A stretch of 53,114 nt of DNA from Acanthamoeba castellanii str. Neff (taxonomy: Eukaryota > Discosea > Longamoebia > Acanthamoebidae). The position numbers and the translations under genes are program-made. Below the pieces are notes generated by a model. It worked only from the letters and a program-made list of their open reading frames with translations. It ran no database searches and was not told the origin of the DNA. Positions within the stretch are counted from its first letter, which is position 1; every line of letters starts with the position of its first letter. The stretch covers positions 16,338 through 69,451 of the forward strand of contig NW_004457321.1 in NCBI RefSeq assembly GCF_000313135.1, in the 5' to 3' direction. Below are positions 1 through 53,114 of this stretch, one piece after another.

Positions 1-2
1 GC

Positions 3-614
3 GGCGTCGAGCTGCGCGGGACCATCAGGTTTTGGGACCTCGAGCGGCGGGAGATCAGCAGCACCGTCGTCATGCCTGGCCCGCCCATGGGCATCATGGA
101 CGTCAAGTTCATTCCACACGACCCGCATGGCATCGCCGTCGCGGGCGCCATGTTCTCCGGAGTCTACTACACGGTCGACCCCACCACCGGCAGCGTGACC
201 GAGGCGTACAACTGTCGACAGATCGTGCCCCAGTTGGGCGAGCCCAGCCAGTGCATGGTCCACCTCCTGACCCCGATGAAAAGCGGTGACAGACTCCTGG
301 CGTCGTCGTCCTACGGTCAAGTGCTGCTGCTGGACATCTCCAACCGCGCTAGGTTCCACCAGTTGTCGGTGGTCAACCTCGGTGTCACTGCTGGGCCACA
401 CGTGCTGGCGCTCACCCACGACCAGGAACGTCTGGTGGTGGCAGACTACTTCCTGAACCAAGACGACTTTGGCCGCGTGCATGTGGACGGCGACCACAAG
501 ATGCATGTGCTCAAGGTCTCTCGAGATTCTCTCTCGCTGGACCCCAGGTTCACCCTCGATTTCGACGAGGCATTTGACCATCGTGCCCGCCCTCATGGGT
601 TCGCCATGAAATAG
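3..614 (+). CDS. Selenium-binding protein (SBP56/SELENBP family), 3' end
   Basis: The reading frame is open from the window edge and ends with a stop at 614, so only the C-terminal ~203 residues are present. The last part has the hallmark C-terminal pattern of the SBP56 family: a VVADYFLNQDDFG segment, then VHVDGDHKMHVLKV, and a final RPHGFAMK close to the stop. SELENBP1 of this family is a methanethiol oxidase with a beta-propeller fold; the amoebal substrate cannot be told from sequence. No intron is visible in this part. The gene converges on the RIF1-like gene, with only 89 bases between the two stop codons. The family call is strong; the exact enzyme activity is inferred. Confidence 0.88.
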   Translation, partial: GVELRGTIRFWDLERREISSTVVMPGPPMGIMDVKFIPHDPHGIAVAGAMFSGVYYTVDPTTGSVTEAYNCRQIVPQLGEPSQCMVHLLTPMKSGDRLLASSSYGQVLLLDISNRARFHQLSVVNLGVTAGPHVLALTHDQERLVVADYFLNQDDFGRVHVDGDHKMHVLKVSRDSLSLDPRFTLDFDEAFDHRARPHGFAMK

Positions 615-703
615 CTCTGGCTTGATGAGAGAAGTTTCTTTGCTTGTTTCCACACATATTTTGATTTAGCAGCAGAGCAAAGTTCAAATGCGGGTGCGTG
701 CCC

Positions 704-3700
704 TCAGTTGCTGAGCTTGGTGCGCAGCTGTTGGGTGGTGGCGGAGAGGAGGCGCGTGAGCTTGTCCTGCACTGCAAACAGCTGGCGCACGTCGAACCCG
801 GCCAGCAGCTCGGCCGCGCCGTCCTTCATCTGCGCCTCGAACCCGTCGGTCTCCCCCGACCCGCACAGCGCCTCCAGCATCTGCCGCAGCTCCGGTTGCC
901 GCCGCCGCCGGCCGTCGTCATCGTGGCCTTCAATCACCATCATCGCTTCTTCTTCTTCTTTTTCCTCTTTCTCCTTCTTGTTGTGCTTCTTCGTCTTGAC
1001 GTCGTCGTTGTCGTCGTTTTGCTGCTTCTGGCGCTTGGCCGCTGGCGCGTCGTCCTCCTCCTTCTCCTCTTTCTCCTGTCGCTCGATCTGCTCCTTGCGC
1101 CAGTTGAGCGAGGCGCGCCGCCGCAGCCGCACGGTCTCCTTCGAGTTGCTCCGCTCGCGCTCGCGCTGCTCGAGCTCCTCCACCTCGCGCCGCTCCTTCT
1201 CCAGCCGCTCGCGCTTCTCCCTCAGCTCCTTCTCCCGTTGCAGCTTGGCCGCATCCTCGGCCTCGGCCTCGGCCTTGGCCTTGCGTGCAGCTTGCTCGGC
1301 CTTGGCCTTTGACGTCGACGTGGTCGTAGTTGTTGATGACTTGTTGTTGTTGCTGCTGGCGCCGACCGAGACCGGGGCGCCGTCGTCGTCATCGGCGGGC
1401 GACGTAAAGAGCGAGCCGGCAGCGAACAGATTGAAATTGGCCCCGTCCTGGGAGGACTGATCCAGTCCGTTGTAGAACGCGACGGCCTTGACCTCCTTCC
1501 TCTGCCGCTCCAACACCTCGCGCTGCATGTGCAAATAAGTGTGAGTGTGCGTGCGGTGTGTGTCGTGTCGTGTCGTGTCGTGTTCTTGCGTCCAGAAAAA
1601 AGTGATGATGGATGCACACGTGTACCTGATGGTCGGTGAGCAGCTCGTCCTTGTCATTCTTGGGCTTCTTCAGCGCCCCGCCCCTGTTGACCGTGTCCAC
1701 GTACTTGCGATCGTTCTCCATTTCGTCCTGCTGACTCTCAACCGCTGCACACATACGCACACACCAACCAGCCAGAAAGCGCTGTTAGGCCCAAAAGCAA
1801 ACCCCCAATTTGCAATGCGCGTGGGTGGTGCAGAACGCACGAGCGGGCGCGACGCTTCGCTTCCGCTTGGCGAGGCGACGGGGGCTCTCCGGCTGCGGCG
1901 CCGCCACCGCCGCTGGCGCAGTAGGCTTGTGGAACTTGTGCGGCGCATCAAAACCTGGCGCGTTCGCGTTGCGTCGTGTGAGCCACACTCAACCCGGAAA
2001 ATAGTATCATTTGTTGATTAAGGGACCTTACCTGGGAAGACTTGGGTGGGCACATGCGTCGTGTCGTCGTCGGCAAACACCAGGCTCGCCATGTCGGCCG
2101 ACGACATGGAAGGCGTGACATCTTCACACACCGACAGTGTCAGCAGTTGTTCACCGGTCAACAACATAGATTGGGAGTGGGGAGGGGTACCGGTGTCGCC
2201 GTTCCAGCCGGGCGGGAGCTTGATGGGCACCTTGTCCTGCAGTTTGGCCAGGACCGCGATCAGACCCTCCGGTACCACCGTCAGCGATGGCGCCGTGCCA
2301 ACTAATCACCACACCAGCGCACAACAACATTCGTTAAAGCTTTCATGTACGGTGTGTGCTTGTGCGCGTGTGCGCGTGCGGTGATGCAATATGCGTGTGC
2401 GTACAGGTGGTATTCCAGAACTGAATGGCCGCATTCTTCAACACTTTCCTCTTGGTCACCAGAGCCTCCTGTTGTTTGGTGGCAACACACCCCCGTGGGT
2501 CAAGGTCTGAAGCGGGTTGGGCCAACCAAGTGCAATGGTGGCAGTCAATCGTACCGTGAGCAGCGGGGCCAGGAGCTTCAGGGACTCGGCGTCGTCGTAG
2601 GGCGGCTTGTGGTTGGTAGTGACGGCCTTGGCCACCACGTCGAACAGCTTGTCCAGCTCCTTGCGCATGTTCGTCGCGGCGCTTCGGGAGAGAACAACAC
2701 TGTATGCCGCATATAAGTTTAGCAAGTGTGGTGCGTGTGCGTGTGCGTGTGCGTGTGCGTGTGCGTGTGCGTGTGTCGAGCTGCGTATGTACCTGGAATC
2801 GGGAGGGACGGGACTGTCCTTGAGCCACTTGGCGATGCCCTCGCCAAAGGTGGAGACCAGACAGAGCACCTCCGCTCTGCCCCGCGCCTTGCTGTACAGG
2901 GCGGTGATGGTGTCCGCCAAGTAGGACAACGACAGCTGCCACTCGTTCATAATCAGCTGCTTCGTCGCCTGGTCCTTGTCTGCGATCGCAATCAGTAAGT
3001 GACAGCAGTTGAAAATAATAATGGTGTAATAAATAAAAAAATAGAAAGCACGACAGGAGGTTATACCCTTCATCCACTCGTGCTCGTACTCCTCCTGGCG
3101 CGCCAGCGTCTCGGGGTAAACGGACATGGCGTTGAACAGGCGCAGCAGCAACCCCACCAACGTGCTTGGGTCACTGACACATGTGCGCGAAAAGAAAAAT
3201 GTGAGCAGGTGCGACACACGCATAGCACACCCGCGCACACACGACACGCACAGCGCGGCACACGTACGAGGGCTTCGATCGGTTCTTGGTGGCTCCCCTC
3301 GGCCGCGAGCAGCTGGCGATAAACGCGTGCGTGGGTCCGGCCACCTCGACCATCGTGTGAGTGGCCTCGATGATCTTGCCCACGCCGTTGTTCCACCGGA
3401 TCCCGGGCCGCAGGATCTCCATGATGAGATGGCACAGGTGGTCCACACACCCCTCGGCCTCATCCTTGAGCGCATTTATCCTGCAGCGCCCACCCACGGG
3501 CGTATGAGCATATGGTAGTGTGTCATGTGTGTCGCGTGTGTCGCGTGCGGTGCGTGCCATGCGTGTGCGGTGTCTACGGTACATACCGGAAAAACGTGGA
3601 GTAGAAGGAGTTCCAGGTCTTCTTGATGTCGCCCACGGTGCCGTCCACGAGCACGGTCCACGAGGACTGCCCATCGCCCTGCAGCGCAGCACGGAGTGGA

Positions 3701-6700
3701 AACAGCAGAGCTCTGCCGAGAAAGAAGAAAAATAACGATGCGTTGGCCTCATCATACGTTATGCGTGTCGTGTTGTGTCATTATGTTGTGTGCGGCGACG
3801 GGAGGCAGTACGTGTAGTAAACAGTCCTGTGATCATGCTTGTTGGGGAGGGCAAACGGAAACGGCGTGTCGGCGGCGCAGTTGGTTTCGTCCATCCTCTC
3901 CTCCAGGCTCCGCGCTGTTTATGTAAATACAAAGTAAAGACCACGATGAACGGGAAGCGAGAGGGCAGATGTCAGCAAAGGCGTCGGGCGTAGATAGACA
4001 GGGAGGGGATCGTACCAACGCTGAGCCAGCCCAGCATCAACACCTTCTGGTTGGTTTTGCGGGAGACGGACGACTCCAGCAGGCTTTGTAGCACGTACAG
4101 AGCAGTGAGCAGCGAGGTGTTGGGATTCACCTGGTCCGCTTTCTGATAGGTGGTGGTATGTGAGTCAAAAGTGAACAACAAACTGGGTAAAGGAAAGTGT
4201 GTGTGCCGTGTGTCGTGCGTCGTGCGTGTGAGTGGCTCACCTTGGCGGGAGTGACGCTGAGCAGTAGTTGAAGCGTGTCGCCGAACTGCTTCTGGTCCTT
4301 GATGGCGTTGGGGTTCGAAAAGAGTCCGCGCAGCAGAACTCCTGTTTACGCCAAGAGCATTGGTGAGCAGGCACACAATGGGCCAGTGAACAGTGAGTTG
4401 TACGGAACGAATGATAGCGCTGTACCGAGGATGGTGGAGGTGGACGCGTGCGCCGAGGGAGACGACGAGTCCGACAGGGCGTAGTGTGGCGACAGTGCAA
4501 GCTTGAACGACGTGTGTGGCGACTTGTTGGCAGCTACGGCGGAGAAGGCCCGGAGGAAGCGCGTGAGGACTGTCGAGGCGTAGCCCAGCGGCAATGGCGG
4601 TGCGTCCTTGTCGCCCGACAGCGCAGTCCCTGAGGCGAGGAGGTCGGACAGGAAGTGCACTACCTGAGACTCAACCGCTATGACCCTCTGCATATGAACG
4701 ACATATTCGCACATATCAATGTATCACCATCACCTGATATATATTTGCTTCAGAGAGAAGACTCTCCACGCTAGTAGTATTTACCTTGCTTTCAGGTTCC
4801 TGTGCGTGCAGGTGTGCCACTCGCGCAACTAGCCCTTGCCACACATCCAAGATCGCGTCCTGCACACATCACACCACAATCAATCTGTCAGTCTTATGAA
4901 TTGAGCCATAACGCGCTGTGCGGCCGCGCCATTGCTGAGCGGGGTACCGAAGTCCTCGAGATGCAGCCCGGCAGTATTTGGAGAACAAAAAGGGCAAAGT
5001 CGTCCACCACCCAGTCGGCCTCGAGCGGAAGTGGTCGCGGCTCTGAGGAAACAACAACGGTCCCATTAACTCCCATTTGAGTGAAGGCCTGGAAAAGAGA
5101 TGTAGTCGATGGCGTACCGGCGCTGCTGTCGCTCGCATCCGGCAAGGCCACCAATTTGCCTGGCGTGATCGCGTGAGACGAACGCGCAAAGATTGAAGAA
5201 GAAGGAGACGGCTCATGTGGTACCGACAAATTGAAACACTTCCTCGGCGAGCTCCGTCTCGGGCACCTTGGCGACAAGCTCGAGGAAGGGGAAGAAGACC
5301 TGAGAAAGAAAAGGACTCATATTATGCGACAAACAAACTTTCGTCGAAAGACAATGGCATGCAAGATTGACGCACCCGCGAAAAGACGGTGGGCACCGAC
5401 GAGCCAAAGCCTGAGACCAGGTGCATCCACGACTGCACCAGCGCTTTCTTGACCTCGACACTCTGTTCCCTCTCCACACTGGGCGGGGTGAAATGAATTA
5501 ATCGCAGATGGTGAAAGAGAGGAAACAGACTGCTCATGAGGTATGAGAGACGGTAAGTTACCTGCTGAGGAAGGGCTTCATCAGGAGGTCTGTGCGCTTG
5601 GACTTGGGGCGCAAGAGGTGTTGCATGTCGTGCATGCAGTTGTCCATCAGACTCTTCCACCCGTTCCACGTCACAATCCGCACATTGGGGTCCGCGTGGT
5701 TAAATGTGGTCTACGTGCAACACACAAGGCGAGATTCGGTCAGATGGTCACTCTAGACAGGTAAACAAGCTGTGTCTAGCATGTACCGATGGGATCTGCA
5801 GGAACGCCTTGATAAGGCCGCTACTCCACAACTCTTTCTGCAGCAGGATCACCAGATAACCTATGCGCGCGTGCGCGTGCGTGCAGTGGCGCGTGTGCGG
5901 TGCGTGATGGTGAGCGCTACGAAAGGAGAACCTGTAGCGAATCGCAGGGTGTACCCCAGACACGGATGGCGAGGCAGGGCTTGTCTTTGCCCTGAATGGT
6001 AGACTCCTCGTCCAAGAAGAGGTTGAACCGTTCGAGCATGCCGCCCGTCAGATCACCCACGAGCTTCGACGAAATCGCGGGCGCAATGCCACTCTTCACC
6101 AACAGCGGCAGTGCGATGTTGACGACCGCCTCGGCCTTCTCCCTCACGCTGTGTTGTCGCCCAACAATGTACGAATTAACACATGCAGGAAGAGAAGATG
6201 ATGGTGGTAATGAAGTGATTGGGCAGGTACGCAGGGTTCTCGTGGAACAGGCGGGTGTAGACGGCCGGTAGCCAGGCCTCAGCTTGCTTCACCATCAAGT
6301 CAGGAATCTGAGCTAAGAGCTTGCCTGTTTTTTAGGGTTAGCAATGGTATGCGCTAGGAGAAGAATGGGAGTCTGGTGCGCACCAAAGGCAGCGATGGCC
6401 TCATATTCGATGGTGGATGACGAGGCAAAGCGAGCGTTGACCGTGTCGATGAGGCCGGTCACAGCAACGATGATGTCCTTCACCCTCTTTGCCACTGCAT
6501 GGCGCAGCTGCTGTATGGCAATGCACCACACTGGGCAGGAAAATGAGAGAGTTAGCAAGGTTGAGATGAAAGTAATGATCGGAGGTATGCAAGTCTGTGT
6601 ATAGAGGAATGCGCACCCGCTAAGTTACAAGCCGACTGGTGCACCACAAACAAACAAATCACAGGAATAAGGAGGGAGGTTGTGAGCAATGGCAGATCAT

Positions 6701-7218
6701 CATTAGGGCTGGCAGTGGTACCTTGACTTCAGAGGTGGTGATCACGTCGAGGACCACTGTGAGGATCCGCTCGGACTGCGCCTCTGCATCAGCATCACAG
6801 ACGAAATAAAGAGGCAAAGCGTTGTGAGTGAATGTGGAGTGGACACAGTGCCACCAAGCATGGGCGATCTACCATTGAGTTGTGAGACTGCTACGCTGTT
6901 GTAGGTGAAATAGCCCAGCGATCGCAGTGCTATCTCGGCCCTATGTTGCGATGAGATGAGTTGAGGTACGGAGAAGACCAGAGGAGTGGGCCGGGTGTGC
7001 ACGCACATCTTCTTGGTTTCGGCGTGACGCGAGATGAGGGCGACGTAGATGTCCACGAGCTCGTGGGCGTGCGGCTTGATCTGCGCCGCCGCACCAGAAT
7101 CGCTCGCCTTGAGCAGAGCATTGAGCGATTCGAAGGCGGCGAGGGTGTTCTTGGTCGCCTTGCCCGCCTTCATCACCTTGAGCACGCTGCCCATGTCTAT
7201 CGTACCAGAATTGGCCAT
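704..7218 (-). CDS. RIF1-like HEAT-repeat protein with PP1-docking-type motif
   Basis: About twenty exons read from ATG 7218 (MANSGTIDMGS) to the stop at 704. The order of segments follows the RIF1 N-terminal HEAT region: ALRSLGYFTYNSVAVSQLN near 6890, VLDVITTSEVK, LAVWCIAIQQL (6530), PLLVKSGIAPA, LLQKELWSSGLI, then the diagnostic RIVTWNGWKSLMDNC (5660), SKRTDLLMKPFLSS, and VLKNAAIQFWNTT (2440). RIF1 controls replication timing and break repair, recruiting PP1 phosphatase through RVxF motifs. The last exon holds KAVAF (1475-1489), which fits [KR]x[VI]x[FW], next to a long charged coiled coil (about 970-1300) and basic clusters that could act as nuclear signals. Individual exon borders are approximate. 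The second half is low-complexity and could be mis-joined. Family confidence is good; the PP1 link is inference. Confidence 0.72.
2729..2774. repeat. Hexanucleotide (GTGTGC)n array in an intron of the RIF1-like gene
   Basis: Seven or so perfect tandem copies of GTGCGT lie inside an intron of the minus-strand gene. Similar simple repeats occur in introns throughout the window. Confidence 0.9.
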
Positions 7219-7454
7219 TTTCACCAACTTTTTGTTCTTCCCGCTTTGGTATGCAAACGGGTCTTCTTGTCCTGCGTCTACTTAAAGACCCAGGCGAAGA
7301 ACACAATTACTACTATGAAGCCCTCCTGTGAGATGGCGAATTTGTTGATCGCTTGAAGATGCACGTTTGCCAATCTTGAATTTGGCGCGCAAAATTTTGC
7401 GCGGGAACCCAGCCCTGGAGCCGAAGGGAGGAATTTTGTACAAAGCGCCTCACA

Positions 7455-7886
7455 TCAATGGTAGACATAGAAGAGAAGGAGCACGAGCACGACGAAACCG
7501 ATGCCTACGGCGAGCAGGCCGCGCTTGAGGGACTCGTTCGAATCGGCCACCCTCTGCTTGGCCTTTGCCAGCAACTGCTCCTTCGTTTGCTTGTCCATGC
7601 TCTGCACCTCCCTGTTCCCGAAGCAATGGAATGAGCATGGTGCGTGTGCGTGTGCGCGTGCGTGTGTGTGTGCGGTGTACCTGCGCATGTAGAAGACGGT
7701 GGGTCCCATAAAGCCGGCCTTCTCGGTGTACACAGTGGCAAAGCCGAACTTCTCGTACCACGGCACATTCCTCGGGTTGCCCGTTTCGAGGTAGACCGGC
7801 AGGTCTTCCTTGTCGGCCTTGTCCACCACCGACCTGACACAACATCAAAATATGAATGGTGAGATTCAACGACAAGGCTGGTCGTC

Positions 7887-7946
<60 letters not shown>

Positions 7947-8800
7947 GGAAGTGGCTCGATAAGTACTGTAGGAGAACGCTGCCGACGCCTTGCCCCTGGC
8001 AATCGGGGTCCACTGCCAGGAAGCCCACGTACCAAAAGCCTCGCTCTGCAGCACATACAAACGGGTAAGCCCCATTGCATTGTCGTGTCGTTGGTCGTGT
8101 CGTGTCATGTCGTGTCGTGTCGTTGGAGAGTACCGAGCAAGTCGTCCATAACGACTTCTTTAAGCAGGCTGCTGCGTAGCAGTGAGGGCAGGATCTTGCC
8201 CATTCCCTTCAGCCCAGTGATCACAGGCAGCCTGCAGCCCGACACACAGAAGCGAATGAGTGTGGAAACAGAGACACCCGGGGCAAGAGCAGTGAAGGTT
8301 GCCTAATTACCTGTGAATGCCATGCTTCATGTGGTCCACGAAGCTCTCCTTCACGAGAGGCGGGTGCAGAAGGAGGACGCCCTTGAGCTTGATGTCCGTC
8401 TGCGCCGCTTTGGCACCCTCGGGCAACGCCAGATAGGACTCCCCGTGTGGTGCGTAAATCGCTCTGGTGAGCGTCTCCTGCACGTGCACCACACATCAAT
8501 GAATGTATAAATAAATAAATAATAAAATTAAGGCAGATGAACAAAGCAGAGGGTGTACCATTATCTCGTGGAGGGCGGTCATCCTGCCGGCTGACCCCAG
8601 GTGGCTCGTAAGCTGGAGGTTGGCACCAACGGAAAGAAATCCCCACTCAGTCTGTTAGTACTGACAGTTGCATCGACGTCAGCTGAGTGCGGAAGAAGAA
8701 CCCATGAGAAGACGGGGTCGGTTGCAAAAGCACGGGCCAGCACGCTGGCCGTATCAGTGAGTCGCACGTCCTCGTAGCCCACCACCTCCACCGCGGCCAT
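7455..8800 (-). CDS. GNAT-family N-acetyltransferase with C-terminal membrane anchor
   Basis: The gene starts at ATG 8800 (MAAVEVVGYEDVRL) and ends at 7455 after five or six exons. The acetyl-CoA binding motif A is visible as VDPDCQGQGVGSVLLQ around 7980-8020 (Q-x-x-G-x-G), and the late GNAT strand as NPRNVPWYEKFGF around 7750. The early exon has ARAFATDPVFSWVL, as in many small-molecule GNATs. After the catalytic domain comes a charged helix and then a ~20-residue hydrophobic segment (LAVGIGFVVLVLLLFYV) three residues or fewer from the stop, which looks like a tail anchor facing the enzyme to the cytosol. Substrate is unknown. The first exon is divergent from the EF-hand gene, with 135 bases between the starts. 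Confidence 0.8.
7888..7946. repeat. (TCA)n trinucleotide microsatellite, about 20 copies, intronic
   Basis: A near-perfect TCA/TGA run sits in the GNAT intron just downstream of the donor that follows the QGQGVGS motif. Read in the exon frame it gives stop codons, which supports splicing out. Such a pure run is probably length-variable. Confidence 0.93.
8085..8130. repeat. CGTGT pentamer array with TTGG interruption, intronic
   Basis: GTGTC/CGTGT repeats with the interruption CGTTGGTCGTG lie in an intron of the GNAT gene. The same interruption recurs, in either orientation, in arrays near 15906, 16115, 20958, 37172, 37235 and 41878. Confidence 0.85.
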
Positions 8801-8935
8801 GTTGCAGTGAACGTTTACTTTCTTGACGTTTTATTTTATTTTTATTTGAAGGCAATACACGCAAAGACCGCGCAGCGCAGCACACTCACAATCTATCACC
8901 ACCACAACCACACCGAAGTGTCTCGAGACGACTTG
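8801..8935. promoter_or_regulatory. Short divergent promoter region between GNAT and penta-EF-hand genes
   Basis: Only 135 bases separate the two start codons. The stretch has a T/A-rich core (TTTTATTTTATTTTTATT near 8828) inside otherwise GC-rich DNA. No classical TATA box can be assigned with certainty; the bidirectional role is inferred from gene orientation. Confidence 0.45.
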
Positions 8936-10311
8936 ATGGCCTACCCCTACCAACAGCAACCGCAGCAGGTACTGCCACTCCACTCCACTCCACTCCATCT
9001 CATCTCACCTGCGGAACAATGCATCACATGGTCTTAGATGTTTTTTTAAATGATTCGGATGGTGTCCTGCACTTACGACCGGTTTTGGTTCTAGTACCCA
9101 CCGCCTGGCTCGCAGCAGCAGCAGCAGCAGCAGCAGTGGTATGGTCCGCCCCAGCAGGGCGGAGGCATGCCGCCGCAGCAACCGCAGGGTCAGCAGTACT
9201 ACTACCAGGGCCAGCCCCAGCAGGGCGGCATGCCGCAGCAACCACAACAACAACAACCACAACAACAACAACCTGGCCACTATGCCGGTGGTGCCCCTCC
9301 GCCACAGCAGCAGCAGCAGCAGCCGCCTCGACCCGGTGCTGCCGCCCAGCCTCAGGGATGGGTAAGCACCATTTCATCGCCAGCACGTTACTTGAAGTGC
9401 GATCACGCTCACCCTGCTGGGTGTTGTTACAGTGCGGCCAGTACTACTCGCAGATTCCCCAGCAGGAGCTGTACGAACTCCAGCGTTGGTTCAGGTGCGT
9501 ACAACTCACCAATTCGATGTGTGCGGCGTAGAGCACTCGAGTGAATGGGCATCGTCGTGTTGACATAAGTCGATGTTGGTGCGGCGTGCAGGAGCATGGA
9601 TCGGGACAACAGCGGTTCGATCTCGGCCAACGAGCTGGCCAACGTGGCCGTGGGCGGCTCCGTCCTGGGCATCGACAACGGCATGAAGCTCATCCGCGTC
9701 TTTGACGTCGACGGCAACGGCACCATCGGTACCTCCTCCTTCTCTCGTTTATTGCCATGTTGCTACGCTTGACATCGCCATCACCACTGACGCGTTTCCT
9801 GTGACCAGACTTCAACGAGTATGCGTCGCTGCACAAGTTCTTGCTCAGCATGCAGCAAACGTTCAAAATGGTGACCACCTCCTCTTCGACAAGCTGTTCT
9901 CAAGCCACCTGTTGACACGCACACACACACACACACACACACACGACAGGGAGACAAAGACGGCAACGGCAGGCTTGATGCGCGGGAGATCCACGAGGCC
10001 ATCCTCAAGGGCGGATTCACGAACGTTTCGTTCAAGGCGGCGCAGGGGCTCTACAACAAGTACAACCGGTCGGGCATGGGCCTCAACATGGCCGAGTTCA
10101 TCAGCATCGTCGCCCACATCGCCCTCGCCCGGTCCGTCCTCGAGCGGTGCGTCTTCTTCTCGAGACCCTTTCTCTCTCTCTTCTTTCCTTGCATCGCTGA
10201 CACGACACACGACACACGACACGACACACGACACACAGGCTGGACTATGACAGGGATGGTCGCATCACGGTCAACATCGACCAGATGTACGAGATCTCGG
10301 CCAACTTTTGA
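8936..10311 (+). CDS. Penta-EF-hand (PEF) calcium-binding protein, PDCD6/PEF1-like
   Basis: Exon 1 is 8936-8968 and exon 2 is 9095-9361; later exons start at about 9433, 9592, 9809, 9950 and 10240, ending at TGA 10309. The N-terminal third is rich in Gln, Pro and Gly, like the tails of ALG-2, PEF1 and sorcin. The globular part has EF-hand loops DRDNSGSISANEL, DVDGNGTIDFNEY, DKDGNGRLDAREI and a weaker DYDRDGRITVNI near the C-terminus, and begins with CGQYYSQIPQQELYELQRWF, where PEF proteins have their first helix. PEF proteins dimerise and bind partners at membranes in a calcium-dependent way. Partners here are unknown. The Gln runs (9115-9135, 9305-9325) are probably length-variable. Confidence 0.86.
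9915..9944. repeat. (CA)n dinucleotide repeat, intronic
   Basis: About 12-14 CA units lie directly before the acceptor AG of the exon that encodes the third EF-hand loop. Confidence 0.85.
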
Positions 10312-10422
10312 TGTTCAGCTCCTTTGCTCTTTTGTTGTTGATTGAACGTGAACGTTGAGAGTCACTACACAAAGACGGTATATACACGCGAAGAAGAAGA
10401 GGGACGACTACTACTGCTTCTA

Positions 10423-11223
10423 CTACTGGTAGTAGATGCGGGACGGGGTGGAGAAGGTCTCGTAGGAGCCGCCCATCTCGGCGTAGTTGATGAGGGCCTC
10501 CTTGATGGGCTCGTTGAGGAAGTGCGAGTAGAGCGAGTAGACGCCGAAGGCGACCAGCACGAGGTAGGCGATGGTGAGTGGCCAGAAGAACCAGAAGAAG
10601 CCGCTGTGGTCGCCCGTGTAGGCCATGTGGAAGACGATGGCGAAGAAGAGGACCAGGTAGGCCCCGAAGGTCATGCCGAAGCCCATGAGCCAGAACTTCA
10701 AGTAGGCGAAGGCCCGCTCCTGTCGCTCGGGGAAGGCCGGGTTGAGCCAGTACTCGCGCGCGGGCACCTGGAGCGCCGCGCCGCCGCCGCTGCAGCTCGG
10801 CAGGAGATGGCCGAGCAAGATGAAGAGAGCCTGGGCGAGGATCACCGCCGCCAGGTAGATGCCCACCATGAACGCCTTGGATCGGTACGCGTCCACTTTG
10901 CCTGGTTATAAAGAATTCTAATTATTTAAATGTAATTCACTTGAATTCAATCATAAATCGATTAACACCAGCTTACACAGAATAAAATCGATTGAAATAA
11001 AAATAAAAATGATAATCTTAATTAATTGGCCAGTACCTTGCCAGTCGAAGTGGGCGGGCAGTTCATCGGGCAGCATGCTGTAGTAGACTGCGCCCTGCAC
11101 CACCGCAGCCACGAGCACCACCGCATTACCGATGAGCACCGCCACGAGGCCTGGCGGCTTGCCGAACAAGCTGCTGCCGCCTTCTTCATAATCTCCTCGC
11201 GATTTCAATCTGGTGCTCTCCAT
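10423..11223 (-). CDS. DUF1648-domain membrane protein, four predicted TM segments
   Basis: Two exons join in phase: 11223 down to about 11037, and about 10902 down to the stop at 10423. The joined peptide across the intron reads LPDELPAHFDWQG then KVDAYRSKAF, which is the signature of DUF1648 (LPD-x-x-P-x-HF-x-x-x-G-x-x-D-x-x-x-SK), best known from bacterial SdpI-like proteins. Four hydrophobic segments are visible: one before the motif (GLVAVLIGNAVVLVAAVV) and three after it, the last with FFWFFWPLTIAYLVLVAFGV. The N-terminus is short and charged. The start at 11223 is the first clear Met, but upstream sequence runs into the gap, so more exons are possible. Function is unknown; it could be a transfer from bacteria. 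Confidence 0.68.
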
Positions 11224-11288
11224 CTTGTGTTCTATGTTCTCTACAGCTTTCTTTCTTTGTGTAACGCTCCGTTCGTCGAGTTGATCGA

Positions 11289-12200
11289 NNNNNNNNNNNN
11301 NNNNNNNNNNNNNNNNNNNNNNNNNNNNNNNNNNNNNNNNNNNNNNNNNNNNNNNNNNNNNNNNNNNNNNNNNNNNNNNNNNNNNNNNNNNNNNNNNNNN
11401 NNNNNNNNNNNNNNNNNNNNNNNNNNNNNNNNNNNNNNNNNNNNNNNNNNNNNNNNNNNNNNNNNNNNNNNNNNNNNNNNNNNNNNNNNNNNNNNNNNNN
11501 NNNNNNNNNNNNNNNNNNNNNNNNNNNNNNNNNNNNNNNNNNNNNNNNNNNNNNNNNNNNNNNNNNNNNNNNNNNNNNNNNNNNNNNNNNNNNNNNNNNN
11601 NNNNNNNNNNNNNNNNNNNNNNNNNNNNNNNNNNNNNNNNNNNNNNNNNNNNNNNNNNNNNNNNNNNNNNNNNNNNNNNNNNNNNNNNNNNNNNNNNNNN
11701 NNNNNNNNNNNNNNNNNNNNNNNNNNNNNNNNNNNNNNNNNNNNNNNNNNNNNNNNNNNNNNNNNNNNNNNNNNNNNNNNNNNNNNNNNNNNNNNNNNNN
11801 NNNNNNNNNNNNNNNNNNNNNNNNNNNNNNNNNNNNNNNNNNNNNNNNNNNNNNNNNNNNNNNNNNNNNNNNNNNNNNNNNNNNNNNNNNNNNNNNNNNN
11901 NNNNNNNNNNNNNNNNNNNNNNNNNNNNNNNNNNNNNNNNNNNNNNNNNNNNNNNNNNNNNNNNNNNNNNNNNNNNNNNNNNNNNNNNNNNNNNNNNNNN
12001 NNNNNNNNNNNNNNNNNNNNNNNNNNNNNNNNNNNNNNNNNNNNNNNNNNNNNNNNNNNNNNNNNNNNNNNNNNNNNNNNNNNNNNNNNNNNNNNNNNNN
12101 NNNNNNNNNNNNNNNNNNNNNNNNNNNNNNNNNNNNNNNNNNNNNNNNNNNNNNNNNNNNNNNNNNNNNNNNNNNNNNNNNNNNNNNNNNNNNNNNNNNN
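11289..12200. other. Assembly gap (run of N)
   Basis: All bases are N. Reading frames that cross it are meaningless. It may hide upstream exons of the DUF1648 gene and the rest of the gene whose exon lies at 12226-12322. Confidence 0.99.
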
Positions 12201-12225
12201 CAGGAAGACCATGCACGCAACGTAC

Positions 12226-12322
12226 GCTGAGACTCGGACTGAATCGACTCGAGCTCGTCCTTGCTGATGCTCACCTTATTGCCCATCTCTTGCTGTGCCT
12301 TCTTGTTCTCCGCAACAAAAAA
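12226..12322 (-). CDS. Exon of an unidentified gene running into the gap
   Basis: A single open stretch on the minus strand lies between a possible acceptor (CTTCGGCAG, about 12323-12331) and a GT donor at 12225. It encodes [21 protein letters not shown], followed by [11 protein letters not shown]: a charged, helix-prone peptide. The Met at 12286 could instead be the start of the gene, and MGNKVSIS would then fit an N-myristoylation signal. The rest is lost in the gap. Not recognisable. Confidence 0.35.
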
Positions 12323-12464
12323 CTGCCGAAGGGGAATAAGTTGAGAAATGTAAAGAAAAATGACATTTCTTGGCGACCGCGTTTAATTCTTGGAATTTTT
12401 GTAGCAGAAGCCGTTGCGTTTAAAAATCAATCCATCAAACATTTGAAGTTAGAACCAAGCATAG

Positions 12465-14853
12465 ATGGAGCAACGTTACCGTGCTGCTATGGTACCAACT
12501 TGCTCATTACCATTCATTTGTACAGGATATATTTTTGTTGTAATTTTTATTTATTTATTTATTTTCTTGGGCGGCAGGTGCTGGGCGGGGTGGGGGACGC
12601 GATTGGGTTCCGCAACGGCAAGTGGGAGTTCCTCAAGGACGGCCCCCGCATCCACGCGCAGCTGGGCGAGCTGGGCGGCATCTCTGCCCTCACGTACGCG
12701 CCTGACCACCACCTCGTCACCCCCCAAGCAAGCCAACTGTTGTGTTGCCCGCTGACTCTGCGGTTTCGAACACACCACAGAGTGAACCGAAGAGACTGGC
12801 GCGTGAGCGACGACACCGTGATGCACATCGCCACCGCCGAAGCCCTGGTTGACGATTGGGAAAGGTGTGTGCGGTCAGTGTGCCGTGTGCGTGTGCCATG
12901 TGCATGTGTGCGGCGCGTTCTCACTGAAGGAACGCATTTTCCTGGCCGCCGCCAGCATGAAGGATTTGGAAGACAAGCTGGCGCGCAAGTACGTGGCCTG
13001 CGGCAAAGACATGGAAGGACGAGGTATGGATGCCTCGCACACGCACCGCACACGCGCACCACCGCACACACGCACCACCGCACACGACGTGCGAACTAAC
13101 TGATTGGCTTGTGTTGTGTGCAGCGGCGGGAGAGAAGACGATGGAGACGCTGATGATGATGGAGGGCATCATCCCGTTCGAGGGCACCCGCATCACACCC
13201 GTCCCCTGGAACCAGATTCCCTACGGTTCCACTGCCTTCTCCACGTTCTTTAGATATTTCAATAACGTTGTCGACAACGCTCACGACGTGTTTGTGGCCG
13301 CGTGGAGCGTCAACAGACCCCAAGGGCGGCGGCTGCGGCGGAGCGATGCGAGCCATGGTTCGTGTTTTTTCTTGACTTGGCTGGTCGTGTCATGTAGGTT
13401 AGTCGATTGATTACCATCGGTTGTCGTCTGTGTGGCGCAGTGCATCGGGCTGCGATTTCCGGGCGAGGCCAACCGCGACCGGCTCGTCGAGCTCTCCATC
13501 GAGAGCGGCCGCATGACCCAGTACGTCGTCTTTCTTTGGCCCGTTTTGTTTATAGATCGCTTGGAACTTACCGCGTGAATCACCACCTTCGCCATCGTCA
13601 TCATTGTTGGCGGCATCGCCGTCATCAGCAACCACCCCGTTGGCTTCCTCGGCGCGTTCGCGTCTGCGCTGTTCACGGCGTTTGCTGTCGAGGGCCTGCC
13701 GCTGCCGAGTACGCGCTCTGCCGCAACTTCGTTCAGCACAAGTCTCACTGACACGCACACGCACGACCACACACGCACACGCCCGCACATAGAGTGGGGC
13801 CACGGGCTGCTCGAGCACTTGCCCAAGGCAAAGGAGTACCTTCAGGGCGTGGGCCGCGACGTTGAGCACTACGCCGAGGGCATCGATTACTTCGAGAAGG
13901 CCTGGATGAAGTACATGGAGGTACCTCGCAAAAATGAAACACGAACACACCGCGCACACCGCACACCGGCACACCATCACATCACAATTCTCGAACGACC
14001 GCAGGAGCGCGGTCTATTTCATAGCGACGTGCCAGCGTTTCCGGCGAGGTGGGGCGTGGTGGAGCGCGACGCCTTCTACAAGAAGCTCTCGTTCGACGGC
14101 TGGGGCGGCTCTTCAGGTCCCTGACCACCACTTCCCCCCGCGCGCGTACATCGCATTTGCTCACTTCTCGCTCTCAACCACCACCAGGCCACGACGCAGT
14201 GATCATTGCTTACGACGGTGCGACATTATTATTATTATTCTCATTATTATAAATAATTATTCTAATTATTATTATTTGAAGTGTTTGTTCTGTATTACAA
14301 GAGTGGCTCACTTTATATTTTTTGTTTTTGTAAATTGTTTGGCCAATCAGCCCTGCTGAGCGCAGGTTCGTCGTGGAATGAACTTCTGTTGAAGGCGGCC
14401 CTGCATGCTGGAGACTCTGACAGCACCGGCAGGTATGCAACACGCACCACACACACACACCGCACACGCACACAACTCCGCACATTCACACGCACCAACC
14501 ACATCACATGAGTGTAACGCGGTGGATTGTTGCGACGGGCGCAGCATTGCGGCCTCTCTGTGGGGCGCGATTCACGGAATGCGCGGCGTACCGGAGAACC
14601 ACTACCGCAACCTCGAGTACCGCGACCGCCTCGAGAACCTCGCCGAGCTGCTCTACCTCTTCGGCGGGTCCGAACTCCCCGCCGCCGCCGCCACCGCCTC
14701 CGCCGCCACTTCGGCGTCTTCGCTTCCTCTTCATCTTCATCGACGTCGTCGGCTTCGGAAGCGAGCGCGGCCCAGTGGGCCTGCGGGACGTGCACCTTCC
14801 TCAACGCCCGGCACAACGCCACCTGCGACATGTGCTCCGCCTCCCGCGGCTGA
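12465..14853 (+). CDS. ADP-ribosylarginine hydrolase (ARH1-like) with C-terminal RanBP2/NZF zinc finger
   Basis: About eleven exons from ATG 12465. The joined protein starts [20 protein letters not shown] and then [10 protein letters not shown], matching ARH1 (ADPRH). The metal/ADP-ribose residues are present as [10 protein letters not shown] (12800) and HAGDSDSTG (14405-14430); also [10 protein letters not shown] (13345), [14 protein letters not shown] across an intron, [13 protein letters not shown] (13797) and [18 protein letters not shown]1 removes ADP-ribose from arginine. After the hydrolase fold ([18 protein letters not shown]) comes an Ala/Ser linker and then [20 protein letters not shown] (14775-14834), a four-Cys NZF finger with the TF...M residues used by Npl4 to bind ubiquitin. 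The hydrolase and finger lie in different frames, offset by one base somewhere in 14670-14770; no good intron was found, so a missing base in the assembly is suspected. Confidence 0.85.
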
Positions 14854-14898
14854 GCTGGTGTGAATGTGTACATAAAGTTGAAATATATTTTGCTGACG

Positions 14899-17081
14899 TC
14901 AGCACCGGTGTTGTGCGGTGGTGGCGAGGCACGCGAGCCAGGCCAACACGGTCTCCGGCCGCAGCACAGGCGTCGGCCGCTCGGATCGAGGCCAGGGCTC
15001 GGCGGCCGAGATGACGTGGGTCACGGGCGGGCCTTGTTGGCTGGCGTCGGCCGTGGCGAGTGGTGGTCGGCACACCACGCGCCCGCCGTGTTGGGCGATG
15101 CCGGCGGCTAGCCGGTCTCTCACGGCCGGCGGCAGGCTCTCGGGGTCGAGCCAGGCCACCATGGCCGCCACGCGCTTCTTGCAATCGAGCGTCTCCTTGT
15201 AGCAGCTCCAACACACCAGCGCCTCGTCCTCCCGATTGAAGTCTCTGCCAACTTAAGTTTCAGTGTGTGCGGTGTGTGCGGTGCGTGTGTGCGGTGTGTG
15301 CGGTGTGTGCGGTGTGTGCGGTGAAAGTTGATGGGGAGAAAGAACGTACAAGGAGAACAGGCAGTGCTCACAAACGGCCTCCTTCGTGCATCGCTGGCAA
15401 GGAGTAATCTCGTCGCTGCAGTTGTGGCAAGTCACCTTGTGGCACTCCTCGCAGCTCGTCGCGCACCTTCCCGTTGTGCAGGCCTGCGCAACGCCCGACG
15501 CATATCGATCAGCCCGCAAGTCGAGGCCTGATACCCGCACGAAGGGGGGACCGGTACCAGTTCGCAGCATTCCTGGCATTCACTGAACATCTGGGCCTCC
15601 AGGCGGTTCATCTCCTCCCGCAGCATCGTGCTCCCATAGCTGTCCTGTCGAGTGGTGGTTTGTTGGGGGGGGGAAGACAGGTCAGTGATTGGTGGTTGGT
15701 GGTTGGGTGGTGGCGGGCGGTTGGTTGGTTGGTGGGCGGTGTACCGCAAGCGACCGATAACAGTGCAGGCACGCGGCGAATTCGCTGGCGTGCGCCCAGA
15801 TCTTGTGCTCGTACTCTTCTTGGGCTTGCAGCGCCCAAGAGAACGTGCGCTGATGATACAATCACCACACGCGACACACGACACGACACGACACACGACA
15901 CACGACACGACCAACGACACGACACGCAACGAATGAGAGGGAGTTAGTAGTGGTTCAGCACACTATCAAGAGAGGCCAGGCCAAACCTGCGGCTCACATG
16001 GCCCGATGCAGGTCCACATGTCGGCAGACCGGAATTCGAGCGGCACGGGCTTCCCGGCCTTCTCCCACTCCCGCTCCGTGAGCTTGGGCACGTTGCCACT
16101 GCACCACCACACCACACGACCAACGACGCGCAACACGACGCGCACACGACACGACACCGAGAATGAGTGATGGGATGGTTGATCATGGCTGATTGCTGAG
16201 TGAGAGAGGCCGGGCGGTGTTACTGGGTGAAGGTCCCGCAGTTCTTGCACACCAGCGCTTGGCAGACCTGACATTCGGACAAGCAGTCCCCTGTAACGAC
16301 GACACAAGGCCGTGAGACGAAGAAGAACGAAGAAGAACGAAGAAGAACGAAGAAGAACGAAGAACGAAGAGGAAAGGTCGGGCAGGTTGGAGAAGCCGAT
16401 CTCAGGTACCGCAGGCGATGGTGAGGCACGCCGAGCAGAAGTAGCCGTCGGTGCTCTCGGGAATGGCGAATTGGATGAAGCCGTCGGGCCAGTGATCCAC
16501 ACGGCACACCTTTGGGGGGACACTCAGGGACTGTGGCACATGTTAACGTCGACCCAGGCGAGAGAGCGACGTACGAGGGGACAGTGGCGGAGCACGGCGT
16601 AGGGGAAGACCAGGTGCAGCTGGTGTTCCCCTACAACTTGCTGGCGCCCTAGCAACGACCTGTCATTTATTAGTAATTCATTTTAACAGTATTTAATATT
16701 TATCAAGATGATAAAAAAAGATAAATGATAAAACAAATCGAGAATAAATATATAAATACAAAATATGGGTTGGGATGACAGGGGAAGGCACAGCGGAAAG
16801 AGGCCGGTGAGGCTCTTGACCAGCAGGGAGTGCACGAAGCGGCGCACGAGCGCGGCCGGCAGAAGTTCCAGGTAGGGGGCAACGCGCTGCAGCTGGGCCA
16901 GGTCGAGGTCGCCACAGAGGGCCATCTCCTCGAGCTTGAGCCGGCACAGCTCCACCAGCGGCTGCACGAAGATGTGCTTGTCGTCGGCCAGCCTGGCCAG
17001 GGCGGCAAGGGGCGGGTGGCCGTCAACAAAGGCAGTCCATGCATCCATACGGGCCCACGCCCTCACCCTCTCGTCGCTCAT
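14899..17081 (-). CDS. Cys-rich, probably zinc-binding protein with BRCT-like C-terminus
   Basis: Eight or nine exons from ATG 17081 (MSDERVRAWARMDAW) to the stop at 14899. The N-terminal ~100 residues are helical and Leu-rich. The middle is a series of CxxC pairs: CSACLTIACGGDCLSECQVC (16250-16450), CKNCGTFTQ, CIGPCEP (16010), CLHCYRSLA (15760), CQECCELVP (15560), CEECHKVTCHNCSDEITPC (15400) and CEHCLFS, then CWSCYKETLDCKK (15190). This looks like several stacked zinc-binding knuckles, loosely RING/FYVE/B-box-like but with no clean match. The last ~100 residues (HGGRVV ... VTHVIS ... RPETVLAWLACL) follow the spacing of a BRCT domain. I do not recognise the full protein. A nuclear ubiquitin or DNA-damage role is only a guess. 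Confidence 0.62.
15262..15321. repeat. (GTGTGTGCG)n array, intronic
   Basis: Repeated GTGTGTGCGGT units fill most of an intron of the Cys-rich gene. Confidence 0.85.
15867..15931. repeat. ACACGAC pentamer/heptamer array with CCAA interruption, intronic
   Basis: CACGA repeats containing CACGACCAACGACACG lie in an intron of the minus-strand Cys-rich gene; a second, shorter copy of the interruption is at 16115-16130. Confidence 0.85.
16321..16366. repeat. 10-bp tandem repeat AGAAGAACGA, four and a half copies, intronic
   Basis: Four perfect units are followed by a degenerate one. It is a different unit from the CACGA arrays nearby. Confidence 0.9.
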
Positions 17082-17197
17082 CTCCGAGTAAACTCTCAAC
17101 CAAACCAAACGTTGATCTTTTTTCTTGGAAGTGGTCCCTTTTTTACGGAGCAGAGGTCGTAGTTCAAAACACTGTGCAGTGCCTGTGTGACAAGTAA

Positions 17198-17268
17198 GCG
17201 TTGGTGGTATAGTGGCAGCATTGGTGCCTTCCAAGCACTAGACCCGGGTTCGATTCCCGGTCAACGCA
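17198..17268 (+). tRNA. tRNA-Gly (anticodon UCC)
   Basis: A 71-nt cloverleaf can be folded by eye. The acceptor stem GCGTTGG pairs with TCAACGC (one G-U), discriminator A is encoded and no CCA follows. The A box (TGGTATAGTGG) and B box (GGTTCGATTCC) are intact. The anticodon stem GTGC/GCAC encloses CTTCCAA, giving anticodon UCC. No intron. It lies in the 250-bp divergent region between the Cys-rich gene (minus) and the acidic protein gene (plus). Confidence 0.95.
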
Positions 17269-17272
17269 ACTC

Positions 17273-17277
17273 TTTTT
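17273..17277 (+). terminator. Pol III T-run terminator of tRNA-Gly
   Basis: Five T residues begin four bases after the tRNA 3' end, and a longer T run follows near 17286. This is the usual Pol III stop signal. Confidence 0.8.
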
Positions 17278-17331
17278 CTTGGCCTTTTTTTTACCACGCT
17301 GAACTGTGCGCTCAGAGTTCCAGAAGAAGCA

Positions 17332-18559
17332 ATGAACGACGCGAAGGAGGTGAGCATTGTGGGAGGGAGGAAGAGCCGTGCCATTCCCGTGCCCAGGTTG
17401 TCCAAAGACGTTGGAAAGGCCTCGACAAATCCAAACGCAACGAATCGCAACGCGAGTAGCGGCGCAAATCTCGCCAGATCAGATTCGAGCGAATGGACGT
17501 CGCAGGTTAATCGATTGCTTGACTGGATTGCGAACCGAGGCTCAAATTCACCTTCGTTGAGGGTACCGCGTTGTAGCGGCGGCCGAGGGACGTGGTCCAG
17601 GCGCGTCCAGGCGATGGATCAGGACATGAGGAAGTGGATCGAGAAGCAGAGGCAGCTGGCGCGCGAGGGCAAGCTGCCCAAGGAGCGCTTGGACGTGCTC
17701 GCTCTTGTGGATGTCCCCTTCGAACGCAGCTGCCGAGAGGAAAAGGGAATGGCCGTGGACGAAGACGAGGAGGAAGAGGAAGAGGAGGTGCAAGATCCCG
17801 ACTACGATTCAGAAGCAAGCGATGAAGATTTGGACTCGTACGATACTCTCGAATCCAGCTACAGCGACTCTGCAACCGATTCAGATGATGAAGACGACAA
17901 CGCTGAAGATTGGCAGGAAGGTATTTCTTTCCTTTCTTTTTATCTATTTCCTTTTCTTTTACTGACACTTCGGCCCCGCAGCCTCTGCGCCCTCTCCGGC
18001 GACGGCAACCCAACGACCTCGAGCCTCCCAGACTTCGTCGACGTTCCAGGCCCTGAGCAGCAGGCGCCGGGGATTGTTCGGGAACAGCGCGAGGCGAGGC
18101 ACGCCACCCGCGACGTCAACCGAGCGGACCACCACCAACTCAACTGCGACGGTTGGCGCGAAGAAGCGACGACGGGACGATGACGCCGCCAAGCCTTGCT
18201 TGCCGCGATCGCTGCAGGGATCGTCCAGGCGGAGCCACTCGGCGAGCTCCTCTCCGTTGAAGAAATGGAGGACCTCCTCGCCCGACAGCGCGGACGACAT
18301 CAGGCCTGTCCCTGACGGCCACAACCGGAGCGAGCGCGACCGTAGGCGTGGCCGTCGAGCGCCGACCGAACGAGGCGAGAGCGGTACAGCTTCGGTGGAG
18401 GAGAGCCGCCACTTGGCCGCCGCCGATGCCCACGCTGAAGAAGAGTTCAGCAGCGCCAGCGACGACGAAGCAGACGACGACGATAGCAACCCGCTGGAGG
18501 AAATGTCGACCCTGATCGCCAAGGCCATGTACCTCGAGTCTATCCTCGATTGGATCTGA
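17332..18559 (+). CDS. Acidic/Ser-rich protein with helicase-associated (HA)-like domain
   Basis: Two exons join in phase: 17332-17920 and 17982-18559, giving 388 residues. Residues about 54-130 resemble the helicase-associated domain (PF03457 type): EWTSQVNRLLDW, then RVPR, and DQDMRKWIEKQRQLAREGKL with KERLDVLALVDVPFE, which fits the LG-x-W-x-x-x-QR...GKL-x-x-ERI...L pattern. In bacteria and algae this domain follows helicase cores; here it stands alone. After it comes an acidic stretch (DEDEEEEEEE, 17755-17790), then a basic Ser/Arg region with KKRRRDDD as a likely nuclear signal, and an acidic C-terminus ending AMYLESILDWI. A nuclear, possibly DNA-binding role is inferred. Confidence 0.6.
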
Positions 18560-18667
18560 TCGACACGACACACGTACACACGACACAACACATGTACACA
18601 CGACACACACGACACACGCGGATAGATGGAAGAATTCATTAACATACAGAGTCCGCACCATTGGGGG

Positions 18668-21404
18668 CTAGGAGTAGTCGGCGATGACGGTCTGGAAGGC
18701 TTGGACGGTGGTGAGCACGCCCATGGCGAGGCCGAACACGACGATGAGCGAGTGGAACGCCCAGTGTGCGGCCTCGCGCACCCAGTAGCGCACGCCGCTC
18801 CGTCGCTCGTTGCCCCTGCGCCCCTGCGACGTCTGCTGCATCCACAGCAGCCACTTCGTCCCGCTGTCACGCTTCGCCTCGCTGTCCTCCCTCGCCCGGT
18901 ACTGCTGCTGCCCTCGCCCGCCATCACCGCCTTCGCCTTCACTGTCGCTGTCGCCGCCATCATCGTCGCCGTCGCCGTTGCCGCTCGGGCCAGCGCTGTC
19001 GCCGTCGCCCTCGGCGTCGCCGTTGCTGTCGATGCCGTAGGCCGGCCTTCGGCCGCTGAAGAGGCCTCGTCGCTCGCCCTTCACGTCGGCACCTCCTCCC
19101 TCCTCGTCCAACCCTCGCCCATCATCGCCTCCTCCTCCGTCATCGACAGCGTCGTCGTTCTGTCGTCGCTGCTGTCGCTTCTTCTTCGCGGTCTTCGCGG
19201 CGTCTCGCTTGCGCTTCTCTCTTCGCTCCCGGCGCGCGTCCTCGTCGCGCTGCTCCTTGAGGTCGTAGACGCTCACAAAGCCCTCGTTCTTCTCCCGGTA
19301 CCGCACCCGCATGTAGATCAGCGTCGGCAGCACGAACGAGTTCATGCTGTTCGAGATCCCCACGATCAACCCCACCAGGTCTGCACACATCATCGTCATC
19401 AGTGCGCGTGTCGCGTGTGTGTCGCGTGTGTGCTGTGTGTGTCGTGGTACGTGCCTATGACGTTGGGGATGGCGCAGGCGAGGCCGACGATGGCGGCGAT
19501 CATGCCGGTGCGCACGAGCACGCGCTCCCAGTGGGGCACGAGGTCGTCCGCTTCTTCCTCCCGCGGCTCCGCGCCATCATCCGCGAGGCCCAGGCCAAGG
19601 CCGCGGTCCTCGCTCGTGACGAAGTGGTCCTGCTGCGTGCTGTAGTTGATGCTGCCCACGCCGCCGCCGCCGATGCCTCCGCTGTCGGCGCTGCCCAGCC
19701 GCACGTAGGCGCCGGGTGGGAGCAGGTAGCCCGCGCTGTCGACGCGGCCCGACGACGACGCGAGCGAGGTCGACGGCGAGGACGACGACGTGAGCGACGC
19801 GGCCGGCGATGAGCGCGGCGTCGACACGAAGAGGGTGGACGAAGTGGTCGAGAGCGAGGGCGACGAGACGAGCGAGGAGGAGGGCGAGGGCTCGAACCGG
19901 CCCACGCGCCACCAGTGCCACAGGCCGGCGCGGCCCAGGATGGACTCCTCGACCACGGTGCGGCACGGGACGAAGACGATGACGAAGGTGAAGACCAGGT
20001 CGAGCACGAGCGCCACCTTGGCGATGGTGACCGAGACCGACTGGCCCAGGTTGTCGATCACGATCTGCTGCACATCGTCACCGAAGAACATGTACGCGAA
20101 GCTGGCAAACACCACATTGCCTACACACACACACACACACAACCGCACACGCACGATTGCTAAGCATTGAATGTGTGGAGGAAGACAGACCGCGAAGGCG
20201 AAAGGAGGAGTGCATACCGATGGTGGTGATGAAGAAGGCGATGTGGAGGGAGGCGTTGAAACGCTTGGGCTCGCGCATGGAGCTCTCGATGGGGAAGAGG
20301 TACATGGTGATGGAGAACAGGAAGGCGGCCGTGCCGAAGAACTGCGGGTAGGTCTCGATCCGGATCACCGGCATGTTGAGCGGCGAATCGATGAAACCGC
20401 CGTCCTTGAAGCCGTACACAAACACCACCGCCACCCCTACACTCAAATCGAATTAGTGCCATGCGTGTCGTGTCGTGTCGTGTCGTTGCGTGTCGTGTGC
20501 TTACCGAGGACGAGCGCGGCATCGCCGGCGACGGAGGTCAAGCCCACGTAGGAGAAGGACTTGATCCACGAGAGCAACACTTCGATCGCGCCTGTGTCGG
20601 CAGCGAGGTGACAAGATTTAGATGATGAAGAAGAAAGACGAACGGCCTTCCCGGGAGGTCGCGGCGGCGGTACCGATAATCAGGACCCACTCCAGCACAG
20701 TCAGACGGTCGGCGATCGCATGTAGCAGATCACCACTACACACACACACAACAAATACAAATAAATAATAAATAAATAAATAAACCACAGTTGTAACCGA
20801 GAGGTGGCGTGTGTGCGTGTGTGCTGCGTGAAGACTGACAAGGGTACCAGAACACGACGTAGACAGCGCAAGCACCCAGCCCTTGAATCAGTAGAAATAC
20901 ATATGACATTCTTCTCTGCGAAGACGCCAACAACATGGAGTAGGAGTATAAGTTGCGTGTCGTTGGTCGTGTAGTCGTGTCGTGCGATGAAAGAGGTGTC
21001 TTACCACCCAGAGACCAAAGGTGGCCTCGGCCAGGTCGGGATAGGCGATGGTCCGACCGCCGAAGAGCTTCCGCTTGCATTGGATGACCCGGTAGTCGAT
21101 GTAGTCGCACAAGAGCCCGAGCACCAGGATACCAATGGCGCCGCCCCACAGCCCAGCTGCCTCACAACACACAACACACAACACACAACACAACACACAA
21201 CACGCATGGCGCTCATGAGTGTCGCGTGATGACATTTCGAAACACCACAGCACGCGACACAGCGTGTGACACGCGCAACACAACACGCAATGCATGTGGT
21301 GGCGGACCTTTCTTCAGGCCGTAGGGGAGGAAGAAGGAACCGGCACCCACCACGCACTTGATGATGCTCACGCACGCGTGCAGCGCCGACGTTTGGCTGC
21401 ACAC
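18668..21404 (-). CDS. Amino-acid/auxin permease family (AAAP, SLC36/38-like) transporter
   Basis: Ten or so exons end at 18668. The N-terminal membrane segment reads SIIKCVVGAGSFFLPYGLKK (21310-21370), the conserved TM1 of the AAAP/SLC36-38 family (GxGxxxLPxA-like). Later segments include GLWGGAIGILVLGLLCDYI, PQFFGTAAFLFSITMYLFPI (20320) with the family's ESSM/EP after it, NVVFASFAYMFFGDDVQQIV (20090) and DLVGLIVGISNSMNSFVLP (19350). Between the last TM segments is a ~120-residue Arg/Lys- then Gly/Asp-rich insert (18900-19270), and a Ser-rich acidic insert lies at 19560-19890. Proton- or sodium-coupled amino-acid transport is likely. The first exon with the ATG was not found; it lies above 21404. 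Confidence 0.75.
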
Positions 21405-21883
21405 CCAAGAGGAGGCGTTATTGTGTGGTGTTAATCATCCAATATCTATTAAAAAGTCAGCAACTGAAGGGAAAAAGACCGAACAAGCAAATACAACAGA
21501 TCAAGAATAATACAAGGCGAAACTGGACAGCTACATGGGGCGTAAATCGATCGTGGATGAGGGAAATGGAAATGGAAATGGAAAATCTCGGTGCGGAATT
21601 TTGTAGGGCCAAGAAGGATGGGTACCCGGTGCGCGTGGGGCCATCGTCGCTCGCTTCATCCTTGCCTCCACAAAGAATTCGCAGGCACCGCCGGCTCATG
21701 CCTTGCGAACGCAACGAACCGCTTTACTCAGGCGAAACCCAAAAATTTCAGCCAAACGAAAACGATTACAAAGCAATAGGGAAAAACGAAACGCAACTGG
21801 GCAAGTTTGCTTGGGCAACGATTCGAAGAAGAAAGACGGGAGTCAACGGGTCCGAGGGAAAGAAGGGAATGGAGCAGGTGGGA
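21405..21883. promoter_or_regulatory. Divergent 5' region between transporter and His-rich protein genes
   Basis: This AT-richer stretch should hold both promoters and the first exon of the transporter. The frame of the plus-strand gene is open through most of it with several in-frame ATGs (21557, 21569, 21869), but composition is poor for coding. GGAAAT is repeated at 21560-21580. No clear TATA element. Confidence 0.4.
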
Positions 21884-24059
21884 ATGCCCAAGATTCACAC
21901 CTGCACCACGCCAAGCACCTCTCGATCTCCAATTTCTAGACGAGATTATGACATTGCCGAAGAGGAAAATGCGGCAGACGAAAATGGGCGGGGGGCGCTC
22001 GATGATGATGATGATGATGATGGAGGCCTAGAACACGACGACCTTGAAGTCCTCGAGCTTCACCATTTGCACCACGAGCAGGACGGCGATTCGGACCCCA
22101 CGGCTCGATACCTGAGGGCAGACGATGACGAAGTCGATGTTCGAGCTCTCGCCCATGTCTACGCCAACGCCGACGACGAAGGAGAAGGGTACACTGTAGA
22201 ACAACTCAGCCGAGACGAAGACACCTCTTCGTCGCAAGAATCGAACCTCGACCTTGCGCGTAGCGGCCCCATTCCCATCAACGTTCGTGACCAATTCGAC
22301 GACAGCGTGGATGACGACGACGGCCTGCAGCTCTGCAATACCTCCTACGAGGCCGAGGTAGAAGAAGACGAAGACGAAGACAAGAACGTATCAGCCTTCA
22401 TCTCTCCAGACGCTTCAGAAGCTGCCCGCCAAGATGAAACCGCAGCAGAAGATGAGGGTGGAAGCCGCGGCGAGACGACGCGTAGCATCATGGCCCGCCT
22501 CGCCATCAAGCTGGGCAAGCAGCCCGACGACGTCCTCCCCTTCACCCTCCAGCTCGAGAAGGAGTGGCTCCTGACCCGCCAGCAGCTGCGCACGACCCTC
22601 GCCAGCGACGACGACGCCGTCTTCCACCGCCTCCAGTTCCCGCTGGGCCTCGTCTTCGCGCTCAAGGAGGAGCTGGGCATCACCGAGGGCGACGTGCCCA
22701 ACATGCTCAAGTACAAGGTGCTCAAGAAGCAGATCGAGCAGAAGCAACTTCGCGCTGGCAGCGGCAACGGCGGCGGCGCCGGCGGCGACACGGTGGACAA
22801 GGACGGCAGCCCGGGCGGCGGACGCCCGGGCGGCAGCGTGGCGGGCCGCAAGCGCAAGCGGCTCACGGTGGCGGACTGGCGGGAGAAGGTGGAGCGATTC
22901 GCGCTGGACACCCAGCACGCCCCGAGTCCCTTCCGTGCCACCTCCATCTTCCAAGTGGAGTGTTTCTGTTGCGGCTATGCCGTCAACATGAACAAACCAG
23001 GTATTGCACGTTCACGCACGCATACGACACCACACACACACACACACACATCACATCACACGGTGCACGGCTGATTGTGCGTGTGTGAATGGCGAAATGT
23101 TGGCAGGCCAATTGTATTATTTGAGGAGGCACGTGGAGGGCGTGCGGCCGGACATACGGATGAGCAATCACACCAAGAACTATCGGCGCTGGCAGAGACA
23201 ATACCAGGCGGGCGTCAACATGGACGAGGTGCGTTCATGACCGTTCACCTCCGCGTTCTCTCATCGCAACTGTAGTTCGTGATCCTCATCGTCGTCGTTG
23301 TCGTCGTTATGCTGATTAATTGATGTGCTGCAGCTGCCGCCACTGCCACGAGAGCCGAAGAAGCAACGAACAGCACAGAGTACCGCGGGCAACGAGGAGG
23401 CCAACGATGAGGGGCTGGAGCGGGCCGAGTTCAGCGCCGGCGCTGACGAGGAGGAGCACAGCGAACGCGAGACCTCACCCACGTCCTCCTCGTCGTCGAT
23501 CCCCACCTACGCCCCCGCTGCGCACCCGGAGCCCGGCGATGGCCACGGCTCCCCGGGGAGCGCCGTCCCCTCTGGTGCCGAGCTCGACCTGGTCGACCTG
23601 GCTCACCTCCAGCACCACGGCGACCACCACCAGCCGCTTCCGCCGCATCGTCACCATCTCACGCAGGTGGCGATGGAGCACAACCCGCACTCGTTCCACA
23701 ACACGATCATCTCGGCGCCGCTGCCGTCGCTAGTGACCCACGCCGCGCCGCACTCCATGAGCCACCTGCTCTCGCCGCACCATCAGCACCACCTCAACTC
23801 CTCGCCGCCCCAGCCCGCGCTCTTGCCTCTTCTCCACAACCTCCAGCCGCACCAACATCAACATCACCAGCATCACCAGCATCAACGTCATCCGCCTCAG
23901 CATCATCACCACCACCAGCTCCTCCACAGCGACATGGCCGTCATCATGAGCGCTGGCAACGGCTACTCCTTGCCACCACTCCTCTCCACTACACAACATC
24001 ATCACCACCACCAACAGCCACACCACCAGCCCCCACTGGACAAGGACTCCTCGTTGTAG
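21884..24059 (+). CDS. Acidic and His-rich protein with Cys/His cluster, putative DNA-binding
   Basis: Three exons join in phase: 21884-23000, 23107-23228 and 23334-24059 (about 654 residues). The first ~200 residues are acidic with poly-Asp (22004-22022). A compact helical domain follows (22500-22740), then a Gly-rich linker and GRKRKRLTVADWREKVERFA, a good nuclear signal. Across intron 1 the sequence VECFCCGYAVNMNKP joins GQLYYLRRHVEGVRPDIRMS, giving Cys-x-Cys-Cys and two His spaced like a BED-type or C2H2 finger. The C-terminal third is rich in His and Gln (HQHQHHQHHQHQRH, 23850-23890). I do not recognise the family; a transcription factor is an inference from composition. Starts further upstream (21557 or 21869) are possible. 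Confidence 0.6.
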
Positions 24060-24064
24060 ATAGA

Positions 24065-25219
24065 GATCAGCTGGTGGAGGTGATGGAGACATCCAATCAT
24101 CAACAGCCAACAAATGTAATATTGTACAGTATACACTGCCACATGTGAAGACTTTGGTGTAGTGTTGTGTGATCACCTGTCAGTGTCGGGCACTTTCGTT
24201 GTTGGCGCGGTTGTGGCTCGCCGCTTTTCGGCCGCGGCCACGACGCTTCGGGAGAATGTGCTCCGGAGCGTGATCCAATTAGACAAAAGCGTTGGCGTTT
24301 TATTACGCGCTATGCCCGGAATGCTGGCGCACGTCTTGAATGGAGGTTTGAGCAACCACGGCAGAGCCAACACAAAGCCCACAGACCTTTTGCATTCTCA
24401 CGCTTTCAGGAAACAGGTGACCACATACACTGCCCTTCTTTAACTTGCAGCTCCAGCGCCCCAGGCCCTCTGCTTGAAGTGATGGTACGCGTACCACCTT
24501 CGCCCTCCCCACCCAACTCTCCTGCGGCTTTCTTGTTGTGCCCGCAAAAGGGTAATTGGGCTTTTTAATTATGAATATAATAAATTATGTAATTATTTAT
24601 TATTTTATATTTATGTGTACTTGAACAGGGGAACAGCAGCAGTGCAGGTCCCATACAACTGCCAGCACAGGTCACCAGCCAAGACCTGGCCCAAGTCTGG
24701 GTCCGTTGCTCCTACGTTCCTAGCACCGACCGCACGCACCGCACACGCACGATCGCACGCACCGCGCCGACCGCACTCACCATTCGGTTTCTTCCTCTCA
24801 GGATCGGTACGACAAGCGCAAGAGCGGAGAGCTGAGCTCCGCCAAGGTCCACAAGTTCATGAAGGACCTGGCCCACGTGGCCGGCCTCAAGTACGACAAG
24901 GCCGAGGCCGACCGTCTCATCCGCTCCGTCGTCGACCACCCCGACACCGCCGCCGCCGGCGCTTCCACTCAGCCGCAGCCCAGCAGCAGCAGCGGCAGCG
25001 TGCCCCGGAGCCCGCGCAAGCAGGAGGCGGCGGAGGGCGACGTGCGGGTCGACTTTGAGCGCTTCCGGCGGCTGTTCCTCGTCGTGCTCGAGAAGGAGCG
25101 CGAGCAGCAACAGCTGCTGCTGCAGCAGAACGAGAAGCAGCAGCAGCAGCACGTGAAGCCTGCGTCGGCAGCGCTGCTGGGCAGCCGCAAGCTGAGGAGC
25201 CACCACCAGGCCAGCAAGA
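24065..25219. repeat. Duplicated segment, copy A (5' region and first exons of EF-hand gene)
   Basis: From GATCAGCTGGTGGAGG onward this segment matches copy B at 26054-27160 along its whole length. Exons are nearly identical, with small in-frame differences in Gln and Ser runs; the intron before exon 3 (24701-24801 against 26671-26740) is much more divergent. Copy A is cut by the gap. Confidence 0.93.
24482..25219 (+). CDS. EF-hand protein, putatively N-myristoylated, copy A (cut by gap)
   Basis: The best model has a first coding exon made of ATG alone (24482-24484) followed by donor GTACGC, exon 2 at 24629-24700, and exon 3 from 24802 into the gap. The join gives MGNSSSAGPIQLPAQVTSQD, then LAQVW and DRYDKRKSGELSSAKVHKFM. 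MGNSSS fits the N-myristoylation rule (Gly2, Ser6). The EF-hand loop D-R-Y-D-K-R-K-S-G-E-L-S is degenerate (Arg and Lys inside the loop), so calcium binding is uncertain. A Ser/Gln-rich helix (EKEREQQQLLLQQNEKQQQ) follows. The 3' part is missing in the gap. Confidence 0.6.
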
Positions 25220-26053
25220 NNNNNNNNNNNNNNNNNNNNNNNNNNNNNNNNNNNNNNNNNNNNNNNNNNNNNNNNNNNNNNNNNNNNNNNNNNNNNNNNN
25301 NNNNNNNNNNNNNNNNNNNNNNNNNNNNNNNNNNNNNNNNNNNNNNNNNNNNNNNNNNNNNNNNNNNNNNNNNNNNNNNNNNNNNNNNNNNNNNNNNNNN
25401 NNNNNNNNNNNNNNNNNNNNNNNNNNNNNNNNNNNNNNNNNNNNNNNNNNNNNNNNNNNNNNNNNNNNNNNNNNNNNNNNNNNNNNNNNNNNNNNNNNNN
25501 NNNNNNNNNNNNNNNNNNNNNNNNNNNNNNNNNNNNNNNNNNNNNNNNNNNNNNNNNNNNNNNNNNNNNNNNNNNNNNNNNNNNNNNNNNNNNNNNNNNN
25601 NNNNNNNNNNNNNNNNNNNNNNNNNNNNNNNNNNNNNNNNNNNNNNNNNNNNNNNNNNNNNNNNNNNNNNNNNNNNNNNNNNNNNNNNNNNNNNNNNNNN
25701 NNNNNNNNNNNNNNNNNNNNNNNNNNNNNNNNNNNNNNNNNNNNNNNNNNNNNNNNNNNNNNNNNNNNNNNNNNNNNNNNNNNNNNNNNNNNNNNNNNNN
25801 NNNNNNNNNNNNNNNNNNNNNNNNNNNNNNNNNNNNNNNNNNNNNNNNNNNNNNNNNNNNNNNNNNNNNNNNNNNNNNNNNNNNNNNNNNNNNNNNNNNN
25901 NNNNNNNNNNNNNNNNNNNNNNNNNNNNNNNNNNNNNNNNNNNNNNNNNNNNNNNNNNNNNNNNNNNNNNNNNNNNNNNNNNNNNNNNNNNNNNNNNNNN
26001 NNNNNNNNNNNNNNNNNNNNNNNNNNNNNNNNNNNNNNNNNNNNNNNNNNNNN
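25220..26053. other. Assembly gap (run of N)
   Basis: All N. It lies between the two copies of the duplicated segment, which is typical when near-identical copies or alleles are not resolved. Confidence 0.99.
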
Positions 26054-27160
26054 GATCAGCTGGTGGAGGTGATGGAGACATCCAATCATCAACCCAACAT
26101 ATGTAATATTGTACAGTATACACTGCCACATGTGAAGACTTTGGTGTAGTGTTGTGTGATCACCTGTCAGTGTCGGGCACTTTCGTTGTTGGCGCGGTTG
26201 TGTCTCGCCGCTTTTCGGCCGCGGCCACGACGCTTCGGGAGAATGTGCTCCGCGGAGCGTGATCCAATGGGACAAAAGCGTTGGCGTTTTATAACGCGCT
26301 ATGCCCGGAATGCTGGCGCATGGCTTGAATGGAGGTTTGAGCAACCACGGGAGAGCCAACACAAGCCCACACACCTTTTGCATTCTCACGCTTTCAGGAA
26401 ACGGTGACCACCTACACTACTGCCCTTCTTTTACTTGCAGCTCCAGCGCCCCACAGGCCTCTGCTTGAAGTGATGGTACGCGTACCACCTTCACCCTCCC
26501 TCCTTGAGGCTTTCTTGTGGTGCCCGCAAAAGGGTAATTGGGCTTTTTAATTGTGAATATAATTATTTATTATTATATATTTATGTGTACTTGAACAGGG
26601 GAACAGCGGCAGTGCAGGTCCCATACAACTGCCAGCACAGGTCACCAGCCAAGACCTGGCCCAAGTCTGGGTTCGTAGTGCTCCCACGCACCGACGACTC
26701 CCCTCACGCACTCACTATTTTTTGGTTTTTTTCTACTCAGGATCGGTACGACAAGCGCAAGAGCGGAGAGCTGAGCTCCGCCAAGGCCCACAAGTTCATG
26801 AAGGACCTGGCCCACGTGGCCGGCCTCAAGTACGACAAGGCCGAGGCCGACCGTCTCATCCGCTCCGTTGTCGACCACCCCGACACTACTGCCGCCGGCG
26901 CTTCCACTCAGCCGCAGCCCAGCGGCAGCAGCAGCGGCAGCGTGCCCCGGAGCCCGCGCAAGCAGCAGGAGGCGGCGGAGGGCGACGTGCGGGTCGACTT
27001 TGAGCGCTTCCGGCGACTGTTCCTCGTCGTGCTCGAGAAGGAGCGCGAGCAGCAACAGCTGCTGCAGCAGCAGAACGAGAAGCAGCAGCAGCACGTGAAG
27101 CCTGCGTCGGCAGCGCTGCTGGGCAGCCGCAAGCTGAGGAGCCACCACCAGGCCAGCAAG
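26054..27160. repeat. Duplicated segment, copy B
   Basis: Second copy of the 24065-25219 segment. Differences include CCAACATATG for CCAACAAATG near 26100, a CG insertion at GCTCCGCGGAGC (26246), one extra Ser codon and one fewer Gln codon. The match begins at the gap edge, so the true left border is not visible. Confidence 0.93.
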
Positions 27161-27886
27161 ACCCACAAGGCCGGCACCGGCGGTGGTGGTGTGCACCGCC
27201 AGCTTTCGTCGTCTCTCAAAGAGGTCCAGCGGCGAATGCGCCAGGAGGCCGCCGAGGCCTCAACCGATTCAACGACCAGGTGGCAAGTCATCGGCGATGA
27301 CTACGATGACAACGACAATAACGAAGGAGAACATAGGAAGAAGGCGGCGACGGTCGGAGCGACGATGAGCGCGACGATCGCCGAAGCCGTCATGGCGACG
27401 CGCGATCGCACGCGGCGGGAGACCATGCTCGGCACGCAGCGGCGGCCGACAGTGAGCCCCACCAGCGACCAGGCGCCGCCGTCCTCGGCCGCGGCGACGT
27501 CGACGGGCGAAGCCCACGACCCTGCTGCCTCGGGCCACGTCTTGACGGCGGCCGACGAGGCGGGCGCGGTGGTGGAGTCTGCGGCGAGCGAGGTCTCGGC
27601 CCGAATGTCGAACTGCGGGACGATCGAGACTCGGGCGCGGCGAGGGTCGGCCAAGACCGGAACGGATCCGGCGGTGGTCGACGATGAAGTGCCACCCGCG
27701 GATGTGGCTGGACTGGAGGGCGTCGCAGGTTCGCCGAAGGAAGAGGCAGCGGAGGAAGAAATCGCCAACTCGATAAAGAACGAACGCGAGGAAGCGATGA
27801 GCGAAAGCGACGAACTGAAGAAAAACGAAAGCGAAAAGCGAAAATGCGGAAGTGGAGGCGGTGAAAAGAGAGAGCGACGATACTAG
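26473..27886 (+). CDS. EF-hand protein, putatively N-myristoylated, copy B
   Basis: The same model as copy A: ATG-only exon 26473-26475, exon 2 26599-26670, and exon 3 from 26741. The joined protein begins MGNSGSAGPIQLPAQVTSQD, continues with the DRYDKRKSGELSSAKAHKFM loop-helix and a Gln-rich helix, then a long polar region with Ala/Thr/Glu and no recognisable domain. In this frame a stop is reached at 27884-27886, after a Lys/Glu/Ser-rich stretch (ESDELKKNESEKRK). The next frame (+1) takes over at about 27819 and leads into membrane segments without its own ATG, so the true protein may continue to 29519 with one base wrong near 27820-27845. Membrane attachment through myristate would suit such a fusion. 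Confidence 0.6.
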
Positions 27887-29519
27887 AACGTCGCAGCCCA
27901 ACAAGAAAGAAGAAGAAGAAGAGCCAACAACAACAGCTCTGCCGGAGTTGCGTTCGCCCCGACGAGCCGACAGCGCCTCGGCACTCAGACAGCGCTCGCC
28001 ATCCGCTGGCGGAATCACCGAACCACACAAATCCGTGCCCGTAGAGGAATCCGAGGTATGTGTTGTGGCGTGTTGTGTTTCTTGTAATGTGTGCGCGTGT
28101 GCGGCGCTGTGTGTGTGTCTGAATGAAGTGAACGCGCAGCCGACATCGGAGGTGGGCAAGGACAACCTGTTGGTCTCGCTGGCGCTGGTGCTGATCCACC
28201 TGGCCTCGCCCCTGCGCCACCGCCACCTGCTCGCCTGGGCGCTCACCCTCATCGCGCTCGTCGCCTGGCTCCTCCTCGCCCGCGCCATCCGCCTGCTCTA
28301 CCTCCGCGCCGCCCTCGACTGCAAGCAGCAGCTCTGCACCGACGGCCAAGGCCCAGTGACGTCACCGCCACCTTACACGGGCCTGGACCGGGCGCTGCTG
28401 GGGCTCGACCGGGCGGTGGTGCGGCGGCTGCTGGGTCCGCGCGCGCGAGTGCTGGCCTACGGCGCGGCCTGCTTCGGGCTGGCCAGCTTCAGCGCTGCCC
28501 ACGACCCGTCGCTGGCGGCCCTGTTCGGCCTCGCGCTGCCGTCGGTCATCCTCGGCTCTCTGCGGTGGAAGCACGACGTGCCGACGGCCGACCCCCTCAA
28601 CCTCCTCTCCTTCGCCGACGGCGCCACCGTGTTCGGAATCATCACCGGTGCGCGTGCGGTGTGTGCGTGTCGTGCCGTGTGCGGTGTGTGCGTGTGCGTG
28701 TGCTTACGCGATGGTGGGGAGTACAGGTTCACTGATAGCAGTGTCCGGGGTGGTGGGGTACATGGTGATCTGCACGTCGCTGGCGATCTCGATCACCCTG
28801 GCCACGTGGCACACGCGACGCTGGCTGCACGGCCTCAAGCCCAGCGGCGTCAGCTTTGTCCGTACGTCGGCCACCGCACACGCACGACACACATGACACA
28901 CGCACGCGCACACACGCCCCACACACTGACATGCATTTCCAGGCGATTTTCTGATGGCGGTGGTGATCTACCCGCTGGTGGGGGCCACGGTGTTCGTGGC
29001 CTGCATGGCGCTCTCCTTCTTCGTCTCCGGCCTCCTCTCTCGCTCATCTTCGGCCAGATGTTCATCGGCGACTGGTGGGCCTCTTCTCTCCCCATCACTC
29101 TTGTTTGCTCTCCTGGTGGTCGCCACGGACTCTCCAACCAACGACGCACGCACGCACGCGCACATGCACGCACACGTTCGTGCAGGCACGTCACGCTGCG
29201 CACGGTGTTCCAGTTCATCCTGCTCACGGGCCTCGTATTGGCAATCATGATCGGCAGGTGGCCGCATGCACTCCTCCGTACGTTGCCCTGTGTGTGTGTG
29301 TGGTGTGTGTGTGTGCGTGCGCGCGCGCGCGCGCTCGTGTGCATGTATGTGTGGTCGCTGCTAACACGATCATCATCGTGATCGAATGTTCTATCAGAGG
29401 GCGGCTCGTCGTTGGGCGCGGGGTTGTCGCGTCCGCTGGTCTCGGCGGTCAGCGTGCTGTGCCTCCTATGCACCGCCATGACCACTCTCACCCTCCTCCG
29501 CTCTTCTCCGTCAAACTGA
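27819..29519 (+). CDS. Polytopic membrane protein region, probably the 3' part of the EF-hand gene
   Basis: Open from just after a stop at 27816, with no ATG before the first intron. Exons: to about 28052, from about 28139 to 28647, 28729-28861, 28944-29070, 29187-29250 and 29400-29519; joins at 28647/28729 and 28861/28944 keep phase. It begins with a charged linker (NKKEEEEEPTTTALPELRSP) and then shows six or so hydrophobic segments: LLVSLALVLIHLA, LLAWALTLIALVAWLLLA, LAYGAACFGLASF, SLIAVSGVVGYMVICTSLAI, LMAVVIYPLVGATVFVACMA and TVFQFILLTGLVLAIMIG, ending LRSSPSN. No family is recognised. Taken with the missing start codon, this is most likely the C-terminal half of the upstream gene. Confidence 0.5.
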
Positions 29520-29915
29520 ACATACTCAAATATAAGATCTTATTTTTGCTTTCTTGTTTGTTCCCTTTCCGAACACCTGGCTGCTGCGTGGGACGAAGGC
29601 GCGGTTGGCTCACAATTGCTTGAATTACAATGCATACCTCCGGGTGGTGTTTAAAGGCGCAGCAAGCGCAATCGAGCCCTCTTTAAAGCCTAATGAAGCA
29701 AGAACGTACTCTCACTTAAAAGGGGAACATTGCCGTGTACGCCGGTAGGAGTCCACCGGTGATTGCCTTAAAAGGTACAACTAAACTGTAAAAGCACAAG
29801 ACGGTTTGCATCTGCCAATCAGATCAAGTGACGCCACTTAAGTGGCTTCTATATTTTGTGCAAAAAAGGAATGGTTGAGGTGCAGCGCGTCTTTCACCGA
29901 CGAAGATCTGGAGCT
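29520..29915. other. Convergent intergenic region
   Basis: Lies between the stop of the membrane protein (plus) and the stop of the next gene (minus). It is less GC-rich than its surroundings, with no supported gene. Poly-A signal-like TATAAGATC near 29531 and AAATAATAG-type motifs are absent or ambiguous. I see nothing else in it. Confidence 0.5.
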
Positions 29916-32035
29916 TTAGAAGATGTCGGGCAGGACGTAGTGGTCCACGGCGCGCGAGGTGTTGGTGGTGATCTCGAAGCGGATGGCGTAGACCCACTGG
30001 TTCTCGAGGTCGACCAGCGCCGTGGCGTTGATGTCGAAGCCGTTCTCCTTGTTCACCGTCGACAGGTTGGGCATCGGCAGCTCGGTCTTGCCGTCCTTCT
30101 TGGCCTCGAACAGGAGCTTGTCGAGCAGCGTCTTCGTGACGTAGGTGGTGCTGTTCGAGCCCCTGCTGCTGAACTCCACCCTCTTCTCAGCGGGAACCTC
30201 CACCGCCTATTATTTAAAATCGTGAGTAAAATGATTTAAAAAAATGACAATTACAAAAAGATAAACAGATACCATTTAAAAAAGAAGAAAAAAAGAGACG
30301 AACCTGAGTCCAGACGTTGCCCTCGGCGTCGGTGTCGTCGGCGGAGACGAAGAAGGCGACGGGCGTCTTGAGCTGGGCCGCGCGCGACTCCTTGGTCGAG
30401 AGGTAAAGGGGCTGGTTGCGGTGCTCGATCACGATCTCGGCCTTCTTGCCCTCCTTGTCCTCGAAGCTGATGCGGATGCGGAGCGGCGACGGCAGCGAGC
30501 CGTGGGCGCGGCGCTCGCGGTCGAACTGGCGCGCGTTAACCTTAACAGCGCTGTTGATGGCCAGGTTGAGCCTGGCGTTGGGCTCCAGCGTGAAGCCCTC
30601 GTGGCGCGCGCCGAACTGGTAGTTGTAGTACCCCTGCTTGTAACCAAGCCTGCACACGACCGCACACACGACCGCACGACACGCACATGTGTGTCAGAAA
30701 TCTGAACATGTTGAGAATATGTGGAGGGGAGTAGTAGAACGTACGAGGTGGTCATCTCAATCCACTGGCCGTCCTTCTCGTAGGCCGACGAGATCTTGGT
30801 GAGGGCGACCTCCTTCTCGAGCGGGTTGAAGATGGCCAGGTTGTTATAAAACTTGTTCCAGTAGCCGTCGCTCTCCCTCCAGCCCTGGTCCGGCTGACAG
30901 GCGTCCTTCTGCTTGATCTCCAGGCCCAGGTCGCCCACAGCCACGTTGTTCTCCGGCACCGGGCTCTCCACAATACCCTCGGGCTCCTGATCGCCTGCAC
31001 TCACCACGTCAGTCATCATTTAGGCGGTGTGTGTCGTGTCGTGTCGTGCTGTGTGTTGTGTGCGATGGCATGCGAAGAATGCAACGTACGGGGAAGGAAG
31101 TCCTTGCCAGGCACGTAGGCGGGACCTTGGCGCACGGGCGCAGGGATGTCGTAGGCCTTGTCGGGCATGCCGAAGAAGGAGTTCTGGATGACCTTGGGTT
31201 CGCCCAGAACGAGGCCGTCGACCTTGATCGGCACCACCTCGATGTGGGCGCGAGCGTCGCTGGTGGCCTTGACCGACAGCTCGGCGGCGGTGACGACGCC
31301 CGCCTCGATGATGAAGTGGACCTCGATCGCCCAGTCCCACTTGCCGTCCTTGACCGCCTTGTGGGCGATCAGCGCGCGGCCCTCCTTTTCGCCGAACGTG
31401 CGCAGGCTCTCGGCGTCGAACAGCTCCAGCTTGTCCACCTCCGTCGCGGCGCCGCCGATCTTGACGTAGATCTTGTTGTGCTTGTGCTTGCCGATCTCGG
31501 CGTAGCGGGCCGGCGCCGTGCGCGGGTTGCCCTCGGCGTGGTCCGTCTGCGCCACCTTGTGGCCGCCCTTCTCCAACAGACTGTCACAAACAAATTCAGA
31601 TAAATATGATTAAAAATAAATATGATTAAAAATAAGGAAGTAAATTCTAAAAAAAAAAGAGATAAAGATAATGAAGTGGAAAATGTGAGTGTGGTGTTGC
31701 AGTTGCATGTGTGGCGTGTGGCGTGTGGCGTGTGGTGTGTGGTGTGTGGTGTGCTGGACATACGGGACGTGGAGCTTGAGCCAGGTGGGGAAGTCGAGGG
31801 CGTTGAGGGCGGAGCCGTCGTCGATGACGTCCTCGATGAGATCGTGCGCGTTGAGCAGGAAGCCGTCGGCGGTGAGGAGCTCCTTGGCGCGGGCAGTGGG
31901 GTCGCCCAGGTGGTTCTGGAAGCGGCGGTTGATGTCCTCGATGAGGCGCTCCACCTTGTCCGTCACGTTGCCGCACGGCACGACGAGCCTCGACTGACCG
32001 AACACCACCTTGACCTTCATCTTGTTCGCCTTCAT
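29916..32035 (-). CDS. Orphan beta-rich protein with ubiquitin-like/coilin-like N-terminus
   Basis: Five exons from ATG 32035 (MKANKMKVKVVFGQSRLVVP) to the stop at 29916. The first ~90 residues, with KVKVVFGQSRLVVPCG, KVERLIEDINRRF, TADGFLLNAHDLIEDVIDDG and ALNALD, have the strand-turn-strand-helix layout of ubiquitin-like domains, closest by eye to the coilin N-terminus. The remainder (about 500 residues) is mostly alternating beta-type sequence with recurring stretches such as KWDWAIEVHFIIEAG, NPLEKEVALTKISSAYEKDG and NQWVYAIRFEITTNTS, suggesting two or three related beta-sandwich units. No catalytic motif or membrane segment is seen. Not recognised. Confidence 0.55.
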
Positions 32036-32771
32036 GGTTGGGTTGATGTTGATGTGGGTGTGCTCTGAGCTGGTGCAGGACAATGGTCTGGGGATATGGT
32101 CCTTTTGTACATGTTACAGGGCCAGGTTCACCGAAGCTGCAGTAGGCGATTAGATGGTTGGTTGGGCGAGTGTGATGTTGCTGGTTGGTCCGAGTATTTC
32201 CCATATTATTCTCCGCAGCCAATGGCATGATCCCATTGCCGGAACATGGGATCTTGACCTGGTTGAAGTTAAAAGCCCAAACTCTGCTCGCCTATTGGCC
32301 TGGCGTACCGTTCGTACTCGTTGAGATTTTCCACTCGCCCCTCGCCGAGTAAGGAACGCCGAGTACCGCCTGTGGCCTGCCTCCCCAAGCCGTCAGCCAA
32401 GGTAAGCAACTCGCGCACCACAGTGTCCGTCCCCGCGGCCCACATATTGTTTGACGATCCGACAAGATCACTACCACTGATCTTCTTCAACGTCTACAGC
32501 TCGTTCGTACCCGTACGTGCTTGCTCGACTGAACGACACGCAACAACGCCACAGATGGTGGGCACCGTTCTCCAGCAGCAAGAAGAACGGGCCACCGTTC
32601 GCCAGCAGCAAGAAGAACATCAATTCCACGAATTGTGTACAATGCCCTTCTGCGAAGCTGGCCACCACCTTTTACTTGATTTATATCTCGTTTTATATCT
32701 CTTTTATAAACATTTCTGTACAGAAGACTCTTCAGGGGGTAGAAGAGGTGATATATATGGGGGGGGGACGG
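32036..32771. other. Intergenic region with a possible relic coding stretch
   Basis: Upstream of the minus-strand orphan gene. On the minus strand at 32269-32446 a short open stretch (MWAAGTDTVVRELLTLADGL ... ending SLGF) has codon use like real genes but no recognisable family or context. At 32564-32620 an imperfect 29-bp direct repeat (CACCGTTCTCCAGCAGCAAG and CACCGTTCGCCAGCAGCAAG) occurs. The rest is T-rich. No gene is claimed. Confidence 0.4.
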
Positions 32772-33155
32772 TTAGGACTCGCGCTGAGGCCCGTTCCTGT
32801 CGGTGGTGCTCACTTGCCAGCTGGCCATGACCTGAACGATGCGACGTCGTTCCACCTCGTCCGAGTAGAGCCGCTTGAAGCCGGGACTGCACGGCGGGAG
32901 TAGCTCCACATCCTCTTCATCGTCACGAGCGCCGTCTAGATTGATGAGCTGTAGGGAGTACTTGCGTCGCGGCTCCATCTCGGGCGTGTAAGAGGGGGCG
33001 ATGCCCAGCCGCTCCTCGAACAGCGCCAGCTCCCACTTGGCCAGGGCCACGGCTCGCTGCTTGGCCGCGTAGTCCTCGCCGTCCGCGGCCACGTCGAGCG
33101 TAGTCACCTTGGCAGATCGTCGTCGAAGAAGACGAAGTCGAGCCGGCAGCTTCAT
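32772..33155 (-). CDS. Small charged protein of the W-E-x-x-L family (member 1)
   Basis: A single exon of 127 residues from ATG 33155 (MKLPARLRLLRRRSAKVTTL). The central helix AVALAKWELALFEERLG (about 33008-33050) carries the A-x-[KR]-W-E-x-x-L element shared with the genes at 39117, 40322, 50737 and 52627. The N-terminus is strongly basic and the middle acidic (DDEEDVELLPP). It ends WQVSTTDRNGPQRES. No domain of known function. The frame is open further upstream, but that part is Ser/Thr/Leu-rich and looks like a pyrimidine-rich leader. The element CCATAAATAGG is about 260 bp upstream (33416-33426). Confidence 0.6.
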   Translation of the reverse strand: MKLPARLRLLRRRSAKVTTLDVAADGEDYAAKQRAVALAKWELALFEERLGIAPSYTPEMEPRRKYSLQLINLDGARDDEEDVELLPPCSPGFKRLYSDEVERRRIVQVMASWQVSTTDRNGPQRES

Positions 33156-33997
33156 GCCTTGAAGTCTGTGAAGTAGTGGGTAGAGAAGCGCTGCTAGGGC
33201 TGAGTAGAGGGTCGATTGAAGCGAGTAAAGGGTCCGACTATGCGAGCAGATGGTGGTAGAGCTTGGGAAGGGGGGAGGCAAGGATGTAGAGGCAAGGATG
33301 GGATCTGTGTGGAGTAGAATGGACAAGATGGAGTTGTCTTTGTAGAGCGCTGGCAGGTTGGTTGTGTCTTGTGGAGAGCAGAAGGTGCAGAGTGGAGCAG
33401 AGTGGAGCAGAATGGCCATAAATAGGAGCCTGGCTCGTCGTGCCACCTGGTGGGCAAGGCGCGGTGAGGTGTGTCCCCTGCCACTATCTTCAGTGAGTGG
33501 TGGCACATGGCCTTGAAAAGGGCAAAGCTTGCTTGGCACCTTGACTCCTTTGAGACAAGCTCTCCAGCTTACACTGTAAGCTGCAACGCCCGTGACTTGT
33601 CGTCCGCTTTGCAGATCTTCTGCGTTGGCGCAAAGCAAGGCCATGTCAAGTCACAACATTCCAAAAATTGTACAGAATTCTCGCCACTGTCGTTGTGTCA
33701 TTTCCGCCGAAAAAATGTGCACACGGCATTGGTTGCACCCGAAACCAAGCAAACCGAGGTTGGCATGACCGTCGGCTTGTTCACGTTGGGTAATCACACA
33801 CTGCATGTAGCTACCATTTGGTTCCTGCTGACTGAATCTGATTGATCAGAAAAAACCACATTGGTTAAGGTGGCGGTGTGGTCAAACGTCAAGCATGTCT
33901 GGAAAACTGCGGACTCTGCAGGTGTTGTAGTTGCACGCACCACAACCGAACAAGAACCTAACCTCCCGAGAGCTTCAGCACCCATAACACAAAGACA
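33156..33997. promoter_or_regulatory. Divergent region between small gene (minus) and GPI-PLD gene (plus)
   Basis: Holds the upstream region of both genes. CCATAAATAGG (33416-33426) is identical to an element at 38835-38845 upstream of the second small gene. GAGTGGAGCAGAGTGGAGCAGA (tandem 10-mers AGAGTGGAGC, 33388-33412) precedes it. No coding stretch is supported. Confidence 0.45.
33416..33426. promoter_or_regulatory. CCATAAATAGG element (CArG/MEF2-like)
   Basis: An 11-bp A/T core flanked by CC and GG, resembling binding sites of MADS-box factors. The same 11 bases are found at 38835-38845, and a true CArG box CCATATTTGG occurs at 34171-34180 inside the first intron of the GPI-PLD gene. Confidence 0.35.
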
Positions 33998-35733
33998 ATG
34001 GGGGAGCTGCGACGCGCCTCGTCTGCACTCTCCCCAGCAGGCGTCTTGGCCATGCTCGCAATCCTCTGCCTATTCCCCTTGTGCGCCCCCCCCCCCACCT
34101 CCCTCTACATCCTTTACACAACATACCACAGAAAAGAGTCGGCTATTTTGAAAGAGGTGTCCATATTTTACCATATTTGGTAAAATTAAAATCAATAATA
34201 ATATATGTGTGGTGCCACGCTAGGGGGAGCCGAAGCTGTGGTGTGACGACGCACAACGTGATCGCCCACCGCGCGCAGCAGTGGCTGGGCGACAACTACC
34301 CTGGTCTGCGCCCCTACGCCGAGCTACTCCGCGAGCCGGCCAACCAGCAGGCCTTCCAGAATGGCGCGGCCTTTCCTGACTGGGGCTACACGTGCCCACT
34401 GGCTGACGTCGGCTATCCCCTCCTGCCCAACATGAGCGAAGCCGCACATTGGGTGCCGTCCCGCTTGCGTGTGCATATGTGTGTGTGCGGTGGTGCGTGT
34501 GCGGTGGTGCGTGTGCGGTGGTGCGTGTTGCTGACACAAGAACGAACACACGCAGCCACCGTTCCAAACGGCGGTGGTGGAGCACATTCTCCAGCACTAC
34601 CCGAAGGCGAGTGGCGACGGGACGTGGCCCGACAGGGCGCAGAAGCTCATCGCCTTCCTGCTGGGCGTCGTGTCACATTCCGTGGCTGACATCACGTGGC
34701 ACGACATCGCCACCGCCGAGTACATTCAGCAAGGTATGTGTCGTGTGGCGTGTGTCGTGCGGTGTGTAGTGCGAGGCTCATGGTGCGAGCTTCCAGGCTT
34801 TATCCAGGCGCTGGCGGAGGCCGACTACTACGTGCGTAACAGCTCGTACAGCGGCACGGAGCACTCGGAAGCCGACGCCGGCGGAGAGTTCATGGCCGCC
34901 TACGAGCTCGATCTCTCCTTCCTCTCCGACACCTGGTGCGTTCACTCTTCGTTCTTCCTCTTTCGCTCTTTTCCGTTTCGTTTTCTTGGCACACAAAGTC
35001 GCCGACAGCTCAATGCGGTTGCTCTGCATATGCAGGTTCTTGCCGGCGGAGGACCTGGCGCAGGTGTTCGCAGCGCTCAACTACAGCGTGCCGCCGTGGG
35101 TCATCAGCACGTGCAACAGCGAGCTCTACGCAGAGGTGATGGCCATCAAGGTACCTAATCGACTGTTACTGGCCAATCTCTGAGGCGCTGGAAAAAGTCT
35201 CATTTTCTTGGGGGACTGTGTTGCTGGTGTGAAACAGTACTTGGGCAAGGCGCTGTACCCCGAGTTTGCCAAAGATGCGCCGTTCATGATCGACCACTAT
35301 CAAGACTACTGGCTGGGTAAGCGACACGACACACGAAGCACACAACACGCACGACACACACGACACGCACGACTGCACAGGATGAAAGGAGTGATGCGTG
35401 GTGGGTCATGCAGGAGGGGTGAACGACATGGCCTCGTGGACCACGCAATGCTGGCCCAATGTGATCTCCGCGCTGGAGACCGGGCGGCCCATTCGGTTCT
35501 GCTTCGAAGACCAGGAGGGCTTCCAGCCATTCACCGACGGCGGGGCACGCATAATCATGCGTCAGGTATGACGCCCCATGTGCGGCGAACATTGCTCGCA
35601 TTCCTCCCTGTCACTGAGCGGTCTGTTGCCCAATGCAGCTGCGCCGGGAAGGGCTGGCCCAGGCGCTCCACCCCTACTCCCAGCAGATCTCCTTCGAGCA
35701 ACGCATCACTCCGTAACTCCCCCTAGCTATGCT

Positions 35734-35766
<33 letters not shown>

Positions 35767-38730
35767 GTGTTGTGTGTGTTTGTGTGTGTGTGGGAGGAGT
35801 GCATTCACACAAGCGCGATGTCGATACAGGGATGGTGTGGTGCTCTTCAATCCCAGGGTCAAAGAGCCGGCGGCAGCTTCGCCAGTCAATTTTGAGGCTG
35901 TTATGCGGCTGAAGCTGGGAATCGACAAGCTGAACGCCGAGCATTGCGAGTCGCAGACCGGACCCGCCACAGGCTCCTCCCTCTCCTTCTCGTACTCTCT
36001 TCGCCACGCACTCGCGCACGCACGCACTCGCGCACCACGCCTCGCCTGGCTGATCGACTGCCCGACTCTCTCCTCCATTTCTTCTGCAGAGTCCCGATCG
36101 GCTATTCCTACACCGGCGAGAGGTGCGTCCTACGCACCATTCACACCACCACCGCAGCATTAGCATTGCTAACTTTTTTTGTTATTTGTTTTTCTCATCA
36201 CCAGCTTGGCGACGGCCGATTTTGACGGTGACGGCCTCGAGGACTTCGTCGTTGGCGGTACGTCGACCTGGCCAACGAGGCCCGCTCGCTGCAGACACTG
36301 ACACTGCTGGGCATGCTACAGCACCGGGCTATACCCCGTTGCATAGCAACCGGTCGCAGGTGGGGGCGGCCTTCGTGGTCTTTGGCGCTGAGGCGACGGC
36401 ACAAGGCCACCACACGGTCGATCTGGCCGCAGCAGCCGCTGGACATGGAGGAAATGCCAGCGCTCCGGTGGTGTGGGCCTTTCACGGCCACGCCTCCAAC
36501 GAGCGATTCGGCGAGGCGGTCGCCGCCCTGGACTTCAATCTCGACGGCGTGCTCGATCTCGTCGTCTCCGCCCCGGGCTTCGGGTTCGAATTGCACCTCT
36601 GTCATGCGTGTCGTGTTGCGTGCCGCGTGTCGTGCCGCACGTCGTGCTTGTCGTGTGCCTCGCGTGTGTCGTGTCTGTCGTGTGTGTCGTGTGTGTCGTG
36701 TGTGTGAGGGTTGCGTCGAGCTGATGAATGGCGAGCAGGTCGGGCGATCTGAGTTACTATGGGCGTGTGCACGTGTTCCTGGGCCGCAAACACGGCGGCA
36801 ACAAGTTTTCATTCTCCCCGACGCCCGACATCGTCATCGCCACCTATCGCTCCTGGACCAACCTCGGTACTCACCCCCCCCCCCGCCTCGTCGCTTCGTT
36901 CTTCTTCATTCTTTTTTCGCAATTAAAGAATGAAGCCCTGATGGGCGGGCGGTGGCGGGGCAGGCTACGCGCTGGAGGCCGGTTGCGACCTGGACGGCGA
37001 CGGGCACCCGGACCTGGTGGTGGGCTCGCCCTACGCCCGCGGACGGGACCTGCACCTCGACACGTGGGAGTTCTTCACCTACCAGCGCGGCGCCGTGTCC
37101 GTCTTCCTCTCCTCCACCCTACGGCACCCCACCCAAAACCACCTCGACTGGAAGTACGTTAGACACGACACGACACGACCAACGGCACGACACGACACGA
37201 CACGACACGACACGACACGACACGACACGACACGACACGACCAACGACACGACACTGAGTTGCGCATGACACACGCAGACGAGATGCGGATTGGTTCATG
37301 GAGGGCGAGGCGGCGTACGATTGGTTCGGTTCGGCGATGGCCTGCCACACGCGGAAGTCGGGCGGGAGCCTGCTGGTCGTGTCCGCGCCTGGCGCGGCCG
37401 ACCCGCCACCCGCCAGAGCGGCCGCGGCCGGGTCTACGGATTCCTCTTCACCGCAGCCGTTGCGGGGGCCAGTCCCGGTGCACCGCCGCTCACCGCGCGC
37501 CGGGTCTTTCGGCTGTCGGGCTCGCGCAAGTTCGACCACCTGGGCGTCGGGTTGGCTCTGGGCAACCCCTACGGCGGCGACCACTCGCTCTACCTGGCGG
37601 TCAGCATGCCCACCCGGCCCGTCTACTATTGTACGCTCGGATCCAGTGCCAGCGCCAGCCCGGCTGAGCTCAGGGGTCGCATGGCTCACTGCGTGTGGGA
37701 CCCAAGATTGGTTCTGGGAGATGATGCAGGCGGGCGAGGTGGTGCTGCTTGATGTGGAGCGCGACCTGATGGATCGGGGCAACGTCTCTATCGACCAACT
37801 GCGTACGCCACACGCTCGCGCACACGCACACACACACACACACACATGCACACCAGCACACCAGCACACGCACACGCACTCGCACACAAGCACACAAGCA
37901 CACGCCCCACTTCATGGTCGGTACCCAGGCTGGCTGAGTGAATTTCGTGGACCAAAATAGGGCCACGCACGACGTTCCAGTCCGAGCAGAGCTACGCCCG
38001 CTTCGGACAGTTCCTGACCTTTGTCGATCTCAAGTGAACCCCCAATCCCACAACACTCGCAACACGCGATACACACCACTCACGACACACACGACACTCA
38101 CGGCACACACCACACTCACGACTCTGGGGCTGGACACAGTGGCGATGGCACGGACGATCTGGTGGTGGCCGAACCGCACTTCGCCGCCGATGCGGGAGCC
38201 GACGCTGGCGCTGTCTTCGCGTGGACCGGCGGGCCGCACTTCCCGACCGGCACAGTCGCCCCCGTACGTCCCTTCGCACAAAACACGCACCTACACGCAC
38301 TACACACACGACACACACTAGACGCACGCGTGCAACACACGACCGGAGAGATGTTTGTTTTTGGGCCAGCCGTGCAAGTCGTGGTTTACGCCTTTGTTGC
38401 AACCGCGCGAACACCCCACAACACACACCGCAGGCTCCGGCGAATTCCGCTGCGCTGTGTGTTCGCTCCGAAAGGCCGTTCGCGCTGTATGGCCGGCGCG
38501 CGGCGGTGCTGGACTTCAACGGCGACGGCAAGGCCGACCTGCTCCTCTCCGGCCCGCGCGACACCACCGCCGCACAACACACACTGACACCCACAACCAC
38601 CCACGTACGTGTTCTTTCCCTTCCGTGTGTGTTGTCCTGTCGTGTGTCGTGCGTGTAGTGCGTGTGCGCTGATCAACTCCGACGCGTGGGAGACGTGCAG
38701 GCGGGCTCGGTCTCGTTGATTCTCCGCTGA
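33998..38730 (+). CDS. GPLD1: Glycosylphosphatidylinositol-specific phospholipase D (GPLD1-like)
   Basis: About sixteen exons from ATG 33998. A hydrophobic signal peptide (VLAMLAILCLFPLCA) is followed, after an intron, by CGVTTHNVIAHRAQQWL, the start of the mature zinc-dependent catalytic domain. Expected metal ligands are visible: THNVIAHRA, FPDWGYTC (34370), EAAHW joined to PPF, and HSVADITWHDI (34675). The middle matches GPLD1 with DYWLGGVNDMASWTTQCWP (35310-35460). The C-terminal half has integrin-like FG-GAP calcium repeats: TADFDGDGLEDFVVGAPG (split by an intron), ALDFNLDGVLDLVVSAPG, DLDGDGHPDLVVGSPY and VLDFNGDGKADLLLSGP. It ends VGDVQAGSVSLILR. Such enzymes release GPI-anchored proteins from membranes; secretion or lysosomal location is inferred from the signal peptide. 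Many introns are repeat-rich, and exon borders after 37700 are less sure. Confidence 0.85.
35731..35792. repeat. (GT)n repeat, intronic
   Basis: GT units with scattered TT interruptions in an intron of the GPI-PLD gene. Confidence 0.85.
36609..36706. repeat. GTGTCGT-type array, intronic
   Basis: Degenerate CGTGT units on the coding strand of the GPI-PLD gene, the opposite orientation to the array at 37161 in the same gene. Confidence 0.8.
37161..37254. repeat. (CACGA)n pentamer array with two CCAACG interruptions, intronic
   Basis: About 17 pentamers, with CGACCAACGGCACG near the left end and CGACCAACGACACG near the right end. The longest array of this type in the window. Confidence 0.92.
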
Positions 38731-39116
38731 CGAGAACGGCAAACCAGGTGGTGAAATCGTGTAAATTTTGAAGAAAAGAAATCTCCATTGGCAATATCCC
38801 GGTGTGATATTTAGTCGACGATTTGAATAAATAACCATAAATAGGATCTAAATTGGCCCATACTTTCCCATAACCAATGTCCCGTGCGGGCCTTTCGCCG
38901 CGTGCTATTGGCCAATGCTTACTTCCTGCCTTATCTCCCCGTTTCGCTCCTTATCTCGACCTGCAAGATCTTCCCGCCGGTCCGCGCACGGTGTATTCGT
39001 ACTCGCCCCTTGCAAGTACAAGTACGAGGCCGGCGCCACACCAGTCCATTTGTTTTCCTCTCCACTAACACACAACACACAACACACCGCGCAACGCAAC
39101 ACAACAGTCAACACAA
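38731..39116. promoter_or_regulatory. 5' region of small W-E-x-x-L gene 2
   Basis: Contains CCATAAATAGG (38835-38845, shared with 33416) and ATTGGCCAATGC (38907-38918), a palindromic double CCAAT; TTGGCCAATGC recurs upstream of the gene at 50737-51564 (51909-51919, in the sense direction of that gene). An ACAAC-rich leader precedes the ATG. No gene. Confidence 0.45.
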
Positions 39117-39667
39117 TGCGGCTGCTCAAGACGACCAAGATGACCGAGGAGGAGCTGCGCCTCCGCAACGAGAAGCGACGCGCCCGGGCACTGACCCGCT
39201 GGGAGCGCCTCCGGGCCATGCAGGACGACGAGTACCTCCACCACGACCAGCCGCCCCGGCCGGAGCGCAACAACAATGAGGAAGAGCAGGAGCAGGAGGA
39301 GGTGTGTAGCAACACCACTCCGACCACTTCGACCACCACTACCACCACGTCGAGGCCCAGCGCCAAGGGCAAGGAGAAGGACAACGGCAGCGGGAGCAGC
39401 AGCGAGAGCAGTGAGGAGAGCGAGGAGCGCCAGCAGCACTCACGGCGGAGCAAGTTCGCCCATCGGAAGCTGCAGAAGAAGAAGGACAGGCGCAGCCACC
39501 GCCGGAGCGACCACCACAGCGGGAGCAGCACGCAGAGGCCAACGGCAAGGTCGGCGATGACTCCGTTCGGCTACGTGGCCACGTCCGGGGCCAAGCGGCT
39601 GCAGCAGCTGGAGCAGGCCAACGCGATGACGCGCTTCTTCGACGCCCTGGGCGGACGCGAGTCATAA
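39117..39667 (+). CDS. Small charged protein of the W-E-x-x-L family (member 2)
   Basis: Single exon, 183 residues from ATG 39117 (MRLLKTTKMTEEELRLRNEK). The motif RARALTRWERLRAM is at residues 22-35. An acidic, Ser/Thr-rich low-complexity middle (EEEQEQEEV, poly-Thr, SSSESSEESEE) leads to a very basic stretch (KFAHRKLQKKKDRRSHRRS), likely a nuclear or nucleic-acid-binding region, and the end reads GYVATSGAKRLQQLEQANAM then TRFFDALGGRES. The KRLQQLEQ segment resembles RKLQQLDAI in the next small gene. No known domain. Confidence 0.62.
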
Positions 39668-40321
39668 GACGACGACACCATCAAGTCGAGCGCAATACTT
39701 GACCTTTCGCGCCAAAAAAGCGCACAATTTTGTGGCGAGATAGCTGGCCAGAGTCATAAAAACACATCTTTCAATTAATTGATATCTCAAACAATACCAC
39801 GTGGTGCAAGAACAAGAAAGGGCCAAAGCCTTGTCCTTGTCTTCTTGTGCTCTGCTGGTGCAAGTTCTCCGCGAAGGGGTGATAGGCTTGGCAAGTGAGC
39901 CTGGCCTTGAGGGCAGTACACCAGACCACACGAGAAGAGACAGAAAACGCACAGACACCACACCAGCAAGAACACCCGGAAAGAACGCAAAGAAAATTCA
40001 GCCACCGAGTCTGTGAATACTTCACATTTTTAGAGATTTTACCACGAGTTTGCAGCCGTGGGATTACGCGAAATTTAGCGTGCTATTTGCGGTTTTGGCG
40101 CGCTTTGGTTTGGCGGGAAGCAGGCGACGTGCGTTCTCGCTTTCCGTCACCTGCCGGCGCAGCTCACCACTTCATGTGTTGCCCACGGGGCTGAGCGGCC
40201 TACAAATAACCTCAGGCCTCGCTTCCTTCATCTTCATCAGCCACAACGCACAGCAAAGCAACAGCACTTCCTCTCAACTCCATCTCTTTCTTCACAACAC
40301 AACACAACACAACATCTCAAG
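39668..40321. promoter_or_regulatory. Intergenic region between two small family genes
   Basis: AT-richer around 39770-40080. It holds the 3' end of member 2 and the promoter of member 3, with a TATA-like CTACAAATAAC at 40200-40210, about 120 bp before the ATG, and an ACAACACAACACAAC leader (40296-40312) like the one before 39117. No gene is supported. Confidence 0.45.
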
Positions 40322-40715
40322 ATGTCGTTCCTGCTCTCTACTTGCCGAAGGTCCAGGCGCAACGACGACGTGCAGCCGCCCCTGTCCGGCTATGCCAAGT
40401 GGACGCACCGCCTCCAGAAGGAGCTCGTCAAGGAGAAGGAAGGCGAGGTACGTTCATCTTCTTTCCCCCTTTCACTCTGTTAAGATGTCGAGAGATTGCA
40501 GCACGCTCACAGCCTCGCCTTCTTCTTTGCCTCTACAGATGAGCCACATCATCAAGATTCCTATCGACGACGAGCTGCGACTCGGCGAGTACATGGCGCT
40601 TGACCAGCCCGACCCCAAGGAAGAGGTCCTGCCCGAGACTATCGAGAACCGGAAGCTGCAGCAGCTCGACGCCATCTCCCACTGGATTCGCGTCTCTAAC
40701 CAGAACACCGCCTAA
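40322..40715 (+). CDS. Small protein of the W-E-x-x-L family (member 3, divergent)
   Basis: Two exons, 40322-40447 and 40539-40715, join in phase 0 to give 100 residues. Exon 1 starts MSFLLSTCRRSRRNDDVQPP and contains LSGYAKWTHRLQKELVKEKE, where Thr replaces the Glu after the Trp. Exon 2 is acidic and ends ENRKLQQLDAISHWIRVSNQ. The RKLQQLD part matches the C-terminal region of the gene just upstream. The gene lies on the same strand, 654 bp from member 2, which suggests tandem paralogy. Function unknown. Confidence 0.6.
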
Positions 40716-40991
40716 AGGGACCAAACGTCAACTCTCCACAACCCAGGCTTTGCATCTTCTACGTAGGCTCGACTTCGATAGCGAACGACGGCGACAGAGG
40801 AACGGCCTCCCTGCACATACATCCGTCCACCCACCACTCGACCAGCAGCACAGACTCTTGTACTTCGTTGTAAATAAGACAACTCTTTCTCTACGTGCTC
40901 GCCCTCTTCTTTATTGACCATCATCGCCTTCTTCACGTAGAGAAGTAGAAGTGTAGAGAAGAGAGAGAGAGAGCCATGGTGACCAAACCGC

Positions 40992-42778
40992 TCACGACGA
41001 GGATGAAGTGGAAGTGGAGGCGGGCTCTTCGACCCACGACTTCCTGCGTCCGGGCGGCTTGCCCGCGGGCTCGGGAATGGCATCGTTCGGGAGCAGCAGC
41101 CTCATCACGTCCGTCAACGACATCAAGCCCTCCGGCTTGCCCTGGTCGTCCACTGGAAACCGCACATCACACGACACGACACGACACACACACAATCGCA
41201 CGACAGGCGTGGAACGTAGGAGCTTAGACTGAGAGATGTAGAGATGTCGAGATGTTGAGAGCGCGAAGTACCGAGCCAGAGGCGGTGGACGCGGTAGGTG
41301 CCCAGCATGTTGATGGCGTCCTCGATGTACGTGCTCTTGCGGCACGTGAGCGGGAACAACAGCTTACCCTACACATGTGCCGGGCACAGTCAGACACCGC
41401 ACACACGGCACACCGCACACCGCACACACATCACACCACACAGCGTGGTACCCCGGGGGTGATGGAGGCGATGCGACCCAGGAAGTCGGAGATGTTGAGG
41501 AGGAGCCAGTCGAAGTTCTTGTGTCCCAGCCCGCGCAGCTCGCTGGCCGAAAAGTTGGCCACCAGCCGCCCATTCTCGTCCGTGATCGCTACCGCGCTCA
41601 CGTTGTGGAAGAACATCTACGTGTGCGTGAGTTAGCACGTGTCGTGTCGTGTCGTGTCGTGTCGTGTCGTGTCGTGTCGTGTCGTGTTGTGTCGTGTCGT
41701 GTGCGGAGCTTACGAGGTAAATGGCGTGGATGGCCAGGGCGTTGGTGGACATGCAGATGACGTTGGTCGACGTGCCCAGCTGGAGCTCGTCGATGGTCTT
41801 CCCACCCAACACCCCGAGCGACGAGCCGGTCAAGTTCTTGAGCATCAGCTGCAGCACATCTGATGTGTGTCGTGCCGTGTCGTTGGTCGTGTCGTGTCGT
41901 GTCAGAAGTACATGATCCGAAGAAGATGATGTTTGTGGAGACGCACCGGACTGAGTGACGATGCTGGTGAGGACCTTATTGGTCTTGTTGAAGACCGCCG
42001 CTCTATGAAGGCCCGCGGCAAAGTGCTCCATGGCCTGCAGCACCGTTCCCCGGCCGTACACCGGGAAGTACATGTCCGCCTTCGACGAAGCTGATGTGTA
42101 AAAGAGAATATGTAAGGATTGTAAAGAGAATATAGAAATGTATATGTTCATAAAAAAACTCTCCATATAAACATGTTTAGAGTGATGTACCCATGACCTT
42201 CTTGACGTGGGTCTGGCCGAACTGTTCGCCCTTGGCCTGGAGGGTGACGATGTCGTTGGCCCAGGCGCTCCACTGGGCCTCTTGCATGTCGTGCCCGTGC
42301 GTGACCAGGCGCACGATGAAGGTGAGGATGTCCATCACGTCCACGAAGCCCAGCACGTCGCGCGAGTCCTTGCACAGCACCGGCACCGACAGAATGCGAT
42401 GTTGGGCCAACAAGCTGATGCACGTTCAAGCCAGAATGTGAATCAAAAAAAGATGCAAACAACAAGGCTCTACAAATTCTTGAATCGTCGGAGTACTTGA
42501 TGACGTCCTTGAGCTGAGCGTCCTCGCGAACTGTGATCACTTGCTTGTCTCCCACCTAGCCAGAAGAAGAAGAAGAAACAGACCATATGAATGCAACAAG
42601 AAGATGAAAGGTAAGGAAGAGAATCGAGATAGTTTACCAGCTGGTTGACGGTCATCTCCTCGAGGAGGCCCACCAAGGGGACGGTGGTGGAGTCCACCTT
42701 CATGCCATGAGCGGGCAGGGCTGCCTTGGGCAATGAATGCACCACCTCCTGCGCCACTGGACCCACTGCACAACTCAT
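40992..42778 (-). CDS. CBS-domain protein, AMPK gamma (SNF4)-like
   Basis: Eight exons from ATG 42778 (MSCAVGPVAQEVV) to the stop at 40992. Four CBS units can be read: LVGLLEEMTVNQLV with KQVITVREDAQLKDVIKYS; AQHRILSVPVLCKDSRDVLG then FVDVMDILTFIVRLV; YFPVYGRGTVLQAMEHFAAG with LHRAAVFNKTNKVLTSIVTQS; and MFFHNVSAVAITDENGRLVA with INMLGTYRVHRLWL and PEGLMSLTDVMRLLL at the end. The four-CBS layout is that of AMPK/SNF1 gamma subunits and related plant proteins, which bind AMP/ATP between CBS pairs. The C-terminal tail is Pro/Ser-rich with RRKSWVEEP. Whether it joins a real AMPK complex cannot be judged from sequence. Confidence 0.75.
41639..41701. repeat. (CGTGT)n pentamer array, intronic
   Basis: About 12 near-perfect pentamers in an intron of the CBS gene. 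A second array with CGTTGGTCGTG is in the next intron at about 41865-41905. Confidence 0.92.
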
Positions 42779-43041
42779 TACTGATGTTCTCTTCTTGCTC
42801 TCTTGTCTTCACTTGGTTGTGCTAAATGTTTGCTCTGCTCCTCTTTCTTCTTCCTTGTGGTCTGTTGCTCCTGCTGGTGTTTGCGCACCAGAGAGTGCCA
42901 GCATGTTGGCTGCATTTCTGCCAGTCTTCATAGGAACTGAAAGTGTGACCCACCTTGACCCACCAATCAGAGATTCAAGCAACTTAAAAACACCCAATGA
43001 CAACTTGATAAATAAAGGTGTTCCAAAAAGAATATTTACTC

Positions 43042-43232
43042 TCAGTAGAAGGTGGTCTTGAAGGGGATGTACTGGGGGCTGTCGGTGAGGGAGATCTCCA
43101 GGTGCTCGCCCTCCAGGAACGTCAGCGCGTAGTTCACCAGATGCCCGCGCACCTGCTTCAGCTCCTTCTCCAGCTGTTGCAAGAAGTGAAGAGAAGAGAA
43201 ATCAACCCAGTCAGTACCTACAGACCATTCCA

Positions 43233-43275
<43 letters not shown>

Positions 43276-46200
43276 CACGAAGAGGTAAACACAGGAGTGC
43301 GCACCTTGAGCTTTTGGTCGAGCGGGACCTGGTGGAAGGCGTCCTTGCGTCGCTCAACCTCCTTGAGCGTCTGGATCGAGTTCTGGGGCATGTAGGGGAA
43401 CACCCTCTCATACAGCTCCGTGTTGCTCTGGGCCACATGGTCCCTGCACCGCACACAGTCAGAAACACGGCACGACACGCACCATCACACACCGCACACG
43501 CTGCGCACACCGCACACACGACACGTACCAGTAGGCGAGGCCTTCTTCAGAGACGGGGTCGCTGATGAGCTCAAGCAGCTTCTTGTCGTCGTTGCCGATG
43601 CCGAGGTGCTCCTTCCACAGGGACATGCGGAGCGAGTGGCAGAAGCGACCCATGTAGAACGGCTGCCCGCCCATTCGACCCGCCACCATGTCGTCGTCCT
43701 TCACCCACGCCGCCAGCTCCGAGTCCCGGTATCCGTCCAAACTGTGTTGCGTGCGATCGTTGTTGAGTGCACCGCACACACACACACACACACACCGCAC
43801 ACATTGCAGCTTACCTTCGGTCGTTGATGTTGGCCGAGCCGATGATGGCCTCTTGGTCGTCAATGATCAGGAGCTGGACGTGTGAAAGAGAGAGGAGAGG
43901 AGAGAAAATGGTGAGAAAAGTTTACGCGCGCGCGTCGGTGAATGTTGACGGGGTCGCTGGGTACCTTGGCGTGAATGTAGACGCCCTCGGTGACGGGGCC
44001 CACGTTGAAGAGGTGGCCATGCGAGCGCAGGGCGTGGAAGGAGATGTACTTGCTGGCCTCCTCGAAGCTCACTAAAGAAACCAAAGATTAACATTTTGTA
44101 TGTCAGCCACCACTCACGCAGCTCTCAACTTTGACTGGTCGTGCGTACTCTTGAAGCGGCGCTGCAGCTCCCTGAAAATCGACCTTGGTCCCTTCCAAAT
44201 AGTACTGTGTTGCCTGGACGAACACAACACGACACACGACACACCGGCGCACACGGCACGACACACGCGACACAAAGGTGGTGAGGGTGGACGGGAGGAG
44301 AAGGGGGACAGGGGGACACAGGACGTACAGGCCGATGATCTGTCGGTTCTTGATCTCGGAGAGCGGACCCATGGCCGGCTCGCCGGGCACGAGGATCATC
44401 ACGCGGAAGGGCTGGCGCTCGCGCGCGGCACGACCGATGCGGGACACGAGTGCGTGGCCGATCGCGTTCTGTGGGCCGCTGCCGCCGTCGAATCGCGAGA
44501 TGAAGAACTGGATGACGTGGGAGAACCACAAAACAAGCGTGAGAAACGAATGCAGATGCTCACCCGCACACGATACAACACGCAACACGACACACACGAC
44601 ACAACGCGCAACACGACACACCGACAGGCACCAGGAGAACGACGTACCTGGTTTTCGATGTAGATGAAGTGCTTGGCCTTGTTGATGAGCGCAAAGTGGG
44701 CGTGGCACAGGGAGGTCTCCTTGCGGTTCGCCCCGCTCCACATGGCCATGCTCCGCACCATCTGAACCGAACAGGCCACCGGATTGGGCGTCATCTGATG
44801 GTAAGGGTGGTGCGTGTGCTCAGTGAGTTATCAATACACCGCACACGACACACACACACACACACGACACATACCTGGGTGTAAGGCTCGGGTCCGGAGA
44901 CGCGGCACTCTTCGGTGAGAATGCGGTTGACGTCCCACCCCGAGTTATCGATGACCAGCTGGGCAATGCGCTCCCGCTCGCGCTGCTGGATCTGCTCCGG
45001 GACCAGCAACAGCTCCGGTAGGTACGGGTCGCTACCGTCGGCCAGGAGGGCCTCGTGGTCGGCGTCGGTCGTCGGGGCCTTGCCCTTGCCCTTGCGGTCG
45101 TGCGGCTGCAGCGCGGGCACCGACAGCGCCGTCACCTCGTCGCCCGTCGTCTCGTCCACGGTGGTGATCACCACCGCGCTGTGCAGAGGCGTGTGGTCGT
45201 TGTCGTCGGCTTCGGCCTTTGGCGCCGCCAGCTCGCCGGTAGTGTGCTGGCGCTCGCTGACGCGCTGGGTCTCATCGACGTCCGCCGCCTCCTTCGACCG
45301 CGACCTGCTGCGGTGCTGGCGCTTGCTGGCGCGACCGCTGCCGGCGTCGTCGGCCTTGGCGTGGTGGCTGAAGGGCCGCTTGAGGAAATTCTTGATCTTG
45401 GCCAGCAGGCCGCGGCCGCTGTGCTGGTTGTCCTCGTTGTTGGGCGCGTTCTCGTCACGCGGGTCCTCGAAGCCGCCGTCGGGGCCGAGGCACCCGAATC
45501 GCTGCTCGTTGACCAGCTCGTAGCAGCGCCGCCAGCGCCCGTTGGCCGCGGCCCACGCCATGCCGCCCAGGCGCTGGGTCTGCTCCGGCGTCAGGCCCGC
45601 GTCGAGACCACCACCAACGCCGCCGGTTTGGAAGAAGGGGTTGGGCAGAGGCTTGAGCACGGGGAAGCGGGGGCTGATGGCCTCCATGACCGGCAGGAAC
45701 TGCTCGTAGTAGGTAAGCTCGGCCCGGTGGTGGTTCCACCGCTGCAGGAAGTTGTAGGCCAGATCGACAGCCGCCTCTCCATCTGCATTCGCATCATTAG
45801 CACACGACACCACACTCACAGCGCGCACGACACGCACACACCGCACACGATAGAAGACGTACCGACGCTCATCATGATGTCGTGCCAGCCACAGCGGGGC
45901 TCTGTCTCACGGTCGTGGACGTCGACAAAGGGATCGACGAAGGGCGGCTCCGCGATGTGGAAGTAGTCGGCGCCGGGCCAGAGCGTGGTGAGCCGGTTCT
46001 CGTCGGTGATCACGTGCTTGTCCGTGTCCCACCGCCCGAACGCCACGTCCATCCCACCAACGAACCCCTGCCACAGCCATCCACATCATCTCAGCTCAAG
46101 CGCGTCGTGTGTGTGTGTGTCGTGTGTGTGTGTGGTGTGTGTGTGGTTTACCTTGACGTGTTTCGTGCCGTAGTCGACGACCATCGCCTTTTGGTGGTGC

Positions 46201-49200
46201 GAATACGGGTGCGTAGGCGCGCCCTTGAAGTGCGGGTGCCGCATCAGCTTGATGTTGGGGTGGAGGTTCATGAGCCGCTCCTGGAACGTGCCCGACCCGT
46301 GGTCCATCGCCACCTTGGGCTCCTTCCACAGCAGGATATAGATCTTCACGCCTTCGCGTGCCTTCCGCAGCAGCAAGTGGTCGAAGCGGTCGTCTTCGCG
46401 GAAAGGCGGAATGCGGCGCATGTACATCTCGGCTGCGTGAAAGGCAGTCAGTACGACACACAACACACACACCCGACAGAAGTCTACGTACGAACGAGGC
46501 GCCACGAGGAGAGCAGGATGTTGTGCTGGGCGGCGGAGATGGCGGCGGCGAGGGCGTAGAAGGCGTCGCGGCCGTCGACGAACCAGCGGCAGTTGATGTT
46601 GCGCCGCACCGGCACGTAGGCGCCGTGGATGAAGCCCTGCATGGCCCAGTACTGGATGCCGACGGCCCACTTCTGGAGCTCGCCCGTAGGATCCAGGCTG
46701 ATCGTGCCCGAGCGCATCTCGAGCACCGGGAACTCGTCTCTGCCTCCGCGCAGCACCAACTTGGCGGGGTAGTGACTCTGTGTAACGTGTGTGTCGTGTT
46801 GCGTGTCATGGCTTTAGCTCGAGAGTAGAAAGACATGAGTTCGCGCGTGTTGCTGACTTGTGTACCTCTGCTTGCTCGATGTGCACGCGGAAGCCTTCAA
46901 GTGCGATGACCTGATCAGGGATTCGCGACACCACACGCGCGTGAGTACGTTTTCGTGTAGCTGCTATGAACCCATGGAATGTAAGGAATGTGTACCTCCA
47001 AGGCGTCGCCGCGCTGCTTGGCGTGCTCGTCGACGTACAGCACCGCGAAGCCTTCGACCAGGTCCACCAGGCGTCGCTCCCACTTCCTGTGGTTGCGGTT
47101 GACCAGCAGATAGCCCGACCTGGCGATGAGCTCGCGTTTCTGTCGACAAACAGTGCGTGTGTGAGCGTGTGTCGTGTCGGGCATGCGTCAGCGCTGGCGG
47201 GAGGGGGGAGGTACGACGAACCATCTTCATGGAGAGACCGCCGTCGCGCGTGACGAAGCACTGGGTCGCTTCGGCGCTCTGTATGAAGTTGCGCGCGTCG
47301 GCGTGCAGGTGGTTCTTGAGGTATTGCTCGTCTTGCTGTCGGCGCGTCATCTTCATCCGGGCCGCCGTGAAGCCCGAACCGAGCGTCACCTCTGCGCGCA
47401 AGCAGCGAGCGCGAAAAACATCACACCACACTCATATATGAGAAATGGCTTATTGTCCTACAGCCTTTGGTATTTGAAAAGTGGAAGGGAAAGACGTACC
47501 GTGCGCTGCAGCCTGCTGGTGAGCGTACCAGGCGAGCTTCAACGACTCCAGATGACTCGCAGGCTGTGAAGAATGTGTCGTAACCGGTTAAGAATGTGGG
47601 AAATGTGCGTGAGCGGGGGGGGGGGAATGTAAGGTACGCGGTAGGGTTGGAGGAGCAGGACTTTGTCCCGCTTGAGCCAGGCGCACAGCTCATCGAGGTA
47701 GGAGAACTGCTCGTCGCCGAGGCACCACTTGTTCTCCGAGCGGGTGAAGTACGAGCAGCCAAGATAGACCGTGGGCTCACCAGGCGTCCTATGACGATTC
47801 TTAGAATCAGACACACACGACACACACGACACGGGCAGCAATGGCGTACTTGTCTTCGACCCAGGTGGCACAATAGCCGGCTTCGTTGATACCAGGCACC
47901 GCGCGCACGAAGTGGAGCAGGAATGTGCCAATTGGCTGGTCATTGAGAAGCAGCTTGGCTTCGTCCAGCGTCTGCACCGCCTGGAAGTTCTTGTCGGCCA
48001 CCAAGGCGAACACCTGCCCGACAGCCACAACAGCGACGACCGTCAGCATCAACAATTCAAATACTGCTGCGCGGCCTGGAGCTGGTCCGCACCTTGTCGA
48101 GGAGCGCGTTCTGCACGGCAGGCAGCGGGAAAAAGCGGAGGAAGTGAAGGAAGGAGGAGAGGCGAACGCGCCCGGTGAGCTCCCGCTTGAGCAGCACGTC
48201 CTGTCGAACGTGGGACAGCGCGCCCTTGAGGTGGTCGTCGAGACCCCACTTGCGAATGCGCTCTTCGATCTCCACCGGCGACAGCGCGAGGGCTTCGTTC
48301 GTGTCCCACTCGGCTGTGAACACGACATACCGAACGTGAGTATATACACACAATATGTTCATATGTACATAAATTAAACAAAAAGCGACCAACCACGGTG
48401 AAGGCAGACTTGTATACCGATGAGCTGGTGAATGACGTAGAGGGCGAGGATCTTGTTGAAGTGCGGATGGTCTGTGGGCGGCGGTGCTGTGCATGACGAC
48501 TCCAGGGTCGCCGAGTCGATGTCTTCGTGCATGTGGTCGCGCAGGAACGCGCGCTCGAAGTTGGCCCAGCTCACGCCGAAGAGGTGGTCTTCAACGCTGC
48601 GACGCTGCATCATCAACGCCGAACTGCTCGAGGCAATGCCGCTGGTGCCGGCCCCGATGGCGCTGCCCTGCTGGGCTGTGGCCTCCAGCGCCACGGCCTC
48701 CTTCCAGATGTCGCACGCCGCCGGTTGCGGCACGAGCGCGTCGAGTATGAGGCGCTCCAGCGCCTGGCAGATGGAGCGGATGTCGGGCCTGGCCTTGGGG
48801 TGTTGATCGAGGCACGACGCGATCAGCTCCTTCATTTTGTCGCCCTCGGGCGTCCCACTACCGAGCGCTCCCTGTACGCCGCACGCACATCAGACGTCTG
48901 CTTTTGGGGTGCACGCTGTCGTGTGTGTGTGTGTGTGTGCTCACCGATAGCTGTTCTGGGAAGGGCACAGTCTCAACGGCGGTCTCGAGCGGTACGGCGT
49001 GAAGCGCAAGGATCTCAAAGAGAAGCACGCCAAAGGCGTAGATGTCGGCCGCGAGGGCCATGGGCGTGCCGGAGCCGCCGGTCTCCTCGATTTCCTCCCC
49101 GTCCAGCACGGACCCGTCGTGATCGGGCACCGTCGCAGCTCGCAGGCCGCGCAGGTTGAGGCCAAAGTTGGCCAGCTTGCATTGTCTGTTCAACACGTCC

Positions 49201-50221
49201 ACCTGTTCATCCATTGTAGTGAAGGCCATAACAGCAGCGTCGTGTCAGTCGCCCGACACACACGACACACGACACACACGACACACACACAGAGAGAGAG
49301 AGAGAGTAATACCAGGACGTTGGCCTGACACAAATCGCCGTGGGCGATGCCGCGCATGTGGAGTTCCCTCAATCCGAGGGCGCAGTGCCACGCGATGTAC
49401 AGACGGGTGTGCAGCGGTATCTGCATCTCGGCGATGTCCCGGCCCTCGTCGTCAACGCCGCGCCGCACCTGCGCGATGACCGTCTCGAGGTCCACCGCCG
49501 CAGGGAGATGCTCTCGCACAATCTGGAGGGAGATCTCGCTGCAGTGTGTGTGTGTGTCAGTACTGACAACGCCTTTGAGCGGCAACACTACACTGTTGTC
49601 GACAGTGGCTGTACCCAGTGATAGCTTCCTCAAGGCGTAGCACAGAATAGCTCCAAATATTGGGGTGATCCTTGACGCTCCTAGACTTGTCTCAGTCAGC
49701 GCACGACACACACACCACCACCGCACACGACGCACACGACTTGCCTACCTGAGGAGTGGAAAAATTGTGGGGTCGAGTAGCGAAGCGGCTGAGGGCGGCA
49801 AACGGATGGACTGCACCTCAACCACCTTGCGATTGAGCACGCCGTAGCGCTGGCCGTCCTCGAGGCCCACCGGTGCCCGGCTGGAGCTTGAGCTGGAGTT
49901 GGACCCTCGGCACCGGGCCTCGTCGCAGAAGCGGAGCCACTGCGACGAGTCGGCGCAGATGAGCTCCTCGGAGAGCGCCGGCAGCGCGGTGGCGCCAGAA
50001 GTGCTGCGGCTGCGCGCAGCGGAAGATGAGTAGGAAGATGTAGTGGTGGGGAGGAGAATGGCAGGTGGTGTAGAGGATGTAGAGGAGGTGAATGGCTCCT
50101 TGGCTGCGACGAGGTCATTCATTGTGGCGGAGGAGGCGTGATCGCTCTCGGTGGAGGCGCTGAGCGAGGGGATGGCGGACGGTCGCAAGTAGAACAAGAC
50201 ATTGCGCTTCGAATCGAACAT
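43042..50221 (-). CDS. Pseudokinase-SH2-PH-phospholipase D fusion protein
   Basis: About 22 exons. A Ser-rich N-terminus leads to a kinase-like domain with HPNIWSYSVLCLEE, catalytic loop IAHGDLCQANVL (49318-49353) and LANFGLNL, where DFG is NFG (Asn codon 49167-49169). The usual VAIK Lys may be Arg (VQSIRLP). After SPVEIEERIRKWGLDDHL and LTGRVRLSSFLHFLRFF (SHK-like linker) comes an SH2 domain: LDEAKLLLNDQPIGTFLLHF with the FLVR Arg as His (47912-47914), and FSYLDELCAWLKRDKVLLLQ. Splicing continues in phase through PASHLESLKLAWYAHQQ to a PH domain (SGYLLVNRNHRKWERRLVDL, 47100) and a PLD: SHHQKAMVVD (first HKD, ~46190), FVGGMDVAFGRWD, KHFIYIENQ, and YIHAKLLIIDDQEAIIGSAN (second HKD, across an intron at 43870-43975). 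Sequence stays open above 50221, so the true start may be further up. Confidence 0.75.
43233..43275. repeat. (GCAC)n tetranucleotide repeat, intronic
   Basis: Ten perfect GCAC units in an intron near the 3' end of the PLD region. Confidence 0.93.
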
Positions 50222-50736
50222 AGAAAAGTAGATGTGTGGATGTGGCAGGCTCTGACGGAGGTTCACAGTGCGTGTGGTGCAGAAGAGGCAGTTGAGCGCT
50301 AAGAGATGATTAATTGGCTCGAGATGAAAAAAAATGAATTAATCGAATTGATGGAGGTCGTGTGGTGCAGGAGTTGTAGCGAACAAGGCCTCGCCACCGC
50401 ACCACAGCGGGGTACCCAGCTTGAAGCTGCCCATTCAAAGGGGCGAACATGCGCGAAAGTAGTGGCGAAGGTGGAGAAAAGAGGCGGGAAACTCCCCCTG
50501 CTCAAACCAACTCCCAACCTTGAGAATTCCAATAATTGGCTCCCTTTATTCTAGCTACGCCCAATCACAACACCCCAGCTGGGAAAGGAAAACGAAGAAA
50601 CAACGAAGGAACAAAGTCAGGTCACGTGGTGGGTAGGTGGCAGGTTTACCTTCTCCCTGGTGTCATGCAAGACCATCAACTAGGAGTACTGAAGACTAGA
50701 GCTAGAGTGCTGTGGATACACTGTTAAAATACAAAA
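50222..50736. other. 5' region of the pseudokinase-PLD gene
   Basis: The frame of the minus-strand gene stays open to about 50297, where TCTCTTAG may be an acceptor, so a small first exon probably lies between 50300 and 50700. The remainder is non-coding in appearance, with the 3' end of the small gene at 50737 nearby. Confidence 0.45.
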
Positions 50737-51564
50737 TTACACACGTGGGCTTGGCTTGTTGTGCGCCCGGCCCGTGGGGCAGCTCCTGGTCGCCCGCTTC
50801 TTGTCCGCCACCCGCCGGTGCCTGGATGTCGCTTCTTCCTCCTCTTCTTCGTCCTTCTCATTCGTCGGCTTGGCAGGCCGGCCGCGTGGTCTCGTTCTCG
50901 GGGCTGCCGAGGAGGAGTCGCCCAGCAGGAGCATGTCGACGAAGAACGACGACGGGGCCTGTCGCGTCGCGCACCGCTCGAGCATCGGCAGCTCCCGCAT
51001 GGCCGCCACCTGATGCAGCTGCGCCGCGGGCGAGCTCCCCAGCTGGAAGACCGGGCCGGCCGGCAGGTTGCCGCCCATCACCGCCGTCTGTTCCGACGGT
51101 CCATCGGCGTTGCTGTTGTTGTTACCGGCGCTATCGTCGCTTTCGTCGCTTTCATCAGTGTCGCTGACTTCGTCCAGGTGGTCGGCGTCGAGGTAGCGCC
51201 GACTGCGTCGAGCTCGGCTGCGACGGCTGTTCTCGAGCCGGCCGTTGGCGCTGAGAACCGTTCCAGGCACCACAGCTTCTCCCGCGGCCTCGGCAGACTG
51301 GGCTGCCTGGGGCTCGCTACGCAGTACGTTCTCCCATCGGGCGAGGGCGTGGAGGCGCCGCCGCTCCTGCTCGCGCTCCCAGGCGGCCTTCTTCTTGGCC
51401 TGCTTGCGTTCGGCCTTGGCGATGGCCTTCTTGCCGGTGGCGGTCTTCTTCCACCTCGGGGCCTCGTCGGCTTCTTCCTCGTCGGCCGCGGCCTTCCTCC
51501 TCGTCTCCACCAGCGCCTCGGCCTTGCCGTTGTTGGCCTTCGAAGACAGGAATGGTAGCCTCAT
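50737..51564 (-). CDS. Charged protein of the W-E-x-x-L family (member 4) with AT-hook-like motif
   Basis: Single exon, 275 residues from ATG 51564 (MRLPFLSSKANNGKAEALVE). A Lys/Ala-rich helix is followed by RRRLHALARWENVLRSEP (about 51311-51360), the shared element. An acidic Asp/Ser stretch (DEVSDTDESDESDDSAG) and a hydrophobic patch (RQAPSSFFVDMLLLGD) come next, then RTRPRGRPAKP (50870-50905), which fits the AT-hook core PRGRP, and an acidic/basic tail. A nuclear, minor-groove DNA-binding role is inferred from the AT-hook. No enzymatic domain. The double-CCAAT element TTGGCCAATGC about 350 bp upstream is shared with member 2. Confidence 0.62.
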   Translation of the reverse strand: MRLPFLSSKANNGKAEALVETRRKAAADEEEADEAPRWKKTATGKKAIAKAERKQAKKKAAWEREQERRRLHALARWENVLRSEPQAAQSAEAAGEAVVPGTVLSANGRLENSRRSRARRSRRYLDADHLDEVSDTDESDESDDSAGNNNSNADGPSEQTAVMGGNLPAGPVFQLGSSPAAQLHQVAAMRELPMLERCATRQAPSSFFVDMLLLGDSSSAAPRTRPRGRPAKPTNEKDEEEEEEATSRHRRVADKKRATRSCPTGRAHNKPSPRV

Positions 51565-52626
51565 CCACTACGAGGGGCGTCTCGTGTAGTCGCTCTACGG
51601 TCGCTTGGGCCTTGGGCTAGGTTCGGTTGGAAGGGTCGTCGTTCTAGAGGTTTGGGGGGGGGGCAGCTGCTCGTCTGCTGGGCGGACTAAAAGATAAAGA
51701 TTGTAGTTGTTCTACTCGGTCTGGGCTGGAAGAAAGAGTAAAGGTCTTGTGGAAGAGGTGATTCAAGAGTGAAGGAGGACCAGAAGGGGCAAGTGGGGAG
51801 AGTGGGACTACTGTGAAGCGCCCGTCGTGGCTGGTGTGGCGGGTTTTGTGGTTTGGTGGAATGGACAGCACCCAAGGTGACGTGTCCATGCCCTTTTTAG
51901 CGCTCTTCGCATTGGCCAACCGACAGCCGAGGACGGCCAACCCAGGTGTGAAGTGCAATGCTCGTCGCCTAAATGCTCACCCAAGCGTCGTGGAGAACCG
52001 GTAGAACGCGGTGAACGACCAGCACTTCAAGGAAGGCGCCGCTCTGGCGCGAGACAGCGCAGGAAGGCAAAGGAGCCAGTGAGAACACTGAGTATGTACT
52101 TCTCTTGTAGCGGCCTACACACTTATGCACAATATGGTAAGGCCAAACAAAATCAGACAACCAATTGCATTCCACTAATCGAACTTTATCTCGCACCCAG
52201 ATAACCATTATTGGCTTATCTACCCTATACGGACCCTCGGATGTTGAGGGTGGCTCATCAGAAAGGAAGACTATTGACCTAACAGATGGTAGGATAGGCC
52301 GAGAAATTCCCTTTTTTGTCGCCAACGTTTCCACCAATGGGCGAAATTGCCGACTTATGTGCAGAGTTATGCAGCAGGAATTATTAAATACCATAGATTC
52401 CACGTAACATAGACCCAAGCGCGGACCCTTTCCGTCGACAACAACAAAACAACAAAACAAAACAACCATAGATTCCACGTCGCCAGGTGAACTGTGTTGG
52501 CGCGTAGGACAGAAACTCCAACGCCACGGTGAGCTCAAGCGGGCGAGCGCACCACGCGACGAAGAACGCAGTGGTGGCCAACCGGCAAAAGATCGAAGCT
52601 GCAGAACTGGAAGAAGGAGTGGAGGC
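51565..52626. promoter_or_regulatory. Divergent intergenic region with an AT-richer island and 16-bp direct repeat
   Basis: Separates members 4 (minus) and 5 (plus). TTGGCCAATGC (rc, 51909-51919) and a TATA-like CTAAAAAGG (rc, about 51890-51900) serve member 4. Between 52085 and 52420 the sequence is less GC-rich, with a weak open frame that I do not accept as a gene. ACCATAGATTCCACGT occurs twice (52390-52405 and 52465-52480), 75 bp apart, with an A/C-rich stretch (AACAACAAAACAAC) between. Confidence 0.45.
52390..52480. repeat. 16-bp direct repeat pair flanking a 59-bp spacer
   Basis: ACCATAGATTCCACGT is identical at 52390-52405 and 52465-52480. The spacer includes AACAACAAAACAACAAAACA. No terminal inverted repeat or coding sequence is seen. 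Confidence 0.85.
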
Positions 52627-53114
52627 ATGAAGCTGAAGATCAACCTTACCCGAGGTGGGAAGGGGGAGGCGGTTGCTGGCGTGGGAGCGGAGGAGGAGAG
52701 AGGCGAGAGCAGCAATAACAACAAGAAGGAAAAGAGGAACAGCAAGGAGAAGAAAAAGACGAAGAAGGACAGCCTCACCAAGCCCCCCAAGGAAAAGAAG
52801 AAGGACAAGAAGACGGAGAAAGATGTAAAGGCTGCACCCACGGAAGATGAGGCCACCAAATTGACGTCATCATCGAAGAAGCAGCTGCCCCTGCTGCGAT
52901 CATCTCACAGCAAGAATCCTGTTCCGCCCTCTGAACCAGAGGCGCCCACCAGCCCTCGCGGAGCTGCGGTTTCGAAATGGGAGCAGGCACTCCGTAATGA
53001 GGAGAAATCCAAGTCCCCTGCAGCCGATTCTACGCCCAGCAACCACCAGCGATATGCTACCACCACCGGGGCCGCGCCCGCTGCCCCTACCATTAGTCCG
53101 CTCGATCTTAGCGC
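52627..53114 (+). CDS. Small charged protein of the W-E-x-x-L family (member 5), 3' end missing
   Basis: Open from ATG 52627 (MKLKINLTRGGKGEAVAGVG) to the window edge, 162 residues so far. The first 100 residues are dominated by Lys, Glu and Ser (KKEKRNSKEKKKTKKDS), giving several nuclear-signal-like clusters. The shared element is GAAVSKWEQALRNEEKSK at 52962-53012. The last visible part, QRYATTTGAAPAAPT, faintly recalls GYVATSGAKRLQQ in member 2. No known domain. The start is chosen as the first ATG of the frame and by the M-K-L start shared with member 1. Confidence 0.6.
   Translation, partial: MKLKINLTRGGKGEAVAGVGAEEERGESSNNNKKEKRNSKEKKKTKKDSLTKPPKEKKKDKKTEKDVKAAPTEDEATKLTSSSKKQLPLLRSSHSKNPVPPSEPEAPTSPRGAAVSKWEQALRNEEKSKSPAADSTPSNHQRYATTTGAAPAAPTISPLDLS

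Follow-up and report, generated by a model that had tools for sequence, protein, structure and literature searches.

Does the minus strand of this Acanthamoeba castellanii Neff locus encode one protein, in which a kinase-SH2 string runs into a phospholipase D (PLD), or two adjacent genes? Within the window, the 53,114-nucleotide stretch of contig NW_004457321.1 that was analyzed, we rebuilt the gene by hand as 24 exons encoding 1718 amino acids, with the ATG at 50221 and the stop codon ending at 43042 (43042..50221, minus strand). All 23 introns have GT-AG ends, and the only stop in the single reading frame is the terminal one. The model matches exactly the span given in the original prediction, which had proposed an SH2-PLD fusion in one polypeptide; indeed, the continuous frame carries both an SHK-like head and the two HKD motifs. 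We show, from the gene model and its comparisons, a single predicted gene that joins an SHK-derived head to a phospholipase D of the PLD1 type in which both HKD motifs are present.

The join itself lies just after the SH2 region, where the exons keep phase as had been claimed. Exon 8 ends in ...LLLQPYR at 47638, exon 9 (47500..47563, minus strand) encodes the linker PASHLESLKLAWYAHQQAAAH between the SH2 and PLD halves, and exon 10 (47222..47391, minus strand) runs into a PH-like region. The intron between exons 8 and 9 (47637-47564) was also recovered by spliced alignment with a Balamuthia protein as the sole query. That alignment placed 14 of the 23 hand-built introns identically to the base and did not yield introns 1, 2, 4, 7, 9, 12, and 21-23. 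Intron 7 sits inside the SH2 region, intron 9 separates exons 9 and 10, and the Balamuthia model stops near intron 21. The core of exon 9 aligned with the collinear Balamuthia linker (RPASHLESLKLAWYAH / KAKNSLEHLKLVWKNH) with a score of 36, which shuffled sequences (mean, 18.6; standard deviation, 4.1) reached in 2 of 2000 trials. Translated in its two alternative frames, exon 9 scored 15 and 17 against the same linker. The extension of exon 8 by read-through, overlapping the exon 9 DNA in another frame, scored 15 and 24. Along their lengths, the window and Balamuthia proteins align in four collinear blocks (2e-16, 3e-26, 2e-83, and 1e-45). Kinase and PLD are already joined in P0001, a deposited record of A. 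castellanii Neff that is letter-identical to our model except for a different start and three omitted stretches.

The same arrangement recurs elsewhere. Two further loci of this genome, C133 and C44, repeat the window gene's order of kinase, linker, SH2, and PLD, with Pfam matches, respectively, of 1e-13 and 2e-10 for the kinase, 6e-8 and 7e-7 for SH2, and 3e-11 and 6e-14 for PLDc; this genome therefore holds at least two further family members. The 1808-residue Balamuthia mandrillaris protein P0002 ("Phospholipase, variant 2") has the same order, with a Pfam SH2 match of 6e-7 and matches to kinase and PLD as well. Its identity to the window protein is 40 to 47% in the PLD blocks, 29% in the linker plus SH2, and 24% in the kinase, and its model stops early, after the second HKD motif. 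According to the Balamuthia genome paper, annotation was done by Funannotate with RNA-seq reads (PMC10471605), a possible source of P0002.

These loci bear directly on the reading that two genes lie side by side, an SHK-like gene ending by exon 8 read-through at a stop near 47541, followed by an independent PLD gene whose ATG lies in exon 10. The exon 8 frame does continue to that stop, exon 10 does contain ATGs, and the next downstream gene begins, by eye, about 260 bases past the PLD stop, so that spacing can be short. However, the same order is found at C133, at C44, and in Balamuthia, whereas only 0.0036 SH2 exons would be expected per PLD locus on the same strand within 7 kb upstream, given the 40 SH2 matches counted. 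At C44, moreover, the end of SH2, the linker, and about 30 residues beyond form one open frame, stop-free through SH2 and linker, although the PLD core there still requires splicing. With the linker exon also conserved in Balamuthia and both halves joined in P0001, we rejected the two-gene model as highly improbable. An assembly chimera was likewise rejected.

In a tree built from the PLD columns alone, the four fusion members form one supported clade (starred, 96/95) that excludes two PLDs of this genome lacking SH2. The join is shared by two sister genes and a related amoeba and so appears to mark an old, real gene family, which is best explained, on this comparative evidence, by a single fusion and at least one duplication before the Acanthamoeba/Balamuthia split. 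Among the matches listed in three homology searches (86, 12, and 24), precomputed Pfam annotation placed a kinase only in P0001 and P0002, and no C133 or C44 protein was recognized; in two of these searches scoring covered a capped candidate set. The search with the alignment as query (24 proteins) recovered ordinary PLDs as well as P0001 but missed P0002, although its sequence was in the query; that search is therefore not exhaustive, and we draw no inference from it on absence elsewhere. Reading the sequences of P0003, P0004, P0020, and P0042 gave no kinase or SH2 match. Among control loci of this genome, those with PLD1-type cores at C124 and C93 had no head match over roughly 4.6 and 5.5 kb of upstream DNA, the PLD loci C250 and C247 had none, and the PLD locus C207 had one weak head match.

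The PLD half (core and C terminus, 43042..46642, minus strand) matched PLDc_2 (3.9e-12) and PLDc (7.5e-6). Homology of the window protein to the PLD1/PLD2 core was found by phmmer, in the tree, and with the family profile, which matched the PLD1 structure 6u8z with an E value of 9.6e-163. Both predicted HxKxxxxD motifs are present in the one chain: HHQKAMVVD (residues 986-994; 46173..46199, minus strand) and HAKLLIIDDQEAIIGSANIND (residues 1536-1556; 43820..43973, minus strand), the second being split by intron 20. The H, K, and D of each motif, together with the GSANIND of the second, are invariant in the four members. Ahead of these motifs, where a PH domain had been predicted, a PH-like segment (residues 750-857, exons 11 to early 13; 46643..47139, minus strand) aligns with the relatives, at 35% identity to Balamuthia and 32% to C133, but Pfam called PH only in C133 (26.3 bits; cut-off, 25.1), so the PH identity of the window segment rests on its relatives. 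The corresponding C44 region showed 14 to 20% identity, no Pfam PH, and nothing clear. Pfam gave no PX match in any family member.

The kinase-like region (residues 170-379; 48758..49646, minus strand) is of the TKL type, with a Pfam PK_Tyr_Ser-Thr match of 1e-16 that begins at profile position 62 of 258. An N-lobe with the VAIK lysine was not recognized there by Pfam or by eye. By eye, HGD replaces HRD and NFG replaces DFG, so that the window protein lacks the motif set (VAIK, HRD, DFG) of a competent kinase; the HRD site reads HGD, HGD, HGD, and HGA and the DFG site NFG, NYA, EYG, and GIG in the window, Balamuthia, C133, and C44 proteins, respectively (also by eye). From these motifs, the window kinase domain is a predicted pseudokinase, and because they are degenerate we call the protein SHK-derived rather than class it as an SHK kinase. 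The linker between kinase and SH2 (residues 440-566; 48093..48577, minus strand) follows the SHK arrangement, is kept in the four members, and can be aligned with the canonical SHK at C143 in this genome. In an hhalign comparison, the family head matched C143 with 99.4% probability over 181 columns, from the kinase C-lobe into SH2. The SHK order of TKL-type kinase, linker, and SH2 is thus found in the window protein, with SH2 recognized via the relatives, in agreement with the SHK-like head first proposed. Judged from sequence comparison, the head is derived from an SHK kinase and comprises pseudokinase, linker, and SH2-derived domain.

The SH2-derived domain (residues 567-671, exons 7 and 8; 47638..48013, minus strand) required its relatives for recognition. 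Pfam called neither SH2 nor PH in the window protein, the 105-residue SH2 piece by itself had no Pfam match at E≤1, and a phmmer search of the PDB with linker and SH2 together yielded a chance match only (Mediator). One might take this region for an unrelated spacer, as the window copy alone gives no direct Pfam or PDB match. Yet it is 29% identical to Balamuthia over 315 residues of linker plus SH2 (E = 3e-26, pairwise), and the whole domain aligns with those of three relatives in which Pfam recognizes SH2. Furthermore, a profile of the four members matched SH2 proteins in 54 of the 55 non-PLD PDB matches listed (best E, 0.005), although the three relatives may drive these matches. The spacer reading was rejected as scarcely tenable on the Balamuthia match and the alignment with Pfam-called relatives, and SH2 homology stands through the relatives, not from the window sequence alone.

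What the window copy has lost is the arginine. At the FLVR position, within GTFLLHF (47929-47909, minus strand), it has FLLHF where the relatives have FLFRF or FLMRF; the arginine is kept in C133, C44, and Balamuthia and is a histidine here. By eye, the next strand has also lost basic and histidine residues conserved in the relatives. A survey of this genome gave 40 SH2 matches, and 23 of the 30 loci fetched showed the arginine within an FLVR-like motif (22 found with a pattern, L009 by eye; L011 overlaps L014, and L029 is C133). The pattern gave no SH2 motif in 7 of the 30, one of which, C9, has GTYLVRFSS. Because of these losses, the window copy appears unsuited to classical phosphotyrosine input, which fits the sister copies instead. 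The suggestion of phosphotyrosine-type or protein-binding input must be narrowed for the window copy to protein binding or intramolecular gating, either of which would be possible.

Might the head then be vestigial, with pseudokinase and SH2 as decaying leftovers and with lipids, acting at PH and core sites, as the only control on the PLD? In the PLD-column tree, the longest of the four branches (1.02) belongs to the window copy, whose head may therefore be decaying; the missing arginine and the invisibility of SH2 and PH to Pfam point the same way. Against this, all 8 exons of the head keep an open frame, and the SH2 and pre-SH2 regions still share 30 to 36% and 34 to 37% identity, respectively, with those of the three relatives. 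We consider a vestigial head rather unlikely. Less likely again is that the locus makes several products, the full-length SH2-PLD together with either a PLD lacking the head, expressed from an internal promoter, or the head by itself through intron retention. Intron 8 has no in-frame stop and read-through meets one soon after, intron 9 contains a TATA-like stretch (by eye), and the label of the Balamuthia record includes "variant 2."

The best explanation overall, to which we assign a probability of about 0.6, is an SHK-derived regulatory or targeting head fused to an active PLD in one ancient fusion family. The PLD would produce phosphatidic acid, and the head would serve as a non-catalytic unit for regulation and targeting. 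In C133, C44, and Balamuthia, which keep the SH2 arginine, a phosphotyrosine ligand may bring the enzyme to membrane sites, relieve inhibition that the pseudokinase-SH2 unit imposes, or both, whereas the window head may work intramolecularly or via phosphotyrosine-independent protein contacts. The Dictyostelium kinome paper states that plasma-membrane localization of Shk1 needs its SH2 (PMC1420674), an analogy that would favor a targeting role. More tentatively, at somewhat less than even odds, centramoebid amoebae may hold a phosphotyrosine-gated PLD family, in which an inactive SHK became an allosteric switch coupling tyrosine phosphorylation to phosphatidic acid in one polypeptide, the window copy having been rewired to a phosphotyrosine-independent signal.

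As far as our literature searches reach, an SH2 unit built into a PLD would be described here for the first time. The literature searched, partly by title, held no description of SH2-PLD, though the Clarke 2013 supplement on A. castellanii SH2 proteins might show C133 or C44, and the Acanthamoeba PLD and phosphatidic acid matches listed held nothing relevant by title. The original view that no such fusion was known thus stands for papers but not for databases, where joined models exist (P0001, kinase-PLD; P0002, kinase, SH2, and PLD). The tyrosine-kinase toolkit of A. castellanii is full, with 22 PTKs and 48 SH2 proteins (PMC4053784). The family offers a testable direct route from protein signals (phosphotyrosine in the sister copies) to phosphatidic acid and suggests a path from active SHK kinase to regulatory head. 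Its three paralogs, which differ in whether they have the SH2 arginine, are a natural experiment.

Among known systems, the SHK kinases (Dictyostelium Shk1-5; C143 and C9 in this genome) share the order kinase, linker, SH2 with the window protein. C72 of this genome is probably another SHK kinase copy. The fusion members differ in that the kinase motifs of all four are degenerate (by eye) and the chain extends into PLD, and the window SH2 in addition lacks the arginine; the sequence comparison was made with C143, not with the Dictyostelium proteins. PLD1/PLD2-type enzymes (human PLD1 and PLD2, plant PLD zeta, fungal PLD1) share the two HKD motifs, the core, and a PH-like segment before it, but the fusion family has an SHK-derived pseudokinase-SH2 head in place of a PX match. 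Balamuthia P0002 has the architecture and PLD clade of the window protein and its own SH2 arginine. Other PLD1-type cores carry different regulatory heads, namely RasGEF, GRAM, and cNMP-binding domains in Planoprotostelium P0087 (precomputed list) and C1 domains in EukProt P0020, with SH2 listed in neither. In PLC-gamma, as in other SH2-bearing lipid enzymes, SH2 is built into a phospholipid-cleaving enzyme. Its catalytic domain is unrelated to that of SH2-PLD, and head and lipid product differ; what the two have in common is the logic of direct protein-to-lipid signal coupling, not kinship.

The gene at 43042..50221 of the window, read on the minus strand from 50221 to 43042, was rebuilt as a single frame of 24 exons with 23 GT-AG introns and one stop, encoding 1718 amino acids. 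The original prediction, a pseudokinase-SH2-PH string spliced in frame to a phospholipase D (PLD), had its coordinates and its exon 8/9/10 junction exactly right: by manual exon joining, exon 8 ends (...LLLQPYR) at 47638, exon 9 spans 47563-47500, and exon 10 starts at 47391, all on the minus strand. A spliced aligner given the Balamuthia protein as its only query recovered 14 of the 23 introns, including that between exons 8 and 9; introns 1, 2, 4, 7, 9, 12, and 21 to 23 (nine) were not recovered from that protein. The deposited A. castellanii Neff protein P0001 (1564 aa, annotated "phospholipase D active site domain containing protein") is letter-identical to the rebuilt protein except for the start (residues 1 to 73) and three omitted stretches, residues 136 to 203, 542 to 560, and 1374 to 1384, so the window would be from A. 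castellanii Neff or a very near relative. Residues 542 to 560 (VRLSSFLHFLRFFPLPAVQ) lie immediately N-terminal to the SH2 domain and are conserved in the relatives in a four-member alignment (window copy, Balamuthia mandrillaris P0002, and sister loci on contigs C133 and C44), and their omission may have contributed to hiding the SH2.

In the window protein, Pfam matched a tyrosine-kinase-like domain (1e-16, profile positions 62 to 258 of 258), PLDc_2 (3.9e-12), and PLDc (7.5e-6) and detected neither SH2 nor PH; a PDB search with its linker and SH2 gave nothing beyond a chance match. Because both searches were blind to the SH2, that call rests on the relatives. P0002 ("Phospholipase, variant 2"; 1808 aa) has Pfam matches to kinase, SH2 (6.3e-7), and both PLD profiles, and BLAST aligned it with the window protein in four collinear blocks: kinase (24%, 2e-16), linker, SH2, and exon 9 (29% over 315 aa, 3e-26), PH-PLD (40%, 2e-83), and HKD2 (47%, 1e-45).

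In the 38.4-Mb assembly (250 contigs), the Pfam SH2 profile gave 40 exon matches, none inside the window; searches with PLD profiles returned 5 and 8 matches, distributed over seven contigs; and a Balamuthia linker-SH2 query gave 9, two of them within the window gene. PLD and linker-SH2 matches coincide at two further places, C133 (71.6 to 77.2 kb), whose SH2 belongs to the set of 40, and C44 (696.7 to 701.1 kb), whose SH2 is intron-split and outside the 40. By tblastn and spliced alignment, each has a kinase-like region, linker, SH2, linker, and PLD with two HKD motifs, in the same order and on one strand. The spliced C133 pieces matched kinase (1e-13), SH2 (6e-8), PH (1e-5), PLDc_2 (5e-15), and PLDc (3e-11) in Pfam, and those of C44 matched kinase (2e-10), SH2 (7e-7), and PLDc (6e-14). 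PH was not found by Pfam in the C44 pieces, and the PH region there is just 14 to 20% identical to the other members. One open frame at C44 spans the SH2 end, the linker (SGSSLDELRALW), and ∼30 more residues, with the PLD core reached only via splicing; LGYRPIITYA at the end of this stretch resembles, by eye, GYEPLIYV before the Balamuthia PH, the two being unpaired in the alignment. The N-terminal gene ends, including kinase N-lobes, were only roughly modelled (L031 1371-1889, C133; L033 3601-4483, C44). By chance, 0.0036 SH2 exons per PLD locus would be expected on the same strand in the 7 kb upstream. Three of the five loci that have a PLD1-type core (C201, the window contig; C133; C44; C124; C93) carry the head, and no head match was found upstream of the PLD in the ∼4.6 kb covered at C124 or the ∼5.5 kb covered at C93.

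A four-member profile run against PDB (E up to 1) returned five PLD sequences first, then 55 others among the 60 of 61 rows shown. By name, 54 of these 55 listed non-PLD rows were SH2 proteins, at profile positions 119 to 218 (best E, 0.0053), and the other was a MarR regulator aligned outside those positions. Single E-values are weak, a few proteins account for many of the rows, and the matches may be driven by the three relatives; the weight of the result lies in agreement in kind (SH2) and place rather than in any one E-value.

Motifs read by eye mark the kinase region as a pseudokinase in all four members: the HRD position is HGD in the window copy, Balamuthia, and C133 and HGA in C44, and the DFG position is NFG, NYA, EYG, and GIG, respectively. 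Both HKD motifs keep their H, K, and D in every aligned member, and the PLD is probably active in all four. The SH2 arginine is kept in the three relatives (GTFLFRF, GTFLFRF, and GTFLMRF) and replaced by histidine in the window copy (GTFLLHF), making the classical form of the phosphotyrosine-type input originally proposed unlikely for this copy. Thirty SH2 loci (of 40 matches) were retrieved from the genome, and 23 of these show an arginine-bearing motif; the pattern found none in the other seven, among them C9, in which the arginine is nonetheless present. No second histidine-bearing locus appeared among the fetched 30, a scope limited by those seven motifs and the ten unfetched matches.

A PLD-core tree (31 cores, 532 columns, LG+C20) was built from the five loci and 26 of 112 returned proteins, picked by hand; 9 of its 28 inner branches were starred, and several distant rows were long-branched. 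The window copy, C133, C44, and Balamuthia form one clade (96/95), branching as (C44,(window,(Balamuthia,C133))), with SH2-less C93 and C124 outside it. The window-Balamuthia-C133 grouping without C44 is starred (100/97), and therefore at least one duplication is older than the split of Acanthamoeba and Balamuthia, both Centramoebida. A second duplication before that split would depend on the pairing of Balamuthia with C133 (96/67, unstarred), which are also the two closest members in the SH2 (58% identity versus 30 to 36%). Judged from these sequences, the head-PLD family is old. Other PLD1-type cores carry different signalling heads, RasGEF, GRAM, and cNMP-binding in P0087 (Planoprotostelium) and C1 in P0020 (EukProt), and therefore exchange of the head attached to PLD may be frequent among amoebae and their relatives.

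Elsewhere in the window, a neighbouring gene at 34535-37667 (+) has a Zn_dep_PLPC match just short of the cutoff (8.8e-6; 26.2 bits against 26.8), followed by FG-GAP repeats (2e-9); it resembles a GPI-specific phospholipase D. A Par3/HAL-type N-terminal domain (PF12053, 1.2e-11), here in an amoeba, lies at 31610-32113 (-). Two coding stretches near-identical by eye (SSAK.HKFMKDLAHVAGLKYDKAEADRLIRSV), at 24724-25219 and 26474-27100 (+), surround an N run (25220-26053) and are either a tandem copy or an assembly duplication.

That no SH2-PLD fusion was known holds for the literature searched, in which we found no description of a kinase-SH2-PLD architecture (the broadest search was judged by part of its titles), but database records already show this arrangement (P0001 and P0002). 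Clarke 2013 (PMC4053784) counted 48 SH2 proteins and 22 PTKs in A. castellanii, and the available main text, supplement aside, has "phospholipase" once, as phospholipase C. The Physarum paper (PMC4758236) counted 18 SH2 proteins, and "phospholipase" is absent from its available text. The available text of the Balamuthia paper (PMC10471605) has "phospholipase D" once, as an enzyme class present in all three strains.

The window protein thus reads as one frame holding an SH2-derived domain, a dead kinase, and an intact PLD core, and the head may gate or steer the PLD. The head resembles kinase-linker-SH2 (SHK-like) genes of the same genome. On C143, a kinase C-lobe, linker, and first SH2 part share one open frame, and the N-lobe upstream of them (VAVKKL) looks intact. 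The layout at C9 is similar, and on C72 an SH2 match is preceded by a kinase match ∼1 kb upstream in the same orientation. A profile built from the heads of all four members matched the C143 piece at 99.4% probability (7e-22, 181 columns). In the portion of the Dictyostelium kinome paper available (PMC1420674), Shk1 to Shk5 are SH2-bearing TKL kinases, and the SH2 of Shk1 is said to be required for plasma-membrane localization, which makes head-mediated targeting of the PLD plausible. In sequence, the family head was compared with the C143 gene of A. castellanii.
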